Source of the DNA: Phycisphaerae bacterium
Lineage (GTDB): Bacteria; Planctomycetota; Phycisphaerae; UBA1845; UTPLA1
NCBI GenBank assembly: GCA_035275405.1
Contig: DATEMU010000005.1
Coordinates: 186,001 to 250,000, forward strand
Reading direction: 5' to 3'
DNA: 64,000 nt
Part shown: positions 1 to 64,000 of the stretch, one piece after another
How the letters are laid out: the number at the start of each line of letters is the position of its first letter
Position numbering within the stretch: the first letter of the stretch is position 1
The notes under the pieces: generated by a model
Told to the model about the DNA's origin: nothing
The model's input: the letters and a program-made list of their open reading frames with translations, nothing else
The model's database searches: none
Position numbers and translations under genes: made by a program

Positions 1-12
1 AGAACCCTTTCA

Positions 13-615
13 TTGATAACTCCAAGTTCAGCTCGGCGTCTCTGTGCCTCTGTGGTGAGCGTTTTCCTCTTTGCCACCGGCTGCGCGCATCTCAACAACC
101 CCTACGAAGACTCCAGCGCCATGATTGACGAGGAGATGACGACACCCAGCACGCAAACCTACCTGGCCGGCGGCGCGCCCACAGGCCGGCCGTTCGGCCG
201 CACCTGGTCCAGCTCGCAGGTGCTGTACACGAACGGTGCCGTCACACACTGGCCGCTCTGGTTTGAGGACCCGTTCGAGGACAAGGGCAACGGCTACCAG
301 CCGGTCGCGGACCGCGACGCGCCGGATAACGTCTTCTGCTGGAACTGGGTGGATTATCTGCACATCGGCTACGGCCCCGGCCGCGAGCTGGTGAACATTG
401 CCGGCTACCCCGCCAGCGCCGCCGTGACGCCGCCGGGCACGCTGATGGAAAGCGACGGCCGCTTGAGCAAGGGCCTGCTCGGTTATGACCACGACGCCCA
501 GCGCGCCGACTCCGCCACGCGCGAGCCGCCGCATGTCCACCCCGTCGATCGGCGTGACCACACCGACGAAGAGCACCATGAACCGCCGGCGGTGACACAG
601 CCGGAAGAGCATTAG
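13..615 (+). CDS. predicted lipoprotein, unknown function
   Basis: The 200-residue frame has a hydrophobic stretch ending in a lipobox-like FATGC near residue 24, so export and lipidation are likely. The rest is polar, Trp- and Pro-containing, with a His/Glu-rich tail (residues 165-200), and I recognise no domain. The listed start is TTG at 13, but the frame is open to the window edge, so the gene may begin outside. GTG codons at 52 and 55 would leave a very short signal. Bases 37-58 belong to a dispersed repeat whose inverted pair lies at 18474-18597, so the N-terminus is partly repeat-derived and the true start is uncertain. Confidence 0.6.
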   Translation: MITPSSARRLCASVVSVFLFATGCAHLNNPYEDSSAMIDEEMTTPSTQTYLAGGAPTGRPFGRTWSSSQVLYTNGAVTHWPLWFEDPFEDKGNGYQPVADRDAPDNVFCWNWVDYLHIGYGPGRELVNIAGYPASAAVTPPGTLMESDGRLSKGLLGYDHDAQRADSATREPPHVHPVDRRDHTDEEHHEPPAVTQPEEH

Positions 616-645
616 TGGAGCATGGGCCTCCGGCCCGTGCGAATC
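612..645. repeat. GC-rich palindrome at gene start
   Basis: A hairpin with arms GGGCC and GGCCC around TCC lies at the junction between the lipoprotein gene and the DUF2442 gene. It overlaps the first codons of the annotated DUF2442 frame, which suggests that the ATG at 622 may belong to an intergenic repeat rather than to the gene. Confidence 0.45.
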
Positions 646-894
646 ATCTTGAATCCGCGAGTTCAATCGGTCGTAGCAAGAAACGGCTACAAACTCGAAC
701 TCACCTTTTCGAACGGTGAAGTTGGAGTTTACGATTGCACGCCGTTACTCGATTTCGGGGTCTTCACAGAGCTGCGCGACGTTGATTATTTCAAACGGGC
801 CATCGCGGAGAGCGGCACCGTAGTCTGGCCGAACGAGCAGGATATTTGCCCGGATACGCTGTACGAAGATTCGAAAAACCTGGCTTCAACATAG
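622..894 (+). CDS. DUF2442 domain protein
   Basis: The 90-residue product matches the DUF2442 pattern: a Pro-Arg-Val start, alternating beta strands, a LLDFGVFTELRD segment, then VVWPNEQDICPDTLY (about residues 66-80), the family's WPN..D..P..LY block. Function is unknown; these small proteins often sit in toxin-antitoxin-like pairs or as orphans. No partner (DUF4160) is seen here. The ATG at 622 lies in a GC-rich palindrome; a TTG at 649 would start the protein at MNPRVQSVV, closer to the usual family start. A decayed copy of the C-terminal block occurs 320 bp downstream. Confidence 0.75.
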   Translation: MGLRPVRIILNPRVQSVVARNGYKLELTFSNGEVGVYDCTPLLDFGVFTELRDVDYFKRAIAESGTVVWPNEQDICPDTLYEDSKNLAST

Positions 895-1064
895 GCCCAC
901 CTACGCGAAGTTTTCGGCCGCGAGCGTGCGGCCATTCGGAGAGGCTGCTTTCCGGAACGCCCGCAACGCAGATTGCTTCAAAAGCGAATCGGGATCACTT
1001 GTGAATCCTCGCGAGCAACTTTGGGCCATAGTGTTTAGCCGTGGTTATATTGTGTAGCGTAGCC

Positions 1065-1085
1065 TGGTTAACACCGTGTAAACCA
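1065..1085. repeat. palindrome A (operator-like)
   Basis: Arms TGGTTAACAC and GTGTAAACCA are inverted with 9 of 10 pairs matching around a single C. The core GTTAACAC-C-GTGT recurs at 1275-1288 with a G centre. Two copies upstream of a strong promoter suit an operator for a dimeric regulator, but no regulator is identified. Confidence 0.45.
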
Positions 1086-1143
1086 AACCGACTCCACTTT
1101 ATATATAGCTTATCATCAGTAATGGCGCTCTTGGGCTAACTCT

Positions 1144-1230
1144 CTACTCGTCTGGCCTAATGAGCAGGATTCGTGTTACAACATGATGAATGAAGCGTGT
1201 AAATCTCCAATTCAAAAAAAGGACAGATAA
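1144..1230 (+). pseudogene. remnant of a second DUF2442 gene
   Basis: In the frame read from about 1144 the product contains LVWPNEQDSCYN, matching VVWPNEQDICPD of the intact DUF2442 gene, and runs to a TAA at 1228. No start codon or upstream domain is present in frame. It is best read as the decayed 3' part of a duplicated copy; the match is short, so chance is possible. Confidence 0.4.
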
Positions 1231-1274
1231 TTACCGCACATTTTCTCTACCCGAAGCGAAGCACGAAGTACGGC

Positions 1275-1288
1275 GTTAACACGGTGTT
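1275..1288. repeat. palindrome B (operator-like)
   Basis: GTTAACAC-G-GTGTT is a second copy of the palindrome at 1065-1085, placed 70 bp before the -35 box at 1359. The shared core suggests a common binding protein or a recombination site. Confidence 0.4.
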
Positions 1289-1358
1289 GAATTAACATCG
1301 AGACCGGGCGTGCGCGCCGGCGAGGAACAAGTTTCAACTGCCATGAACGCGGCACTTC

Positions 1359-1386
1359 TTGACAGTAATTCACGATGTGTTATAAT
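1359..1386 (+). promoter_or_regulatory. perfect-box sigma-70 promoter
   Basis: TTGACA at 1359-1364 and TATAAT at 1381-1386 are both exact consensus boxes with a 16-bp spacer. This is by far the best promoter match noticed in the window. Transcription would begin near 1393 and run rightwards into the structured stretch ending at the terminator at 1754-1787. Confidence 0.8.
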
Positions 1387-1392
1387 GGGCCC

Positions 1393-1787
1393 CGCAAGCA
1401 GGAAGAATCGGTTCTTCCTAATTGCTCGGTGTCGTTGCGACGACTTCGATGGTCGAGAAGGCTACGGTGTTGGATATCGCTGGCGGTTTACTTGAGGTAA
1501 ACTTTGTCGAGTCCAGAACGTCGTTAGTTAGTATTCGCCGCTCGATCTTTCGAAATATAGGTTCGTTGGTTTGCCCCGTGCAAACCTCCGGAACCCAAGC
1601 AACGACTCAATTAAGCGATCGCCGGTGTTGCGACTAGGCGATCGAGCACGACGCTAGCTCGGGGCTGTCCAAAGCCGGTTTGCAATGGACCTAATGCTCC
1701 AGAGACTGTGTTGGTTCGCGCCGAATTTCCCTTAAGTAAGTCGGTTCCAAATCGAGGCGGGGTGTCCCCGTCTCAAGTTCTTTTTTT
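1393..1787 (+). ncRNA. putative structured RNA or attenuated leader, ~395 nt
   Basis: Between the consensus promoter and an intrinsic terminator lies a series of clean hairpins: 1400-1419 (8-bp stem, TCGG loop), 1444-1459 (bulged), 1486-1502 (GTTTAC/GTAAAC), 1560-1595 (GGTTC/GAACC enclosing GGTTTG/CAAACC), 1616-1644 (CGATCGCC/GGCGATCG), 1643-1661 (CGAGC/GCTCG) and the terminator stem. I could not match it to tmRNA, RNase P RNA, SRP RNA or 6S RNA by their conserved core sequences. It may be a free small RNA, or a long leader controlling the two genes downstream by transcription attenuation, because the terminator ends just before the ribosome site of the gene at 1806. A weak TTG-started frame (1422-1637) inside it looks non-coding. 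Confidence 0.55.
1754..1787 (+). terminator. intrinsic terminator / attenuator
   Basis: A 9-bp stem (one G-U pair) with arms GAGGCGGGG and CCCCGTCTC around TGT is followed, after six bases, by seven T residues at 1781-1787. The Shine-Dalgarno of the next gene (AAAGGAG) starts within a few bases, the usual geometry of a leader attenuator. Confidence 0.75.
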
Positions 1788-1805
1788 CGAAAGGAGTATT
1801 TCAAC

Positions 1806-2027
1806 ATGCGCGCTCGAAACATCCAGCTTGGAATCAGTCTGCGAGATATACGAACAGAATGGCTGAACTTCGGTGGCCGTGTTGAGGCCGTCCGAGCGAC
1901 GGGTGAAGAGAGATATTCGCATCGGTTTATCGAGCGCCCCATCACGGTGAACAAGCGCAGAAAGGATGCGCCGCGGAAGCTTGTTTTCGCTCTCCGCCGA
2001 ATTGCAGCCATACGCCGCGCCGCCTAA
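1806..2027 (+). CDS. small basic protein, unknown function
   Basis: A 73-residue product very rich in Arg and Lys, with no membrane segment, Cys pair or recognised domain. A strong Shine-Dalgarno (AAAGGAG) lies 8 bases before the ATG, which supports translation. It sits directly behind the attenuator-like terminator and 38 bases before the zinc-ribbon/sigma-4 gene, so the two are probably co-transcribed by read-through from the promoter at 1359. The charge would suit RNA or DNA binding, but that is inference. Confidence 0.6.
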   Translation: MRARNIQLGISLRDIRTEWLNFGGRVEAVRATGEERYSHRFIERPITVNKRRKDAPRKLVFALRRIAAIRRAA

Positions 2028-2065
2028 CGGTCTTCAACCACTCTCAAAAACAAAAGGAGCTACCG

Positions 2066-2542
2066 ATGAAACAGCCGGATTTTCAAAAGGCCCTCATGAA
2101 AGCGCAGTTCAAGTGCCGCAACTGTAACCATACTTGGTTTTCCTTTGACGCCCGTCGCCCCAAGCAGTGCCCCGTTTGCACTGAGGCTCAAATAGCGAGA
2201 GTGAGCGGCGAGGGCATTCGCAGGAGAATGTACTGGGATCGCTTGGAGTCGGTCCTAACGTCTCTAACTTATCGCGAGCGGGAAGTGATCAAGCTCCGCT
2301 ACGGCATTGGAGATGGGTACATCTACACGCTCAGACAGGTCGGGAGGATATTCAAGCTCTCTCACGCGCGCATCCACCAAATCGAGGCCAAGGCCATCCG
2401 CAAGCTTACTCATCCGGTGCGCGCGGAAAAACTCAGAAGAGCGGGGTTACTGACCCATTACGCCCGACTGACGATGCCGAAAGGAATGGCGGCTTTGATA
2501 AGGCGAATCTCCGACGGCATGCGAACCCGTCACGCCGGCTAG
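2066..2542 (+). CDS. zinc-ribbon plus sigma-70 region 4 protein
   Basis: The 158-residue protein has an N-terminal zinc ribbon (Cys17, Cys20, Cys35, Cys38) and then a helix-turn-helix block at about 63-120 that reads like RpoD region 4: LTYREREVIKLRYGIG, then HARIHQIEAKAIRKL and HP. In sigma factors this part contacts the -35 box and the beta flap. Regions 1-3 are missing, so it cannot be a complete sigma factor; it may be an RNA-polymerase-associated regulator or an orphan DNA-binding protein. An AAAGGAG site precedes the ATG by 7 bases. It follows the small basic gene and ends overlapping the broken gene on the other strand. Confidence 0.8.
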   Translation: MKQPDFQKALMKAQFKCRNCNHTWFSFDARRPKQCPVCTEAQIARVSGEGIRRRMYWDRLESVLTSLTYREREVIKLRYGIGDGYIYTLRQVGRIFKLSHARIHQIEAKAIRKLTHPVRAEKLRRAGLLTHYARLTMPKGMAALIRRISDGMRTRHAG

Positions 2543-2721
2543 CGACTCTTATTCGGCGGCGGCATCGGTTTGAGGCCTAGCTTCTCGCGGTATTTGTCCG
2601 CAACCGTGCGGGCTTACTCGGCGAGATGAAGTACATCGCTACCAAACTCGGCGCTGAGCCGTTCACGAACGCGGCGAACGTCGTCGAAAGAGGATTCTTC
2701 GCGATTATTCTGTTGGGACAC
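2539..2721 (-). pseudogene. small gene broken by one in-frame stop
   Basis: Reading leftwards from GTG at 2721 the frame gives SFDDVRRVRERLSAEFG and so on to HLAE, then a TAA at 2614-2616, then ARTVADKYREKLGLKP and a final TAG at 2539-2541. Both halves are in the same frame and look like one helical 60-residue protein. The single stop therefore suggests a young pseudogene, a sequencing error or, less likely, read-through. It is convergent with the sigma-4 gene and overlaps its last four bases. It is too short and interrupted for ordinary gene calling. Function unknown. Confidence 0.55.
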
Positions 2722-2766
2722 GTTCTGTCGCCCCTTCGAGGCTTTGTTTTTTGTTAACGCCGCTGA

Positions 2767-2812
2767 CCAGGGGCTCGCGCCCCTGGCTACTGTCGGCTGC
2801 CCCTAGCGGGGC
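2767..2812. repeat. double GC hairpin after the pilus operon
   Basis: Two hairpins lie side by side: CCAGGGGC/GCCCCTGG (2767-2786, 4-base loop) and GCCCC/GGGGC (2799-2812). They follow the last gene of the minus-strand pilus operon by about a dozen bases. There is no T-tract on the minus strand, so this is either a factor-dependent transcription end or a dispersed intergenic palindrome. Confidence 0.5.
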
Positions 2813-2823
2813 AAAGAAAAACA

Positions 2824-3738
2824 CTACTCCACAAAATTCGGCTGCCAGATAGAGCCGCCCAGGCCGTAGATTTGCCGCGTGTCGAAGTACCCGTGCGAGG
2901 CATGCCCGTCGGCGAAGCCCACCGACCACGATGAGAACTTGCGATGCCAGCCTTGTCGCTGGGGCAGCGCCGGGGGAAGGTCCTTGTAGCCGCTGTACGG
3001 CGCGGCGTTGTAGGTCGCGCTGTAAAAGCCCTGCTCCACCCACATGACAAACCGCGAGGCCGTCCCGCCATTCAAATGTTTGCCCAGCCGGGCGGACAAT
3101 TCCGCGTTTTGCGGCGGGTTATGGATCGCCGACGAGAAATCCTGACCGACATAGCCCTGCAGCCAGCGGGTATTGAGCGTGTAACTGCTGCCGTTGGCCT
3201 CCCAGCTCGACCGCATCTCCTCCTCCACCCACTCACCCGGCTCGCCGATGATCGCCGTCGAGTTCGACCGGTCGCCCTGGCAGATGAAGGTCTTGATGAT
3301 GTCGAAGCCGCGCTGGTCGAAGTCGAAAGGCGCCGCCTGCGCCGTGCGGTCAATGTACTTGTTGAGCGGGCGTATCTGCGCGGGGTACTGGCTGGAGTCC
3401 ACGCCAAGGTCCATGGGATCGGGCTTGGGCGCGCGGAAACCGCCGAACGCCCACGGCGTGACGACCGTCGGCTGGTACATTCTGTGCGGGGGGATCTGAT
3501 ACCACGGCACCAGCGGGGTTCCGTCGTTGTCCTCGAAATACATGATCGTCGCGGTGCCGATGGTGCGCAGGTTGGCCAGGCACTTGATCGCCTTGGCCTC
3601 CTCGCGCGAGGCGCGCAGGTACGTCATGAGCAGGGCCACGAGCAGGGCGATGATCGCCAGCACGACGAGCAATTCGATCAGGGTAAACGCCGAGCGCCGT
3701 CCCCCGGGCGGTTGCGAGTTTTTCCGACTCAGGTTCAT
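2824..3738 (-). CDS. prepilin-like protein (type II secretion/DUF1559-like)
   Basis: The 304-residue product starts with a short basic leader and GRRSAFTLIELLVVLAIIALL (residues 13-33 region), the class III prepilin cleavage and membrane-helix signature with the +5 Glu. The remaining globular part ends with a VGFADGHASHGYF block resembling the H-X9-DG tail common in planctomycete pseudopilins. It would be processed by a prepilin peptidase and assembled by the neighbouring ATPases. It is the last gene of the five-gene minus-strand operon, 19 bases after the zinc-ribbon gene. Pseudopilin versus surface prepilin-type protein cannot be decided here. Confidence 0.85.
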   Translation of the reverse strand: MNLSRKNSQPPGGRRSAFTLIELLVVLAIIALLVALLMTYLRASREEAKAIKCLANLRTIGTATIMYFEDNDGTPLVPWYQIPPHRMYQPTVVTPWAFGGFRAPKPDPMDLGVDSSQYPAQIRPLNKYIDRTAQAAPFDFDQRGFDIIKTFICQGDRSNSTAIIGEPGEWVEEEMRSSWEANGSSYTLNTRWLQGYVGQDFSSAIHNPPQNAELSARLGKHLNGGTASRFVMWVEQGFYSATYNAAPYSGYKDLPPALPQRQGWHRKFSSWSVGFADGHASHGYFDTRQIYGLGGSIWQPNFVE

Positions 3739-3757
3739 ACGAGCCGTTCGCCTTTAA

Positions 3758-4186
3758 TCATCGAACCTTGGCCGCCGGTTTGGCCGCCGCCGATTTGTCC
3801 GGCGGACGAGGCAATTCCTCCCTGGACCGATCGCTGTCCGCCACGACCGTGGGACTCCCGGGAGAACACTTTGGACATTGCCCGCTCTCGCCGGGCACGT
3901 CGCGACCGAAGTAGATCGTCCGGCATTGGGGGCAGACCATCGCCAGATACGCCTGCTTCTGACGGCATTGCGGACACTTCAGCGGGGCCCAATGTTGCGG
4001 ATCACGGTCGGCTTGCTGTGCAACCTGGCGGGCGGTCAGGAGGAAATCGTGAGCGCAGGACTTGCAAAGCCACTGCGTGTGCGAGTCGTCGCCGGCCGAA
4101 AGTGGATCGGCCTGGCCGCCCTGCAGGAAGAGGGCCAGCCCCACGCCGCAAGCGACCACGACGAGAATGCTGATTCTAAGTTTCAT
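3758..4186 (-). CDS. membrane-anchored double zinc-ribbon protein
   Basis: 142 residues. An N-terminal membrane helix or signal (residues 5-22) is followed by four CxxC pairs (Cys41/44, 71/74, 85/88, 104/107), enough for two zinc ribbons, and a Pro/Lys-rich tail. I know no named family for it. It lies between a GspE-type ATPase gene and a prepilin gene in the same operon, so a role in pilus or secretion assembly is the simplest guess. Confidence 0.65.
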   Translation of the reverse strand: MKLRISILVVVACGVGLALFLQGGQADPLSAGDDSHTQWLCKSCAHDFLLTARQVAQQADRDPQHWAPLKCPQCRQKQAYLAMVCPQCRTIYFGRDVPGESGQCPKCSPGSPTVVADSDRSREELPRPPDKSAAAKPAAKVR

Positions 4187-4273
4187 GAGCTTGGGACTCC
4201 GGGCAAGGTTCCCAAGGGATGGCTGCCGCCGGTGATTCTATCCGAAACAGGGGCGGCACGTCTAGAGCGCCCA

Positions 4274-6028
4274 TTACGCGGAGATGACCGTCTCTTTCAC
4301 GACCTCCTCAATCGTCGTGACGCCGTCGTAGATGGCGAGGAGGCCGCTTTCGCGAAGGGTACGCATCCCGTTGCGCAGGGCGGCTTCGTGGAGGATGCCG
4401 GTGGAGGCGCCGTTCATGACCAGCGTGCGGATTTCGTCGGTAAAGACCATGATTTCGAAGAGACCAACCCGCCCGCGGTAGCCGGTGCCATTGCAGAAAT
4501 CGCAACCCTTGCCGAAATAGAACGAGCGGCCCTGGACGTCCTCGGGCTTGAGCTGCAATTCGTAGAGCTGTTCTTCGGTCGGCGTGTAAGCCTGCTTGCA
4601 GTTCTTACAGACGCGGCGGCAAAGGCGCTGGGCCACGACCGCCTCGAACGTCGCGGTAATCAAAAACGGCTCAACGCCGAGGTCGAGCAAGCGGGCCACG
4701 GAGCTGGCGGCGTCGTTGGTGTGCAGCGTCGTCAAAACCAGGTGACCGGTCAGCGACGCCTGGATGGCGATCTGCGCCGTCTCCAGGTCGCGAATTTCAC
4801 CGACGAGGATGACGTCCGGGTCCTGTCGCAGAAAGCTGCGCAGGCAGCGGGCGAAGGTCATTCCGATGTCGGTGTTGACCTGGCACTGGATAAGCCCATC
4901 GATGTCATATTCGACGGGGTCCTCGGCGGTGAGGATTTTGATCGTCGGGTCGTTCAGGGCGCTGAGGCAGGCGTAGAGCGTCGTGGTCTTGCCGGAACCG
5001 GTGGGGCCGGTGTTGATAATGACGCCGTGCGGCCGGTCGATCAGCTTCTTCATGAGATCGAGGTCGTCCTCGCGCAGGCCGATCTTGTCCAGTTCGAGCT
5101 GGACGTTTGACCGGTCGAGAATACGCAACACCACCGACTCGCCGAACATCGTCGGCAGGACGGCGACGCGAAGGTCGACGGAGTTGCCGGCGACGGTGAG
5201 GCTGATGCGGCCGTCCTGAGGCATGCGCCGCTCGGCGATGTCGAGATTGGCCATAACTTTGATACGGCTGGCGATGGCCATGGCGAGGAAGCGCGGCGGC
5301 GGAATCATGTCGTAGAGCACGCCGTCGATGCGATAGCGCAGCTTGTATTCGTTCTCAAACGGCTCGAAGTGAATGTCGCTGGAGTGGTCCCGGATGGCCT
5401 TGAGCAGAATGAAGTTCAGAAGCTGCTTGACCGGGTTGGACTGGATCAGTTCGTTCAAGTCTTCCAGGTCGATCGATTCGCCGCGTCCCTCGAACTTGGC
5501 CAGATCGGGGCTATTGCCCAAGTCGTCCAGCAGATCGTTGATCGATTCGCCGGTCCCCTCGGGGTAATAGCGGGCCAGCGACGCCGTGATCTGTTCGTCG
5601 GTCGCGATCAGCGCCTTGATGCTGTAGCCCAGCAGCTTGCGCAGGTCGTCCGTCGCCTGAAAATTGTCCGGCGAGGCGATGGCGATGCTGAGCGTCTTCG
5701 TCGCCGCGTCGAAATCGACCGGTACGATCCGGTAGGTGTTGGCCATCTGGTTCGGCACGAGCTTGACCGTCTCGGGGTTGACGTCAATCGTGTCGAGGTT
5801 GACCGGCTCCATGCCGATCTGTGCGGCAAGGGCGACCTGGAGGTCGGACTCCTTGATGTAGCCCATGTCGACGAGAATCCGCCCGAGCGGACCGCGATTG
5901 GTCTTTTGAACGGCGAGGGCCTCGTGAACCTGCTTGCGGTTCACCTTGCCCATCTTGCTCAAGATGCGGCCGATGAGACGACCCTTGTATTCGCGGGTCG
6001 ATGAGGATGCGGGGGCGACGGCGGACAT
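4274..6028 (-). CDS. GspE/PilB-family secretion or pilus ATPase (first copy)
   Basis: Hexameric ATPase that powers pilin polymerisation at the inner membrane. The 584-residue product has an N-terminal MshEN-type domain (about 15-150), Walker A GPTGSGKTT (about 338-346), the Asp box EDPVEYDIDG, Walker B DPDVILVGEIRD, the His box TGHLVLTTLHT, and a Cys4 zinc site (CRRVCKNCK and CDFCNGTGYRG). I chose ATG 6028 over the upstream TTG at 6055 because GGAG lies 6 bases before it. It follows pilT by about 40 bases. No PilC/GspF platform gene is in the cluster. Confidence 0.9.
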   Translation of the reverse strand: MSAVAPASSSTREYKGRLIGRILSKMGKVNRKQVHEALAVQKTNRGPLGRILVDMGYIKESDLQVALAAQIGMEPVNLDTIDVNPETVKLVPNQMANTYRIVPVDFDAATKTLSIAIASPDNFQATDDLRKLLGYSIKALIATDEQITASLARYYPEGTGESINDLLDDLGNSPDLAKFEGRGESIDLEDLNELIQSNPVKQLLNFILLKAIRDHSSDIHFEPFENEYKLRYRIDGVLYDMIPPPRFLAMAIASRIKVMANLDIAERRMPQDGRISLTVAGNSVDLRVAVLPTMFGESVVLRILDRSNVQLELDKIGLREDDLDLMKKLIDRPHGVIINTGPTGSGKTTTLYACLSALNDPTIKILTAEDPVEYDIDGLIQCQVNTDIGMTFARCLRSFLRQDPDVILVGEIRDLETAQIAIQASLTGHLVLTTLHTNDAASSVARLLDLGVEPFLITATFEAVVAQRLCRRVCKNCKQAYTPTEEQLYELQLKPEDVQGRSFYFGKGCDFCNGTGYRGRVGLFEIMVFTDEIRTLVMNGASTGILHEAALRNGMRTLRESGLLAIYDGVTTIEEVVKETVISA

Positions 6029-6070
6029 TGCAGACTCCAGGGAGCATAGGTCCAATAGGACCCATACAGC

Positions 6071-7207
6071 CTATTTCTTCTCCTCTTCGGGCGGCACCTC
6101 GTCCTTGATGGTGATGATCGCCTCGCCGGCCTCGTGCAGTTTGCCGGCCTTCTCCAGCTTCTCCTGTAACTCGCCCGGCTGCCGGGCCTTATCGAGCATT
6201 TCCGCGGCGTCGATCATGCCCTTCTCATACAGCGACCAGAGGTGCTCATCGAGAAGCTGCATCCCGTACTTCTTCCCGGTCTGGATGGCCGAGTCGATGC
6301 GGAAGGTCTTGTTCTCGCGGATCAGGTTGGCAATCGCCGGCGTCACCACGAGAAACTCGTAGGCGGCGACCATGCCCGAGGGCTTTCGCGGCATGAGCGC
6401 CTGCGAAAGGATCGCGATCAGCGACGTGGAAAGCTGCACGCGAATCTGGTCCTGCTGCTCGTGCGGAAAGGCGTCGATAATTCGGTTCACGGTACCCTGG
6501 CAACCGGTGGTGTGCAGCGTCGAGAAGACCAAGTGGCCCGTTTCGGCGGCGAGAATGGCGTTGGAGATCGTCTCCAAATCGCGCATTTCACCGACGAGAA
6601 TCACGTCCGGATCGGACCGAAGCACGCGGCGCAGGGCCTCGGCGAAGCTCGGCACGTCGTTGCCCACTTCGCGCTGATTGATCAGGCTTTTCTTGTGCGA
6701 ATGGTAGTATTCGATCGGATCCTCGACGGTCACGATGTGGCGATCCATCTCGTTATTGATGTAATTGAGCATCGACGCCAGCGTCGTCGTCTTGCCGGAG
6801 CCGGTCGGTCCGGTCACGAGGAAAAGACCGCGAGGCCGGCGGCACAGGGCCCGGCAGATGGGCGGCAGGCCGATTTCCTCGAAGGTGAGGAACTTGCTGG
6901 GAATCAATCGCAAGACAATCGAGACGTTGCCCTTCTGGCGAAAGATGGAAACGCGGAAGCGGCCCGCATCGCCGAAGGCGAAACCAAAGTCCGTGCCGCC
7001 CTCTTCCTGCAGCTCCTGCTGGTTGCGGTCCGGCGTGATGGACTTCATCAGCGCGACGCTGTCCTCCGGCTCGAGCACCTTCGTCTCCAGTTGCCGGAGG
7101 CGGCCATGGAGCCGAAGCACGGGCGGACGGCCGACGGACAAATGGATATCCGACGCACCCTTCTTGATGCACGTTTCGAGAATTCGATCAATGTGAATCG
7201 TTGCCAT
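6071..7207 (-). CDS. pilT: twitching motility retraction ATPase PilT
   Basis: Retraction ATPase of type IV pili. 378 residues from MATIHIDRIL; the usual PilT length. It shows Walker A GPTGSGKTT (about 130-138), the Asp box VEDPIEYYH, Walker B DPDVILVGEMRD, the His box TGHLVFSTLHT and the C-terminal AIANLIRE block, close to PilT's AIRNLIRE. It has no zinc Cys cluster, unlike PilB. The longer frame to 7255 is rejected because its extra codons lie in the double-hairpin repeat at 7212-7277. The gene sits between two GspE/PilB-type ATPase genes, all minus strand. Confidence 0.92.
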   Translation of the reverse strand: MATIHIDRILETCIKKGASDIHLSVGRPPVLRLHGRLRQLETKVLEPEDSVALMKSITPDRNQQELQEEGGTDFGFAFGDAGRFRVSIFRQKGNVSIVLRLIPSKFLTFEEIGLPPICRALCRRPRGLFLVTGPTGSGKTTTLASMLNYINNEMDRHIVTVEDPIEYYHSHKKSLINQREVGNDVPSFAEALRRVLRSDPDVILVGEMRDLETISNAILAAETGHLVFSTLHTTGCQGTVNRIIDAFPHEQQDQIRVQLSTSLIAILSQALMPRKPSGMVAAYEFLVVTPAIANLIRENKTFRIDSAIQTGKKYGMQLLDEHLWSLYEKGMIDAAEMLDKARQPGELQEKLEKAGKLHEAGEAIITIKDEVPPEEEKK

Positions 7208-7211
7208 AGTT

Positions 7212-7277
7212 GTAGGGCGGGCGCTGCCCGCCGTGTTTAATCGTCCTTGCTCCATCGGCGGGTGGAACCCGCCCTAC
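7212..7277. repeat. REP-like double hairpin between pilT and pilB
   Basis: Outer arms GTAGGGCGGG (7212-7221) and CCCGCCCTAC (7268-7277) are perfect inverted repeats. Inside are two perfect 7-bp hairpins, GGCGGGC/GCCCGCC (7216-7232) and GGCGGGT/ACCCGCC (7257-7273). It fills almost the whole gap between the two genes and may affect relative expression or mRNA stability. Confidence 0.7.
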
Positions 7278-7283
7278 CCCCAA

Positions 7284-9005
7284 CTACTCTGCCAGGATCT
7301 CCGCCTGGGTGATGCGCGATATCTCTTCCGTCGTCGTGACGCCCCGCAGAATCTTACGATGACCGTCCTGAAGGAGCGACGTCATACCCGCGGCCTTGGC
7401 CGCCTTGCGGATCTCCTGCGCGCCCGCGCGATTGAACGCCAGCTCGCGCAGTTCGTGGTTCATCGTGAGCATTTCAAAAATGCCCTGTCGGCCGCGATAG
7501 CCGCTGTTGTTGCAGTGCGAGCAGCCGACCGCCTTGTACAGCGTCTTGCCTGCGATCATCTCCTCCGTCATGCCGCAGACGCGCAGCAGCCCCACGTCGG
7601 GGTGCTCGTCGGGCTGCTTGCACTCCTTGCACAATATGCGAACCAGCCGCTGGGCCATGATCGCCTGGATGCTGCTGGCGATGAGGAACGGCTTGATACC
7701 CATGTCGATCAACCGTGTGATCGCGCTCGGCGCGTCATTCGTGTGCAACGTGGAAAAGACGAGGTGACCGGTCAGCGCCGCCTGAATGGCGATTTCGCCG
7801 ACGACGAGGTCGCGAATTTCACCGACCAGGATGATGTTCGGCGCCTGGCGAAGCATCGACCGAAGGATCTTGTCAAAGCCCAGGCCGATGTCATCGCGGA
7901 CCTGGCATTGGTTCATGCCGGGAAACACGTATTCGACGGGGTCTTCCGCCGTGATGATCTTCTTGTCCGGTCGATTCAACTCCTGCAACGCCGCGTACAA
8001 CGTCGTCGTCTTGCCGGAGCCGGTCGGGCCCGTTACGAGGAAGATGCCGTTGGGCCGCGAGATGATTTTCTGAAAACGCTCGTAGTCTTCGGACTCAAAC
8101 CCAAGCGCTTGGATGCCGATGTTGGCCGAGTCGGGCCGCAAGATACGAAGGACGATCGATTCGCCGTGTACGCCCGGGCAGCACGAGACGCGGAAGTCGA
8201 TGTCCTTGCCGCTGATCCGCATCTTAATGCGGCCGTCCTGGGGCACGCGGCGCTCGGAAATATCCACGCCCGCCATGATTTTCATGCGGGTCGTGACCGC
8301 GTTCTGCAGGCGCTTGGGGACATTCTCCCGCTCCACGCAGACGCCGTCGGTACGATAGCGCACGCGCACGCGGTCGGTCATCGGCTCCACGTGGATGTCG
8401 CTCGCCCGCGTCCGCACCGCCTCGCTGATCATCATGTTGATGAGCTTGATAATAGGGGCGTCAGCCTCGTCCACGCCGGCCTTCTTCGCCGCCTCCTTGG
8501 CTTCCTGGTCGAGCGATGCGTCCACCGAGGCATCCAGGCTCTTGGACAATTCGTCGAGCGAGCGATCCGCGCCGGAAAGATACTTTTCGATATACGCCTT
8601 GATCCGCCCCTTGGGGGCGAGGACCGGTTCAACATCGCTTACACCGAGGCGGAAGCGAAGCATGTCCAGCGTATCCAGGTCCAGCGGGTCGTGGATGATG
8701 ACCTTGAGCCGACCGTTGTCGCTGCTCATGGGGAGAATCAAGTTTGCTTTGATGAGTTTTTCGGGGACCAGCGCGAGGGCGTCGGCGCTGATCGTCTGCC
8801 GCGAAACTTCCACGTAGGCCAGGCCATGCTGCTCGGCCAGCGCCTGAGCGACCGCTTCTTCGGATGCCAATTCCAATTCGACCAGGGCCTCTCCAATGCG
8901 CTTCCGATTGTTCAGACCGAACTCCGCGGCGCGATCGGCATCGGCCTTGGAGACCAGCCCCTTCTCCTGCAGGATCTCGCCGAGTTTTTGTCGTTTACGA
9001 GCCAT
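7284..9005 (-). CDS. PilB/GspE-family assembly ATPase (second copy)
   Basis: Pilus or type II secretion extension ATPase, 573 residues, first gene of the operon. It has the MshEN N-terminal domain (about 5-140), a linker rich in Asp/Ala, Walker A GPTGSGKTT, EDPVEYVFPG, PNIILVGEIRD, the His box TGHLVFSTLHT, and the zinc site CKECK with CSHCNNSGYRG. ATG 9005 gives the family-like start MARKRQKLGEIL; the GTG at 9020 adds five residues. It is similar in layout to the 4274-6028 protein but clearly diverged, so two separate machines may be fed. A 7-bp hairpin (CACAGCC/GGCTGTG, 9018-9037) lies just upstream. Confidence 0.9.
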   Translation of the reverse strand: MARKRQKLGEILQEKGLVSKADADRAAEFGLNNRKRIGEALVELELASEEAVAQALAEQHGLAYVEVSRQTISADALALVPEKLIKANLILPMSSDNGRLKVIIHDPLDLDTLDMLRFRLGVSDVEPVLAPKGRIKAYIEKYLSGADRSLDELSKSLDASVDASLDQEAKEAAKKAGVDEADAPIIKLINMMISEAVRTRASDIHVEPMTDRVRVRYRTDGVCVERENVPKRLQNAVTTRMKIMAGVDISERRVPQDGRIKMRISGKDIDFRVSCCPGVHGESIVLRILRPDSANIGIQALGFESEDYERFQKIISRPNGIFLVTGPTGSGKTTTLYAALQELNRPDKKIITAEDPVEYVFPGMNQCQVRDDIGLGFDKILRSMLRQAPNIILVGEIRDLVVGEIAIQAALTGHLVFSTLHTNDAPSAITRLIDMGIKPFLIASSIQAIMAQRLVRILCKECKQPDEHPDVGLLRVCGMTEEMIAGKTLYKAVGCSHCNNSGYRGRQGIFEMLTMNHELRELAFNRAGAQEIRKAAKAAGMTSLLQDGHRKILRGVTTTEEISRITQAEILAE

Positions 9006-9264
9006 AGTCGTGTGTGGCACAGCCCCTCTCGGCTGTGATTCATCCGCGACGCATTCCGCGCTCGCGACAAACCACCCGGGCCGCTCGCCCTCGGGGTAGG
9101 AGGTCCGATTTCGCTCAGCAGTCGGCCGCGGTCATCCTGGGGGAAATCATGCGCGCTGGGTGCAGGTATGTTCCCTTACCAGGCGATTTTAGCAGAGTTC
9201 CTTGAGGAATGTCTATGTCGGGCCCGGGGGCGGATAGGGACGGGCTACGCCTGTGATTTAGGAC

Positions 9265-10257
9265 TCATTTCATTCCGGACTTTCTGAGTGCCGCGGGCAG
9301 GAAGTCGATCAGGTCGGTGGCCATGAGCGAGACGCGGCCCCGTTCGCGGGCCGCCAAATCGCCCGCCAAACCATGAACATGGACGCCAAGTGCGGCAGCA
9401 TCAAGGGTTGAAAGGCCCTGGGCGACGAATGCCGCGATGACGCCGGTCAGCACGTCACCGGTACCGCCCGTGGCCATGCCGGGGTTGCCGGTACGGTTGA
9501 CATAGAGCGAGGCCCCATCCGTAACAATCGTCCCCGCCCCCTTGAGGACGACGACAATCTGGTGCTGGGGAAACCCCGAACCGCCGAACATCTCGCGGGC
9601 GGTGCGGGCAGCGAAGCCGAGGCGGTCCTGCTGGACCGCTGAGGTGGAGACGCTGTGTAGCCGGGCCATCTCGCCGGCGTGCGGCGTGAGGATGGTGCGA
9701 TAATGCCGCGTGTTATCCCAGCCCGCGCGTCGGTCTTCGCCGGCCAGGCGAATGGCGTGCAGCGCGTCGGCATCGAGAACAGCCGGCACATTCGCCGTGC
9801 CAAAGGAACTGACCAGGCTGACCACTTGGGCGTCAAAGCGGCGGTCGCTACGGCCGAGGCCGGGACCGACGGCCACGACCGAAGGCGCCCCGCCGCGATC
9901 GAAGACACGATGGGCCCGGAGCGTTTCGAGCGTCAGATGCGGGACGAGCAGACCCTCGGGCCCTTCGGGCAGCGCGATCGAGGTCGCACAAGGACAGAGT
10001 GTGGCGACGGCGAGTTGGACCGAGCGCGGAACGGCAACGACAACGAGCCCCGCGCCGGCGCGCAGGGCGGCATTGGCGGCAAGGGCGGGCGCCCCAATCA
10101 TTCCCCGCGAACCGCCGATAATCAGGACACGACCAAAGTCGCCTTTATGGGCGTCTTTTTTTCGAGGGGGCAGCTTCGCCGGCCGAGTGATTTTCCGCAG
10201 GCGAAGAGCGGGTTTTCGAGGCGTCTTGCTTTCGGACTTTTTTGTGCGTTTGGCCAT
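9265..10257 (-). CDS. nnrD: ADP-dependent NAD(P)H-hydrate dehydratase
   Basis: Repairs hydrated NADH/NADPH using ADP. The 330-residue product matches the YjeF C-terminal carbohydrate-kinase-like fold: GRVLIIGGSRGMIGAPALAANAALRAGAG (about 43-70), a TPHAGEMARL block, and NPGMATGGTGDVLTG (about 273-287), which holds the catalytic Asp. The NnrE epimerase half found fused in E. coli is absent, so this is the standalone form. A Lys/Arg-rich N-terminal extension of about 35 residues is unusual. It lies 21 bases after the histidine kinase stop, so the two are likely co-transcribed. Confidence 0.9.
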   Translation of the reverse strand: MAKRTKKSESKTPRKPALRLRKITRPAKLPPRKKDAHKGDFGRVLIIGGSRGMIGAPALAANAALRAGAGLVVVAVPRSVQLAVATLCPCATSIALPEGPEGLLVPHLTLETLRAHRVFDRGGAPSVVAVGPGLGRSDRRFDAQVVSLVSSFGTANVPAVLDADALHAIRLAGEDRRAGWDNTRHYRTILTPHAGEMARLHSVSTSAVQQDRLGFAARTAREMFGGSGFPQHQIVVVLKGAGTIVTDGASLYVNRTGNPGMATGGTGDVLTGVIAAFVAQGLSTLDAAALGVHVHGLAGDLAARERGRVSLMATDLIDFLPAALRKSGMK

Positions 10258-10278
10258 CGTGGATCGCGGGATATTTCG

Positions 10279-12093
10279 TCACTCCTCCATGACGCGCCGC
10301 CCCACCAGGCTGGTGGCGACGGCGATCAACTCGACGGCATCCACCGGTTTGGCGACGTGCATCTGGTAGCCCGCCTGCAACGTCCGGACCCGATCTTCTA
10401 ATCGTGCAAAGGCCGTCAGCGAAATGGACGGAACCTGGCCCCCGCGCTCCCGGGGTCGGCCGCGAACCGCGCGCATGAACGCAAAGCCGTCCTGATTGGG
10501 CATCCCCAGATCGCTGATCACCAGATGGGGAACGACTTGGTCGAGTATACCTAGCGCAACGGGGCCCGATTCCGCCAGGAGCACCTCGGCTCCGTGTTGC
10601 TCCAGGAGCCGTTTGATCAACTCTCTCGCATCCGCCTCATCATCCACCACGAGTATCCTGATTCCCTTGAGCGAATCCCCGTGCAGTTGAATGGGCCGCG
10701 ACATGCCCGCCACCGGATGAAAGAACCCTTCGGCAGCTCCGTCCCTCCGAACCGGCGACAACGGTAAAGTGACGATAAACGTCGCGCCCAGTCCGTCACC
10801 GGGGCTCTTCACCCGGACCGTTCCGCCGTGCAGTTCCACCAGGTGCCGCACGATGGACAACCCCAGACCGAGTCCGCCCTGGGGGCGCGCCGGCGAGGGG
10901 TCTTGTTGTCGAAACCGGTCGAAGACGTAAGGGAGAAATTCTGTCTTGATGCCTTGCCCGGTGTCGGCCACGCTCAGTTCGAGATGAGAATTGACTCGCT
11001 CCAGCGTCACCTGGATCTGCCCGCGCGCCGGTGTGAATTTGATCGCGTTTGTCAGCAGGTTCCAGACAATCTGTTGCAAGCGGTTGGGATCGCCGCTGAT
11101 CGCGCCCACCCCTGAGTCCAGCACCTTTTGCAGGCGAAGCCCCTTGGCTTCGATCGCCGGGGCGACCGAATCGATCGCCGCTTCGATGACCGGGATGAGG
11201 TCCACCGACTGGACGTCCAGGCGCACCTTGCCCGCGATAATCCGGCTCATGTCCAGGAGGTCATCAATGATCTTCGTTTGCGCCCGGGCATTGCGCTCGA
11301 TTGTCTCCAGGCCGCGCCGCTGTTCTTCGTCCGTCCCGCCCGCCTTGCGCAGAACCTGGGCCCATCCGAGGATCGCGTTGAGCGGCGTGCGCAGCTCGTG
11401 CGAGAGAGTGGCGAGAAACTCGTCCTTCATTCGATTAGCGCGTTCCGCCTCCCCGCGGGCGAATTGCTCGCTGGCCAGGAGTTGCTGGCGCTCCTCCTCG
11501 GCCCGCCGGCGTTCGTGAATCTCCATTTCCAGGGCGCGGTTGATCTCCGCCAGCTCCGATGTCCGCGCCTCTACCCGCCGCGCGAGATCGTTTCTCGAGA
11601 GTTGCAGCTCCGCTTCCGCCGCCTCCCGCACGCGAACCTGCTTGGCCAACTCCTCGTTTGCGAGGCGCAACTGCGCCGGGCTGGGCAGCAGGAGCGCCTT
11701 GGGAATGAGCCGCCACAGAAGTATCGCGGTCAGGATCGACACGATCGCCGTCGCGAGCTTGACCACGCCGTCCAGGCGGTAAACGGGCTGCCACATGTCC
11801 CAGACCCCGAAGATGTGCGTCGTCCCGCAGGCCAGGATGAACGCCGCGAACATGAGGAACATCCAGTTGAATTCAAGGTCGCGCCGCCTTCGAACGAAGT
11901 ACACCAGCGCGATGGGAATTGAGTAATAGGCGACGGCGATCAGCGCGTCGGAAATGACATGCAACCAGACGACATCGGCCTCTTGTCGCATGCACAGCCG
12001 CCGCGGCATGAAGACCTCGAAGAAGTTGGAAAAGAACCCACCGCCCTCCTGGGCCAGGAGCGATGGGACAGAGCTATAGGCGAGCGATTCCAT
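10279..12093 (-). CDS. hybrid histidine kinase with ethylene-receptor-like sensor domain
   Basis: 604 residues. Residues about 43-130 form three membrane helices with a pattern identical in spacing to plant ETR1: Asp49, Tyr56, Ile59, Pro60, Ile86, Cys89, His93, corresponding to ETR1 D25, Y32, I35, P36, I62, C65, H69. Cys65 and His69 bind Cu(I) in ETR1. There follow a coiled coil (140-225), HisKA with phospho-acceptor His232 in SHELRTPLN, a HATPase domain with GLGLGLSIV, and a C-terminal receiver (VVDDEADA, ISDLGMP, AKP). No GAF domain is present, unlike ETR1. It probably senses ethylene or copper. No output regulator is next to it; nnrD follows. Confidence 0.9.
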   Translation of the reverse strand: MESLAYSSVPSLLAQEGGGFFSNFFEVFMPRRLCMRQEADVVWLHVISDALIAVAYYSIPIALVYFVRRRRDLEFNWMFLMFAAFILACGTTHIFGVWDMWQPVYRLDGVVKLATAIVSILTAILLWRLIPKALLLPSPAQLRLANEELAKQVRVREAAEAELQLSRNDLARRVEARTSELAEINRALEMEIHERRRAEEERQQLLASEQFARGEAERANRMKDEFLATLSHELRTPLNAILGWAQVLRKAGGTDEEQRRGLETIERNARAQTKIIDDLLDMSRIIAGKVRLDVQSVDLIPVIEAAIDSVAPAIEAKGLRLQKVLDSGVGAISGDPNRLQQIVWNLLTNAIKFTPARGQIQVTLERVNSHLELSVADTGQGIKTEFLPYVFDRFRQQDPSPARPQGGLGLGLSIVRHLVELHGGTVRVKSPGDGLGATFIVTLPLSPVRRDGAAEGFFHPVAGMSRPIQLHGDSLKGIRILVVDDEADARELIKRLLEQHGAEVLLAESGPVALGILDQVVPHLVISDLGMPNQDGFAFMRAVRGRPRERGGQVPSISLTAFARLEDRVRTLQAGYQMHVAKPVDAVELIAVATSLVGRRVMEE

Positions 12094-12295
12094 GCAGCGA
12101 TTCTTCGCTGAACGAAGACTTTGTCCGATGCCAATTCCGAATCCGCAATCCTCGAACGAGAAGTTATTTTATGCAATGAGGGTGTCAGGGCAATAGTCCG
12201 GTGAGACGCGAGGCGCGGGGTCCGTCAACGGGCGCCTCTACCATGTCGCCCAATTAGGTCGATGCGTCTCCGCTCCCCCAGACGGCGTAAATCGC

Positions 12296-12324
12296 TTGTA
12301 ACGGCCTGCGCAGAATGCTAAGAT
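12296..12324 (+). promoter_or_regulatory. candidate promoter of the 12361 gene
   Basis: TTGTAA (12296-12301) and TAAGAT (12319-12324) are separated by 17 bp. Transcription would start about 30 bases before the ATG at 12361, leaving room for the GGGAGAG ribosome site. Confidence 0.45.
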
Positions 12325-12360
12325 GATCGCGCACATCGCCGGATGCGAGGGAGAGAATCG

Positions 12361-13071
12361 ATGTCAAGAAGCGGCAGGTCCCCTGTCACGTTAATGGCTG
12401 TGCTGGTCTCCACGGCTTCGGCGGGTGCGTGGCCGCCGACCGTGATCGATTTCGACACCTACCCCGACGGCTCGATGGTCCAGCCCAGCGATCGCTTCAC
12501 GACGCAGTATTCCACCGTCGGCGTCGAGTTCACCGATGGCGGCGCGACCGGCCCGGCGCCGTCGGGAAACCCGTGTTCGATCTCACCGCCCAATCACGCA
12601 TACGCCACGACGATCGTCGCCTATTTCGTCGACCCCTGCACCGGCATCCAGTCGGCCACCGACTACGCCGGGACGCAGCAGGATTCCTGCTGGGCTCCGG
12701 GCGAGGGGATCGACATGTATTGGTATGACGCCAACGGGAATCTGCTGGACCATCAATTCAACTCCGGCGGCGGCAACTTCGTGGCCCTCAGCACTCCGCA
12801 ACCCGTTATCGCCCGCTTGGAGATGCAGTGCATCCTGCAGGGCATCGACAATTTCACATTCAGCGAGCCGGTCGCCGTGCTCCGGGGCGATATGGACTGC
12901 AACGGCCTGTTGGAAATCGAAGACGTCGAGCCGTTCGTCCTCGCGCTCATCAACGCCCCGGCGTACATGGCGGCCTACGCAACGTGTGACATCCGCCGGG
13001 CCGACATGAACTGCGACCGGAAGGAGGACGGCCTGGACGTGCAGGGATTCACCGACGCGCTGGTGCCGTAG
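12361..13071 (+). CDS. secreted protein with dockerin-like EF-hand tail
   Basis: 236 residues. A signal peptide (MSRSGRSPVTLMAVLVSTAS) precedes a beta-rich domain of unknown function with VIDFDTYPDG near its start. The tail has two calcium-loop-like units, GDMDCNGLLEIEDVEPFVLAL and ADMNCDRKEDGLDVQGFTDAL, the dockerin-like pair common on planctomycete secreted proteins. The ATG at 12361 is preferred over 12343 because GGGAGAG lies 5-6 bases upstream of it. It is monocistronic and divergent from the kinase. Confidence 0.75.
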   Translation: MSRSGRSPVTLMAVLVSTASAGAWPPTVIDFDTYPDGSMVQPSDRFTTQYSTVGVEFTDGGATGPAPSGNPCSISPPNHAYATTIVAYFVDPCTGIQSATDYAGTQQDSCWAPGEGIDMYWYDANGNLLDHQFNSGGGNFVALSTPQPVIARLEMQCILQGIDNFTFSEPVAVLRGDMDCNGLLEIEDVEPFVLALINAPAYMAAYATCDIRRADMNCDRKEDGLDVQGFTDALVP

Positions 13072-13201
13072 GGTCACAAGAATTCGACGTGCGTCTCGCC
13101 AACTCACGAATGTTGTGGCAATTTAAGCTCCGCCCGCCCGCCACACGTCCACCATTGTTCCATGCAGGTCAGGCCCGAACTTCCCCTGACGGCGCTTCCA
13201 T

Positions 13202-13963
13202 TTATCCAATCCCATAGCCGCTTGAGGGGTCAGGAACAACGGCGCCGAATCCACCGGCGCTGTTTGGGCGAAGACGCAGCATCACCAGCGCGCGTTGCCA
13301 TGCAGCTCGATACCATTTCGGTCTCGCGATGCTCAACGGAGTGGGTGGCCCCGACGTCATCGCGTCCTTCGAATACACAATCAGCCCCGCTTCCTGCCAG
13401 CGAAGTAGAACGTGTGGTAGGTCGGAGGGCAGTTCGGTTCTTTCGTGGCGCACAACAAGGACCTTGGATATCCCTTTGGACAGCAGAATGTTCGCCGACG
13501 GAAAATCCTGCGGAAAGACCATCCAACGATTGTCGTACACGCCCGGCTGGAGGGGAGTGCCTGCCGATAGCCGGAGGCTGTCCAACAGGAACACCGGCGG
13601 GGCGTCGGCTGCCAGTGCTGACCCGTAAAGTTGCGACGCTCCAAGGATGAGCCCGCGAACGATCTCATCAACAGAAACCACCGCGTTCTTTCCAGGCGTG
13701 GTATTGAATAACGGGATGGGTCGAAATCCCCTCGCTGCAAAGGCAAGGCCCGTAAAAATGGACGACGCGCCCGGGAGCTCCAATATTATCGCATACCGAT
13801 CGGAGGCGCTGGGCGCCCAGGATAGTTCCGGAAGCTCGATTTGAGAGCCGAGAGGAATCTCTTCGATGAACGACGGGATGTGAATGAATAACGCCGGCTT
13901 GGCCCATGCCGACCAAGGGCTTGTTTCGGGAGCCCAGACCGCAAATAACTCGTCAGGAAGCAT
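13202..13963 (-). CDS. unknown protein in DUF350/GSPS operon
   Basis: 253 residues from ATG 13963, no signal peptide or membrane helix. It is an alpha/beta-looking soluble protein with a VFLLDSLRL stretch, a GISKVLVVRHE strand and a Pro-Ser-Gly-rich end. I recognise no family. It starts 21 bases after the glutathionylspermidine-synthase-like gene and is therefore the third gene of that operon. A role in making or loading the substrate of the ATP-grasp enzyme is possible but unsupported by any motif. Confidence 0.65.
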   Translation of the reverse strand: MLPDELFAVWAPETSPWSAWAKPALFIHIPSFIEEIPLGSQIELPELSWAPSASDRYAIILELPGASSIFTGLAFAARGFRPIPLFNTTPGKNAVVSVDEIVRGLILGASQLYGSALAADAPPVFLLDSLRLSAGTPLQPGVYDNRWMVFPQDFPSANILLSKGISKVLVVRHERTELPSDLPHVLLRWQEAGLIVYSKDAMTSGPPTPLSIARPKWYRAAWQRALVMLRLRPNSAGGFGAVVPDPSSGYGIG

Positions 13964-13984
13964 AAGCAACCATTTTCGGGGTTC

Positions 13985-15211
13985 CTATTGATCGCGATTA
14001 TTCGTTTCAATTAGAACAACAATGTCTTTTGCCCGGTCGTCAATAATAGGACGAGACGAAATGCGTCCGTAGCAACCCGCGACGCGACCATCAATGACAA
14101 ACACTCCGATCGAAGGGTACTCCAATCCGTTCAACGTTTCGACGGGGGTAATGCAGAATCGTTTCTGGGCGACCCAATGAGCCGGATGCCTTTTGCACGT
14201 GGCATGTATCTTCGCCAGCTCTTGCGGTGGTGTAACACCATGTATCCCAATCAAAGCGCCCACACGTCCGAGCGCCGGTTTCACAATCCATGACTCATCT
14301 GCCATCCTCTCGCGGTCTACAACGCGGGTTTCGGGTAGAAGTTTACTCCAGAGGGACAGCTTCGTCTTCAAGTCTTTCCAAACAAGCGGAAACCGTTTGG
14401 TTTGCGTCACGATTGCACTCGCCGGATTGACGATTGAAGGAGATTCGTTCGAGAAAAACCGTCGCGGCTTGCAAGTTCTCGGCAAGTTGGGGAGCCACTC
14501 CGACGGAAAAAACCGTACCATGAGATCGACTCGGTGTTCTCGATTCCGGCTCCGCACATACGCAGCACCTAATTCCCATCGAATGTCCGCTGGGCTTGCC
14601 AGCATCGGCCGCATACCCTCCGCTTCAAAACATCGACTCAGATACACCATGACCTGCCGATCATCCGTGTACGCGGTCGCGTGGACCATAGCGATCGCTT
14701 CGAAGGGCGCGTCGTTGGCCCGGATTACTTGAGCGAGGTAGCGCGCAGGATCGCCGAGCGTCGTCTTACCGGGGAAGTGTTCAGCGACAAGGGACGGAAA
14801 TGCGGACGATTCAATAAATCCGCCCGGGACATCCGAATTCACCTCTGAAATCATCCAACCCAGGGGGGTGTGATGAAAGTCGAATCGCATTAGACGAGGC
14901 GGGTGCTGCGTCGCGTCCGAGCATGTTTCTGCCAATGCGTTCCTAATGAAGCGCGACAGGCCGAGAGATTGATGGAGACGTGGAGATTGTACGATTTCTG
15001 CCTCGGCGGCTAGGGTTTCACAATAGAGATTCTCCGCATGTCGAGTTAACAAGTTCCATTCGTTCCCTGCCAGCAGAAGCGGTCGGTTAGATAAGACGGC
15101 GACGTCACCGACCTGGGGATCCCATTTACAAAACTCGAAGATCATCCGCCGGCGAATTCTGGAAAACTCCGCAGGACTGATCTCGTGCAGTAGTCGATAC
15201 GGGGCGTTCAC
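13985..15211 (-). CDS. glutathionylspermidine-synthase-like ATP-grasp amidoligase
   Basis: 408 residues. The order of blocks fits the GSP_synth ATP-grasp family: RMRFDFHHTPLGWMISEVNSDVPGGFIES (about 128-155; the family's ..ElN.D.PtgllE..), and WIVKPALGRVGALIGI (about 309-324; family WLLKP..GREG). The usual REG is RVG here, so activity may differ. These enzymes form peptide-like amide bonds with ATP. The GTG start overlaps the upstream membrane-protein stop in GTGA, implying coupled translation. Family clusters of GSP_synth with DUF350 are known; the true substrate is not. Confidence 0.75.
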   Translation of the reverse strand: MNAPYRLLHEISPAEFSRIRRRMIFEFCKWDPQVGDVAVLSNRPLLLAGNEWNLLTRHAENLYCETLAAEAEIVQSPRLHQSLGLSRFIRNALAETCSDATQHPPRLMRFDFHHTPLGWMISEVNSDVPGGFIESSAFPSLVAEHFPGKTTLGDPARYLAQVIRANDAPFEAIAMVHATAYTDDRQVMVYLSRCFEAEGMRPMLASPADIRWELGAAYVRSRNREHRVDLMVRFFPSEWLPNLPRTCKPRRFFSNESPSIVNPASAIVTQTKRFPLVWKDLKTKLSLWSKLLPETRVVDRERMADESWIVKPALGRVGALIGIHGVTPPQELAKIHATCKRHPAHWVAQKRFCITPVETLNGLEYPSIGVFVIDGRVAGCYGRISSRPIIDDRAKDIVVLIETNNRDQ

Positions 15212-16008
15212 CGCCAGTCCCCAAGCCAGTAGAGGGAAACGGCAGACACTGCGAGGTATAGGAACGCGGGAATAACACCGCAGAGCAAAATATTCGGGCC
15301 GGGTCTTTCAGGCGAAGGCGCGGCACTCTTGCCAATGACGCACTCCAAGGCGACCAGTGCGAACGAGTGCCAACCATTTCTCAAGAAATCAATGAGCGTG
15401 GCTTCCGTTGAATGCCAATCGCCGGAAACCGCACGGCCGAGTACCGCGCCAATGGCGCATAAAAACGCGGCGAAGCGAATCCCTGTTGCGATGGACCGAT
15501 CAATTGTGACCTGATCGGCAATTCCCGCGGCGAGTTGTACCATACTCCATTCCAGGAAGAACGCCCCCGTAGCCAGTCCGGCACAGAAAAGGACGACCCA
15601 CCAACCGGGACCATCGCCGAAATTCCCGCCTGCGTAGCAAAAACTCAGGCCGATGATCGCGCCCCCAATCACCCAGGCTGCCGCCGAGTTCCTTCTCTCG
15701 GCGACATCCTCACGAACGCCAATGCCGCACCACCGACTAACGTGAACGAACAACCCGATCCATGCAGCTCCCAAAACCATGTAGAAAAAAGTGTAAACGC
15801 CGGAAGATCTGACATCTGAAGCGGAATATAGCCTTAGCAGGAAAAAGAGCGCGAAGAGCGCCGCGACAGGAATCACCCCAAGATAAGACGATACTTTGGC
15901 CGGCTTTCCCAAGATCTTTGGAGTGAAAAGGCGAGCGTACCAAAAGCCCCATGTCAGTATGGAGCCGACGGAGGCCCCAATGAGAACCACCTTCTCGTCG
16001 TCGGACAC
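15208..16008 (-). CDS. multi-pass membrane protein, DUF350-like
   Basis: 266 residues from GTG 16008, which has AGGAGG nine bases upstream; the frame open to 16131 has no such site. About seven or eight membrane helices. The segment NSAAAWVIGGAIIGLSFCYAGG, followed by FFLEWSMVQLAAGI, resembles DUF350 repeats (N.AAA..G..IG), and DUF350 proteins accompany GSP_synth enzymes in many bacteria. It is the first gene of a three-gene operon, 76 bases downstream of preA on the same strand. The family match is by pattern only. Confidence 0.65.
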   Translation of the reverse strand: MSDDEKVVLIGASVGSILTWGFWYARLFTPKILGKPAKVSSYLGVIPVAALFALFFLLRLYSASDVRSSGVYTFFYMVLGAAWIGLFVHVSRWCGIGVREDVAERRNSAAAWVIGGAIIGLSFCYAGGNFGDGPGWWVVLFCAGLATGAFFLEWSMVQLAAGIADQVTIDRSIATGIRFAAFLCAIGAVLGRAVSGDWHSTEATLIDFLRNGWHSFALVALECVIGKSAAPSPERPGPNILLCGVIPAFLYLAVSAVSLYWLGDWR

Positions 16009-16084
16009 GTCTCCGGGCCTCCTAAGGTTAGAACTGACGGGCGGATTTTGAATACCTCGGTCATCGTAACGCAAGGCGTGTGTT

Positions 16085-17548
16085 TCACACATGCTGTGGC
16101 GGTTCGATCTTCGCCACCTCTCCCGCCGCAAGCTTCTGCTGGTATTCCTTCCACGTCATACTCGGCATGCCGCCGGGCACATTCTTCATCGTGATGCACC
16201 CCTCGACCGGGCAGACCAGCGAGCACATGTTGCAGCCGACGCACATATCCTGCTTGATCGTGAAGACACCGACGTAGCCCTCGCCCATGCCGGGCAGGAC
16301 CTCGACGTCGCCGCTTCTGACGAAGGACATGTTGGGGTTGACGAGCTTGGTGCCGTTGCCGTTGCCATTGGAGGCTTGAGGCTTGAGACCTGAGGCTTGA
16401 GGGGAAGCGGCGGCGGCTCCGTAGCGCCGCACGAACTCCTCCTCCGGAACCTTTTCCCACTTGATCGACTGATGGCAGCCGTCTTCGCAGGCGATGTAGC
16501 ACAGGCCGCAGTGGATGCATTTCTCCTGCGCAATCTCCGCGACGACCTTATTGCCCAGGTCCAGATCGCCCCAGTCGCAGATATTCGGCCCCGCCTTGCC
16601 CGCGAAATCGCTGATCCGCCGGAATCCCTTCTCCCGCATCCAGTTCTTCAGACCGCTCTCCATGTGCTCGACGATGCGGAAGCCGTAGTGCATGACCGCC
16701 GTGCAGACCTGCACGCTCGACGCCCCGACGAGCAGAAATTCGACCGCATCCTGCCACGCCTGAATCCCGCCGATGCCGCTAATGGGAGTCCGCCAGCCGG
16801 GATCGTTGTAAATGCTCGACACCATGTTCAGCGCGATGGGCTTGACTGCCGGGCCGCAGTAGCCGCCGTGCGAGCCCTTCCCCGCGACGGCCGGCTTCGG
16901 CGCAAACGTGTTGAGGTCGATCCCCATGATTGAGTTGATCGTGTTGATCAGGCTGACCGCGTCGGCCCCGCCCTTCTGCGCCGCGCGGGCGATCCCGCGA
17001 ACGTCCGTGATGTTCGGCGTGAGCTTCACCATCACGGGGATCTTCGCCACCTCCTTGCACCAGCGCGTGATCATCTCCGTGTACTCGGGCACCTGCCCGA
17101 CCGCCGCGCCCATGCCGCGCTCGCTCATGCCGTGCGGGCAGCCGAAGTTCAGCTCGATCCCGTCGCAGCCGGTGTCCTGCGTCCGCTTGACGATGTCATG
17201 CCACGTCTCCTGCTTCGACTCGACCATGAGCGAGACGAAAAGGGCGTGGTTCGGGAAGTCCCGCTTGACCTCGCGAATCTCCCGCAGGTTCACCTCCAGC
17301 GGTCGGTCAGTAATCAGCTCGATGTTATTGAGCCCGACGACCTTGCGACCGTCGTAATCGATCGCGCCGTAGCGGCTAGAGACATTGACGATCGGCTCGT
17401 GGTTGATCGTCTTCCACACCGCCCCGCCCCACCCGGCCTCAAAGGCCCGGCGAACCTGGTACGCACTGTTGGTCGGCGGCGCGGACGCCAACCAGAAGGG
17501 GTTGGGGGCCTTCACGCCGCAGAAGGTGATGGAAAGGTCGGGGGTCAT
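16085..17548 (-). CDS. preA: NAD-dependent dihydropyrimidine dehydrogenase, PreA-type
   Basis: FMN/iron-sulfur enzyme that reduces uracil or thymine. 487 residues. The DHOD-like barrel covers about 1-310 (KAPNPFWLASAPPT, ELNFGCPHGMSERGMGAAVGQ, SGIGGIQAWQDAVEFLLVGAS). The C-terminal part has two [4Fe-4S] motifs, CIHCGLCYIAC and CVGCNMCSLVC. Between them is an extra linker of about 30 residues rich in Ala, Ser, Gly and Asn, encoded by a 7-bp tandem repeat. AGGAG lies 6 bases before the ATG. The PreT partner is not in the window. Confidence 0.9.
   Translation of the reverse strand: MTPDLSITFCGVKAPNPFWLASAPPTNSAYQVRRAFEAGWGGAVWKTINHEPIVNVSSRYGAIDYDGRKVVGLNNIELITDRPLEVNLREIREVKRDFPNHALFVSLMVESKQETWHDIVKRTQDTGCDGIELNFGCPHGMSERGMGAAVGQVPEYTEMITRWCKEVAKIPVMVKLTPNITDVRGIARAAQKGGADAVSLINTINSIMGIDLNTFAPKPAVAGKGSHGGYCGPAVKPIALNMVSSIYNDPGWRTPISGIGGIQAWQDAVEFLLVGASSVQVCTAVMHYGFRIVEHMESGLKNWMREKGFRRISDFAGKAGPNICDWGDLDLGNKVVAEIAQEKCIHCGLCYIACEDGCHQSIKWEKVPEEEFVRRYGAAAASPQASGLKPQASNGNGNGTKLVNPNMSFVRSGDVEVLPGMGEGYVGVFTIKQDMCVGCNMCSLVCPVEGCITMKNVPGGMPSMTWKEYQQKLAAGEVAKIEPPQHV
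16373..16400. repeat. 7-bp tandem repeat inside preA
   Basis: Four units of GGCTTGA (third unit GACCTGA) in tandem on the plus strand. They fall in preA codons about 383-392, between the two iron-sulfur motifs, and keep the frame open. Confidence 0.75.
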
Positions 17549-17697
17549 AGCGATCTCCTGTTAAGGGCGACACCCATCGCTCCATGAGCACCACATATTC
17601 TAACCAAATCTTCGAACCCAGAATGGGGGTTCTGCGTAGGGATGTCCTGGGCGATGGATCGCCTCGCATTTCGGAGCCGCGATCAAGGAGGATCACC

Positions 17698-18465
17698 ATG
17701 GACTACAACATTCGCTTCAACTTTGCCAGAACCGCCGCCATCGTCTTCGCCGCGGCCGTTGTCAGCGTCGCCACCAGCGCCGTCGTCGCCTCGCGGGCCT
17801 ATGTCACCCGCGGGGAACAGGCCGTGCGGGCAGACCAAACGATCTACGTCAAAGGCTCGACCCGCAAGCGGATCGCCTCCAACCAGGCCGTCTGGCACAT
17901 CGGCGTCCGCGGCGAGCACAAGGAATTGAAGGAGGCCTACGCCATCCTCGACGTCGGAATCGCCCGGATCAAGAAGTTCCTCACCGACCAGGGTTTCAAG
18001 GACGCCGAAATCTCCCTCGAAGCTATCAATACGACCGAGTTCCACGCCCGCGACGCCAAGGGCAACGAGACCCGCGAGATCACGGCGTACCACCTCTCGC
18101 GCGGCTTCAACGTGACCTCGCGCGACGTGCAGCGCATCGCCCGCGCCGCCGGGGAGGTCACGCAATTCATCCAGGAGGGGGTGCTCGTCATCTCCTGCCA
18201 GCCCGCCTACTACTACACCGGCCTGCCCGCCCTCAAGGTCGATCTCATGGCCGAGGCCGCCAAGGATGCCCGCGACCGGGCGGACAAGATCGCCGGCTCG
18301 GCCGGTTGCCGGGTAGCCGAGGTCCGCTCGGCGCACATGGGCGTCCTGCAGGTGACGCAGCCGTTCTCGACCGACGTAAGCGACGAGGGGACCTACGACA
18401 CAGAGACGATCGAAAAGGATGTGCAGGCCGTGGTGACGATCAGCTTTCGCATCGAACCGGAGTAA
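17698..18465 (+). CDS. SIMPL (DUF541) domain protein
   Basis: 255 residues: an N-terminal membrane helix (about 8-32), then the SIMPL pattern starting QTIYVKGSTRKRIASNQAVWHIGVRGEHKELKEAY (about 46-82) and ending in a VVTISFRIEP strand. SIMPL proteins are periplasmic or surface-exposed, with a BP26/OMP28-like fold; function is poorly known. ATG 17698 has AAGGAGG six bases upstream, so the longer frame from 17584 is rejected. It is divergent from preA. Confidence 0.85.
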   Translation: MDYNIRFNFARTAAIVFAAAVVSVATSAVVASRAYVTRGEQAVRADQTIYVKGSTRKRIASNQAVWHIGVRGEHKELKEAYAILDVGIARIKKFLTDQGFKDAEISLEAINTTEFHARDAKGNETREITAYHLSRGFNVTSRDVQRIARAAGEVTQFIQEGVLVISCQPAYYYTGLPALKVDLMAEAAKDARDRADKIAGSAGCRVAEVRSAHMGVLQVTQPFSTDVSDEGTYDTETIEKDVQAVVTISFRIEPE

Positions 18466-18473
18466 CAGATTGA

Positions 18474-18597
18474 ACCACAGAGGCTCAGAGGCACCGAGAC
18501 GACAGGAGGCAAGGGTTCGTTGGATTACGGCGTTTTTGTGCAAGGGTTCTGGACCCATTTCCAAGGGTCATCTCTGTGTCTCCGTGCCTCTGTGGTG
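18474..18597. repeat. inverted-arm repeat element
   Basis: Arms beginning ACCACAGAGGC (18474-18500) and ending GCCTCTGTGGT (18572-18596) face each other around about 70 bp. A single arm of the same family occurs at 37-58 inside the first gene. The element fills the gap between the SIMPL gene and smc and could end transcription as a long hairpin. Confidence 0.7.
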
Positions 18598-18789
18598 ATC
18601 CTCTGAAACCGCTGGTGGCGTAGGCAATCCACAGTCGATACAATACTTAGACTCGGTCGGTAAGGGCCGGCCGATCGAAATCGCCGTCCGCTGGGCAGGA
18701 GGCCCGGCTGGTCTGAAAGACCCACATCGCCGTCCATCCCCAATGCGGGGGGTTGCGATGTCGTTGCAGCATGGAGGCTTGCAAGACAG

Positions 18790-21700
18790 ATGATCCTCAA
18801 GCGTCTCACCGCCACCGGTTTCAAGAGCTTCGCCGACAAGACCGAGTTGGACTTCGGCCCGGGGATTACGTGCATCGTCGGGCCGAACGGCTGCGGCAAA
18901 TCCAACGTCGTCGATGCCATCAAGTGGGTCCTCGGGGAGCAGTCCGCCAAAAGTCTCCGCGGCAAGCAGATGATGGACGTCATCTTCAACGGCTCGGGAA
19001 CACGCAAGAGTCTCGGGCTCGCCCAGGTCGACCTGACCTTCGACAACTCCGACCACCTGCTCCCGACGGACCAAACCGAGGTCGTCGTCTCCCGGCGGCT
19101 CTACCGCTCCGGTGAGAGCGAGTACCTCCTGAACAAGCAGGTCTGCCGCCTCAAGGACGTCAAGGAACTGTTCATGGACACCGGCGTCGGCATCGACGCC
19201 TATAGCGTCATCGAGCAGGGCCGCGTGGACGTGCTGCTCCAGGCCAACCCGGCCGACCGACGGCTGATCTTTGAAGAGGCCGCGGGCATCAGCAAGTACA
19301 AGGTCCGCAAGAAAGAAGCCCAGCGGCGGCTGGAGCGCGTCAACCAGAACCTCCTCCGCGTGCAGGACATCATCGAAGAAAACGAGAAGCGCCTGCGGAG
19401 CGTCAAGCTCGCGGCCGGCAAAGCACGCAACTACCAGACCTATAGCCAGCAGCTCCGCGAGCTGCGCAGCACCTACGCGTTGGCGGAGTACCACCGGCTG
19501 CGGACGACGGAGGATGACCTGTCCCGCGAGGCAACCGCGCTTTCTGACGAGGCAACGCGCATCCGCACGGACATCTCCGACCACGAGACTAGGGCCAGCC
19601 AGGCGAACGTCCGCATCATTGAATTGGAACACGAGACATCGGAGGCCGAAGGTCGCCTGCTGACCGTCCAGTCGCAGATGACCGGCCAGGAGGAGCGGAT
19701 CGCCGCCGCGCAGCGCCGCATTGCGGACCAGACCGATCTGCTCGGTCGTTCGCGCGACCGGTTGGCCGGGTTCGAGGGGCAGGTCGCCGCGCTCGTGGCC
19801 AAGCTGACAGATCAGCGGCAGCTTGCGGAGACAGTCGAGGCGGAACTGCGGAGCGTGCAACAGGAATTGTCCGGCCTGCAGCAGCGCGATCACGCCTCGG
19901 CGGGTGACCTCCTCCAGACGCAGCGCAATTTGGAAGACGAAAAGGCGGGCATCATCGACCTGCTTCGCCGCACCAGCCAGCTCAATAACGAAATCCAGGG
20001 CCTCAATCTTCAGCACGAGTCGCTCGCCGATCAGAAGGCCCGGCTGGACGAGCGTGACGCGGCCATCGCCGGCGAACTGACCGAGGCGATGTCGAAGCAG
20101 CAGCAACTATCGTCCCGTCGGGACGAAGTCCTCGACCTGATCGAGGACCAGAGCAAGAAGCTGGAGGAGACGCGCGATCGACTGACCGCCGTCGCCCAGC
20201 ACCGCGCGACGCTCGTCGACCAGCACGCCGCCGCCAAAGAATACCGCAGCGGTCTCGAAAGCCGCCGCCAACTCCTCGCCGAACAGGACCGCCGCCACGA
20301 GGGCCTCCTCGCCGGAGCAAAAGAAATCCTCGACCGCCGCGACGCCGCCCTCAATCCCTCAATCCCTCAATCCCTTAATCCCTCGTTCTCCTACGTCCGC
20401 GGCGCCGTCGGCGAACTCTTCGAAGCCGACGTCGCCCACGCCGGCATCGTCGAAGCCGTCCTCGGCAACTTCGAGAAGTATCTCGTCGTCACGAAACGCG
20501 ACCTGCTCCTGGCCGATCGCGATCAGCTTGCGGATCTTTCGGGACCGGTCCGTGCGTTTTGCCTCGACGCGATCCCGGCCCCGATCGCGGGCCCCGATTT
20601 GACGGCGCAAGACGGCTTCATCGCACGCCTCATTGACTGGGTGCGCTACCCCGAAGATTGTTCGCAGCTCGCCCGTTACCTCCTCGGCCGCACCTATGTG
20701 GTCGAGTCGGTGGACGACGCGCGGCGCATGGCGGCGCTCGATCCCGCCGGCGCCCGCTTCATCACGATGGATGGGCTCATCTGGGACGACGGCGGCCGCG
20801 TCGGTCTCGGCCCGCTCGGCGTCGGCACCGGCCTGATCAGCCGCCGCAGCGAACTTCGCGAACTCGCGTCACAACTCGCCGAGGTTGAGCAGCGCATCAC
20901 CACGCTGGCGGACGGTCTCGCCCAAAGCGAGTCCGAGGCGAGCCACCTCGAAAACGTCTTGCAGGACCTGCGCAACGCAATCTTCGAAGCCAACACGCAG
21001 CGAGTGGAAGTTTCTGCGCAACTGACCGCGGTGGACGAAGTCGTTGCCAATCTTTCCGCCGAACGTCCCGTGATCGCATCCGAAGTTTCCGTCCTGCTCA
21101 ACCGCCTGACGGAGATGCAGGAAAAGGAGAAAGCGAGCCGGGCCAACCTGTCGCAACTGGAGACTGCCAATACCGAGGGCGAGCGGGCCGTCGCGGATTT
21201 GCAGTCAAAAATCGACGCCTTGACCGCCGAACGGCAGCAACTCGCCGAGTCGATCACGGCCGCGCGGGTCCGCGCCGGCGAACTGGCACAGCAGCGTTCC
21301 TCCATTGCCACGACCATCGCCGAAATTGAGGCGACACGGGGCCAACTGCAGGCCGACCGCGATCAGGCCGAGCGCGACGTGGCGCTCGCCCAGGATCGCA
21401 TCACCCAATCGCAGTCGCAGATGGCCGAGGCTCAGGCCGCGCTGGCCGCGCTGACGCAGGAACATCATGAACTGACCGCCCGCGCCAGGGCCCTTCGCGA
21501 CGAACGCGATACCTTGCGATCCGCCGTGGATGAACACGCCAGCGAGGCCCGGCGGCTCCGCGGCGAGCAGGAGAAGATCGAAGCGCAGCTCCACGAGCGG
21601 CAGATCAAGTTGCAGGAAGTTCGCGTGCGGCGGGAGGACCTGACCGCCCGCGTGGCCGAGGAGCTGACGGTGGACCTCGCCGCCCAATACGTGAATTACC

Positions 21701-22392
21701 AGCCCGATCAAGAGCAGGATTGGCCGGCGGTCGAGGCGCAGATCGAGGAGCTTCGCCAGAAAATCGAGCGGTTGGGGAACGTCAATCTCGACGCCATCAA
21801 TGAGCAGGAGGACCTGGAAAATCGGCTCACCTTCCTCACGACGCAGTCCGACGACCTGCGCACGAGCGAGCGGCAATTGCTGGCCCTGATTGAAAAGCTC
21901 AACAGCGAGTCGCAGCAGCGCTTCCTGGAGACCTTTAAGGCCGTCGCCGAGCACTTTTCCGCGCTGTTCAAGAAGCTCTTCGGCGGCGGTCGCGCCGAGT
22001 TGACGCTCATGGACGAGAGCGACGTCCTCGAGTGCGGCATCGAGATCATGGCCCGGCCGCCGGGCAAGGAGCCGCAGTCCATCAGCCTGCTCTCCGGTGG
22101 CGAGAAGACGATGACCGCGATCGCGCTGCTGCTCGCGGTCTTCAAGAGTCGCCCATCGCCGTTTGTCCTGCTCGACGAAGTGGACGCCGCGCTGGACGAG
22201 GCCAACAACGTCCGCTTCAACCACGTCATTCAGGAATTCGTGCGCCACTCGCAATTCATCGTCATCACGCACTCCAAGCGGACGATGAGCATCGGCGACG
22301 TGCTCTACGGCATCACCATGCAGGAAGCCGGCGTCTCCAAGCGTGTCAGTGTCCGCTTCGAGGAAGACCGGCCCGAGTCGGCCGTGGCGTAA
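18790..22392 (+). CDS. smc: chromosome segregation protein SMC
   Basis: 1200 residues, normal SMC length. Walker A GPNGCGKS at 31-38, coiled coil about 165-515, hinge about 533-690 (YVRGAVGELFEADVAHAGIVEAVLGN near its start), second coiled coil, then the ABC signature LLSGGEKTMTAIALL and Walker B FVLLDEVDAALDE, ending with the D-loop and ITHSKRTM. SMC homodimerises and with ScpA/ScpB compacts chromosomes. Residues 520-531 (NPSIPQSLNPS region) come from an 8-bp tandem repeat placed just before the hinge. GGAGG lies 12 bases before the ATG, a long spacing. Confidence 0.96.
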   Translation: MILKRLTATGFKSFADKTELDFGPGITCIVGPNGCGKSNVVDAIKWVLGEQSAKSLRGKQMMDVIFNGSGTRKSLGLAQVDLTFDNSDHLLPTDQTEVVVSRRLYRSGESEYLLNKQVCRLKDVKELFMDTGVGIDAYSVIEQGRVDVLLQANPADRRLIFEEAAGISKYKVRKKEAQRRLERVNQNLLRVQDIIEENEKRLRSVKLAAGKARNYQTYSQQLRELRSTYALAEYHRLRTTEDDLSREATALSDEATRIRTDISDHETRASQANVRIIELEHETSEAEGRLLTVQSQMTGQEERIAAAQRRIADQTDLLGRSRDRLAGFEGQVAALVAKLTDQRQLAETVEAELRSVQQELSGLQQRDHASAGDLLQTQRNLEDEKAGIIDLLRRTSQLNNEIQGLNLQHESLADQKARLDERDAAIAGELTEAMSKQQQLSSRRDEVLDLIEDQSKKLEETRDRLTAVAQHRATLVDQHAAAKEYRSGLESRRQLLAEQDRRHEGLLAGAKEILDRRDAALNPSIPQSLNPSFSYVRGAVGELFEADVAHAGIVEAVLGNFEKYLVVTKRDLLLADRDQLADLSGPVRAFCLDAIPAPIAGPDLTAQDGFIARLIDWVRYPEDCSQLARYLLGRTYVVESVDDARRMAALDPAGARFITMDGLIWDDGGRVGLGPLGVGTGLISRRSELRELASQLAEVEQRITTLADGLAQSESEASHLENVLQDLRNAIFEANTQRVEVSAQLTAVDEVVANLSAERPVIASEVSVLLNRLTEMQEKEKASRANLSQLETANTEGERAVADLQSKIDALTAERQQLAESITAARVRAGELAQQRSSIATTIAEIEATRGQLQADRDQAERDVALAQDRITQSQSQMAEAQAALAALTQEHHELTARARALRDERDTLRSAVDEHASEARRLRGEQEKIEAQLHERQIKLQEVRVRREDLTARVAEELTVDLAAQYVNYQPDQEQDWPAVEAQIEELRQKIERLGNVNLDAINEQEDLENRLTFLTTQSDDLRTSERQLLALIEKLNSESQQRFLETFKAVAEHFSALFKKLFGGGRAELTLMDESDVLECGIEIMARPPGKEPQSISLLSGGEKTMTAIALLLAVFKSRPSPFVLLDEVDAALDEANNVRFNHVIQEFVRHSQFIVITHSKRTMSIGDVLYGITMQEAGVSKRVSVRFEEDRPESAVA
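20348..20385. repeat. 8-bp tandem repeat inside smc
   Basis: CCCTCAAT is repeated three times, followed by CCCTTAAT and a partial fifth unit. It encodes an Asn-Pro-Ser/Ile-Pro-Gln repeat at the coiled-coil/hinge border. Because 8-bp units shift frame one by one, only certain copy numbers keep smc open. Confidence 0.8.
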
Positions 22393-22430
22393 CAGCGATC
22401 ATTTTCTCGCGCACGGTCCGCTCGATCCGG

Positions 22431-22436
22431 TAAAAT
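22431..22436 (+). promoter_or_regulatory. -10 box abutting the ClC gene
   Basis: TAAAAT ends 6 bases before the ATG at 22443 and there is no Shine-Dalgarno between them. The -35 region is weak. If used, the mRNA would start at or next to the A of the start codon (leaderless). Confidence 0.4.
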
Positions 22437-22442
22437 CCCGAC

Positions 22443-24533
22443 ATGGCCGGTTTCGGCTCCATACTCCATCGCCTCCCCAAGCCCGCCGCCCGGTGGAGCC
22501 GGCTCTTTGGTCTCGGAATCCTCGTGGGCGTACTCGGCGGACTCGCCGCCGCCGGCCTCGAATGGGCGCTGCATCACGGAACCGCGCTGCTCGTCGGCCG
22601 CTTCGCGCACCTGGGCAGTCCGGAGGTCCTTCGCTTCGAGTGGGGCGTCCTGCTGCTGCCGGCGCTCGGCGGGCTCCTTTCCGGACTCTTAATCCGATGG
22701 CTTTGTCCGCTAGACGCGAAGGGTCACGGTACCGACGTTTTCATTCGCGCGTTCCATCGCGGGATGGGTCGCTTGCAACTGCGAGGCCCGCTGGTCAAGG
22801 CGGTTGGCGCGGCTGGCGTCATCTCCTGCGGAGGATCGGCCGGCCCCGAAGGTCCCACCGCCGCCCTGGGTTCGGCGATCGGTTCCACCGTCGGCGGGCT
22901 CTTCCACCTCACTCCGCGCGAACGGCGAATCCTGCTCGTCGCCGGATGCGCCGCGGGGGTCGGAGCGATTTTCCGCTGCCCGCTCGGCGGCGCGCTCTTC
23001 GCCGTCAGCGTCCTCTACCGCGAGCCGGAATTCGAATCGGAAGCGATCGTCCCCAGCTTCGTCTCCTCCGTCATTGCCTACTCGACTTTCATGACGCTGT
23101 GGGGCGGCCTCGGCCATTACACCTACCTGCTCTCTGGCGCCGGCGCGCTCGGCTTTCGCTCCATGGTCGAACTCGTTCCCTATGCCTTGCTCGGCCCGTT
23201 GTGCGGCCTGGCCGCGATCCTCTTCACGACTTCACTCCGCTTCGTCGAGGAACGCGTCGTTCCGTGGACGCGGTTGCCCCGATGGTTCACCCCCGCGGTC
23301 GGCGGACTCGCGACCGGGGCATTGGCGTGCGTGCTTCCGCAAGTCATGGACGGCCGCTACCTGTTCATCCAAAACGCCATGAATGGGTTTCCCGACGTCG
23401 GATTCGGCATAGGCGGATGGGCGCTCTTGTTTGCCGGCGTGGTCGTGGCCAAGTGCATCGCCACGGCCTGCACCGTCGGCAGCGGCGCCTCCGGCGGCGC
23501 GCTCGGGCCGTCTGTCTTCCTGGGCGGCGTCGTCGGCGCATTTCTCGGCGCCAGCCTCCAGGCCTTCATGCCCGAAACCTTCGCCGCTAATCCCGACTTG
23601 CGCCGCGCGCTGATCCCCGTCGGCATGGGCGGCGTCCTCGCGACCACCATGCGCACGCCGCTCGCCGCCATGGTCATGGTGATGGAGATGACCGGCAGCT
23701 ATGGGCTCATCGTCCCGCTCATGCTCGTCTGCGTCTGCGCCTACGTCGTGGGAGGCCGATGGGGGTTGAACCGACAGCAGGTCCGCGGTATCGCCGAGTC
23801 GCCCGCCCACGCCGGCGACATGATGATCCACTTGCTGGAATCGTGGCGGGTGGGCGACGTGATGGAACCGAATTGGTCACCGATGGTGACGCCCGATACT
23901 CCGCTCCGCGAACTCGTCGCCCAGCTTCGTCCCGGCACGCGGCCGGTCTTCGCCGTCGCGGAAGGCCAACGCCTGCGAGGTCTCATTTCGGTCACCGATC
24001 TCCGCCGCATCATGGCGGAGCCCGGCCTGGCCGAGGTGGTTATCGCGTCCGACATCATGACCACACAGTTGGAAGCCGTGCTACCGGATGAGGACGCCTA
24101 CACGGCGCTCGCGCAACTCGCGCGGACCCACCACGACGTCCTGCCCGTCGTTCAGCGCGGCAGCCGCGGGCGATGGCTGGGGATGCTCACGCGCGAGCGG
24201 ATCTTCGAGCGCGTCCGCGAGGGAGTCGCGCGGATGCAAACCCTGATGCTCGAAGAGCACGACGGCCTGAAGGCGATCGAGAGCGAGGGCCGGCTCCAGC
24301 AACTGGTGATGGGCGTCGCGCCGATGAAAAAAGACGTGATTCAGCGGCTCATTGTCCCCGTCGACGCCGTCGGCCAGTCCCTCCGCCAGTCGGACTTTCG
24401 CCGGAAGTACGGAGCGCAGGTCATTGCCATTGAGAAGCCGGACGGTTCGATCCAGTGTCCGCCGGATCTGGATGCGCCGCTCGTGACAGGTCAGCGGCTC
24501 CTGGCGATTGTGCCGCAACCAGACGGCGGATAG
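22443..24533 (+). CDS. ClC chloride channel/antiporter with CBS pair and TrkA-C tail
   Basis: 696 residues. About ten to twelve membrane helices (20-440) with GSAGPEGP at 131-138, whose Glu136 matches the gating Glu of GREGP, and GSGASGGALGPSVFLGG (about 346-362) for the second anion-binding helix start. Two CBS domains follow (about 470-525 and 535-595). The last 65 residues (MKKDVIQRLIVPVDAVGQSL, then YGAQVIAIEKPDG and VTGQRLLAIV) look like a TrkA-C/RCK-C ligand-binding unit. That gives two separate regulatory modules on one channel. No ribosome site; see the -10 box at 22431. Confidence 0.9.
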   Translation: MAGFGSILHRLPKPAARWSRLFGLGILVGVLGGLAAAGLEWALHHGTALLVGRFAHLGSPEVLRFEWGVLLLPALGGLLSGLLIRWLCPLDAKGHGTDVFIRAFHRGMGRLQLRGPLVKAVGAAGVISCGGSAGPEGPTAALGSAIGSTVGGLFHLTPRERRILLVAGCAAGVGAIFRCPLGGALFAVSVLYREPEFESEAIVPSFVSSVIAYSTFMTLWGGLGHYTYLLSGAGALGFRSMVELVPYALLGPLCGLAAILFTTSLRFVEERVVPWTRLPRWFTPAVGGLATGALACVLPQVMDGRYLFIQNAMNGFPDVGFGIGGWALLFAGVVVAKCIATACTVGSGASGGALGPSVFLGGVVGAFLGASLQAFMPETFAANPDLRRALIPVGMGGVLATTMRTPLAAMVMVMEMTGSYGLIVPLMLVCVCAYVVGGRWGLNRQQVRGIAESPAHAGDMMIHLLESWRVGDVMEPNWSPMVTPDTPLRELVAQLRPGTRPVFAVAEGQRLRGLISVTDLRRIMAEPGLAEVVIASDIMTTQLEAVLPDEDAYTALAQLARTHHDVLPVVQRGSRGRWLGMLTRERIFERVREGVARMQTLMLEEHDGLKAIESEGRLQQLVMGVAPMKKDVIQRLIVPVDAVGQSLRQSDFRRKYGAQVIAIEKPDGSIQCPPDLDAPLVTGQRLLAIVPQPDGG

Positions 24534-24568
24534 GACGATCCGCCGTTCGGCTGTGATGATTCGCGCTG

Positions 24569-24598
24569 TTGGAGGCCACTGCCCGGCGTCGATATAGT
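24569..24598 (+). promoter_or_regulatory. promoter abutting murJ
   Basis: TTGGAG (24569-24574) and TATAGT (24593-24598) are 18 bp apart. The -10 box ends 8 bases before the murJ ATG, and no Shine-Dalgarno is present, so a leaderless mRNA is expected. Confidence 0.5.
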
Positions 24599-24606
24599 CG
24601 CAGCCT

Positions 24607-26268
24607 ATGGCGCGGGACTCGCGGTACCTCTGGTCCGCCAAACTGATCGCAATCTGCACGCTGTTGTCGCGGATCACCGGACTGGCCCGCGACATCACCC
24701 TTAATCATGTATACGGTCAGAAGTGGGTACAGGACGCCTTCAACTACGGCTTCCTGGTACCCAATCTCTTTCGACGACTCTTTGGAGAAGGGGCCCTCTC
24801 GGCGATCTTTATTCCCGTTTTCACCGAAACGTTGGACAAAGAAGGGCGGCCCGCCGCCTGGGTGCTGCTCGGCCGCGTGGCCGGGTTGATGGTGCTGCTC
24901 CTGTGCGCCGCGACGATCCTGTTGGAACTCGGCATCCTGGCGATCTGGCAATTCGCCCCCGGTGGGCCGATGCGCACGCTGCAACTCGGACTGACCGCGG
25001 TCATGCTTCCGTTCATGATCTCGATCTGCATGCTCGCGCTTCTTTCGAGCATCCTGAACTGCGTGCACCACTTCACCGTTCCGGCGCTGCTCCCGATCGT
25101 ACTCAATCTCATGAACATCGTCGGTGTGCTCGTGATCGGGCCGATGATGGGCGACGCCCTGGAGAAGCAGATCTATGGCGTGGCGCTGTCGGTTCTTGCC
25201 GCAAGCGTGCTGCAGATCGTCCTGATCATGCCCGTACTCCGCGCGCACGGTGTGCGAATTCTATGGTCGCTGGATCATCGGCATCCGGACGTGCGTCGGA
25301 TTGCCCGCATGTTTCTCCCCGTCGTGCTGGGACAGGGTGTACTCTTATTCAATGTCTTTTTTGATGCGCAAATCTGCACCTTTCTGACGCGCGGCCCGGA
25401 GCAGGGGCCTAATTTCTCGTTCTTCGGGTATGCAATCAGCTATCCACTAACGGAAGGCGCCCTCTCTGCCGTCAACAATGCCCAACGGCTCTATCAATTC
25501 CCGCTCGGCGTACTGGCCATCTCCCTGGCCACGGCGGTCTTCCCACTCTTCAGCCTCTACGCCAGCCGCGAGGACTACGCCGGTCTCCGTGACACGCTCG
25601 GTCAGTCCATCCGCGTGGCGATTTTCGAGGGGCTGCCATCCGGAATCATGATCATACTCCTGGCCGAGCCGATTGTTGCGCTGCTCTTCGAGCACGGCCG
25701 CTTCGGACCCGAGGCGACGGCGCGGGCGGCGTGGGTGCTCAAGTGGTACGGCTTGGGAATGCCCGCGTTCTGCGCGCAGCACATCCTCCTCCGCGGGTTC
25801 TATAGTTTGAAAGACACGCTGACGCCCATGTGGATCGGTTGCAGCCTCGTCGCCGTCAATATGGCGTTGAGCCTCGCGCTCCTTTGGCACCCCGCGATAC
25901 GCGAAGCGGCATTCGGAATCAGCACATCCGTAACCTCGACGCTGCACGTCTTGGTCTCTGTTTGGCTTTTGCGCCGACGGATGCAAGGCCGCATCGGCGC
26001 AAGGGCCATTGCGAAGTCATCGGTCAAGATGATCGTGGGCGGTGCGCTGGCGGGAATCGCGGCATGGTGGCTGTTGCGACTGACGACGGCGATGGACCTC
26101 GCCGGACTGGGCCGCTCCGGAGCCCGGGCGGTGGAAGTGTTCGTGCCGCTCGTCGGGGCGGGGCTGGTTTATCTCATGGCCGCGAAGGTAACGCAATCAG
26201 ACGAACTCTCGTGGATCTTGGGTCGCCACAAAGACATTCAAGCTCTGGAGGCGCCAACACGTGACTGA
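24607..26268 (+). CDS. murJ: lipid II flippase MurJ
   Basis: Flips the peptidoglycan precursor lipid II across the inner membrane. 553 residues with about fourteen helices; the MVF/MATE-type start (LLSRITGLARDITLNHVYG, then DAFNYGFLVPNLFRRLFGEGALSAIFIPVF at about 40-70) is diagnostic, and later blocks such as LPSGIMIILLAEPIVALLFEHGRFG also fit. Presence of murJ points to a peptidoglycan wall. The stop overlaps the GTG start of the DUF4258 gene by 8 bases. Confidence 0.95.
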   Translation: MARDSRYLWSAKLIAICTLLSRITGLARDITLNHVYGQKWVQDAFNYGFLVPNLFRRLFGEGALSAIFIPVFTETLDKEGRPAAWVLLGRVAGLMVLLLCAATILLELGILAIWQFAPGGPMRTLQLGLTAVMLPFMISICMLALLSSILNCVHHFTVPALLPIVLNLMNIVGVLVIGPMMGDALEKQIYGVALSVLAASVLQIVLIMPVLRAHGVRILWSLDHRHPDVRRIARMFLPVVLGQGVLLFNVFFDAQICTFLTRGPEQGPNFSFFGYAISYPLTEGALSAVNNAQRLYQFPLGVLAISLATAVFPLFSLYASREDYAGLRDTLGQSIRVAIFEGLPSGIMIILLAEPIVALLFEHGRFGPEATARAAWVLKWYGLGMPAFCAQHILLRGFYSLKDTLTPMWIGCSLVAVNMALSLALLWHPAIREAAFGISTSVTSTLHVLVSVWLLRRRMQGRIGARAIAKSSVKMIVGGALAGIAAWWLLRLTTAMDLAGLGRSGARAVEVFVPLVGAGLVYLMAAKVTQSDELSWILGRHKDIQALEAPTRD

Positions 26269-26554
26269 CCGAAAGACTCATGACATATTGGCAGCCATGA
26301 GGCGGGCCGTTCATGACCAAACCTACGTCTTGACCTCACATGCCGTTCTGGAAATGCGAGTCGACCGCCTGGACATTGTCGACGTGGAATCAGCGGTACT
26401 GACGGGTACAATAACACAGACCTTTGATGACGATCCCCGGGGCCGTCGATATGAGATCGTGGGCAAGGCCTGCGACCTGACGACCGACGTGGGTGTGGTC
26501 GCTCGATTCGAGGGACCGATGCTTATCATCACGGTCTATGCGATCAAACCATGA
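26261..26554 (+). CDS. DUF4258 protein (toxin-like partner)
   Basis: 97 residues matching DUF4258: a YVLTSHAVLEMRVDRLDIVDVESAVLTG block (about 22-50) with the conserved S/T-x-H-A...M pattern, then a GRRYEIVGKA strand and a C-terminal VVARFEGPMLIITVYAIKP. The family is related to small RelE/BrnT-like toxins and often precedes a YgiT-type zinc-finger antitoxin, as here, with a 4-base overlap. GTG start overlaps the murJ end; GGAGG lies about 10 bases upstream. Toxin activity is inference. Confidence 0.8.
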   Translation: MTDRKTHDILAAMRRAVHDQTYVLTSHAVLEMRVDRLDIVDVESAVLTGTITQTFDDDPRGRRYEIVGKACDLTTDVGVVARFEGPMLIITVYAIKP

Positions 26555-26790
26555 ACCTGTACGATTTTCGATGTGAATACTGCGAGGGCACCGTTCGCGA
26601 ACAGGTCGTCGACCGCGAGCCGATCTCGCACCATCGGGGCATCGTGATCCTCGAAGGAGTGCCGATCGGCGTCTGCGATCGGTGCGGGGCCCACTATTAC
26701 GCCGCGCCGGTTCTGAAGCGCGTCGAGTCTATCCTCTCCTCCGGCGAACCACCGGAGCGAACATTGGAAGTGCCCCTCGAAACGTACTGA
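26551..26790 (+). CDS. YgiT-type zinc-finger protein (antitoxin-like)
   Basis: 79 residues with two CxxC pairs (Cys8/Cys11 and Cys42/Cys45) in the YgiT/MqsA N-terminal arrangement (..C..C.G..........I..VP.G.C..CG..Y...). It lacks the DNA-binding HTH half of MqsA, so it cannot repress by itself in the MqsA manner. ATGA overlap with the DUF4258 gene shows translational coupling. Likely neutralises its partner. Confidence 0.8.
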   Translation: MNLYDFRCEYCEGTVREQVVDREPISHHRGIVILEGVPIGVCDRCGAHYYAAPVLKRVESILSSGEPPERTLEVPLETY

Positions 26791-26838
26791 CAAACCGTCG
26801 GCGCCGGTGGACCGCCACTCTTAGTTTTCCCGGATCGT

Positions 26839-26844
26839 TATAAT
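26839..26844 (+). promoter_or_regulatory. perfect -10 box abutting trmB
   Basis: TATAAT ends 7 bases before the trmB ATG at 26852, with no Shine-Dalgarno and no clear -35 box. A leaderless transcript is likely. Confidence 0.5.
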
Positions 26845-26851
26845 TAATTGC

Positions 26852-27466
26852 ATGATTGCCATTGACTCCATCGCCGTCGTGGCCGAGTCCCTTCCACAAC
26901 CGGTCGATCTGACCGCGCTCTTCGGAAACGACCATCCCGTCGAACTGGAGATCGGCTGCGGCAAGGGAGGCTTCCTGCTGCGGCAGGCCAAGGCGCACCC
27001 CGAGCGGAATTACATCGGCATCGAGTGGGCCAACAAGTTCTATCAATATACGGCCGATCGCATGGCTCGCTGGGGCATGGCCAATGTGCGGATCATGCGG
27101 ACCGACGCCAAGCACTTTGTCATCCATCGCCTGCCGCCGGCGTGTCTCGCGGCATTGCATGTCTACCATCCCGATCCCTGGCCCAAGAAACGGCACCACA
27201 AACGGCGCGTATTTACGCCCGACTTCGTCGAAGCGGCGATTCGCGTCCTCCAACCCGGCGGTCGATTGGCCGTGCAGACCGACCACGCCGAGTATTTCGA
27301 GCAGATTCACTCGGTGCTCTCCGGTCGGCGGGAACTAGCCCCCACTCCGTTTGACGACGCCGAATTCGGCGCAGCCGGCGAGCGGACGGAAACGAACTAT
27401 GAAGTGAAATACCTGCGCGAGGGTCGGAAAATCTTCCGCCTCGCGTTTTGTCGGGCGCCCTCGTGA
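26852..27466 (+). CDS. trmB: tRNA (guanine46-N7)-methyltransferase
   Basis: Methylates G46 of tRNA variable loops with SAM. 204 residues: SAM motif [13 protein letters not shown] (31-43), GIEWANKF, and the family signature [17 protein letters not shown] (103-119) containing the catalytic region, then QTDHAEYFE and a T(E)[17 protein letters not shown] end. It overlaps yidD by four bases (GTGA). Confidence 0.95.
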
Positions 27467-27684
27467 ACAAGCTCGTGATCGGCCTCTTCGTGACCCTGAT
27501 CCGCGCCTATCAATTCGCGGTACGTCCACTGTTGGCCGGCGGCTGCCGGTTCGTGCCGACGTGCAGCGAGTACGCGGTCGAAGCCATCGAGCGCCACGGC
27601 CCCTGGCGCGGCGGCCGCATGGCGCTGCGCCGAATCCTCCGCTGCCGGCCGGGTTGCGCCGGCGGGTTCGATCCAGTGCCGTGA
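27463..27684 (+). CDS. yidD: membrane protein insertion efficiency factor YidD
   Basis: 73 residues from GTG 27463. It has the hallmark [39 protein letters not shown] pattern (C.F.PTCS.YA..A...HG) and the final RC.P...GG.DPVP. It is an inner-membrane-associated helper for YidC-dependent insertion. A TTG at 27448 would add five residues, but the GTG overlapping the trmB stop is the likelier coupled start. It normally lies near rpmH/rnpA/yidC, which are not here. Confidence 0.92.
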
Positions 27685-27692
27685 CACGCCAA

Positions 27693-28145
27693 TCACTTTG
27701 TTAGTCCCGCATTGCGGAGCAGAAGCGTCAGACCGGTCACATCGTAATCGGTGAACGCGCCCACGTCGTAACTGTCGAGGTCCAACACCCCCCAGCATTC
27801 GCCGCCTTCATCGAACAAGGGAATGACAACTTCCGACCGGTCGCGCGGATCGCAGGCGATGTAGTTGGCGCCGAGTTCCGCGACATCACGGACGACCAGC
27901 GGTCGGCCGCTGACCAACGCCTGCCCGCACGCCCCGTGCAGGCCGATCGGCGAGCAGGCGGGCTTGTCTCGGCGCGGTCCCAGGACCAATTCGTTTTGGC
28001 CCTTATGCAAATAGAAACCGATCCACGAAACGCCCGACGGGTGCAGCGCGTCCCAACCGATGTCGACGAACGACTGCATCCGTTCGTCGCGATCCCCGCG
28101 GACGCCGGCCAAACGCTCCGCCAATTCGTGATAATTCCGCGTCAT
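27693..28145 (-). CDS. GAF protein, free methionine-(R)-sulfoxide reductase-like
   Basis: 150 residues. The fRMsr pattern is clear: WIGFYL....ELVLGP (41-56), PACSPIGLHGACGQAL (62-77), DVAELGANYIACDPRDRSEVVIPLF (87-112) and GVLDLDSYDVGAFTDYDV. The three reductase cysteines align with Cys64, Cys73 and Cys98, with nearly the E. coli spacing. It would reduce free Met-R-O in the cytoplasm. Convergent with yidD. Confidence 0.82.
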   Translation of the reverse strand: MTRNYHELAERLAGVRGDRDERMQSFVDIGWDALHPSGVSWIGFYLHKGQNELVLGPRRDKPACSPIGLHGACGQALVSGRPLVVRDVAELGANYIACDPRDRSEVVIPLFDEGGECWGVLDLDSYDVGAFTDYDVTGLTLLLRNAGLTK

Positions 28146-28358
28146 CGAAGGAAACTATCGGACATCCGCGCGAAAAGCACAATACGAACCCACCTAAGAC
28201 AAAATTAATGTTAACGCACCAATGCGGCTCATTCCCGCATCGACTACGTACATTCTCCAGTTTCGATTTTCGTTGAATTCTCGCGTGGCGGGCCAAAGAT
28301 TTATTAGGGGGCCGCGAGCGCCGCGGAACCCAGTCGAAGCCGGAATTTGAGGTGTACG

Positions 28359-28442
28359 ATGGATCCTGCCTGGTTCATACTTATTCTGATCAACCCGCTG
28401 CTGGCCGCCATCTTTGGGTTAGTTGCTCTACTCCTCGGCTAA
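28359..28442 (+). CDS. 27-residue single-helix membrane peptide
   Basis: ATG 28359 to TAA 28440-28442 encodes MDPAWFILILINPLLAAIFG followed by seven hydrophobic residues. Nearly the whole peptide is one membrane helix with no charge except Asp2. A GAGGTG stretch lies 4 bases upstream. It stands alone between the GAF gene and tadA. It is too short for normal gene finders; it may be a small subunit of a membrane complex, a regulator, or chance. Confidence 0.45.
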   Translation: MDPAWFILILINPLLAAIFGLVALLLG

Positions 28443-28719
28443 CGCGGAGGTGCCGGGCCCGGCGGAAGATGTCCCTCCATCCATCGCCGCGGTCGCCGAC
28501 TGGGACGTGTGCCCGGTTATCGGCACCAGGGGTGAGCAAGCGCCCGCTGTTGCCGCACGCCCGCTAAGTCTCCTCTCTTTTACGTCTGATTCCCATCCAA
28601 TAACAAACGCGAGGGTCGCCGCCCAACAGCCGATGTGAGGCGAGGTGGGCGCAATCCGCGCTCATCGCGAAGACGTCAATATCGGGCGGATGCATCGCCC
28701 TGACATCGGGAGAGCCATT
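28443..28719. other. intergenic before tadA
   Basis: No gene supported. The longer frame that opens at 28645 in front of tadA lacks a ribosome site. A GGGAGAG site at about 28707 belongs to tadA. Confidence 0.5.
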
Positions 28720-30150
28720 ATGTTCGGTCGATCCAAAGTCGCGGTTCTCAAGATGCCCAAAGCCCCCGCCGCGGGACAAGGATCTCCGGCGTCGTCGGGC
28801 GGCGCGCCAACGTCCACCGCCGCCACGCCTCCTCCCACCGCCGCGCCGGCGGCGCCCGATCGCAATGACGAATTCTCCGAACTCAAATCACGCGTTCACA
28901 AACAGCTCGTCGAAATGCTCGACCTGGCCGCGCTGTCCAAGCGCAGCGGTGACGACGTCCGCGAAGAGGTCAAGCAGGTCATCACCGGCCTGTGCGATCA
29001 ACAGGACGCTTTGCTGAACTTCAACGACCGCCAGCGCCTGGTCACTGAGATCCTCGACGAAACGTTCGGCCTCGGGCCGCTGGAAACGCTGCTCAAGGAC
29101 GCGCTCATCAGCGACATCCTCATCAACGGCCCCAAGCAGGTCTACGTCGAGCGCAAAGGCCGGCTCCAGTTGACCAGCGTCGTCTTCAAGGACAACGCCC
29201 ACCTGATGCACGTCATCGACAAGATCGTCTCCTCCGTCGGCCGGCGCTGCGACGAAGTCTCGCCGATGGTCGATGCCCGGCTCAAGGACGGCTCGCGCGT
29301 CAATGCGGTCATCCCGCCCCTGGCGATCGACGGCCCCTCGATGTCCATTCGCCGCTTCGGCACTGATCCGATCACCTGGGAAGACTACGTTCGCTTCAAC
29401 TCCCTGACGCCGCACATGGTCGAGTTCCTCCGGGCCTGCGTTGTCGCGCACCTGAATATCATCGTGGCCGGCGGTACCGGCTCTGGTAAAACGACGCTGC
29501 TCAACAACCTCTCGTCTTTCATCCCGGACACCGAGCGAATCGTCACCATTGAGGACGCGGCGGAACTCCGCCTCCGCCAGCCCCACGTCGTCCGCCTCGA
29601 ATCGCGCCCCGCGAACATCGAAGGCAAGGGCCGCATCGCCATCCGCGAACTGCTCATCAACGCCCTGCGCATGCGGCCCGATCGCATCGTCGTCGGCGAG
29701 TGCCGCGGGTCCGAGACGCTGGACATGCTCCAGGCCATGAACACCGGTCACGACGGCTCACTCACGACCATCCACGCCAACAGCGTCCGCGACGCCGTCC
29801 AGCGCATCGAGACCATGGTCATGATGGCGGGCTTCGATCTCCCCGTGAAGGCGATTCGCCAGCAGTTCTCCAGCGCGGTGCACCTGATCATCAACGCGGC
29901 GCGCCTGACCGGCGGCCCGCGAAAAGTCATGTCCATCGCCGAGGTTCAGGGCATGGAGGGCGAGGCCGTCACTATGCAGGAGATTTTCAAGTTTGAGCAG
30001 ATCGGCCTGGATAACACCGGCAAGGCGTACGGTCGTTTCACGGCGACAGGCCTGCGGCCCAGTTTCCTCGACCGGCTCAAGGCAGCCGGCGCCGACCTGG
30101 ACACGGCCCTCTTCGAACGACAGGTCCTCGCGGAGGATCATCGAGGTTAG
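28720..30150 (+). CDS. tadA: Tad pilus assembly ATPase TadA/CpaF
   Basis: 476 residues. A Pro/Ala/Thr-rich N-terminal stretch (15-50) precedes the CpaF core: [21 protein letters not shown] (about 127-147), Walker [10 protein letters not shown] (about 251-259), [21 protein letters not shown], and the His-box equivalent [14 protein letters not shown]. This ATPase drives Flp pilus assembly or retraction at the inner membrane. ATG 28720 has GGGAGAG 5 bases upstream. tadB and tadC follow; no flp pilin, TadZ, CpaB or secretin gene is next to them. Confidence 0.92.
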
Positions 30151-30203
30151 GTGACCGCCGCCGCCGATGGACGGTGAGCAGCGGCGTCGAACAAAGGTGA
30201 CGC

Positions 30204-31232
30204 GTGATCGCGGCAACGCAAATATACATTCTGGCGGCCGACCTCGAGACCGTGGAGAAGATCGGCCTCTACGTGCTGCCGATCTTCGGATCGGTCCTCC
30301 TCGCCTACGCGATCTACAACCTCATTCACGATCTGCGCAAGCCCGAGGTGCGGCGGGTCAGCGATCGCCTCAAGGAAAAAGTCGGCGCCGAGGCGGAGAC
30401 CGACAAGGACCGCGCGGTCAAGGAATCGATCCTTCGGCGACAAAAGGATCAACCCACGGCCATCGGCGCCGCGATGCTGCAAATCTCGTTCATGCCGTGG
30501 CTCCAACGCGTCCTCGACCAGGCCAATCTGCCGTGGCGGGCGACGACGGCGCTGCTCAACATCATCGGGGCCTCGGCCGTTGCCTACATCATCTGCTTTA
30601 CGTTTCAGCTCCCGCAGTGGCAATGCCTTTCCATCGGGGGCGCCTGTCTCCTGCTGCCGCTGATCGCGCTCGTCATCAAACAACGCATTCGCATGAACAA
30701 GTTCCTCAACCAGTTGCCCGACGTCTTCGAGCTCATGAGCCAGGCCCTCCGCGCCGGCCATTCGCTCGCCAACGCCATCCTCCTGATCGGCCAGCAGCTC
30801 CCCGACCCTGTGGGGACGGAGTTCCTCCGCGTCTTTCACGAGCAGAACCTCGGCATCAAGATCGAGGATGCCATGAAGGACATGTCCAAGCGCGTCGGCC
30901 TGCTCGACGTCCGCTTCTTTGTCACCGCCGTCCTGATCCAGCGCCAGACCGGCGGCGACCTCGCCGAAGTCCTCGACAACATCAGCAGCGTCATCCGCGA
31001 TCGCATCAAGCTCTTCGGCTCCGTGAAGGCGCTGACGGCGGAGGGCCGGCTCTCCGGTTATGTGCTCCTGGCGCTCCCCGTCGTCGTGTTTGTCATCGAA
31101 CTGTTCATCAACCCGGACTACGCGAACGTCATGCTCGACGAGCCCATCGGCAATTACATGCTGATCGGCGCGGGCGTGGCGCAGCTCCTGGGTCTCGCCA
31201 TGATCCAGAAAATCGTGAATATCAAGGTTTAG
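30204..31232 (+). CDS. tadB: Tad inner-membrane platform protein TadB
   Basis: 342 residues. Membrane helices near 20-40, 110-150 and 275-330; the T2SSF domain spans about 165-300 (LPDVFELMSQALRAGHSLANAI, RQTGGDLAEVLDNIS). It forms with TadC the platform on which TadA acts. GTG start preceded by an AAAGGTGA site. Follows tadA by 53 bases. Confidence 0.9.
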   Translation: MIAATQIYILAADLETVEKIGLYVLPIFGSVLLAYAIYNLIHDLRKPEVRRVSDRLKEKVGAEAETDKDRAVKESILRRQKDQPTAIGAAMLQISFMPWLQRVLDQANLPWRATTALLNIIGASAVAYIICFTFQLPQWQCLSIGGACLLLPLIALVIKQRIRMNKFLNQLPDVFELMSQALRAGHSLANAILLIGQQLPDPVGTEFLRVFHEQNLGIKIEDAMKDMSKRVGLLDVRFFVTAVLIQRQTGGDLAEVLDNISSVIRDRIKLFGSVKALTAEGRLSGYVLLALPVVVFVIELFINPDYANVMLDEPIGNYMLIGAGVAQLLGLAMIQKIVNIKV

Positions 31233-31305
31233 AAAAAATGTCGACGAGCAAATGGCGAATCTCGAAGTGTGGATTACGAATTAACGCGGACCGCGCGCTC
31301 CGTAT

Positions 31306-31333
31306 TTCGCTATTCGCTATTCGCTATTCGTAA
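31306..31333. repeat. 7-bp tandem repeat before tadC
   Basis: TTCGCTA is repeated three times with a fourth changed unit (TTCGTAA). It lies in the 112-bp tadB-tadC gap and ends 11 bases before the tadC ATG, occupying the place of a ribosome site. Confidence 0.8.
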
Positions 31334-31344
31334 CTGGTTTTCCT

Positions 31345-32292
31345 ATGGAATGGCTCATCCTCATCGCGCTGTTACTCGCCGCCGCCGGGCTGGTGGCCTA
31401 TTCCTTCCTGCCCGCGCGCCGCGAAAAGATCGAGACCGTCCTGCGGCGAACGGCGGGCATCAGCCCGGACGACGACAAGGCCACCCTGCAGACCAAGGCC
31501 CGCCTCCGCGCCGCCGGCCCGTCGATCCTGGAAAAGGCCGCCCCCATCTTCTCCCGGCCGGTCATGCCGAAAAACGCCGAGGAGCAGTCGACGTTGAAGG
31601 CGAAACTGGCCAGCGCCGGCTATCGCCGCGAGTCCGCGCCGGTGCTCTTCCTGGCGAGCAAGACATTGGGCGCGGCGCTGTGCGCGCTGGCGACCTTCGG
31701 CTATGCCTTCGCGGCCGACAAGGAAACGCAGGAAATCATGTACTTCGTCATCGGCGGCGTCGGCGCCGGATTCCTCCTCCCCAACATGTGGCTCAGCCAG
31801 TGCATCCGCAAACGCATCGAGGCCATCCGCAACGGTCTGCCCGACTCGCTCGACCTGATGGTCGTCGCCGTGGAGAGCGGTCTGGGGCTGGACGCCACAA
31901 TCCTCCGTGTCGCCGACGAAATGGGCAGCGTCCATCCCGCGCTGGCCGAGGAATTGCAGATCGCCACGATCGAAACGCAGATGGGCATCAAGCGCGCCGA
32001 GGCGCTCACGAAAATGGCCGACCGCACCGCCGTGCCGGAGATGCGGGCCCTCATCGCCGTCATCACCCAGGCCGAAAAGCTCGGCACCAGCGTCGCCAAG
32101 GCCCTCCGCAATCAGGCCGACAGCCTCCGCACCAAGCGCCGCCAGAAGGCCGAGGAGCGCGCTCAGAAAACGGCGGTCAAGCTCCTCATCCCGCTCATCC
32201 TCTTCATCTTCCCCGCCATCTTCGTCGTCCTCGCCGGCCCGGCGGCGATCCACCTCATGAACACCTTCGGCGGCGGCGGAATCAGCAAGTAG
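31345..32292 (+). CDS. tadC: Tad inner-membrane platform protein TadC
   Basis: 315 residues. One N-terminal helix (3-22), two central helices, the T2SSF core with IRNGLPDSLDLMVVAVESGLGLDATI (about 173-198) and EALTKMADRTAVPEMRALIAVITQAEKLGTSVAKAL, and a C-terminal helix. Partner of TadB. No clear Shine-Dalgarno, since a 7-bp tandem repeat lies directly upstream. Confidence 0.9.
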   Translation: MEWLILIALLLAAAGLVAYSFLPARREKIETVLRRTAGISPDDDKATLQTKARLRAAGPSILEKAAPIFSRPVMPKNAEEQSTLKAKLASAGYRRESAPVLFLASKTLGAALCALATFGYAFAADKETQEIMYFVIGGVGAGFLLPNMWLSQCIRKRIEAIRNGLPDSLDLMVVAVESGLGLDATILRVADEMGSVHPALAEELQIATIETQMGIKRAEALTKMADRTAVPEMRALIAVITQAEKLGTSVAKALRNQADSLRTKRRQKAEERAQKTAVKLLIPLILFIFPAIFVVLAGPAAIHLMNTFGGGGISK

Positions 32293-32321
32293 CTTCAGTG
32301 CGAAATTATCGGTGCCATTGG

Positions 32322-32356
32322 CATTCCGACTTCCGCATTCCGAATTCCCATTGCCC
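32322..32356. repeat. degenerate 7-bp repeat after tadC
   Basis: Five degenerate units based on CATTCCG lie in the gap between tadC and the next gene. Confidence 0.6.
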
Positions 32357-32367
32357 CATTGTTTTCG

Positions 32368-32376
32368 TGGTATGAT
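32368..32376 (+). promoter_or_regulatory. extended -10 promoter of the 32399 gene
   Basis: TGG-TATGAT fits an extended -10 element about 22 bases before the ATG at 32399; no convincing -35 box is seen. The ribosome site GAGGGGG lies between them. Confidence 0.4.
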
Positions 32377-32398
32377 GGAAGGCTGAGGGGGTCCTCCC

Positions 32399-35300
32399 AT
32401 GCCACGAATCGGTCTGTGTGTTGTTGTATTGTGTTTGTCCGTCCCGCCGGCTCTCGCCCAGCCTTTCGTCAACTGGGAAAACCCGCATGTCCACCCGCTG
32501 GACATCACCCCCGACGGCGACACGCTCCTCGCAGTGAACACCGCCGACAATCGCCTCGAAGTCTTCGACATCACCAGCGGCGCAGCCCTGCACCTCGGCG
32601 CGATCCCCGTCGGACTCGACCCGGTCAGCGTCCGCGCACGAACCAGCACCGAAGCCTGGGTCGTCAATCACATCTCCGACAGCATCAGCATCGTCGATCT
32701 CGCAACGATGCGCGTGGTATTCACGATCCGCACCGACGATGAGCCCGCAGACGTGGTGTTCGTTGGCTCGTCGCCCCAAAAAGCCTTCGTCTCCTGCTCG
32801 CAGGCCAACACCGTCGTCGTCTTCGATACCGCCGCCCCGGCCACGCGCCTCGCGACCCTCGCCATCGACGGCGAAGACCCGCGGTCCATGGCCGTCAACG
32901 TCGCGCGCGGAGAGGTCTATGTCGCCGTCTTCGAGTCGGGCAATCGCTCGACCATCCTCGGCGGCGGTCTCGCGATGGGGGGCACCGGCTTTCCGCCGAA
33001 CGTGGTCAACGATCCAGCCGGGCCCTACGGAGGCGTGAACCCACCGCCCAACGACGGCACGAACTTCAAGCCGCCGCAGCGCGCCGGCAACCCCGCCCCG
33101 CCCGGCGTCGGGCTCATCGTCAAGAAGAATGGCGCAGGGCTATGGATGGACGACAATGCCCACGACTGGACGTCGATGGTCAGTGGGGCCAATCACGCGC
33201 TCAGCGGCCGACCGGCGGACTGGGACCTGTTCGACCACGACATCGCCATCATCGACGCGACGACGCACGCACTCCGCTACGCCAACGGGCTGATGAACAT
33301 CGGCATGGCCCTGGCCGTCAACCCGGCGAACGAACAAATTACGCTCGTCGGGACGGATGCGACAAACGAGGTTCGCTTCGAACCGGTGCTGGAGGGCCGC
33401 TTCCTCCGCGTCAATCTCGCCCGCGTAACGCCCACCCCCGCGACGGTAGGAATCAGCGATCTGAATCAGCACCTGTCGTATGGCACGACGGTCCCGTTCG
33501 TCGCCATTCCGCAGGGCGAGCGCGACAAGTCACTCGGCGATCCGCGGGCCATCGTCTGGAACGCCGCGGGCACGCGCGGCTACGTCGCCGGCATGGGCTC
33601 GAACAACGTGGTCATCATCGACGCGGCGGGGACTCGACAGCCGCTCTTGAGCAATCCCCTCGATGTCACCATTGACGTCGCCGAGGGTCCGACCGGCCTG
33701 GCGCTCGATGAGACGCGCGGGCGTCTGTACGTCCTGAGCAAGTTCGCGGCGCGAGTGTCGGTCGTCGACACCGCAACGGAGACGGTCCTGACCGATGTGG
33801 GCTTCTACGACCCCTCGCCCATCGCGATCAAGATCGGCCGCAAGCATCTGTACGACACGCACCGCAACTCCGGCCTGGGGCAGATCGCCTGCGCGTCGTG
33901 CCACGTCGATGCGCGGAATGACCGGCTGGCCTGGGATCTTGGCAACCCCGACGGGACGGTCAAGACGTTCAACCAGAACTGCCCGCTGGGCGGCTGTCAG
34001 GACTGGCACCCCATGAAAGGACCGATGACGACGCAGACCCTGCAGGACATCATCGGAAGGGAGCCGCACCATTGGCGCGGCGATCGCAACGGCCTCGAAG
34101 AATTCGCCGGCGCCTTCACGGGCCTTCAAGGCGACGATCTACCCCTGCCATCCCCCGACATGCAGGAGTTCGAGAGCTTCCTGGCCACAATACATTTCCC
34201 GCCGAATCCGTCTCGCAACGCCGGTCGCTATCCGGTGACGCCGCTGGACAACGGCCTGCCCTCGAATCTGCCCCTGCCGGGCCACTTCACGACCGGCCGG
34301 TTCGCGCCCGCCGGTCAGCCGCTTCCGAATGGCAACGCGGTCACCGGCCTGACCGCGTATCGAACCGGCGGACTGGATACCGTGCAGTGCGTGACCTGCC
34401 ATACGCTGCCGACCGGCATGGGGCTTGACGGAGCATTCACCGGTTTCCCGCCAACGTTTCAACCGCTGCCCCCGGGTCCCAACGGCGAGCATCACTTGGC
34501 CCTGGTCTCGCAGGATGGCTCGACCAACGTGAGCATCAAGATCCCGCACCTCCGCAACATGCACGAGAAGGTCGGCTTCGAGATGACCCAGACTTCCAAC
34601 CGGTCCGGCTTCGGCTTCCTGCACGACGGCAGCGTCGATTCGCTGGCCCGCTTCCTCAACGAGCCGGTCTTCAACGTCACGTCGGACCAGCAGACCGCCG
34701 ACCTCGTGGCGTTCATGCTGTCGTTCGCCGGTTCCGACCTGCCGCAGGGCTCGCCGACGAATCCGCTGGAGCCGCCGGGCGTCGCCGGAAAGGACACGCA
34801 CGCCGCCGTCGGCTGGCAGACGACGCTGATCGACGACACCAGTCCCGCGCCGGGACAAATCCTGCTCATCAGTGACATGATCGGCCTGGCCAACACCAAC
34901 AAGGTCGGTCTCATCGTCAAGGGAGTGCAGGGCGGAATCGCCCGCGGCTATCGCTACAACGGCGGCGGCAATTTTCAGTCCGATCGCTTCGCGGAGACAA
35001 TCACAAGCGGGGCCTTACAGGCCGCGGCTGCGCCGGGCAGCGAGCTGACCTACACGATCGTCCCCAAGGGCTCCGAGACGCGGATCGGAATCGATCGCGA
35101 CGACGACGGCTTCTACGATCGCGAAGAGCTGGACGCGTGCAGCGACCCCGCCAATGCGGCCAGCGTGCCGGGCGATCCCAGCGTGGACATCGACAGCGAC
35201 GGCGACGAGGATTTCACCGATGTCGCCGCCTTCGTCGCCGTACTGCTCGGCTCGCCGCAGGATGTCAATCACACCCCGCGCTGCGATCTGAATTGCGACG

Positions 35301-35443
35301 GCGCCGAAAACGGCCTCGACATCCACCCCTTTGTCGACGCCTTCCTCACTCCCAGCCTCGCCCCGCTCACCCCACGCGTGGAGGAAACAGAGGCCGACAT
35401 AGCCCCCCGATCGACAGCCCCTGAATCGGTCTCCGGCCATTGA
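32399..35443 (+). CDS. secreted beta-propeller/cytochrome c-like protein with dockerin-like tail
   Basis: 1014 residues. Signal peptide (1-20, ending ALAQ). About 30-490 is a YVTN-type propeller (repeats such as NRLEVFDITSGAALHLGAIPVG and RVSVVDTATETVLTDV). A cytochrome-peroxidase-like region has two heme motifs, CASCH at 498-502 and CVTCH at 664-668, and distal-Met candidates. The end has paired EF-hand units (DIDSDGDEDFTDVAAFVAVL, CDLNCDGAENGLDIHPFVDAF), then a 28-residue tail shared with the unrelated protein at 37668-38369. Probably an exported redox or surface protein; it fits no standard named enzyme. Free-standing, own promoter. Confidence 0.82.
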   Translation: MPRIGLCVVVLCLSVPPALAQPFVNWENPHVHPLDITPDGDTLLAVNTADNRLEVFDITSGAALHLGAIPVGLDPVSVRARTSTEAWVVNHISDSISIVDLATMRVVFTIRTDDEPADVVFVGSSPQKAFVSCSQANTVVVFDTAAPATRLATLAIDGEDPRSMAVNVARGEVYVAVFESGNRSTILGGGLAMGGTGFPPNVVNDPAGPYGGVNPPPNDGTNFKPPQRAGNPAPPGVGLIVKKNGAGLWMDDNAHDWTSMVSGANHALSGRPADWDLFDHDIAIIDATTHALRYANGLMNIGMALAVNPANEQITLVGTDATNEVRFEPVLEGRFLRVNLARVTPTPATVGISDLNQHLSYGTTVPFVAIPQGERDKSLGDPRAIVWNAAGTRGYVAGMGSNNVVIIDAAGTRQPLLSNPLDVTIDVAEGPTGLALDETRGRLYVLSKFAARVSVVDTATETVLTDVGFYDPSPIAIKIGRKHLYDTHRNSGLGQIACASCHVDARNDRLAWDLGNPDGTVKTFNQNCPLGGCQDWHPMKGPMTTQTLQDIIGREPHHWRGDRNGLEEFAGAFTGLQGDDLPLPSPDMQEFESFLATIHFPPNPSRNAGRYPVTPLDNGLPSNLPLPGHFTTGRFAPAGQPLPNGNAVTGLTAYRTGGLDTVQCVTCHTLPTGMGLDGAFTGFPPTFQPLPPGPNGEHHLALVSQDGSTNVSIKIPHLRNMHEKVGFEMTQTSNRSGFGFLHDGSVDSLARFLNEPVFNVTSDQQTADLVAFMLSFAGSDLPQGSPTNPLEPPGVAGKDTHAAVGWQTTLIDDTSPAPGQILLISDMIGLANTNKVGLIVKGVQGGIARGYRYNGGGNFQSDRFAETITSGALQAAAAPGSELTYTIVPKGSETRIGIDRDDDGFYDREELDACSDPANAASVPGDPSVDIDSDGDEDFTDVAAFVAVLLGSPQDVNHTPRCDLNCDGAENGLDIHPFVDAFLTPSLAPLTPRVEETEADIAPRSTAPESVSGH

Positions 35444-35505
35444 AATAATGTGGGATTCGATCTCGGTCCAAATGTATAGAAGACGCGTTGCCGACAGCAA
35501 ATCTA

Positions 35506-36837
35506 TTATCGAACGTAACGCTGTTTCGGAACAGTCAACCAACCAAGCAACAACAAGACCGCGCCGAAAGGCTCTGGCGTAAACTTGACCAGAAAAACAT
35601 CGTCATCCAAATTGTTACCTGCGTCGGGTCCAAACAGACTCTTGGACGTGCTGCCGGTCAAATAAACACTTCCTGAACCATCAACCGCTATACCCTTTCC
35701 TTCATCCCAGCCATCGGTCCCGAGCTGTATCGTCCAACTTGGACTGCCCTCTGAATTCCACTTTGTCATGAACATGTCCAAGGTGCCTTGGTTCACTGAA
35801 CTTAGGTCTCCATACGTCCACCCCGTGACAAAAACGGATCCAGTTGTGTTATCAACGGCTAAATCGTAGGCATCGTCGCTCAAAGTTGATCCGAAAAGTC
35901 TAGTCCAAAGGCCCGAGCCATTTGCGTCATATTTCGCCAAAAAAGTATCGGCAAAGCCGCTGCCAGTTTGCCCATCTAAATCGCCGTCAGCGTGTCCAGT
36001 CAAATACACATTGCCGCTGTTATTAACACTCACTGCGGTCGCGCCCTCTGTTGCCGGGGATCCCAATAACGTCACCCACTGTCTGGTTCCTGAGTTGTCA
36101 TATTTCGCAAGGAAGGCGTCGCGACCCCCGTTGTTTTGCGTTCCTCCTAAGCTGCCGTCCGTAAAGCCCGCGACGTAAGCGTTACCGAATGCATCAACTG
36201 CGATGCTTTGTGCTTCCTCGTCGGAGGCTGTTCCAAGGAGGCGACCCCATTGAAAGACTCCGTCCGAATCAAGCTTCCGCACAAATGCATCTTTCTCGCC
36301 AGAATTAGTCTGCCCGTCCAAATCCCCAGACGTGTAGCCGGCCAAATAAAGGCTCCCTCCCGGATCGACCGAAAGACTGAGGGCCTGATCATGCGCTGAA
36401 GTGCCAAACTGATTTATCCAAATCGTTGAACCGGTCGTATCGAATTTGGTTACGAATGCTCCGAAGTCGCCATTGCCACCGGGAAGTCGCGTTCTGCCCG
36501 CCACGATCGCATTGCCAGCCTGATCTATCGCTACATCCAGACCTGACTCGCCGTTTGAAGTACCGATCAGACGCGTCCAAAGCACCGAGCCAGCGGCATT
36601 GAACTTCGCCAGGAACGCATCTGTGCCACCGGCAGACGGCTGACCATTTAGATTTCCGTTCGTATTACCAGTTACGAAGATATTTCCCCATGGATCAGTA
36701 GCTACGGCGTTCCCGGCTTCATAAGCGTTGGTTCCAAATTGTCTGGCCCATTCAATACTGTATGGCTCCTCGGCTAGCGCCACAGGATTGCCACCAAAGC
36801 TCGCTAGAACAGCTGCAAGAATGTTGATGTTTTTCAT
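35506..36837 (-). CDS. SBBP-repeat beta-propeller, PEP-CTERM anchored
   Basis: 443 residues from ATG 36837 (AGGAGA 6 bases upstream; the frame to 36948 is longer but lacks a site). Signal peptide about 1-22. Seven or so SBBP repeats of about 55 residues, each with GN.YVAGFTDG/DAFLAKYD...W.RLLGT. It ends TPEPFGAVLLLLGW with a helix and an Arg/Lys end, a PEP-CTERM-type sorting signal. A paralogue lies at 39628-40941. Likely surface-attached; ligand unknown. Confidence 0.85.
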   Translation of the reverse strand: MKNINILAAVLASFGGNPVALAEEPYSIEWARQFGTNAYEAGNAVATDPWGNIFVTGNTNGNLNGQPSAGGTDAFLAKFNAAGSVLWTRLIGTSNGESGLDVAIDQAGNAIVAGRTRLPGGNGDFGAFVTKFDTTGSTIWINQFGTSAHDQALSLSVDPGGSLYLAGYTSGDLDGQTNSGEKDAFVRKLDSDGVFQWGRLLGTASDEEAQSIAVDAFGNAYVAGFTDGSLGGTQNNGGRDAFLAKYDNSGTRQWVTLLGSPATEGATAVSVNNSGNVYLTGHADGDLDGQTGSGFADTFLAKYDANGSGLWTRLFGSTLSDDAYDLAVDNTTGSVFVTGWTYGDLSSVNQGTLDMFMTKWNSEGSPSWTIQLGTDGWDEGKGIAVDGSGSVYLTGSTSKSLFGPDAGNNLDDDVFLVKFTPEPFGAVLLLLGWLTVPKQRYVR

Positions 36838-37667
36838 GTTGTCTCCTCCGAAAGGGTCGCGAACGCGCCAACGCTGATACCTGCGAAAACCCAATGGCTG
36901 GCGAGATGGGGCGCCAGAAGGAGTGTATGGAACCGGAATCATGTCCAATCGGTACCAATGCCGTGACGAACAATCTCATTTTATCACCAAGCCAAGTGTC
37001 CGACCACGTATAACCGACCACACCCCTCTGCTTTGGCTGACACATCGTTGACTCCCCCTTAGATTCGGGCCACCATACCGTCATCCCACGTCGCGAGGTG
37101 TGAGTCTAATCCGCGAGGAGTGCTTAAGCCCTTAAACGCCACTGATTGCGGTTCAGGGCAAATCATCCATTCCCATTTTCCGTCGCTCTTGGCGACGACA
37201 AGAACCACTCCCCCCTCGTCGACAAGCTCCCTGCCGTTTTCCGCCGCTCGAGTCGCCGACGGCCTCTACATGCCATCCGCGTCGGCCCCCGCGCGCCCGA
37301 TCGGCCCGCGGACCGGCCTCGAGAATAGTCCCAGCAATTTGCATGCTAGCCAAGACGAGGGTCTGGGTGCCTGCAATGGAAGTCTCGTTCCAATCGCGAC
37401 TTGCGACGCCGAAATCCACCCGTCGCCCACTACAACTAATCACTGGCCACGAACCACGGTTATTGAGGGAGCGCTGGGCAAGAGTATGGGTTGAGGACAA
37501 AAAAAGAAGCGGTGAAGCCGCGCTCCGGTCGCTGGCCGCTGACTATTGATCACTGGCTGCCGGCGCCGCGCCGATTCCGCGCTGAGTTCGAAAGGTCGCC
37601 CGCGAGCCGTTTTTTCGCTATCTTTCACTATCTTTCGGGCAAATCGCTCTCTGGGAGGATCGAACCA
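36838..37667. other. 830-bp intergenic region with repeat remnants
   Basis: No intact gene. It contains a stretch (37044-37122) similar to the upstream region of the second SBBP gene (41056-41146), a copy of the FG-GAP gene's 3' end (37250-37303), and two degenerate 7-bp periodic runs (37427-37461 and 37532-37559). The 5' side must carry the minus-strand SBBP promoter. Confidence 0.55.
37250..37303 (-). pseudogene. remnant of an FG-GAP gene 3' end
   Basis: On the minus strand it encodes GADADGM then a stop, matching GADAEADGM-stop of the FG-GAP protein. In the first 36 bases only about four differ from 38409-38444. It is a direct copy lying on the other side of the DUF3486 gene. Confidence 0.5.
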
Positions 37668-38369
37668 ATGGCCACGCCTCAGAAAACGCATGAAAACAAC
37701 AAGTCTTCCGTCTTCGAAAAAATCCCCCCGGATGTCCGCCGCCAGCTCGACCTCGCCATCATCCATCGCACCCCGCCCACCTTCCAAAGTGTCTGGATGC
37801 AGTTCGAACTCGCCCAATACGGCGTCTCCTTCTCCGCCCTCTACCGCTACGCCCGTCGCCTCCGCGACCGCGTCAACCTCGCCGAGGCCGCTGACCTTGT
37901 CGCCGAGAATGACGGCGACACCCACGAGACCATTCAGAAACTCCTCTCCCGCCGCCTCCTCGAACTCCTCCTCAACACCGGTGGCGCCGATTGCACGAAA
38001 GAAATCGCCGCCCTTACCTCCGCGCATCGCCGGGGCGCCAAGACCGCCGTCGACCTCCGCCGCGTAGCCCTCGATGAGTGCCGGCGCGTCGAAGATGCCC
38101 GCGTCGTCCGCGAGCGCCTCGACCTCGACCGCGACCACTTCCGCCTCAAGCGAGAGGCCCTGGAGTGGATGCAAAAACTCCGCACCCGCCCGGACGCGGC
38201 CCAGCCCCTCCGTCTCGCTTGCTCCGAAGATTCGCAGGACTCCGCCAACGATCCTGCTCGCGCATCCGCTCGCTCCCCCAGCCCGCCGCCGCTCATGCCG
38301 CGCGCGGAGGATGTGGAGGCCGACGTAGCGCCCCGATCGACGGACCTTGAACCTCTCTCAGGAGATTAG
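37668..38369 (+). CDS. DUF3486 (phage Mu gp27-like) protein
   Basis: 233 residues from ATG 37668, with GGGAGG about 8 bases upstream. Residues about 18-66 (KIPPDVRRQLDLAIIHR, then FELAQYGVSFSALYRYARRLR) fit the DUF3486/Mu gp27 helix-turn-helix pattern. The rest is helical and charged, ending in a Ser/Pro-rich region and the tail EADVAPRSTDLEPLSG, almost the same as the end of the 32399-35443 protein. No other phage gene is near. Mu gp27 belongs to the packaging block, but its role here is unknown. Imperfect direct repeats (37250-37303, 38409-38462) flank it. Confidence 0.65.
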   Translation: MATPQKTHENNKSSVFEKIPPDVRRQLDLAIIHRTPPTFQSVWMQFELAQYGVSFSALYRYARRLRDRVNLAEAADLVAENDGDTHETIQKLLSRRLLELLLNTGGADCTKEIAALTSAHRRGAKTAVDLRRVALDECRRVEDARVVRERLDLDRDHFRLKREALEWMQKLRTRPDAAQPLRLACSEDSQDSANDPARASARSPSPPPLMPRAEDVEADVAPRSTDLEPLSGD

Positions 38370-38424
38370 CAAGTGTTGCTTTGAGCCGGTGTGCACGTCA
38401 CGCGGCCTGAGTCACCGAAGGCCT

Positions 38425-39486
38425 TTACATGCCATCCGCCTCGGCATCCGCGCCCACGATCACGTCCGCCCGGCCGTCACCGTTCACATCCCCGGCGGCC
38501 ACGAACACGCCCCCGGCGAACATCGGATCGAACGCGAAGAAGTCCTGCAGGATCATCTGATCGGTCCCTCCGAAGACCCGCACATGCCCGCCGGTCCCGC
38601 CCGCTCCCGCGCCCACGACGATGTCGGCAGTGCCATCGCCGTTCACGTCCCCCGCCGCGACGCGCACGCCCCCGCCAAACGCCGTGTCAAAGGCGAAAAA
38701 GCTCGTCAGTAGGCTGCCCCTCAGACCGTCGAAGACCTTGACCTGCGGTCCGCCCCCGGCATCCGCGCCCACGATCAGGTCCGCCCCCCCGTCCCCGTTC
38801 AGATCGCCCGCGGCCACGAACACGCCGCCGGTAAAACTCTGCCCGAATGCGAAAAAGCTGTGCAGGATGGCCAGATCCGATCCGGCGAAGACCCTCACGT
38901 GCGGCCCGGCGCCGGGCCCCGCGCCGGTGATGATGTCCGCCATCCCATCGTCGTCGACATCCCCCGCCGCGACGCGAACGCCGCCAACAAAACTAGGCGC
39001 GAAGGCGAAGAAGCTGGCCAGCAGGCTGCCATTCGCTCCATCAAAGACCTTTACGTGCGGCCCGCCGCCGGCGCCCGCTCCCGTGATGATGTCGGCTCGG
39101 CCGTCGCCGTTCACATCGCCTGCCGCGACATAGACGCCTCCGCCGAACTCCGGCCCGTAGGCATTGAAGCTATGGAGGAGGGATTGGTCCACGCCGCTGA
39201 ACACCTTGACGTGCGGCCCCGCGCCCGGGCCCGCGGCGACGATGATGTCCACTGTGCCATCGCCATTCACATCCCCCGCGGCGACGCGGACGCCTCCCCG
39301 GAATGAACTGTCGAAGGCCAGAAAGCTCATGTGGGTCTGCTCAGTCATCGAGTCGATGACCCGCACCAGCGGCCCTACTCCTTCGTCCATGTCGTCCGGT
39401 GGCGGAGGCACCGGGGGTGTTTCGCAGCCGATGAGAGTGACGAGGGCCAGGGCGGCAACGATCGAACAGCGATTCAAAACGAACAT
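38425..39486 (-). CDS. FG-GAP/VCBS-repeat lipoprotein
   Basis: 353 residues. Lipoprotein signal with LIGCE at about 17-21, a Pro/Asp-rich linker, then six repeats of about 52 residues built on F.GGV.VAAGDVNGDG.ADII.GAG.G.GPHVKVF. Each has a calcium-loop-like DVNGDG. The last repeat breaks off after GADAEADGM, so the protein looks truncated. GGAG lies 6 bases before the ATG. Probably an outer-surface calcium-binding propeller; partner unknown. Confidence 0.85.
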   Translation of the reverse strand: MFVLNRCSIVAALALVTLIGCETPPVPPPPDDMDEGVGPLVRVIDSMTEQTHMSFLAFDSSFRGGVRVAAGDVNGDGTVDIIVAAGPGAGPHVKVFSGVDQSLLHSFNAYGPEFGGGVYVAAGDVNGDGRADIITGAGAGGGPHVKVFDGANGSLLASFFAFAPSFVGGVRVAAGDVDDDGMADIITGAGPGAGPHVRVFAGSDLAILHSFFAFGQSFTGGVFVAAGDLNGDGGADLIVGADAGGGPQVKVFDGLRGSLLTSFFAFDTAFGGGVRVAAGDVNGDGTADIVVGAGAGGTGGHVRVFGGTDQMILQDFFAFDPMFAGGVFVAAGDVNGDGRADVIVGADAEADGM

Positions 39487-39627
39487 GATTGTCTCCAGCA
39501 GAGCCCCCCAAGTTGCGAGGCAATCAGTCTAACGAGACGCGCTCGGCGCCTCAAGCCGCGTCACGAAAGCCTTGAACAACATGTCGCTGGTTTGACAGGG
39601 GAAAAACCTGAAATCGAGGACAGGTGC

Positions 39628-40941
39628 TTAACGACGGCGACGATGTAGCATCGCCAGGCCGACGATCATGAGGAAGGCTGCGGGTTCGGGGGTGTACTTA
39701 ATTAGTATAGCGTCGGAATTACCTGCGCTTGGACCAAAAAGGCTGCCAGAACTGTAGCCTGTTGCATAAACGCGGCCGAAAGGATCAGTGGTGAGGCCCA
39801 TTCCCAGGTCAGCGCTGTTTGTCCCCAATTGCTGCGTCCACAGTGGAACGCCCGAGGGGTCCCATTTGGTGAGGAAATAGTCGTAGTCGCCCTGATTTGG
39901 GCCTCCAAGGCTGCCCCTTGTTTCTCCTGTCACAAAGACGGCGCCGGATATGTCGTCGATCGCGAGACCGTACGCCTGATCTATGTTTGAGGTGCCCAAA
40001 AGGCGTGTCCAGAGCCGCGATCCGGCGCTGTTATATTTGACGAGGACGACGTCGCTGCTACCGTGGCTCGGCTGTCCGTCGAAGAAGGCGGCAGTGGTAT
40101 GACCGGTAAGATAGATGTTGCCGGAGGCGTCCGCCTTCACGGATGTTGCAACGTCACAGCTTGAAGAGCCAAGGAAGTTCGTCCATTGCGAATTACCCGA
40201 AGAGTCATATTTTGCGAGGTACATGTCACATGATCCGAGGCCTGCGTTGGTAATGCCCGTGAAATAGCTGTTGCCGCTGGGATCGACCGACACGCTTACT
40301 GAGTCGTCGTGCACGTTCGTCCCAAAAAGCCGGGTCCATTGGAAATTACCGTTTGAATCGAACTTGCGGAGAAATGCGTCGGTGTCGCCGGAGTTGAACT
40401 GCCCGTCCAAGTTGCCGCGGGTGTAACCCGACACATAGACGTTGCCCGTGCTGTCGAGCGACAGGCCTTCGGCGCTGTCGGCTGCCGACGTGCCGAATTG
40501 CCTTGTCCAGAGCGTTGTTCCATTCGGATCAATCTTGCGAACAAAGCCGTCCTCCCCGCCGGCGAGGCCGGCGAGGTTTCCCGTCGTTCGTCCTGCGACG
40601 AAGGCGTTCCCTGCCGCATCAACCCTGACTTCATGGCCCCTGTCTTCGCTCGATGTTCCGATCAAGCGCGTCCAAAGGAGCGATCCGGATGAATCGTGCT
40701 TTGTCAAATAGGCATCGTAGGTTCCGGATCCGCTGTTAGGCTGACCGTTCAGATTGCCCGAGGAATATCCGGTGGCAAAAACATTACCCGAAAGGTCGAC
40801 TGCGACGTCGAGTCCGAACTCGGTAAAGTTCGTCCCAAACTGTCGCGACCAATCGATGCTGTAGGGCGTGCCGGCGGTCGCGGCCTTCTCGCAAAGTGTC
40901 AATGCGAATGCAACCAGTGCAATAGAGATGGAGTTACGCAT
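39628..40941 (-). CDS. SBBP-repeat beta-propeller, PEP-CTERM anchored (paralogue)
   Basis: 437 residues from ATG 40941 (AGGAG upstream). Same design as the 35506-36837 protein: signal peptide, YSIDWSRQFGTN start, repeats with GN.YVSGYTRGNLDGQFNSGDTDAFLRKFDSNG, and a KYTPEPAAFLMIVGLAMLHRRRR end, a clear PEP-CTERM. The two genes also share upstream sequence, so a locus duplication with the FG-GAP and DUF3486 genes between them is likely. Confidence 0.87.
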   Translation of the reverse strand: MRNSISIALVAFALTLCEKAATAGTPYSIDWSRQFGTNFTEFGLDVAVDLSGNVFATGYSSGNLNGQPNSGSGTYDAYLTKHDSSGSLLWTRLIGTSSEDRGHEVRVDAAGNAFVAGRTTGNLAGLAGGEDGFVRKIDPNGTTLWTRQFGTSAADSAEGLSLDSTGNVYVSGYTRGNLDGQFNSGDTDAFLRKFDSNGNFQWTRLFGTNVHDDSVSVSVDPSGNSYFTGITNAGLGSCDMYLAKYDSSGNSQWTNFLGSSSCDVATSVKADASGNIYLTGHTTAAFFDGQPSHGSSDVVLVKYNSAGSRLWTRLLGTSNIDQAYGLAIDDISGAVFVTGETRGSLGGPNQGDYDYFLTKWDPSGVPLWTQQLGTNSADLGMGLTTDPFGRVYATGYSSGSLFGPSAGNSDAILIKYTPEPAAFLMIVGLAMLHRRRR

Positions 40942-41220
40942 GGCCTCTACTCCTCTCCTCAGATCCGTCAGCGGATCCGCGCTGAAGAACCACACCGAAA
41001 CTGCCGTCATTGTAACTAAATCGCGTAGGAGAGATCAAGCCTTGGCCGGGGTTAAATCGTTGACAATGAGGGTTTTAGCGGTTAAGTAATGCCCCAACGC
41101 ACGATCATCCCACGCCAGAGGGCGTGAGCCTGATCCAACGACGAGTATCGGCCCCCCAGAGCGACCGCACCGTACGGCGGCGGGGCGATCTTTCACACTT
41201 TTTCTGAGGAATCTACGCAC
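40942..41220. other. intergenic, divergent promoters
   Basis: Carries the copy (41056-41146) of the SBBP upstream stretch, including a small hairpin ACGCC/GGCGT around AGAG at about 41112-41125. No gene. The right side leads to the GTG of ppdK. Confidence 0.5.
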
Positions 41221-43983
41221 GTGCCTACCAAATACGTTTTCTTTTTCGGCAATCGCAAGGCGGAGGGCAAAGGGTCTCAAAAAGCGCTGCTCGGCGGCAA
41301 GGGCGCCGGTCTCGCGGAGATGACCCACATCGGCCTGCCCGTGCCGGGCGGATTCACGATTACCACCCAGGCCTGCAAGCTCTATTACGACGGCGGCAAG
41401 AAGTGGCCCAAGGGGCTGGACAAGGAAGTCCAGCAAAATCTCGCCAAGCTCGAGAAGGCTTGCAAGAAGAAGCTCGGCGATCCGCGCGATCCGCTGCTCG
41501 TCTCGGTGCGTTCCGGCGCGCCGGTCTCCATGCCCGGCATGATGGAGACCGTGCTGAATCTGGGGCTCAACGATCGATCGGTCGAGGGGCTGGCGCAGTG
41601 CGCGAACAACTCTCGCTTCGCGTGGGATTCCTATCGCCGCTTCATCCAGATGTACTCGACGGTCGTGGTGGGGCTGTCCAAGGAGACGCTCGAACACAAG
41701 CTGCACGCGATGAAGTCCCGGCTTGGCGTCAAGGCTGATACAGACCTGACGGCCGAAAATCTCCGCGAGCTGTGCGACGAGTTCAAGGCCTTCTTCCGCG
41801 AGCAGACGGGAGAGGATTTCCCGCAGGACCCCGCCGACCAACTCCGTGGCGCGATTTCGGCGGTCTTCAATTCGTGGATGGCCGAAAAGGCCGTCAAGTA
41901 CCGCGAGGTCGAGAAGTTCCACGGCCTGCCGGGCACGGCCGTGACCATCTGCCAGATGGTCTTCGGCAACATGGGCGACGACTGCGGCACGGGCGTCTGC
42001 TTTACGCGCGATCCGAACAGCGGCGAGAACATTTTCTACGGCGATCTGCTCATGAATGCGCAGGGCGAGGATGTCGTCGCGGGCATTCGCACGCCGATCC
42101 CGCTGGCGCAGCTCGGCAAAGAAAACCCGGAAGTCTATGAGCAGCTCTGCGGCGTCCGCGTGATGCTGGAGACGCACTACAAGGACATGCAGGACCTGGA
42201 GTTTACCGTCGAGCGCGGCAAGCTCTACATGCTCCAATGCCGCAGTGGCAAGCGCACGCCGTCGGCCATTTTCAAGATCGCCGTCGATCAGGCGACCAAG
42301 CCGCTGCTTTCCAAGGCGGAGGCGAACCGATTGGTGAAAAAAGGCTATTTGCCCAAGCGCTATGCGGCCGCCGCGATTAAGCCCGTCATCACGCCCGAAC
42401 AAGCGCTGATGCGCATCAGCGGAACGGATATCGAACGACTGTTCTACCCGATTATCGATCCGGCCTTTGACGCCAAAAGCCTCTCCACGCGGCACCTGGG
42501 AATCGGCATCAATGCCGTGCCCGGCGCGGCGACCGGCCAGATCGCGTTTACGGCTCCGCAGGCCGAGCGCTGGAGCGCTGAGGGCAAGCGCGTGATCCTG
42601 GTACGGCGCGAGACGAGCCCGGAGGACGTGGGCGGCATGCACGCGGCGCAGGGCATCCTGACGGCGACGGGCGGCAAGACGTCGCACGCGGCGGTCGTCG
42701 CACGCGGCTGGGGCAAGTGCTGCATCGTCGGTTGCGATCAGCTTCAGATCAGCGACGACGAGCAGTCGCTCTCCATCAACGGCAAGACGATGAAGGCCGG
42801 CGAGTTCATGACGCTCGACGGTTCTGCCGGGGCCATCTACGAAGGCGAGATCCCGCTGGTCACGCCGACGTTGCCCAATGAGTACTACACATTGATGAAA
42901 TGGTGCGACACCCGGCGGCAATTGAAAGTGCGGACCAACGCCGACACGCCCTACGACGCGGAGAACGGCGTGAAGATGGGCGCCGAGGGGATCGGCCTCT
43001 GCCGCACGGAGCACATGTTCTTCGATACCGAGGAGCGGCGGCTGGCCATCCAGCAGATGATCGTCGCCGAGACGCAGGATGAGCGGCGGGCCGCGCTCGA
43101 TCGATTGCTGCCCTTCCAGCGGCAGGACTTCATCGGCATCTTCGAGGCGATGGCCGGCCGGCCGGTCACGATCCGCCTCGTCGATCCGCCGCTGCATGAG
43201 TTCGTTCCGCACGACGAGGACAAGCAGCGGGATTTGGCGAATCGCCTCAACGTGGAATACGAAAAAATCCGCCGCCGTGTCGAGCAATTGCACGAGGCCA
43301 ATCCCATGCTCGGCCATCGCGGCTGCCGATTGGCGATTACCTATCCCGAAATCCTGGAGATGCAGGTGCGGGCGATCATGGAGGCCGCCGTCGAGTGCCG
43401 CCGACGCGGCGTAAAGGTCACCCCGGAGATCATGATCCCCCTGTGCATTGATGCCAAGGAACTGAAAATCCTGACAGACCAGACGCGACAGGTCGCCGAA
43501 GAAGTCCTGCGCGTCGCCGGCGTCAAGGTTCCCTATCTCGTTGGGACGATGATCGAGACGCCCCGCGCTGCGTTGACAGCGGACAAGATCGCCGAAGTCG
43601 CCGACTTCTTCTCGTTCGGGACAAACGACCTGACGCAGACGGTCATGGCCCTGTCGCGCGATGACGCCGGGCGATTCCTGCCGGACTATGTGAACCAGGA
43701 AAAGGCGGCGATCTTCGCGGCCGATCCCTTCCAGACGATCGATCGCGACGGCGTCGGCCAACTCGTCGAGCACGCCATCCAGAAGGGCCGTTCGACAAAG
43801 CGGGGCCTGAAGATCGGCATCTGCGGCGAACACGGCGGCGATCCGGCGTCGGTGTACTTCTGCCACGAAGCAGGCATGGACTACGTCAGTTGTTCGCCGT
43901 ATCGCGTGCCCATCGCCCGGCTGGCCGCGGCGCAAGTGGCGATTAGGGAAAACCCCTATTCGCGCAAGAAAAAGCAAAACTAG
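41221..43983 (+). CDS. ppdK: pyruvate, phosphate dikinase
   Basis: Interconverts pyruvate, ATP and phosphate with PEP, AMP and PPi. 920 residues, full length. N-terminal ATP-binding part with GGKGAGLAEM and VSVRSGAPVSMPGMMETVLNLGLND; the phospho-His in GGKTSHAAVVARGWGKCC is His489; the TIM-barrel C-terminal part has GLCRTEHMFF, SFGTNDLTQT and the catalytic Cys in YVSCSPYRVPIARLAAAQ. GTG start; the nearest ribosome-like site, GAGGA, is distant (about 10 bases). Monocistronic. Confidence 0.96.
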   Translation: MPTKYVFFFGNRKAEGKGSQKALLGGKGAGLAEMTHIGLPVPGGFTITTQACKLYYDGGKKWPKGLDKEVQQNLAKLEKACKKKLGDPRDPLLVSVRSGAPVSMPGMMETVLNLGLNDRSVEGLAQCANNSRFAWDSYRRFIQMYSTVVVGLSKETLEHKLHAMKSRLGVKADTDLTAENLRELCDEFKAFFREQTGEDFPQDPADQLRGAISAVFNSWMAEKAVKYREVEKFHGLPGTAVTICQMVFGNMGDDCGTGVCFTRDPNSGENIFYGDLLMNAQGEDVVAGIRTPIPLAQLGKENPEVYEQLCGVRVMLETHYKDMQDLEFTVERGKLYMLQCRSGKRTPSAIFKIAVDQATKPLLSKAEANRLVKKGYLPKRYAAAAIKPVITPEQALMRISGTDIERLFYPIIDPAFDAKSLSTRHLGIGINAVPGAATGQIAFTAPQAERWSAEGKRVILVRRETSPEDVGGMHAAQGILTATGGKTSHAAVVARGWGKCCIVGCDQLQISDDEQSLSINGKTMKAGEFMTLDGSAGAIYEGEIPLVTPTLPNEYYTLMKWCDTRRQLKVRTNADTPYDAENGVKMGAEGIGLCRTEHMFFDTEERRLAIQQMIVAETQDERRAALDRLLPFQRQDFIGIFEAMAGRPVTIRLVDPPLHEFVPHDEDKQRDLANRLNVEYEKIRRRVEQLHEANPMLGHRGCRLAITYPEILEMQVRAIMEAAVECRRRGVKVTPEIMIPLCIDAKELKILTDQTRQVAEEVLRVAGVKVPYLVGTMIETPRAALTADKIAEVADFFSFGTNDLTQTVMALSRDDAGRFLPDYVNQEKAAIFAADPFQTIDRDGVGQLVEHAIQKGRSTKRGLKIGICGEHGGDPASVYFCHEAGMDYVSCSPYRVPIARLAAAQVAIRENPYSRKKKQN

Positions 43984-44038
43984 ATTCGTGTCATTTCTAC
44001 CTTGTCATCTCTAACAGTCGTTCGCCATCTGACGACGC

Positions 44039-44068
44039 TTGAATCGGCGCGTGCGTTTGTGATATGCT
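44039..44068 (+). promoter_or_regulatory. candidate promoter of the 44144 gene
   Basis: TTGAAT (44039-44044) and TATGCT (44063-44068) are 18 bp apart, placing the start near 44075 and leaving a leader of about 70 bases. Confidence 0.4.
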
Positions 44069-44143
44069 GATCGCGAAGTCGGCTGCCCCTTTCCATATCA
44101 ATGGTCGCTCTATTTCAAGACCGGGCCGAATGGAGGAGTGGAA

Positions 44144-46945
44144 ATGAAGCGAATCGCCGTTGCGTGCTGTGTCCTCGCGCTCAATGGACTCGCCGATACG
44201 TTGATGGCACAGGCACAGGATGCCGTCCGTTCCGACTGGCCCGAGCAAGGCCCCCCTCCGGAAAAGGCCCGCGAGCCGCTCCCTCCCGATCAGTACATGC
44301 TCACGCCGCGAGCCAATGTCCTGGTGGTCGATGTCGCCGGCGCGTCGGGCTTCAACCTCGCCAATCGCAATCTTGGAGGGGAACCCAGCATCGCTGTCAA
44401 TCCGGTGAATCCACAGCAGATCGTCATTCTCTCGTTCGCGGGCAGCTTTTGGGATGGGGGTCGTGAAGCGCCCATGTGGGTATCGAACAATGGAGGCTTG
44501 GGCTGGGGCCAGTATCTCAGTATCCCTGAGCCGCGCTCGCCCGTCGGGGACAATTGCCCCTGCGATCAAACGCCTGATTTCGGTCAGAACGGAGTCTTCT
44601 ACGCGACGTTTCTCCGCGTCGGCGGCGGAAACGCCATCTACACGGGGCAATCCACGAACCCGACGAATCCCGCTAGTTGGTCGTGGAACCCCGCGAATGT
44701 CGCGCTTCCGTCCGTCCCTACGAACAGCTTCGGCGCCGGCCAGGCCGATCAGCCCTGGCTCTGGACCGGCCGCGATCCGACAAACGCCGGGCAAACCAAT
44801 GTGTATGTCGCCTACGACGATTTTTCGGCCTTTTCCGCCGTGGCCCCCTTTGTCGTGCCGGGCCGTTTCGTGATTCGCAACACGGCGTCGCTGGGAGCCT
44901 CGCCGCCGAACTTCCCGGGCGCCCAGGATCTGCCCGTCAATCTGCTCAATCAACCGATGCAGGGTACTAATCCAGGCAACCGGATCACGGTTGACAGCTT
45001 AGGAACTGTTTACAACATCCACGGCAAATCCGTTTCACCCGGAGCGGGAGCCGTAAAGCTCGTGACGTATATTGTCAATCGATCCACCAATGCGGGGGCC
45101 ACTTGGACGATTCCAGGCGGAGGGGCGCCCGGCGGCGGCATCGTCGTCGCCATGGCGCCGAGTCGGCAGGGCACGGGCTTCAAGATGGGCGATCCCACGG
45201 GTGGCGCCAATGGGAACAATACGCTTCTCGGCAATATCACCGCTATAGCGGTCGATCCGAACACGCAAGTGGTTTATACATCTTACGGCCTGTTGGACCC
45301 GGTGAATAATCTGAATTGGCTCGTGGTACGACGACTCATTCCGGCAGGCGGAGGCGCTTATACAATCGGACCGGCGTTTATCGTGTCGACGGCCAATCAG
45401 GACCATGCCCTGCCCTGCCTCGCCGTGCTCAATTCCGGGGAAGTCGGTTTGCTGTTTACGCGCTACCATCCACCGACGGATTCGTACGACGTTCGATTGC
45501 ACCAGTCGAGCACGGCTTTCGCCACCAGTACGACGCTGACTTCTCTCGTGAACTTCAACAATTTCGTTGCGCCCTCGCCGATGGCTCCGAGCGGCGCGGT
45601 CAATGATCGGCAGCGAATCCTCGGTGACTACCAGCAACTCAAGGCCAACGGAAATCGCTATTACGGCACGTTTGCGGCACGCGGGGCCGGAGGCCTGAAC
45701 TCGCAGAGCGTCGTTCCCTATTTTGTCCGCGCCGACGGCGACGCCCCCCAGGCGAATCAGGCCTGTTGTCTTCCAAGCGGCCTTTGCCGGGACCTTCCGC
45801 CCGCCAGTTGTCAATCGATCAATGGGGTTCCTCAAGGCGTGGGTACAGCCTGCGTCGGTACTCAGTGCGGCGCCGCCGGCGCGTGTTGCCTGGGCGGCGG
45901 AGTCTGCAATATTCAGACGAGGGCGAACTGTGTGGCGGCGGGCGGCGCGTTTCAGGGAACGGGTAGTGCATGCGCCGCCGCAGAGGCCTGCTATCTCCCC
46001 AATGGCACATGCCTCATGCTGTCGCCGGTTTGCTGCAATTCGCAGGGTGGTGTGCCCCAAGGGCCTGGTAGCGCGTGTGCTGCCAACGAACGATGCTGCC
46101 TGCCCAACGGCACGTGTGCAAACGCCGATCCTACCGCCTGTTGGCAGGCGGGTGGAACCCCGGGCGGCGCCGGCTCGGCCTGCGGGGGCAATCAACTGTG
46201 CGTCTTGCCGGACGGCTCCTGCCTCAACACCGATCCCATTTGTTGCGCGGCGGCGGGCGGCGCCGCGGGTGGAGCGGGGTCGGCGTGCGCCGCCAACGAG
46301 CGCTGTTGCCTCCCCGAGGGGAATTGCCTCAACACCGATCCGATCGCGTGCGGCGCGGTCGGCGGTGCGGCCGGAGGCGCGGGTACGGCATGCGGCGCGA
46401 CCCAGGCGTGTTGCTTCCCATCGGGCGGATGTCTGAATCTCGACCCGGTCTGCTGTGCCAACGCCGGGGGGACGGCAGGCGGCGGCGGCACGAGTTGCAC
46501 GGCGACACGCCGATGTTGTCTGCCTGGCGGCGGCTGTTCCAACCTGGACCCCGTTTGCTGCGCCCAGGCCGGCGGTACGGCGGGCGGCGCGGGATCGGCT
46601 TGTTCGAACATCACCGCGTGCTGCACCGGCGGCGGCGCCAATTGCCAAAACACCGATCCGGTTTGTTGTGCCATGCTTCCCGGTGGTCAGCCTAATGACT
46701 CAGGTTTGCCTTGCCTCGGCGATCTGAGCGGCAACACCGTTGACGACGCCTGTGATTGCCTCTGCCTCGGCGATACGAATGGTGGGGGGTTTATCTCGAC
46801 GTTGGACATACCGAGCCTGACCGACGCGGTATTGGGGATCGTCCCTTCGCCCTGCGCGGACGTTAATTTTGACGGTTTCGTGAATGGCCAGGATATTCGG
46901 CGATTCACTGACTTGCTTATGGCCGGCACGACGTGCGGTCCATAA
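44144..46945 (+). CDS. secreted Cys-repeat protein with BNR-like domain and dockerin-like tail
   Basis: 933 residues from ATG 44144 (GGAGGAG 5 bases upstream). Signal peptide about 1-22. Residues 70-540 are a beta-propeller-like region starting GGEPSIAVNPVNPQQIVI with an Asp-box-like WVSNNGGLGW. Residues about 545-860 hold nine Cys-rich units of about 36 residues (.CCLP.G.C.N.DP..C...GG..GG.GSAC). The end has calcium loops (GDTNGGGFISTLDIPSLTDAV, ADVNFDGFVNGQDIRRFTDLL) as in dockerins. The units look like a disulfide-stabilised stalk or binding array. Function unknown. Confidence 0.8.
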   Translation: MKRIAVACCVLALNGLADTLMAQAQDAVRSDWPEQGPPPEKAREPLPPDQYMLTPRANVLVVDVAGASGFNLANRNLGGEPSIAVNPVNPQQIVILSFAGSFWDGGREAPMWVSNNGGLGWGQYLSIPEPRSPVGDNCPCDQTPDFGQNGVFYATFLRVGGGNAIYTGQSTNPTNPASWSWNPANVALPSVPTNSFGAGQADQPWLWTGRDPTNAGQTNVYVAYDDFSAFSAVAPFVVPGRFVIRNTASLGASPPNFPGAQDLPVNLLNQPMQGTNPGNRITVDSLGTVYNIHGKSVSPGAGAVKLVTYIVNRSTNAGATWTIPGGGAPGGGIVVAMAPSRQGTGFKMGDPTGGANGNNTLLGNITAIAVDPNTQVVYTSYGLLDPVNNLNWLVVRRLIPAGGGAYTIGPAFIVSTANQDHALPCLAVLNSGEVGLLFTRYHPPTDSYDVRLHQSSTAFATSTTLTSLVNFNNFVAPSPMAPSGAVNDRQRILGDYQQLKANGNRYYGTFAARGAGGLNSQSVVPYFVRADGDAPQANQACCLPSGLCRDLPPASCQSINGVPQGVGTACVGTQCGAAGACCLGGGVCNIQTRANCVAAGGAFQGTGSACAAAEACYLPNGTCLMLSPVCCNSQGGVPQGPGSACAANERCCLPNGTCANADPTACWQAGGTPGGAGSACGGNQLCVLPDGSCLNTDPICCAAAGGAAGGAGSACAANERCCLPEGNCLNTDPIACGAVGGAAGGAGTACGATQACCFPSGGCLNLDPVCCANAGGTAGGGGTSCTATRRCCLPGGGCSNLDPVCCAQAGGTAGGAGSACSNITACCTGGGANCQNTDPVCCAMLPGGQPNDSGLPCLGDLSGNTVDDACDCLCLGDTNGGGFISTLDIPSLTDAVLGIVPSPCADVNFDGFVNGQDIRRFTDLLMAGTTCGP
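45763..46719 (+). repeat. nine Cys-rich coding repeats
   Basis: About nine units of roughly 105-110 bp encode the CCLPxGxC...C...GSAC pattern. Units in the middle are the most alike, as expected from recent tandem duplication. Confidence 0.75.
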
Positions 46946-46995
46946 GCAGCCGACGCAACGTTTATCGGCTGACCGGAGACGGGAGTCCGGGCCGA

Positions 46996-47445
46996 TCAGG
47001 TTGTGTGTATTCGATCGGTTCGTGCGCGCGAGGCGGCGAGGACCATCCAGCGTGCTTTCCGTTGAATGGCTCCTGTGGCGAGCCAGAGCATTTTTCCGAT
47101 GGGGTAGGACAGACCCAATAGCATCACGCCGAGGCCGAGGAGTCGAAGCGTCCACTTGTCGTTGGTATTCACGTCGCGGCCCGCGCGGACGTCCGACTTT
47201 AGCTGGACCATCGCCGCATTTATTTCCCGTACGTCTGCGCGCAGGCCGGAGATGCTCGCGTCGGCGTCGCGACCGGCACTCGTGCCATGCGCCACGCAGC
47301 CGGACGAGCCGAGGGTTAATGCAGCAATGAAGAGAAGAAAGAAATCTGCAGTTGACACAGATGAACACAGATAAGGGAAGCGCCGGAGGCCAGTCGCCTC
47401 TTGAATTTTCCTCATCTGCGTCCATCTGCGCCATCTACGGATCAT
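46996..47445 (-). CDS. small membrane lipoprotein, holin-like layout
   Basis: 149 residues. The start ATG 47445 has GGAGGAG 5 bases upstream, lying inside the end of the upstream gene. Residues 3-31 are basic and come from an inverted repeat; then FFLLFIAALTLGSSGC (35-50) is a lipoprotein signal, a helical stretch (60-92) and a second membrane helix (98-125) follow. Alternative GTG start at 47358 would remove the repeat-derived part but has no ribosome site. Unknown family; pairs with the lipoprotein at 47448-47870. Confidence 0.6.
   Translation of the reverse strand: MIRRWRRWTQMRKIQEATGLRRFPYLCSSVSTADFFLLFIAALTLGSSGCVAHGTSAGRDADASISGLRADVREINAAMVQLKSDVRAGRDVNTNDKWTLRLLGLGVMLLGLSYPIGKMLWLATGAIQRKARWMVLAASRARTDRIHTT
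47355..47439. repeat. inverted 10-bp-period repeat inside a gene start
   Basis: Two tandem ACACAGATGA-type units (47355-47376) face two CATCTGCGTC-type units (47413-47439) around about 35 bp. They make up most of codons 3-31 of the lipoprotein gene. Confidence 0.65.
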
Positions 47446-47447
47446 TC

Positions 47448-47870
47448 CTACTCCTCCTTCGTCGCGTCGTCGGCCGAAGCAGGCTTAGCGGTCCATTGCT
47501 TCAACAGCTCCCCGATCAGCCTCAGTTTCTCGGCGTCTGAAAGACTCGCATCCCGCCAGATCGCCGACGCCCGCGCCTCCATCTCCGGCGAGACCGCCCG
47601 ATTCAGACCGCCGGACATCGCCGCCTGCACCTGGCCTGCCAGGCCCACGTAGCTCGCCGTCGCGTAGTACTCGACCCCGCCAGTCACGCGCAGGCCGGGG
47701 TTGATGACGTGCCCGCCCGCCTGGATCTGGCCCGTTCCGGACTCGCCGAGCCGCGCGGCCGTGTCGCTCATGACGCCGCGCATGGCGTCCATCATTTGCG
47801 CGTGCTGGTTGAACAAACTGCCGCAGCCCGCCGATAACACCATCGGCGCCAACAAAATCAAACGCTTCAT
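47448..47870 (-). CDS. predicted lipoprotein, unknown function
   Basis: 140 residues from ATG 47870 (GGAGGA about 9 bases upstream; the frame to 47927 adds an unlikely N-terminus). MKRLILLAPMVLSAGCGS is a classic lipoprotein signal with Cys16. The mature part is Ala/Gly/Met-rich with two helical stretches and an acidic end. Two bases separate its stop from the next start, so the two lipoproteins are translated together. Confidence 0.7.
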   Translation of the reverse strand: MKRLILLAPMVLSAGCGSLFNQHAQMMDAMRGVMSDTAARLGESGTGQIQAGGHVINPGLRVTGGVEYYATASYVGLAGQVQAAMSGGLNRAVSPEMEARASAIWRDASLSDAEKLRLIGELLKQWTAKPASADDATKEE

Positions 47871-48082
47871 CGCAAGATCCTCCGTGCAGGCGTGTCGGCG
47901 ATACCCCTCGCCTCCCTCGCACCGCAACCCCCATACTTGCCCAGCGCTCCCTCTAAAAAATGGCCGGCGCGGCGTGGAAAGCGTACGGAGGAGGAACTCG
48001 GTTCTGGGTAAGCAGTTACGGCGCGAAAAGCGGCCGTTGATTCGACGCCGCAGCGCGCCTAAGGTTGTCTGTGACCCACCGT

Positions 48083-48847
48083 ATGGCCGCCAAGGCCCTG
48101 TTCATCACTATGCTTCTATTTTCGGCCCTCGGCACCACCGGCGAGTGTGGTCCAGTGGACGACGGATCGGCATGCCCCGGCACGCCCGTCGCCTCGGTCA
48201 TCCTCAACATTGTGAATACCAACGGCCAGACGATACCGGCGGCGACGATTGTCTTTACCGTCAATGGTGGCGCGAGTTTTGTTGGAAGCTGCGAGACCAA
48301 CTGCGACGAAGTCCTGCTGGCGCAGGGAGTAGTCGGCCGTTTTGACATTCAAGTAGCGGCCATCGGATACGCGACCGCCACGAGAACGGTGAACGTCCCG
48401 GCGCAGGAGGACAGTTGCCACCCGGTCACGCAGAATGTGACGATCGTGATGCAGGAGGACACCACGGTCGGAGTCCTTTTTGGAGTATGGAGCACGCAGA
48501 CGTTTGCCGGCCAGAATCTCCTGCGGTTCGGCCCGAATGGCGAGATCGTCGGGGCGATCTTTTTCGACCAGCGCGCCGGAGGGGATGGGAACTGGTACAT
48601 CGAGTACAACGGCCACCTGATCCGCGGCGTTGCCGGTCAGCCGATCACTCCGGCGACGGCGACGGACCCGGTCCGTACGGGCGACGTGTTCAACTTCAAG
48701 ACCGTCACGCAGGGCGTCCTGACCGGCTTCGAAACGGCGACGCTGTCGGCGGACCTGAATACGCTTTCCGGGGTGCTGCAGGGCCAGGCGATCAGCTACA
48801 TTCGGCTCCCGGATGCGCAGATTCCCAATGCGATCCGTGATCCGTGA
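48083..48847 (+). CDS. secreted protein with carboxypeptidase-regulatory-like domain
   Basis: 254 residues from ATG 48083 (TTG 48065 is the alternative). A signal peptide MAAKALFITMLLFSALG is followed by a beta-sandwich-like stretch ASVILNIVNTNGQTIPAATIVFTVNG....FDIQVAAIGYATATRTVNV (about 38-110), typical of CarboxypepD_reg or PEGA domains with conserved Cys pairs. The second half (VLFGVWSTQTF to the end) is a lipocalin-like or calycin-like beta region without a clear family. No ribosome site seen. Confidence 0.6.
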   Translation: MAAKALFITMLLFSALGTTGECGPVDDGSACPGTPVASVILNIVNTNGQTIPAATIVFTVNGGASFVGSCETNCDEVLLAQGVVGRFDIQVAAIGYATATRTVNVPAQEDSCHPVTQNVTIVMQEDTTVGVLFGVWSTQTFAGQNLLRFGPNGEIVGAIFFDQRAGGDGNWYIEYNGHLIRGVAGQPITPATATDPVRTGDVFNFKTVTQGVLTGFETATLSADLNTLSGVLQGQAISYIRLPDAQIPNAIRDP

Positions 48848-48952
48848 TTCCAAATCTCGTTCGATAAGCTACGATACGATCTTGTAGTATTGCGATAGCC
48901 CAACGCAGGCCCAAACTGCGTTCGAAATTCGCGCTGCGCTTATGGACATTGA

Positions 48953-49762
48953 ATGATGAGTAAACTGAAGGATTATCTCGTCCGGCCCGGCTCAAAGGTG
49001 AGACTGAAGGATTTTCCCAGCCGGGATCACGGCCGGTTGGAGGAAGGCGAGGGCAAGAAGGAATTTGCTGACTTGCAGGAGCGGATGACAAACCTTCAGG
49101 AACGACTCTATGCCGAGGCGAAGCAGGCGTTGCTCGTGGTGTTTCAGGCCATGGACACGGGCGGAAAGGACAGCACGATCCGATCCGTCCTCACGCCCTT
49201 GCACCCCACGGGCGTTCGCGTCGTGAGCTTCAAGGCGCCGAACGAGACCGAGCGGCACCACGATTTTCTCTGGCGCGTTCACGAAAACACGCCGCAACTC
49301 GGGCACATTCACGTGTTCAACCGGTCGCATTACGAAGACGTGCTGGTAGTCCGGGTGAAACGACTTGCGCCGGAAAAGCGCTGGAGGTCGCGATACGAGC
49401 ACATCAATCAATTCGAAGAATTGTTGCACGACGATGGGACGCGCGTCGTCAAGTTTTTCCTGCACATTTCCAAGGAATATCAAAAGGAGCGGCTGCTCAA
49501 GCGACTAAAGAACCCCGCCAAGCACTGGAAGTTCAATCCCGCCGATCTGGCGGATCGAAAGCTCTGGGACGATTATCAGCAGGCGTACAAGGATGCTTTG
49601 GAGCGTTGCTCGACCAAACACGCGCCGTGGTACGTGATTCCGGCCGAGACGCGCTGGTATCGCGACCTGCTCGTGGCCCGTGTGCTGGTGGAGACGCTGG
49701 AATCCATGGACCCGAAGTTTCCCGCACCGACGTTTGACCCCGACAAGATCGTCATTGATTAA
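48953..49762 (+). CDS. ppk2: polyphosphate kinase 2 family protein
   Basis: 269 residues. PPK2 core: LLVVFQAMDTGGKDSTIRSVL (Walker A variant GGKDST, about 60-80), FLWRVHENTPQLGHIHVFNRSHYEDVLVVRV (about 103-133), FEELLHDDGTRVVKFFLHISKEYQKERL (lid helix), and NPAKHWKFNPADLADRKLWDDY. It transfers phosphate between polyphosphate and nucleotides; substrate class (AMP, ADP or NMP) is not decided. ATG ATG start, both in frame. Confidence 0.93.
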   Translation: MMSKLKDYLVRPGSKVRLKDFPSRDHGRLEEGEGKKEFADLQERMTNLQERLYAEAKQALLVVFQAMDTGGKDSTIRSVLTPLHPTGVRVVSFKAPNETERHHDFLWRVHENTPQLGHIHVFNRSHYEDVLVVRVKRLAPEKRWRSRYEHINQFEELLHDDGTRVVKFFLHISKEYQKERLLKRLKNPAKHWKFNPADLADRKLWDDYQQAYKDALERCSTKHAPWYVIPAETRWYRDLLVARVLVETLESMDPKFPAPTFDPDKIVID

Positions 49763-49823
49763 AAAGTCGGGCGCCCCCGAACTCATTCGTGATCGTCGCT
49801 CGCTCAACCCGTTCGGGCAGCCC

Positions 49824-52800
49824 TCATTCGGTGCGAAGCGCCGGGAGGAGCGGGGTGCGGAGGAGCGGTGTCAAAGCGGCAGCGCCGGTGGCCAGACCAA
49901 CGCCAAAGACGGCCGCGAGAGAAACGCCGAGCGAGACCCACGGGGCGTGGACGAAGGTGGCGCGGAGGTTGGGGGCGACGGCGACGAGCGCGGCGACGGT
50001 CCCGCTCAGCAACCCGGCGACCAGCACGGTCGCATGTTCGGCGAGGGCCATCCAGAAAAGCACTGTCACCCGATAGCCCAGGGCCCGGAGCAGGGCGAGT
50101 TCGCCGCGGCGTTCAAGCATGTTGCGGACGGCGACGGCGGCAAGACCCAGCGTGCCGAGTAGCAGCCCCAGCCCGCCGAGCGTTTGAAAGGTGGACAGGT
50201 AGGTATTTTCCACCGCCACATACGCAGCCAGGCGGCGGGCCGTCGGCTCGACGTCGAGACCGTAGCGTTCGAGGTCCCGCTCCAGGAATTGTGCGAGGGC
50301 CGGGCTGCGATCCGGGGGCGATTCGACGAGAAAGAACGGATAGTTGGACGCAGATGGGAACATCCGCAGGAATGCGTTTTCCGCGACGATGAGTTCCCCT
50401 TGAAGGATGCTACCGGAGAGCATCGCGACGATCCGCAGGCGGACATCCCGGCCCCGCTCGTCCTGCACGATAAGGTCGTCACCCAATCCGAGGTGCAACA
50501 GCCAGCGGACAGCGGATTCGTCTCCAATCGTCGGAATGGCGCCGTCATCGAATCGGCGACCAAGTAAACGCCAAGGATTGGATTTTTCCTCGGGTGATTC
50601 GGCGAGCGTCGAGGAAAAGGCAAAGCCGTCACGTTCGATCATCGCCGGAGTAGCGCCGAGAATCCGCGGCTGGCGAGCCTTATAGAGATTGAGGCAACTG
50701 GTGTCATCACCGGACGCGGCGCGAAAAGCCACGATCGGGGCGTTGGACAATACGCGGTTGGTTTCCTCGCTCAAGCCCAGCGTCGCGCGCCCGTCGGCGC
50801 TGCCCAGGTCGTACGGCAGGGGAACGACCGACTCGGCGACAAGGCTGAATCCGCCGGTGCCGCTCTCTTTCGCCGATTCGGACTCACCGGGCACACTGCG
50901 GCTGGCCCCCACGGCGACGATGACGAACGTGGCGCAGGCGACGAGCCCGGCGGCGAGCAGACTGCGACCGGGGCGACGGCTTGCGCTGCGCGCCGCGAGG
51001 GTCAGACGGGTGAAGTCGGCGCTGCCGTGGTGCGGAGGTGGCTCGCGGGTGAACCAGAGCCAGAGCCCGGCGAGGAACGAGAGGAGTAGCGCCGCCCCGC
51101 TTCCAAAAAACGCGCCGACAAGAGGGATCGCATGCGTGAACTTCGGAAGGACGACCAGCCCCACCGCCGCAAGAAGGCCGGCGGCCGCGAGGATCACGAT
51201 CGTCCGTCGCTTCCCCGGGCTCACCGCCGCGCGGCCGGATTCCAATGCCCCGGCCAACAGGGCGCGTGGCGAAGTCCTGGCCAGGCCGCGCACCGCCCAA
51301 ACGATGGCGGCGATGCAGACGAGAACACTGGCCGCGAACCCTATGACCAGCGCGTGGGGTGTTACATGGAGCCGAAGGAACGGCGCATTCACGGCGGCGG
51401 ACCACCATGAGCGCAGCCCCGCGAGCATCAGCCATGCGTAGCCGAGCGCCGCCGCGAGGCCGACGACGGCCCCTGCGACCGCCAGCAGCGAGCCCTCCCC
51501 CACCAGAAGCCGGGAAACTCGTCGCACGCGATAGCCCGTTGCCAAAAGTATCCCCACGTCACCCGCGCGGCGCTCCACGCCGAAGCGGAAGAGCATCGCC
51601 ACGAGCAGGGTCGCCGCGAGGATAAGGAAGGAGCTGAAACCGATGAAGAGCATTCCGAAATCGGTGCTGCCTTCCGCGGCTTCCAGCGCCTCCGCGCGGA
51701 CCGGCCGGATCGCCAGCCCCATTTCGTCAGGGCGGAGCGTCTTGAGCAATTCTCGCGTGAAGAGGTCGCTCGTCTCCTCCAGATTTTTCCCTGCCGTAGG
51801 CAGGATGCGTATCGAGGTGTAGCGTCCGAAGCGGCCTTCAGATTCGGCCCACAGTTCCTGACCGGCGGCGAGGGAGACAAACGCCTTGGGCGTGGCGTTG
51901 TACGTATCCCAATATTCCTCATCCTTCGGGCGGATCTTCTTGAGGTCCATCGGAAACGGCGGCTTCCAGTCCGACAGCCGCTTGGCGTCGGTGATGCCTT
52001 CGTAGGTCGGAGCGTAACCGCGATCCGCGCCCAAACCGCTCATCCGCACGACGCCGCGCAGCGTAAACGTCGTCTCAACGGTCTCCAACCGTCCCATCGG
52101 CCGGGAGACATAATAGGCAAGACGAATGCGGTCGCCGACCTTTGCGTCGAGATCGGCGACGGCCCATTCGTTGAGCAGAATATCCCGGGGGCCGAGTTCG
52201 CCGGACAAAGGGCCATCGATGAGCGGCAGTCCGTCGGGAATCGACGCCGAATTGGGTTCAACGGCCGAGACAACGGAATACGGGATGGACTTGTCCGCGG
52301 ACTCGACGGCGATTTCATTCGCCAGATACGTAATGACTCGCGAAGACGTTGCGCCGATGGCTTGGACTGCCGCCAAGGCCGCGGATTCGACCGGCGGTTC
52401 GAGGAGGAGCTTTCGCGATTCGAGAGAGGCGTAGCCCAAATCGCTGGCGCGGAGCGAGAGATCGTAATCTGCAAGCGCAATGCGGCGGTCGAGCGCAACG
52501 GCCATGCCCTGCAACGAATCGCCGCCCTCGCCGTTGACAGGGGCGAAGAGAATTGTATTGACTCGGCCGGGCTGTTTGAGGGCCCGCTGAAGCGTTGAGA
52601 GTGGGACGAATGCGTTTCGCGGAGTGCGCTGACTTCGCCCCAGTGAGAATCCGGCAGGACCATCGTCCGGGAGGATATGCCCGACGGTCAGCCGGAGAGA
52701 GACGGCGTTTTCATCGCGTCGTCCCAGCAGCGTCTCCGTCGGCACGAGACCGCGCGACTCCATTCGCACCAGCACGTCGTCCCCCACGATGGCGTCCAGT

Positions 52801-53225
52801 TCAGCGGCCAGCGATTGATTGAGCGCAACTGATCGCCCGCCTTCAAAGGACGGAAGTTCTCCAACAAACCCCAGCTTGCTGAACCTCAGATCGACACCCA
52901 TCAGGCTGACACGATGCGCCCGCGCCTGCGAGCGGGCGTTGGTCATCGAGGCCTCAGCCTGAAGCAGCGGACTGATCCGCCAGTCGGGCGTTGATTCAGC
53001 GATCCGATCAGCCAGCGATTCCCCGACGAGGCGCGGGCCGGCCATCGCGTATTCGACCGGCCCGAGTCTGGCCAGCGCCTGATCGCGCAGGCTGCCGCGC
53101 ATGGAGTCGCCGACGAGAAGCGCGCCGGTCAGCGCCGCCGCCGCCGCGACAACGCCGGCCAGCGTGGCGAGGTGCATCCGGCGGTGAAAAACGAGCCCGC
53201 GGAGTTGCAATGTCCAGGTCGTCAC
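49824..53225 (-). CDS. FtsX-like ABC transporter permease, double length
   Basis: 1133 residues, more than twice the MacB-type permease. An N-terminal helix (18-40) followed by a large periplasmic domain (45-530), three helices about 545-660 forming the first FtsX domain, four helices in the middle (about 685-790), another periplasmic domain, and a second FtsX domain near the end. GTG start overlaps the ATPase stop in GTGA. Likely exports or extracts lipoproteins, lipids or a peptide; substrate unknown. Confidence 0.88.
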   Translation of the reverse strand: MTTWTLQLRGLVFHRRMHLATLAGVVAAAAALTGALLVGDSMRGSLRDQALARLGPVEYAMAGPRLVGESLADRIAESTPDWRISPLLQAEASMTNARSQARAHRVSLMGVDLRFSKLGFVGELPSFEGGRSVALNQSLAAELDAIVGDDVLVRMESRGLVPTETLLGRRDENAVSLRLTVGHILPDDGPAGFSLGRSQRTPRNAFVPLSTLQRALKQPGRVNTILFAPVNGEGGDSLQGMAVALDRRIALADYDLSLRASDLGYASLESRKLLLEPPVESAALAAVQAIGATSSRVITYLANEIAVESADKSIPYSVVSAVEPNSASIPDGLPLIDGPLSGELGPRDILLNEWAVADLDAKVGDRIRLAYYVSRPMGRLETVETTFTLRGVVRMSGLGADRGYAPTYEGITDAKRLSDWKPPFPMDLKKIRPKDEEYWDTYNATPKAFVSLAAGQELWAESEGRFGRYTSIRILPTAGKNLEETSDLFTRELLKTLRPDEMGLAIRPVRAEALEAAEGSTDFGMLFIGFSSFLILAATLLVAMLFRFGVERRAGDVGILLATGYRVRRVSRLLVGEGSLLAVAGAVVGLAAALGYAWLMLAGLRSWWSAAVNAPFLRLHVTPHALVIGFAASVLVCIAAIVWAVRGLARTSPRALLAGALESGRAAVSPGKRRTIVILAAAGLLAAVGLVVLPKFTHAIPLVGAFFGSGAALLLSFLAGLWLWFTREPPPHHGSADFTRLTLAARSASRRPGRSLLAAGLVACATFVIVAVGASRSVPGESESAKESGTGGFSLVAESVVPLPYDLGSADGRATLGLSEETNRVLSNAPIVAFRAASGDDTSCLNLYKARQPRILGATPAMIERDGFAFSSTLAESPEEKSNPWRLLGRRFDDGAIPTIGDESAVRWLLHLGLGDDLIVQDERGRDVRLRIVAMLSGSILQGELIVAENAFLRMFPSASNYPFFLVESPPDRSPALAQFLERDLERYGLDVEPTARRLAAYVAVENTYLSTFQTLGGLGLLLGTLGLAAVAVRNMLERRGELALLRALGYRVTVLFWMALAEHATVLVAGLLSGTVAALVAVAPNLRATFVHAPWVSLGVSLAAVFGVGLATGAAALTPLLRTPLLPALRTE

Positions 53226-53899
53226 GAAAGCGATTCCAAACGGCCGTCGGTCAACTGAAATCGTTGCGGGACCCGCTCGGCCAGGGACTGACTGTGCGTC
53301 ACGACAATGAGGATCGTCCTTTCATCGCGGTGCAGCTCCAGGAGTAGATCGGCAACGGCTTCGGCAGAGCGGCGATCGAGATTGCCCGTGGGCTCATCCG
53401 CGAGGATCAAGAGCGGCTGATTGACCAGCGCCCGCGCGACAGCCGCGCGCTGACGCTCCCCGCCGGACAGTTCCGCCGGCCGATGATCGAGCCGCGCCGT
53501 GAGACCGACGCGATCGAGCAATCGCCGCGCCCGCTCGACGGAAGCGGCGCCACCGCCATCCACCAATGTCGGCACCAGCACGTTTTCGAGGACGGACAAA
53601 TGCGGCAGCAAATGGTGGTCCTGAAAAACGAAGCCAATCCGGCGATTGCGAAACTTCGCCAGTTCCGGCTCGGATAGCGCGAAAGGATCGACACCGTCGA
53701 GGGTCATCCGTCCGCCGCCCGGTGTTTCGAGCGTGCCAAGGATATTCAGGAGCGTGCTCTTGCCGCAACCGGACGGGCCGACAATGGCGACGGATTCTCC
53801 CGGCGCCAGTCGCAGCGAGACGCCGTCCAGCACATTCAGCACGCCGCTCCGCGTCGGGTAATCCTTGGTCAGGTTTTCAGCCATCAATCCGTTGCCCAT
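53222..53899 (-). CDS. ABC transporter ATPase, LolD/MacB type
   Basis: 225 residues. Walker A GPSGCGKST (about 40-48), Q-loop VFQDHHLLPHL, signature LSGGERQRAAVARAL (about 142-156), Walker B LLILADEPTGNLD, and the H-loop VVTHS. This subfamily pairs with FtsX-like permeases, as with the next gene here. First gene of a two-gene operon. Confidence 0.93.
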   Translation of the reverse strand: MGNGLMAENLTKDYPTRSGVLNVLDGVSLRLAPGESVAIVGPSGCGKSTLLNILGTLETPGGGRMTLDGVDPFALSEPELAKFRNRRIGFVFQDHHLLPHLSVLENVLVPTLVDGGGAASVERARRLLDRVGLTARLDHRPAELSGGERQRAAVARALVNQPLLILADEPTGNLDRRSAEAVADLLLELHRDERTILIVVTHSQSLAERVPQRFQLTDGRLESLS

Positions 53900-53980
53900 G
53901 AGAGGACATCATAACGGCCAGATCGCTAGGCAGGACATGGCGGATGTGTCATACTTACGGCCAGACGGGCGGGCGAAGTC

Positions 53981-55228
53981 ATGCCAAAGATATTTGGGTT
54001 GTTGATCATCGTCGTGCTGAGCCTCGCACTTGCCGCCTCGGCGGAAGAGTGGCCCAATTTGTTCGGACCGCGCCACGACGGCATCAGCCGCGAGTCCCTT
54101 CCACGGGAGCCATGGCCGAAGGACGGGCCGGCTCGTCTTTGGCAATGCGAAGTCGGCCCCGCGTTCAGTTCCTTCGCCGTCGTGGCCGGGCGTGTTTACA
54201 CCTGCGGCCAGGAAGAAGCGAAACAGGTGCTATTTTGCCTCGACGCGGAAACGGGGCGGGTGATATGGAAAAAGGCGTTCGAAGAACAGTTCACCGATCC
54301 TGATAAGCACGTGTACGGAACTCGCGCTACGCCCACAATCGATGACGGCCGCGTTTTTGTCCTCGGAGGTCACGGTCGTCTCCTGTGTTGCGACGCGAAA
54401 GACGGCCGGGAGATCTGGTCGCATACGTTCACGTCAAGGCCGCATTGGGGCTACAGCGGATCGGTTCTGATCGAGGGCAATCTGGCGATGATCGGCGCGG
54501 GAGGCAAAGAAGGTTCGCTTTGCGCCATGGACAAGGCGACCGGCAAGTTCATATGGACCTGTGGGGATGATCCAGCCGCATACGCGACACCGCGGGCGTT
54601 TACCTTTGAAGGTCGCCGTTACGTTTGCGGCTTCCAAGCGGAGAGCTTCATCGTCGCGGAAATCGACAGCGGCCAGCAGGTCTTGCGGGTGCCGTGGCCA
54701 TCGCACTCCGGCGTCAACGTCTCCACGCCCCTCTTCCACGACGGTCACCTGTTCGTCAGCACCGGCTACGGATACGGCTCAGCCTTGTTCAAGTTGAAGT
54801 CGGACAAGGACCAGCTCGTCGCCACCGAGGTCTGGAAAACCACCCGCTTCCGCAACAAGTTGCAAACGCCGATACTCTTCGACGGCCATCTCTACGGCAG
54901 CGACGAAACCGGCCTGAAGTGCATCGACTTCATGACCGGCGAACTGCGCTGGCGCAAGAAGGGCTTCATGCACGGCACGATGATTCTTGCGGACGGCCGG
55001 CTGCTGCTCTTCACGGAAAAAGGCGGTCTCTATCTGGCCGACGCTTCGACCGAGGACTTCAAACCCACGGCCAGCGCGAAGCTCTTCGAGGGCTCCAGCT
55101 ACAACGCGCTCAGCCGCGACCAGGGTGAGCGCTGCTGGACCGTGCCGGTTCTCTCCGACGGCCGGCTCTATGTCCGCGATCATACGACGGTGGTATGCCT
55201 CGACCTGCGGAATTCACCTAAAGAGTAA
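53981..55228 (+). CDS. secreted PQQ-like beta-propeller protein
   Basis: 415 residues. Signal peptide 1-21 (LALAASA), then EEWPNLFGPRHDGISRE, the usual opening of planctomycete PQQ-repeat propellers, and repeats such as VLFCLDAETGRVIWKKAF, GRLLCCDAKDGREIWSH and SLCAMDKATGKFIWT. No dehydrogenase metal-site signature, so a scaffold or binding role is more likely than an enzyme. Divergent from the ABC operon. Confidence 0.85.
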   Translation: MPKIFGLLIIVVLSLALAASAEEWPNLFGPRHDGISRESLPREPWPKDGPARLWQCEVGPAFSSFAVVAGRVYTCGQEEAKQVLFCLDAETGRVIWKKAFEEQFTDPDKHVYGTRATPTIDDGRVFVLGGHGRLLCCDAKDGREIWSHTFTSRPHWGYSGSVLIEGNLAMIGAGGKEGSLCAMDKATGKFIWTCGDDPAAYATPRAFTFEGRRYVCGFQAESFIVAEIDSGQQVLRVPWPSHSGVNVSTPLFHDGHLFVSTGYGYGSALFKLKSDKDQLVATEVWKTTRFRNKLQTPILFDGHLYGSDETGLKCIDFMTGELRWRKKGFMHGTMILADGRLLLFTEKGGLYLADASTEDFKPTASAKLFEGSSYNALSRDQGERCWTVPVLSDGRLYVRDHTTVVCLDLRNSPKE

Positions 55229-55274
55229 CGGCTTGGGCATCGTCGGGATGAGGTCTCCGCCCCTGCGCCAATTG

Positions 55275-56567
55275 CTACCCGCGACCGGCGAATCGGGCCA
55301 TCGCCTTCCACGCCGCGTCCGCCATGATCTCGGCGGTATGAAGTTCCTGGACGCGTCGGCGGCCTTCCCCACCGAGTATTTTCCGCAAGGCCGGCTCGTC
55401 CATCAATCGCGCGATCGACGCCGCCAGCTCCGCGACATTGCCCGGTTCAAATAGCAGCCCGCCGCCGGTCGCCTCGATGATCTCCGGAAAGGAGCCATGG
55501 CGCGGCTGCACGGCCGGAACGCCCTGCGAAAGGGCCTCCAACAGGTAAAGGCCTTTGGCCTCACGGTACACGCTCGGCACCGAGAAAACGTCGCACGAGC
55601 GCAGGAAGTCAAACTTGGCGGTGCGATCGACCTCACCGAGGTATTGAAAATAATCCTGCAATCCCCGTCGCTCGATGTCGCGCCGTAGCGCCTCGAAGTA
55701 CGGTCGATCGGAGGCGCCGAGATATCCCGCCGCCACCACGCGGCAGGCGCGGCCTTGTCCGCGCAGGACCTCGAGCGCGTCGCAGAGCACGTGAAGCCCC
55801 TTGTCGTGGCAGATGCGGGCCAGGTAGCCGATCGTGAAGAGATCGTCCGCGTTTCGCACTCGCTCGTCGCGAGTCGCCGCATCGTTAAGGTGAATACCCA
55901 AGGGCACGTACGTCGTTCGCTCGCGGGCGATGCCGAAGTGCTCCGCCGCGTAGTCGGCATAATAGCGACTGACGACAAGATAGCCGTCCACGTCGCGGCC
56001 CGCCTCACGAATCAACCGAAGCACCTCCGATCGATGCGGCCCGGCGAGCTTGTCGATGAAGATGTCCTCGCCGGTCAGCGTGCACACGACCGTCGCCCCC
56101 AGCTTTTCCTTGATCGTCCGGGCCGCGCCGACGAAGAAGGCGTCCGGCAGATGGACGACATCAGGCCGCAGAGGCTTGAGCCCGTCAATCAGTTTTTCCA
56201 ATTCGCGGCCCTGCGCGCCCCGGGGGCCGCGCAGAATCGATGCGGTCAGTTCGCCCAGTTCATCCGGCTTGGAAGAGCCGGCGCGGCGCATCGCCAACCG
56301 GAGCAGGGACGGCGAATCCAGCACCTTATCGAGCAGGCGATGGGCATGTCGAAAAAACGCGGACTTCTGCTGGAGAAATACGTTGATGCCGCCGTAGTAA
56401 ACTTCCGCCGTGCTGACATCAGCCTCGTCTGTGCGAATCGGCGTAAAGACAGGAATCAGGACGACGTCACGGCCCTGTTGGATCAAGGCCGCGGCCAGGG
56501 CGTTGTCGCGCAGGCAACTTCCGCAGTACATCCCCCCCGCTCCGGCGGTGAGGTACGCGACTTTCAT
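55275..56567 (-). CDS. glycosyltransferase family 4 protein
   Basis: 430 residues from ATG 56567. N-terminal GGMYCGSCLRDNALAAALIQQGRDVVLIPVFTP (Rossmann fold), VCTLTGEDIFIDKL, and the C-terminal half FTIGYLARICHDKGLHVLCDALEVL with the GT4 block VFSVPSVYREAKGLYLLEALSQGVPAVQPRHGSFPEIIEATGGGLLF holding the E-x7-E motif. Cytoplasmic, retaining transfer of sugar to glycan or lipid. Starts 17 bases after the surface-protein gene. The extra 65 residues in the longer frame are not conserved in type. Confidence 0.87.
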   Translation of the reverse strand: MKVAYLTAGAGGMYCGSCLRDNALAAALIQQGRDVVLIPVFTPIRTDEADVSTAEVYYGGINVFLQQKSAFFRHAHRLLDKVLDSPSLLRLAMRRAGSSKPDELGELTASILRGPRGAQGRELEKLIDGLKPLRPDVVHLPDAFFVGAARTIKEKLGATVVCTLTGEDIFIDKLAGPHRSEVLRLIREAGRDVDGYLVVSRYYADYAAEHFGIARERTTYVPLGIHLNDAATRDERVRNADDLFTIGYLARICHDKGLHVLCDALEVLRGQGRACRVVAAGYLGASDRPYFEALRRDIERRGLQDYFQYLGEVDRTAKFDFLRSCDVFSVPSVYREAKGLYLLEALSQGVPAVQPRHGSFPEIIEATGGGLLFEPGNVAELAASIARLMDEPALRKILGGEGRRRVQELHTAEIMADAAWKAMARFAGRG

Positions 56568-56584
56568 GGAACTTTCAACGGCAA

Positions 56585-57325
56585 TTAGCGACGCGTCCGA
56601 CGTCGGGCGACGTTGACCTTCATCAGCGCCAGACCGACCGCAAAGGCGAGCATCGGTGCGAGTCCGGTGGCGCCGCAAGCGCCCGCTCCACATGCCGAAG
56701 CGCCGACCTGCGGCAGCGGCGGAAACGTGGACGGATCGGCGATTTTCGTGGTGGAGGTACAAACGTAGGTGTACTTGAAGGGATTGGACGGGTCGTCCGA
56801 ATTCTCCAACTCACCCTGGCCTTCCCAGGTCATGCCGATCGTCCGCGCGCTGGACGGGCCGCCGTTCAGATTGCCGTGCGATTCGCTCGGGATGATCACG
56901 GGCGAGGAGAAGCCGAAGAAGGAGAGGTCGTTCGTGAAGCTGATCTCGTACTCGTCGTGCGTCGTGAAATCGCCGGTGTCCCGGTCGTATGTGCCGGACG
57001 ACGTCTTGATCTGGACGATGATGTTGCCCGTGCTGATGCCCAGCGGAAGCGTGAGTGGTTCGACGATTTGGTAGTATTCCGAGAAGCGGGCGGTGCCGAG
57101 CGCTTCGTCGACTTCGAGGCTCAACCGCGTGGCCACGACATTTGACGACGTGACGAGATTGTCCGCAGGCGTGTCGCCGAAGAACGTCAGGGTAAAGTGA
57201 TTCTCGGCTTCCACGTCTTCGTACGCACTGAGCGTTGTCGTCGCCGCGCTCGCCAACGGGGCCGCCCCGATGATTCCACAAACCGCTACCGCGCCGAAGA
57301 TCGCTAACCGTCGTGCCAGGGTCAT
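56585..57325 (-). CDS. secreted protein with Cys-Gly C-terminal sorting signal
   Basis: 246 residues. Signal peptide 1-27. A single beta-sandwich-like domain of unknown family with Thr/Ser-rich strands. The end has CGAGACGATGLAPMLAFAVG, a helix, and VARRRTRR, the tripartite plan of MYXO-CTERM/PEP-CTERM-type signals with Cys instead of PEP. AGGAGA lies about 8 bases before the ATG. Upstream of a glycosyltransferase gene. Confidence 0.7.
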   Translation of the reverse strand: MTLARRLAIFGAVAVCGIIGAAPLASAATTTLSAYEDVEAENHFTLTFFGDTPADNLVTSSNVVATRLSLEVDEALGTARFSEYYQIVEPLTLPLGISTGNIIVQIKTSSGTYDRDTGDFTTHDEYEISFTNDLSFFGFSSPVIIPSESHGNLNGGPSSARTIGMTWEGQGELENSDDPSNPFKYTYVCTSTTKIADPSTFPPLPQVGASACGAGACGATGLAPMLAFAVGLALMKVNVARRRTRR

Positions 57326-57524
57326 GTTGACATTCTCCTCACAAAAAAGGAACTTGGCTCACCCACATCGCCCTCACAGTGGCGAAAGCATAAAGGGGAG
57401 GGGCCGGAAACGCCAGAGGGCGCCTCGGCATCTCGGTGCAAAAGGTCGGATTTCCTCCCGAACAGGGAACTTCCTATCGTTTGCAAACGGGGCGCGCGGC
57501 CGGATTTCACGCCTCACGAAAGGG

Positions 57525-58634
57525 TCAATTCCCGGCGGCCTCCCCGAGACAATAGATCGCGCCGTCCTCGGTCCCCACGACCAGGCAGCTTTCCCCTATG
57601 GCGGGCGTGGCATAGAACCCCGAACCGGCGTCGAAGCGCCAGCGTTCCTTACCGCTCTCCAGGCTCACGGCGTAAAGCCGCCCGTCGGTCGAAGCGACGA
57701 AAACCCGATCCCCGACGATGACCGGCGAGGCATCGACCTTGCCTTGCGTAGGAAAGGTCCAGAGGGCCTTGCCCGTCGAGGGGTCCAGGGCATGGACGGA
57801 TTTGTCACGCCCGCCGATGACGACGAATTTCTCAGTTACGGCGGCGGAGGAAAAAAACGGAAACTGGCGGTCGGGGTTCTCATACAACCAGAGTCGTTTG
57901 CCGGACTTCCAGTCCAAGCCCAGGACCTGGTTGCCCATCGTACCGACAAAGACACGCTCGCCGAGCGTGGCGGCGGACGCGGCGCACGGTGACGCCAGCG
58001 GGACCGACTTAACGTTCGTTCCGTCGGAGAGACGGACGATGTGCATCCGGGCATCACAGCCGGACGCCAGGACGACGTCGTCGGCAATGGCGGGCGTGCC
58101 GTGCAGCTTGTCTTCGGTGTCGGCCTTCCAGAGCTGGCGGCCGTCTTTCGTGGAGAGGCAGTAAAGCGATCCGTCATAGGAGCCGAAGACGAGCCGGTCG
58201 CCGACGCAATTCGCCGCGGAAACAATCTCGCCGCCGGTTTTGAAGCTCCATTTTTCACTGCCGGATCGGCGATCGAGGGCGTGAAAGACTCCATCCTCGT
58301 CGCCAAAGTAGATGAGATCGCCATAAACCGACACCGCCGATTTGATCGCGCTTTTGGACTCGTATTTCCATCGCGGTTTACCCTTCGCGAGATCGAGGGC
58401 GAAGAGGATGCCGTTGTCGCAGCCGACGTAGGCGACGCCGTCGGCGATGGCCGCGGACGATTCAATCACATCGCCCGCCTCAAAGCGCCAACGGACGACC
58501 GGCTTGGGGGGCAGATCGGAAGTCGCAACGCCTGTCAGCCGCGCGTTGCCGCGAAAGATGGGCCAGTCGCCGGCGCGCGACGCCGGCTCACTGGTCTGGA
58601 CGAGCAGAACCGCGGCCAGGATCGTGGGGAGCAT
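57525..58634 (-). CDS. PQQ-binding-like beta-propeller protein
   Basis: 369 residues. A short signal (1-18) and seven or eight WD-like PQQ repeats (DGVAYVGCDNGILFALDLAKGKPRWKYE, GERVFVGTMGNQVLGLDWKSGKRLWLYE and so on). It is the last gene of the eight-gene minus-strand operon and starts 3 bases after the membrane-protein stop. Periplasmic; a scaffold in the style of BamB is possible, but BamB features are not clear. Confidence 0.83.
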   Translation of the reverse strand: MLPTILAAVLLVQTSEPASRAGDWPIFRGNARLTGVATSDLPPKPVVRWRFEAGDVIESSAAIADGVAYVGCDNGILFALDLAKGKPRWKYESKSAIKSAVSVYGDLIYFGDEDGVFHALDRRSGSEKWSFKTGGEIVSAANCVGDRLVFGSYDGSLYCLSTKDGRQLWKADTEDKLHGTPAIADDVVLASGCDARMHIVRLSDGTNVKSVPLASPCAASAATLGERVFVGTMGNQVLGLDWKSGKRLWLYENPDRQFPFFSSAAVTEKFVVIGGRDKSVHALDPSTGKALWTFPTQGKVDASPVIVGDRVFVASTDGRLYAVSLESGKERWRFDAGSGFYATPAIGESCLVVGTEDGAIYCLGEAAGN

Positions 58635-58637
58635 CGG

Positions 58638-59102
58638 TTACGCCGGTTTGAAGCGAAGCACCATCGCCGCGCCGACCGCGGCCAAGCCGATACCAATATA
58701 GAACGGGATGGACGGCGGATTTTTCGGTTTGTCCCAGATCATCGTCACGATGACGTTGACGATCGGCGCCCCGGCGAAGACCAGCGGCGCGACGTAGATC
58801 GGCTTGCCGCCGGTCCGCAGGGCGAAGATCACGCCAAGAGCCCCGAGCGCGCCGAGAATGCCGGCAAACGTGGACATCGAGACGCCCTTCATCGGAAAGA
58901 CCGCCGGCTCCGCCTTTCCGGCGATCAAAAGCCCCGGGACGAGCACGGCGACGAGAAAGTAGGCCAAACCGACAAAGAGAAACGCGCGGAGGGGTCCTTT
59001 GGGCTCCCCGAAGCCAAGCTGCCCATGGTGAATGGTCGGGACATAGGCGCCCCATGAAAGAAACGCAATGACGACGAACAGGTAAGGTAGAAACTGTTTC
59101 AT
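58638..59102 (-). CDS. five-helix membrane protein, half-EamA-like
   Basis: 154 residues with helices at about 4-20, 38-60, 75-95, 103-122 and 132-150. A half-size DMT/EamA-type topology (FAGILGALGALGVIFALRTGG) is the nearest fit, but the family match is uncertain. ATGA overlap with the thioesterase gene and 3-base spacing to the PQQ gene. Confidence 0.6.
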   Translation of the reverse strand: MKQFLPYLFVVIAFLSWGAYVPTIHHGQLGFGEPKGPLRAFLFVGLAYFLVAVLVPGLLIAGKAEPAVFPMKGVSMSTFAGILGALGALGVIFALRTGGKPIYVAPLVFAGAPIVNVIVTMIWDKPKNPPSIPFYIGIGLAAVGAAMVLRFKPA

Positions 59103-59515
59103 TTTTTGACTTCCAATTTTTCACGAATTTTGGGGGGAATCATCGTCGACTCAAACACCCCGCCCGCGCTCATCCGGCAACACACGGCTTTAGTGCGACC
59201 GCGGGCAATGCGCTGTCCCTTGTTCCAGAACGTCACTTCGTAGGTCATCGACTTGTCGCTCAGGCTGACGATCTCGAACTTCATCTCGATCTCGTCTTCA
59301 AACCTCGCCGGGGCGAAGTATTCGCACGACACATGCACACGCGGCCAACTGATTGTGTCTTCGGCATGATTCTGCACGACCGACATTCCCACGGAGCGGA
59401 AGAAAGCGTGTTCGATCTCCTCCATCCAGCGGAAGTAGTTGGAGAAGTGCATGACGCCGGCCATGTCGGTCTCGGCAAAGGTGACGAGGCGGAGCATCTT
59501 GAATTCCGCGGGCAT
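59099..59515 (-). CDS. acyl-CoA thioesterase, 4HBT family
   Basis: 138 residues from ATG 59515. Hot-dog fold; the active-site block FAETDMAGVMHFSNYFRWMEEIEHAFF (about 13-39) has the catalytic Asp as in YbgC/FadM and 4-hydroxybenzoyl-CoA thioesterases, with strands YFAPARFEDEIEM and MTYEVTFWNKGQRIARGRTKAVC. It hydrolyses short or aromatic acyl-CoA/ACP esters. Coupled to the symporter gene (start one base after its stop). Confidence 0.88.
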   Translation of the reverse strand: MPAEFKMLRLVTFAETDMAGVMHFSNYFRWMEEIEHAFFRSVGMSVVQNHAEDTISWPRVHVSCEYFAPARFEDEIEMKFEIVSLSDKSMTYEVTFWNKGQRIARGRTKAVCCRMSAGGVFESTMIPPKIREKLEVKK

Positions 59516-59516
59516 G

Positions 59517-61136
59517 TCAGGAGGCCCCAAAAAACTTATCGATCGTCGTGCGCGACGGTGGTTTCGTCACGAACGACACCAGTACGAGGGCCAGCGTCGA
59601 AGCCAGCGTAATCGGGGCGACCGGGAGCATCCCATAGATATGGAAGTCCTCCGCCTGCCCGTAATTGGACAGTCGGAAGAGATAAAACCAACTCACCCCG
59701 GCGGCCACAATGGACGCGTAGGCCCCCCACTTCGTCGTTCTCCGCCAATATAGGGCGGCGAAGGTCAGCGGCGCGAGGCTGGCAAAGCCCGCGAAACACC
59801 ACACGCCGAGCCGGAAAACGGCCCGCGGCTCCATGAGCGAGATCACATAAGTTACGATGACCGTGCCGACGACAAAGGCCCGGCCCATCGTGATCAGTTG
59901 ACGATCGGTAAAGCGCCTTTCGCCGAGGTAATGGCGAACGACGTCGTTGGTGAACATGTTGCCCAGAACGAGGAATTGCGCGTCGAGCGAGTTGGTCGCC
60001 AGGACGCTGGCGGCCATGAACCCGCCGAGAATCGGGCCGGTCAGATTCTTAACCGACATCGCCAGGACCTTATTGGGGTCGACATCAGGGGGAAGCAGCG
60101 GTTTTCCATTGACAATGGCCGACGTCGCCCAGACTCCAAGCAGGACGCACGGTAGCCAGGTCACCATAATGCAAAGCGGATGGCCGACCACGGAGAGTTT
60201 GAACGATTTTGCCGACTTCGCCGTGAGATAGTATTGGAACAGGTGTGGAAACGTCGCCACGGAGAATGGGATGAGCATGTAGGAGAGGAATTCGAGCTGT
60301 CCAATGCCCGGCGCTACAGGGTGCTTGGGCGGCGGTCCGATCTTGTTCGTCTTCCACTCGGCCATTTTGGCCTTGAAGCGGGCCTCCGCGGCCTCGTATT
60401 TCGGCACGTCTTTGGGGTCGAACGTCCGCTTGAGCAGACTCGGGTTCTGCTCGGCGACCATTTTCGTGGCGCCGTCCAGCCCACCGAGTTTGTTGGAGAT
60501 GACAAACATGGCCACAATGCCCAGCGTGATGAAGAGCACGTTCTGAAACGTATTGACCCACATCGTGCTGCGGACGCCGCCCACGAAAACATAAACGAGC
60601 ACGACGCCGACGATGATTCCCTGGGACAACCAGGCCGGTACCGCGCCTTTAGTGGACGCAAACGTCTCCGGAAACGCGCCGATGGTCACACCCGTAATGC
60701 AGGAGCCCAGGCCGAGTACGCCGGTCAGCAAGTACGGAAAGAGCATCGCCACCAGGATGGGAAACAGCACCAGACCGATCTGTGAGGATTCGAATCGATC
60801 CCGGAAGAACTCGATCTGCGTCAGGTACCCGAAGCGTTTGCCGTAGGACCAGAGCTTGACGCCGACGAAGAAAAAGCACAGGGCGTGAATAATGGCGGAG
60901 GAGGAGGCCATCAGCCCATACACGCCGATCCCCTTCTGAGACGCCTCGCCGGAGCTGCCGACCATGGCGAAGGCCGTCATCGTCGTGCCGAAGAGCGACA
61001 TCAGCAGCATGAAGGGGCCGACGCCGCGCGAGGCGAGAAAGTAATCGACGGCCGTTCCGCGCGAAAAGTAATTGCTGGCGAAGCCCAGCGCCAGCAACAC
61101 CACGAGGTAGCCGATGATGATCCAGAGGGCGATCAT
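59517..61136 (-). CDS. sodium:solute symporter (SSS) family
   Basis: 539 residues, about 13 helices. The SSS pattern is plain: YFLASRGVGPFMLLMSLFGTTMTAFAMVGSSGEASQKG (about 31-68), GGVRSTMWVNTFQNVLFITLGI, and LGGFMAASVLATNSLDAQFLVLGNMFTNDVVRHYL (about 368-402). A charged loop of about 70 residues (205-275) is larger than usual. ATG overlaps the DUF3311 stop. Substrate unknown (carboxylate, amino acid or sugar). Confidence 0.9.
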   Translation of the reverse strand: MIALWIIIGYLVVLLALGFASNYFSRGTAVDYFLASRGVGPFMLLMSLFGTTMTAFAMVGSSGEASQKGIGVYGLMASSSAIIHALCFFFVGVKLWSYGKRFGYLTQIEFFRDRFESSQIGLVLFPILVAMLFPYLLTGVLGLGSCITGVTIGAFPETFASTKGAVPAWLSQGIIVGVVLVYVFVGGVRSTMWVNTFQNVLFITLGIVAMFVISNKLGGLDGATKMVAEQNPSLLKRTFDPKDVPKYEAAEARFKAKMAEWKTNKIGPPPKHPVAPGIGQLEFLSYMLIPFSVATFPHLFQYYLTAKSAKSFKLSVVGHPLCIMVTWLPCVLLGVWATSAIVNGKPLLPPDVDPNKVLAMSVKNLTGPILGGFMAASVLATNSLDAQFLVLGNMFTNDVVRHYLGERRFTDRQLITMGRAFVVGTVIVTYVISLMEPRAVFRLGVWCFAGFASLAPLTFAALYWRRTTKWGAYASIVAAGVSWFYLFRLSNYGQAEDFHIYGMLPVAPITLASTLALVLVSFVTKPPSRTTIDKFFGAS

Positions 61137-61375
61137 AGCTCCCCCCGCTGCTGCCGCGGGGCGGCGGCTTCATGGTCGGCAACATCCACGCCCAGTGGCC
61201 AGCAATACTTCGCGGCCAGAAACCAGACGAACGAGGCGGCGATCGAGATCAGGACGTGCCACGCCAGGCCAATAGGCATGAAGCCGAACACCAGGGGATC
61301 GACGGTATCCCACCACCAGAAATCCTGGTGCAGGATGATGAGCAGTATCACGAGGGCGATGACAAGTCGTTTCAT
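61133..61375 (-). CDS. DUF3311 small membrane protein
   Basis: 80 residues with two helices; HQDFWWWDTVDPLVFGFMPIGLAWH (about 15-40) is the DUF3311 signature (P..Y.W.PF..W). The family typically lies next to an SSS symporter gene as a small helper subunit, here with ATGA overlaps on both sides. Confidence 0.85.
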   Translation of the reverse strand: MKRLVIALVILLIILHQDFWWWDTVDPLVFGFMPIGLAWHVLISIAASFVWFLAAKYCWPLGVDVADHEAAAPRQQRGEL

Positions 61376-62628
61376 TGAGCGGCCGCGCCTTCCTCCAAGC
61401 GAATAGGATCGGGCAGCGTAACCTGTTTGGCGAGCGCGTCAAAGACCTCGTGGAGATCGTCCTTGAAGACGTCGCCGATGAGGATGCGCGTGACGTGGTC
61501 CTTGAACTGTGGGTATTCACGAATAAACCGGCCCATGCTGAATTTCGGATCGTAATACGCATACACCAGCATCCGGATTCGCTGCATTCCTTCGGCCAGC
61601 CGCTCGCCTTCGCGGCCCAGCCGGTCGGCAGAGACATCGCCCGCTACGAGCGCATCGTGGACCGCGTCGGCGGCGTACTCCGCGCTCTTAAAGGCCAGCA
61701 TCACGCCGGAGGAATAGAGCGGATCGAGAAAACCGAACGCATCGCCGATCAGCACCCAACCGTGACCGGCAAAGCGCGACGAGCGATACGAAAAATCCGC
61801 CGTGGTGTAGATCTGCGCGACGCGCGTGGCATTCGCCATCCTCCGCGCGGCACCGGGACAGTTGGCGATTTCCTCGTCGAGAATCGCGCCAGGGTCATCG
61901 CCGCGCCCGTTGTAGAGATAGTCCGGCGGCGCCACGACACCGAAGCTGGTGATGTCGTTGGACAACGGGATGAACCAGAACCACCCGCCGCCCTGCGGTG
62001 TGGCGATGACCAGCGTTGCACCGGCGTTGCGGCCGGGATCGCGCAGGGCCCCCTTATAGTACGAATAGATGACCGCGTTCTTGAGCTTCGTATCGCCGTA
62101 GCGCAGCTTGAGCTGTCGGGAGATAAGTCCGGCCTGACCGGAAGCGTCCAGGACGACCTTGGATCGGATGTCTCGCGTTTCACCGCCGATGACCGCCCGC
62201 ACGCCGGCCGCACGATCTCCGTCGAAAAGCACCTCCCGGACCGTCGCCTGCTCGACGACTTCAGCTCCATGTTCGCGGGCGTTTTCCATTAGCATTTTGT
62301 CAAAGCGCGACCGCTCGACCTGCCACGTAAACGACCACTCGCCCGGATCGCGATCGGGAAAGAAAAACGGGGCGGACTCCCTGCCGCTGGCCGTGACAAA
62401 CTGGACGCTCTCCTTCACGACGAAATCCGAGGACTTCATGCGCTCCAGCAATCCGAGCCGCTTGAAGGTCCAATACGTATTGGGCATCAGCGATTCGCCG
62501 ATGTGATGGCGGGGGAATTTCGAACGCTCCAGCACGAGCACGGAGTGCCCATGGTCGGCGAGCAGCGTCGCGGCGGTCGAGCCGGACGGCCCACCGCCGA
62601 TGATCACGCAGTCGTAGCTCTCCTTCAT
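61372..62628 (-). CDS. FAD-dependent halogenase-like oxidoreductase
   Basis: 418 residues. FAD motif VIIGGGPSGSTAATLLADHG (8-27), FPRHHIGESLMP (38-49), WFWFIP (about 218-223; the WxWxIP mark of flavin-dependent halogenases), GHGWVLIGDAFGFLDPLYSSGV (about 295-315). Lys72 lies where PltA-type halogenases have their catalytic Lys. Both halogenases and geranylgeranyl-reductase-type enzymes share much of this, so halogenation is plausible but unproven. Overlaps its neighbours by ATGA. Confidence 0.8.
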   Translation of the reverse strand: MKESYDCVIIGGGPSGSTAATLLADHGHSVLVLERSKFPRHHIGESLMPNTYWTFKRLGLLERMKSSDFVVKESVQFVTASGRESAPFFFPDRDPGEWSFTWQVERSRFDKMLMENAREHGAEVVEQATVREVLFDGDRAAGVRAVIGGETRDIRSKVVLDASGQAGLISRQLKLRYGDTKLKNAVIYSYYKGALRDPGRNAGATLVIATPQGGGWFWFIPLSNDITSFGVVAPPDYLYNGRGDDPGAILDEEIANCPGAARRMANATRVAQIYTTADFSYRSSRFAGHGWVLIGDAFGFLDPLYSSGVMLAFKSAEYAADAVHDALVAGDVSADRLGREGERLAEGMQRIRMLVYAYYDPKFSMGRFIREYPQFKDHVTRILIGDVFKDDLHEVFDALAKQVTLPDPIRLEEGAAAQ

Positions 62629-63257
62629 TCGTCCGTCACCCGCTCGTCGTACACGATCTCCAACAGTTCGATCGCCGGCTGCTCGTCACAGTAAATCACG
62701 CCCAGCCGTCCATACGCCTTCGGCGGCCGCGCCGCGCCAAAATCCGCGAGCAGCGGACATCCAGTGTCAAAGCGATAGTACCATTTCGGCTCAATTCGTC
62801 GAAGGACATTCGCCTGAATCAGCACATCGCCCAGCGGCGTCCGCTTTTCCTGTATCGCCGCGCGAACCGCGCCCGAAGTATAGCCCAGATCGATCCGTAC
62901 GAGGCCGACCTCCACGATGCGCTCGGATTCGGCCAGGCTCAGCACAATTCGCCGCTGGTACAGGTCGCCGTCGACTTGGCTGGCGAGAACGCGCAGAACG
63001 ACATCCTGGCCGAAGTGCTCGCGCAGGCGGAGCGTCATGTGCTGGTCATGCGCGAGGAGGCGGCGGTAAGCATCGGGGAGACGGTCCGGCGCGATCGGCT
63101 CGAAATACCCGCCGAGCGCATCGCGCCCCATTAGCGCGCGACAGAACGTCGTCAGTGCCTGCCGGGGATCATCGAGGCCGTTCAAGTGGATGGACACAAT
63201 ATTACGTGTAACGAATGTTCCGGTAGGGTCTTTCAAAAAAGCGGGGCAGGAGGGCAT
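62625..63257 (-). CDS. chorismate-lyase-like (DUF98) protein
   Basis: 210 residues. Pattern of the DUF98/UbiC-like fold: LLAHDQHMTLRLREHFGQDVVLRVL (about 67-91), QRRIVLSLAESERIVEVGLVRIDL (about 101-124) and EKRTPLGDVLIQANVLRRIEPKWYYRFD (about 136-163). Chorismate lyases make 4-hydroxybenzoate; related DUF98 proteins occur in aromatic polyene and polyketide clusters. The ATG at 63257 overlaps the upstream gene by 56 bases; a GTG at 63197 starts after that stop and may be the real start. Neither has a ribosome site. Confidence 0.72.
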   Translation of the reverse strand: MPSCPAFLKDPTGTFVTRNIVSIHLNGLDDPRQALTTFCRALMGRDALGGYFEPIAPDRLPDAYRRLLAHDQHMTLRLREHFGQDVVLRVLASQVDGDLYQRRIVLSLAESERIVEVGLVRIDLGYTSGAVRAAIQEKRTPLGDVLIQANVLRRIEPKWYYRFDTGCPLLADFGAARPPKAYGRLGVIYCDEQPAIELLEIVYDERVTDE

Positions 63258-63999
63258 CGGCGCGAAGCAGGCCCTCGCGGGTCAGGCGGATCTCGTCGCC
63301 GGCGTGCGTCGCGTAGCCTTCTCGTTCGATAGCGGCCCACTCGCCGCCGAACTCCTCGAGGATATCGAGATCGAACTTGTCGCGGAAATAGCCCGCGTCG
63401 ATTCGCCCCGTCTTGAGTTGCAGGATCATCTCGCGGATCGCCAGCGAGCGCGGCGGCACCGCCAGCGCCCGGCCGATTGGCAGCTCGCTGCGCTCGACCG
63501 TCGCGATATAGTCGTGCCACTGGTCGGCGTTCTGGTAGTGCACGCCGCCAAAATGCGAAAACGAAGCGACCCCCGTTCCGATCATGTCCGCCCCGTGCCA
63601 CAGAGAGTCGCGATAGACGAAGCCCGCGTGGGTGGACGGCTTGATGAGCGTGTAGGCGCTGGAGACGACATATCCGGCCGCCAAAAATTGATCGAACGCG
63701 TAATTCACCCACGCCCGCTTGGTCGCCCAGCCGGCGACCGGCGGCGCGGTCCCGGCCTCCACCGCCTCGCGCGAGAAGACCGCGTTGAACGGCAGCTCCA
63801 TCTGATAAATGGTCAGACTGTCTGGCGACAGGATGAGGGCCTTTTCAACGGTCGCGCGCCATTTGTCCTCCGTGTCGCCGACCATCCCGGCGATGAGGTC
63901 GATGTTGATCTGGTCGAAACAAACCGCTCGCGCCCACTCGTAAGAGCGAAAGACCTCCGGCGACTTGTGGGCGCGGCCGTTGATGGAGAGGACCTCATC
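63202..63999 (-). CDS. radical SAM HemN/HemW-like protein, C-terminal part
   Basis: At least 266 residues; the 5' end, with the CxxxCxxC iron-sulfur motif, is outside the window. The visible part begins DEVLSINGRAHKSPEVFRSY, then INIDLIAGMVGDTEDKW, LTIYQMELPFN, DMIGTGVASFSHFGGVHYQN, matching HemN-type coproporphyrinogen oxidase relatives (Q.vN.DLI.G..g, GxGASS-like block). It ends with a helical DALLPRFFERPYR. First visible gene of the operon with the chorismate-lyase-like and halogenase-like genes, so a non-heme substrate is possible. Confidence 0.8.
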   Translation of the reverse strand, partial: DEVLSINGRAHKSPEVFRSYEWARAVCFDQINIDLIAGMVGDTEDKWRATVEKALILSPDSLTIYQMELPFNAVFSREAVEAGTAPPVAGWATKRAWVNYAFDQFLAAGYVVSSAYTLIKPSTHAGFVYRDSLWHGADMIGTGVASFSHFGGVHYQNADQWHDYIATVERSELPIGRALAVPPRSLAIREMILQLKTGRIDAGYFRDKFDLDILEEFGGEWAAIEREGYATHAGDEIRLTREGLLRADALLPRFFERPYRNIRYT

Positions 64000-64000
64000 G

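Follow-up and report, generated by a model that had tools for sequence, protein, structure and literature searches.

A candidate structured leader or free RNA upstream of the gene for an unnamed HicA-like protein in a Phycisphaerae bacterium

Closest described systems and the order of parts at the locus

Type III toxin-antitoxin operons consist of a promoter, an RNA, a terminator and a protein gene, in that order (review, PMC5086642). In the ToxIN, CptIN and TenpIN types the terminator is Rho-independent, the protein is small, the antitoxin RNA is built of tandem repeats and the toxin is an endoribonuclease of the ToxN/AbiQ type. HicA (PF07927), of the HicAB type II modules, is a ribonuclease of the dsRBD fold with its catalytic His in strand beta-2 (review, PMC7180214). 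Terminator-controlled leaders, such as ribosomal-protein leaders, T-box elements and riboswitches, combine a structured 5' leader with a terminator before the ribosome-binding site (RBS).

The locus described here was found in a 64,000-nucleotide stretch of DNA (the window) from Phycisphaerae bacterium, assembly GCA_035275405.1, contig DATEMU010000005.1, positions 186,001 to 250,000. Promoter, foldable stretch, terminator-like hairpin and two genes follow one another on its forward strand. The order is that of the type III operons, recognised here by sequence motifs only. Positions 1393-1787 most likely represent a structured leader, or a free RNA, tied to the gene of p73, a 73-aa protein. The locus differs from type III systems in that a repeat search of 1393-1787 gives no tandem repeats and in that p73 has no Pfam match and is modelled as HicA/dsRBD-like. 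It resembles the terminator-controlled leaders in its structured 5' part and in the position of the terminator, and differs from them in having no Rfam match, no supported antiterminator and no homologs.

The tentatively preferred reading, held with slightly less than even confidence, is that the promoter serves a structured leader, that partial readthrough gives p73, and that p73 binds structured RNA, the simplest candidate being this leader. The transcript would begin near 1393. The first ~390 bases would adopt a compact, branched fold, with a probably leaky terminator at their end, just before the RBS of p73. Termination at this site would leave many transcripts as free structured RNA; the remaining ones would read through into p73 and probably also into the gene of a zinc-ribbon/sigma-4 protein. 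By binding, p73 would set its own expression or form a ribonucleoprotein.

Promoter, fold and terminator of the candidate RNA

The promoter is of sigma-70 type and occupies 1359-1386. The -35 box TTGACA (1359-1364) and the -10 box TATAAT (1381-1386) are exact and separated by a 16-bp spacer, letter for letter as the first-pass annotation had read them; a TGn extension, read from the sequence, precedes the -10 box. A pattern scan of the window's first 20 kb gives no other site with 12 of 12 consensus positions. The pattern TTGACA-N15-18-TATAAT has four sites in the whole 5.29 Mb genome, this one included, and the reversed control pattern has 0. Two of the other three adjoin genes whose translations read, by eye, as small helix-turn-helix regulators. 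Given this rarity, these neighbours and the empty control, 1359-1386 is very likely a real promoter. The near-palindromic, operator-like sequence GTTAACACnGTGTnAAC occurs upstream of it in two copies, at 1067-1083 and 1275-1291 (4 strand matches, 0.32 expected).

The stretch 1393-1787 is more foldable than expected, and its predicted layout is a branched domain, not a mere series of hairpins. Its minimum free energy is -146.5 kcal/mol (z -3.1 in the first test, -3.4 in the second, where 2 of 100 equally long background windows reach as low a value), and after regression on G+C it ranks 2 of 320. Without the terminator z is -2.5, with 4 of 100 background windows equally low. The reverse strand is equally foldable (z -3.38). 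Pair probabilities exceed 0.85 in most helices. The 5' hairpin (1393-1425) is formed by 1394-1397/1422-1425 and 1400-1407/1412-1419 (0.94-0.97). It is followed by a branched domain (1431-1606) closed by helix 1431-1438/1599-1606 (p 0.99), with a long arm at 1445-1554 and a hairpin at 1560-1595. A hairpin at 1617-1643 and a long arm at 1644-1717 come next (0.89-1.00), then a weak hairpin, 1720-1724/1741-1745 (p 0.82). Seven stem-loops in series had been described beforehand; about seven helical elements are present, but the closing helix encloses two arms, and the simple chain is not retained. The frame 1422-1637, tried as a protein, was rejected: it has no codon-position bias and no Pfam match, which is not decisive.

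The terminator-like hairpin and its T run extend over 1754-1787 (-16.9 kcal/mol). The stem 1754-1762/1766-1774 has 9 bp and a TGT loop (UGU in RNA), and seven Ts follow at 1781-1787. The RBS of p73, AAGGAG, lies downstream, directly before the ATG at 1806. Stem length, T count and place before the RBS are as first annotated; the T run does not adjoin the stem, with AAGTTC intervening. A U tract that starts six bases past the stem suggests incomplete termination. Since the T run begins at this distance, the element is not an ideal intrinsic terminator and may be leaky.

A plain 5' leader would also place a terminator directly before the RBS of p73. In this account a partial terminator would only tune the p73 operon's transcription or control it conditionally, termination would depend on a metabolite or a cellular factor, and p73 would not bind the RNA. 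During transcription, local pairings do compete for the 5' arm of the terminator. The annotation had proposed one alternative fold of this kind, 1574-1578 with 1758-1762; the letters can pair, but the energy rises from -146.5 to -128.9 kcal/mol, about 18 worse. A local antiterminator was likewise rejected, its gain being no better than chance (426 of 500 shuffles at least as strong). Attenuation through 1574-1578 is thus unsupported by energy and by the shuffle test, and no Rfam leader or riboswitch matches. The plain leader is considered unlikely, though it is the foremost of the alternatives.

The RNA appears to be an orphan in the data reached. At the gathering cut-off of Rfam 15, 1393-1787 matches no family, and up to E 10 only chance-level matches occur; a tRNA/tmRNA search is negative. 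The absence of known-RNA signatures noted at the outset is borne out. BLAST in 101 genomes gives, outside the own locus, only short chance-like matches, and the relatives searched by BLAST include no congeneric genome. In plasmid and phage DNA collections the matches lie in the sigma-like gene only, none in the RNA. Exact RNA patterns are absent from the viral contigs. The covariance models R1 (1610-1750, 392 genomes of the phylum) and R2 (1428-1609, 150 relatives) find the own locus only; both were built from a single sequence of one part of the RNA and are limited in reach, so distant relatives of the RNA are possible. In a synteny comparison, the lipoprotein gene upstream is retained in the relatives, but this neighbourhood is not. 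With the promoter, the stable fold, the probable terminator, the lack of an Rfam family and the lack of codon-position bias in 1422-1637, the original proposal of a candidate RNA or leader stands.

A small RNA in its own right, ~390 nt long and active elsewhere, with p73 downstream by chance, would agree with a strong promoter and terminator of its own and with the well-defined fold. It would leave p73 without a visible promoter, as no consensus promoter lies between the terminator hairpin and the RBS, and homologs of such an RNA were not found in the genomes searched. This account is regarded as distinctly improbable.

The HicA-like protein p73 and its relatives

The gene of p73 occupies 1806-2027. 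The protein is assigned to the HicA/dsRBD fold from alignment, AlphaFold, Foldseek and profile comparison. Its family is rare and without a name, comprising nine accepted relatives, mostly from Planctomycetota, one of them on a viral contig; three further candidates (L062, L063, L073) were judged false. No p73 was found in plasmid and phage records. No family model of Pfam, PHROG, NCBIfam or PADLOC matches, and p73 thus represents an unnamed and unmodelled protein family whatever the RNA does.

With the 10-row alignment, AlphaFold gives an alpha-beta-beta-beta-alpha arrangement at pLDDT 85 (from the single sequence, pLDDT 51 only). The best five Foldseek matches in the PDB are HicA, HicAB complexes and a pneumococcal toxin-antitoxin complex, with dsRBDs next; the HicA matches are individually weak (best E 0.17). 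Comparison with 6g26_E by VIA-align gives Z 4.7, rmsd 2.9 and 57 aligned, within the range of unrelated rows; Z for the p73 matches is 4 to 5, where unrelated chains also fall. The p73 profile matches a planctomycete HicA profile, collected from relatives, with P 5e-5 and probability 67% (30% in the reverse direction). HicA and p73 share the motif pattern G..V....G...f.HP....VTV....kD.p..L.

Unlike HicA, the p73 family has a longer C-terminal helix and, in 9 of 10 members, Glu in place of the catalytic His of the G-S-H motif. In a motif register set by eye this position is Glu34 of p73; His is found in L056 only. The HicA Pfam profile (PF07927) misses p73 and finds four HicA genes in the same genome, p73 not among them. 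Among the neighbours of p73 in the window, Pfam recognises no HicB. The label HicA-like is used because of the HicA/dsRBD fold and the Glu at the catalytic position. On the same grounds, a HicA and dsRBD fold without the catalytic His of HicA, p73 is proposed as an RNA binder: binding of RNA is likely from the modelled fold, and catalysis is doubtful from the residues present. His39 is kept in most members of the alignment, so some activity is possible. This fold, missed by the first-pass annotation, is the best lead to function.

A type III-like pair of RNA antitoxin, terminator and small toxin would fit the order of parts (PMC5086642) and the fold of p73, which is that of a ribonuclease toxin. 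The absence of tandem repeats in the RNA and of a ToxN match in Pfam, and the His to Glu exchange, make such a pair very improbable. The locus is not regarded as a member of type III systems; by analogy, it may work somewhat like them.

Returning to a leader bound by p73: should the RNA be produced and p73 bind it, a HicA-type toxin scaffold would have been turned into an RNA-binding regulator with a large RNA partner of its own. The stronger proposal, a new RNA-protein module of a HicA-derived, catalytically altered RNA-binding protein and a large structured RNA, with one promoter and metering by a leaky terminator, is a speculative extension to which little probability is given.

The leader arrangement is not a fixed property of the p73 family, since the one other leader found is ordinary, two relatives carry an upstream gene instead, and hairpins are not uniform. 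A distant relative (L055) has a TTGACA promoter, a leader of ~180 nt and a U8 terminator upstream of its p73 gene, which favours the preferred reading; against it, the stability of this leader is unremarkable (z -0.87), and its sequence has no similarity to 1393-1787. L054 and L056 carry related genes (218-270 aa, BLASTP E 2e-9) directly upstream of p73. No promoter-leader-terminator unit is present in L059, L065, L067 and L068. Short hairpins near the p73 RBS are common among the relatives, occurring in several. By eye, these genes (L054:732-1388 and, in L056, the ORF preceding p73) resemble NYN/PIN ribonucleases; the product of the L054 gene has no Pfam match. L056, the member that keeps the catalytic-position His, has two strong hairpins (z -6.2) at most 70 bases upstream of the RBS.

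Second gene and surroundings

The second gene, 2066-2542, is probably co-transcribed with p73. It encodes a 158-aa protein with sigma-70 region 4 (Sigma70_r4, 1e-12) and a zinc ribbon, the latter by weak matches only. A near full-length relative is present only in genome G015 (51%). Relatives of both p73 and this protein occur there on separate contigs, and the two genes are therefore no obligate pair. The protein has no sigma region 2; its region 4 has ~60-70% identity to that of the housekeeping sigma factor.

That 1393-1787 is foldable, low-GC intergenic DNA without function, part of a decayed mobile segment, with a promoter simply reading into p73, is the least probable account: it agrees with the orphan sequence, the local G+C (44-56% against 62%), the equal foldability of both strands and the background windows of like stability, but chance is unlikely to place an exact promoter at one end of a foldable stretch and a terminator-like site at the other. 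A lone DUF2442 gene, 622-894, is located at the border of the low-GC stretch.

Follow-up and report, generated by a model that had tools for sequence, protein, structure and literature searches.

A planctomycete hybrid histidine kinase carrying an intact ETR1-type ethylene-binding domain

Experimental tests exist for only a handful of microbial ethylene receptors, and the locus described here raises the question of whether a hybrid histidine kinase from a Phycisphaerae bacterium should be counted among the candidates. The gene lies in a window of 64,000 nucleotides, which is the whole stretch of DNA that was analysed and to which all coordinates below refer. A sequence-only reading had proposed that the gene encodes an ETR1-type ethylene-binding domain (EBD) in a hybrid kinase, with direct coupling to HisKA and receiver (REC) modules and no GAF domain. 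A 604-aa open reading frame (ORF) with an ATG start was confirmed on the minus strand, and its features are as follows:

10279..12093, minus strand: whole gene, hybrid sensor kinase of the order ETR1_N-coiled coil-HisKA-HATPase_c-REC, 604 aa
11692..11973, minus strand: EBD with three transmembrane helices, aa 41-134, according to PF25487, hydropathy and AlphaFold2
11431..11679, minus strand: linker, aa 139-221, blank in Pfam, one unbroken helix into the DHp helix according to AlphaFold2
11233..11430, minus strand: HisKA, aa 222-287 (Pfam), phospho-acceptor H232 in LSHELRTP
10756..11094, minus strand: HATPase_c, aa 334-446 (Pfam), with the NLLTNAIKF, DTGQGI and GLGLGLSI boxes intact
10318..10656, minus strand: receiver domain (Response_reg), aa 480-592 (Pfam), with VVDDE, D528 in ISDLGMP and the Lys in AKPVD

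Both parts of the proposal were borne out. The N-terminal domain matches PF25487 (ETR1_N) with an E value of 1.3e-42 and 144 bits against a Pfam cut-off of 27, and a profile search of the kinase's own genome returned a single ETR1_N domain with the same span as in Pfam. HisKA, HATPase_c and REC all score above their Pfam cut-offs and are the only Pfam domains that follow the EBD; no GAF or PAS domain was found in the kinase by Pfam, and aa 134-222 are without any domain. The H, N and G boxes as well as the Asp and Lys of the receiver are all intact, as in a hybrid histidine kinase. By sequence homology, the ORF is a hybrid kinase with an ETR1-type domain, chance being ruled out by an E value of 1e-42.

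The sequence-only reading had also claimed that all seven ethylene-site residues of ETR1 are present at identical spacing, and this proved correct at one constant offset of +24: D49, Y56, I59, P60, I86, C89 and H93 correspond to ETR1 D25, Y32, I35, P36, I62, C65 and H69. In a direct alignment, the EBD is 40% identical to that of Arabidopsis ETR1 over 91 aa. A previous study describes the conserved Asp of the site as salt-bridged to a Lys that is conserved as well (PMC13012798). The equivalent of ETR1 Lys91, the partner of Asp25, is K112, which follows a loop between helices 2 and 3 that is three residues shorter than that of ETR1; the same region aligns without gaps, and with the same short loop, to AzoEtr1 of Azospirillum brasilense Sp7, whose sequence was taken from a replicon of that strain. 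Judged from these alignments, the Asp-Lys pair appears to be present as D49 and K112. Among 38 loci from the phylum, selected by HMM independently of the site residues, D, Y, I35, P, C, H and Lys are each conserved in 38/38, and I62 in 36/38. Since few positions of the family are as strongly conserved as the site residues, their exact spacing provides no independent evidence, and the seven-residue match marks the kinase as an intact family member, not as an unusual one. At aa 30-32 (11998-12006), just ahead of helix 1, the kinase reads PRR; in its bacterial relatives this place is taken almost without exception by a PHG motif, which is also absent from ETR1.

Because all site residues as well as the kinase and receiver motifs are kept, the protein is taken here as a Cu(I)/ethylene receptor, probably a bacterial receptor of the ETR1 type with Cu(I)-mediated ethylene binding and a phosphorelay output. 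In ETR1, one Cu(I) is bound per monomer, and its ligands are C65 and H69 (PMC6586836). The EBD of the kinase would be built from its three N-terminal membrane helices. On the model of ETR1 and AzoEtr1, Cu(I) would be held by two residues of helix 2, C89 and H93, and ethylene would bind to the copper, while D49 (paired with K112) and Y56 would shape the site. Binding of ethylene may then shift helix 3 together with the uninterrupted coiled coil of residues 139-250, thereby altering the autophosphorylation of H232. From H232 the phosphate would pass to D528 in the fused receiver, and from there probably to an HPt protein and on to separate regulators, the HPt step and the outputs being presumed. 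Four HPt matches are present in the genome; three are above the cut-off and lie inside very large reading frames, and the fourth is weak and lies in a 143-codon frame.

The AlphaFold2 model consists of helices at residues 39-69, 76-101 and 105-134, followed by a longer helix without a break (139-250), which leads into the kinase. As a copper-free monomer (mean pLDDT 77.8, pTM 0.43), the model shows the helices, not the copper site. As modelled, the helix of residues 139-250, which runs through the DHp helix, would fit a direct mechanical coupling of helix 3 to H232. A search for a solved structure of the domain found none, the sole match being a synthetic protein with an E value of 0.04.

According to another explanation, the domain is an EBD by structure but binds no ligand in this protein, its role being to dimerise a kinase that is driven otherwise and to anchor it in the membrane. 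The loss of the PHG motif before helix 1 would agree with this, as would the orphan state of the gene, which has no partner regulator; no response regulator gene adjoins the kinase at the locus. However, every site residue is intact and the domain is 57-66% identical to EBDs of other phyla, both of which argue for a kept function, so we consider an idle anchor quite unlikely and retain the reading of a copper-dependent ethylene receptor.

Comparison with plant receptors showed that the likeness to Arabidopsis ETR1 covers the EBD, with the seven residues and the Lys91 equivalent, and also the order of the output modules, since ETR1 likewise has a histidine kinase followed by a REC. ETR1 differs in that it contains a GAF domain and signals mainly via CTR1. 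In the plant ethylene receptor subfamilies, a GAF lies between EBD and kinase, a trait that the kinase described here does not share, a continuous helix being predicted at this place. The complete order ETR1_N-coiled coil-HisKA-HATPase_c-REC was found in two proteins, from Phormidium tanganyikae FI6-MK23 (L066) and Leptolyngbyaceae cyanobacterium SM1_3_5 (L098), which differ from the kinase by phylum, being cyanobacterial, and are 48-50% identical to it over about 578 aa. By the same count, the linker is 87 aa long in all three proteins, linker lengths being available only where the H-box regular expression matched, so that kinases with other H boxes were missed. The EBD also runs directly to HisKA at four loci (L022, L003, L105 and L123). 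The GAF-less layout, which the sequence-only reading had pointed out, also occurs in cyanobacteria and acidobacteria and does not set it apart.

Among bacterial receptors, AzoEtr1 has been studied by expressing its first 130 aa in yeast, and this part was found to bind ethylene with high affinity (PMC11819568). AzoEtr1 belongs to the same domain family as the kinase, has the seven residues, the Lys and the short loop, is about 57% identical in the EBD, and falls into the same set in the tree described below. Unlike the kinase, which has a fused receiver, no PAS and no adjoining regulator, AzoEtr1 contains a PAS domain, lacks a receiver, and is followed downstream by a separate response regulator gene (PMC11819568). 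SynEtr1 (Synechocystis slr1212) and GeiEtr1/2, which are likened here by their description, are also bacterial EBD-histidine kinases, for which ethylene binding by cells or by the expressed domain has been reported (PMC6682694). What sets them apart from the kinase is a cyanobacteriochrome domain in SynEtr1, a GAF in GeiEtr1, and a PAS together with a GAF in GeiEtr2.

The planctomycete host assumed in the sequence-only reading was confirmed by an rpoB tree, in which the genome, together with its same-family and same-order relatives, joins a Phycisphaerae MAG (97/100) and is separated from the acidobacterial and proteobacterial rows; the rows of Azospirillum and SJ401 were disregarded in this tree, because the frame used there was not rpoB. 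Outside the window, the RpoB of the host (L186, G000:C3:1049500-1055500) has an insertion of about 230 residues at model position 391/392, which is shared by two same-family genomes and absent from a same-order genome of another family.

The ETR1_N domain was detected in 9/61 genomes around the host's family and order, and in 42 of 392 genomes (about 11%) sampled evenly across the phylum, so a planctomycete version of the domain is not unusual. A scan of GTDB contigs returned more than 500 relatives of the domain, the best 80 of which come from Acidobacteriota, Bdellovibrionota, Verrucomicrobiota, Planctomycetota, Pseudomonadota and Cyanobacteriota. Several among these best 80 share 60-66% identity with the kinase's EBD, and such identity across phyla suggests transfer. 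Sensors of this kind are fairly common in the phylum, and the kinase is a further example of a known receptor type, which is no surprise.

A check by phylogeny asked whether the domain would fall outside the proven ethylene receptors. In a quick tree of 119 domains, 35 planctomycete rows split from all others, and the kinase EBD was placed among the others; forcing it into the 35-row planctomycete group gave an AU p of 0.50, so this placement was not rejected. For a careful tree of 74 rows, AzoEtr1 was included, and near-copies, plant sequences and rows on long branches were taken out. This tree supports a planctomycete-only clade (100/97) and places the kinase EBD in a 23-row set together with AzoEtr1 and proteobacterial and acidobacterial domains (97/92), so the check did not refute the assignment. 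Moving the kinase EBD to the planctomycete-only clade was rejected in the careful tree (AU p 0.002), for which the rows and the tested group were picked after the quick tree had been seen. The domain trees comprise 106 columns, and their GTDB rows were chosen by likeness to the kinase EBD, so that "planctomycete-only" may be a sampling effect. After helix 2, the kinase reads VWDMW, AzoEtr1 LWTLW and ETR1 LWTF, and the planctomycete-only clade is mostly of the FWWPxYR type; the resemblance of VWDMW to the AzoEtr1 and ETR1 motifs agrees with the tree placement.

The members of the planctomycete-only clade (loci L003-L011 and L024-L050) come from the same phylum and keep the ethylene-site residues, and several genomes contain two or three ETR1_N copies each. 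Tentatively, and at a little below even chances, Planctomycetota may possess two EBD lineages, namely this clade and a set of canonical receptors of the type seen in Azospirillum and cyanobacteria, the kinase included, that were probably gained by transfer.

It has also been considered that the EBD binds Cu(I) but senses another signal, such as copper itself, carbon monoxide, another small alkene or the redox state, its residues being kept for the metal. The copper ligands of ETR1, C65 and H69, are indeed within the conserved set (PMC6586836). The domain has many members with diverse hosts and outputs, which need not share one signal, and the present organism is without a known ethylene source. 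Nevertheless, the remaining five site residues, which are required for ethylene binding in ETR1, are conserved too, and the EBD groups with AzoEtr1, a high-affinity ethylene binder. Sensing of another signal is thus rated as rather unlikely, and ethylene remains the preferred ligand.

The genes around the kinase were compared with those of its relatives, beginning with the gene directly downstream:

9265..10257, minus strand: nnrD, NAD(P)H-hydrate dehydratase (PF01256, E 2e-48; TIGR00196 above cut-off)

The nnrD gene starts 21 bp downstream of the kinase on the same strand, which makes co-transcription plausible, as the sequence-only reading had claimed, but the partnership of the two genes is not conserved. 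Of the 24 relatives searched, 23 possess nnrD, and none of these 23 has an EBD kinase beside it; a conserved ETR-nnrD operon was rejected on this synteny. At least nine relatives have a LarB-type gene upstream of nnrD, two of them confirmed by NF033503 (E 2e-87 and 4e-85) and the others assigned by shared sequence. The order larB-nnrD is often kept in relatives, and the larB of the kinase's genome lies on another contig (C3), so the adjacency of kinase and nnrD most likely reflects a local rearrangement. The small gap and the shared strand could also mean that the two genes work together, with the repair of damaged NAD(P)H placed under the control of ethylene or copper stress. Such a partnership is very improbable, given that no nnrD homologue was found in the surroundings of EBD loci, read over stretches of up to 12 kb in the relatives and up to 4 kb per side in GTDB genomes, and that the adjacency is specific to this genome, many relatives having the larB-nnrD order. 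It is unlikely that nnrD contributes to the function of the sensor. Beyond nnrD, the same strand encodes two ATPases of type II/IV secretion or pilus systems (PilT-like, PilB-like, T2SSE) at 6071-9020. Upstream of the kinase, a divergent gene at 12343-13071 encodes a 242-aa protein with no Pfam match and a dockerin-like end (DMDCNGLLEIEDVEPFVLALI... DMNCDRKEDGLDVQGFTDAL).

As a genome finding alone, the kinase is ordinary. With sensor and kinase joined by one helix and neither GAF nor PAS in between, it offers a compact receptor for studying how the ethylene signal reaches the kinase. No paper on planctomycete ethylene receptors or their binding was found in the literature searched, phylum-listing reviews (e.g., Papon and Binder 2019) lying outside that set. 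If the domain binds ethylene, sensing of this gas would be extended to a phylum unmentioned in the papers searched. What remains possibly interesting is the second, planctomycete-only EBD clade, which lies outside the original claim; if the phylum does hold two lineages, ethylene sensing would be a widespread and undescribed trait of Planctomycetota.
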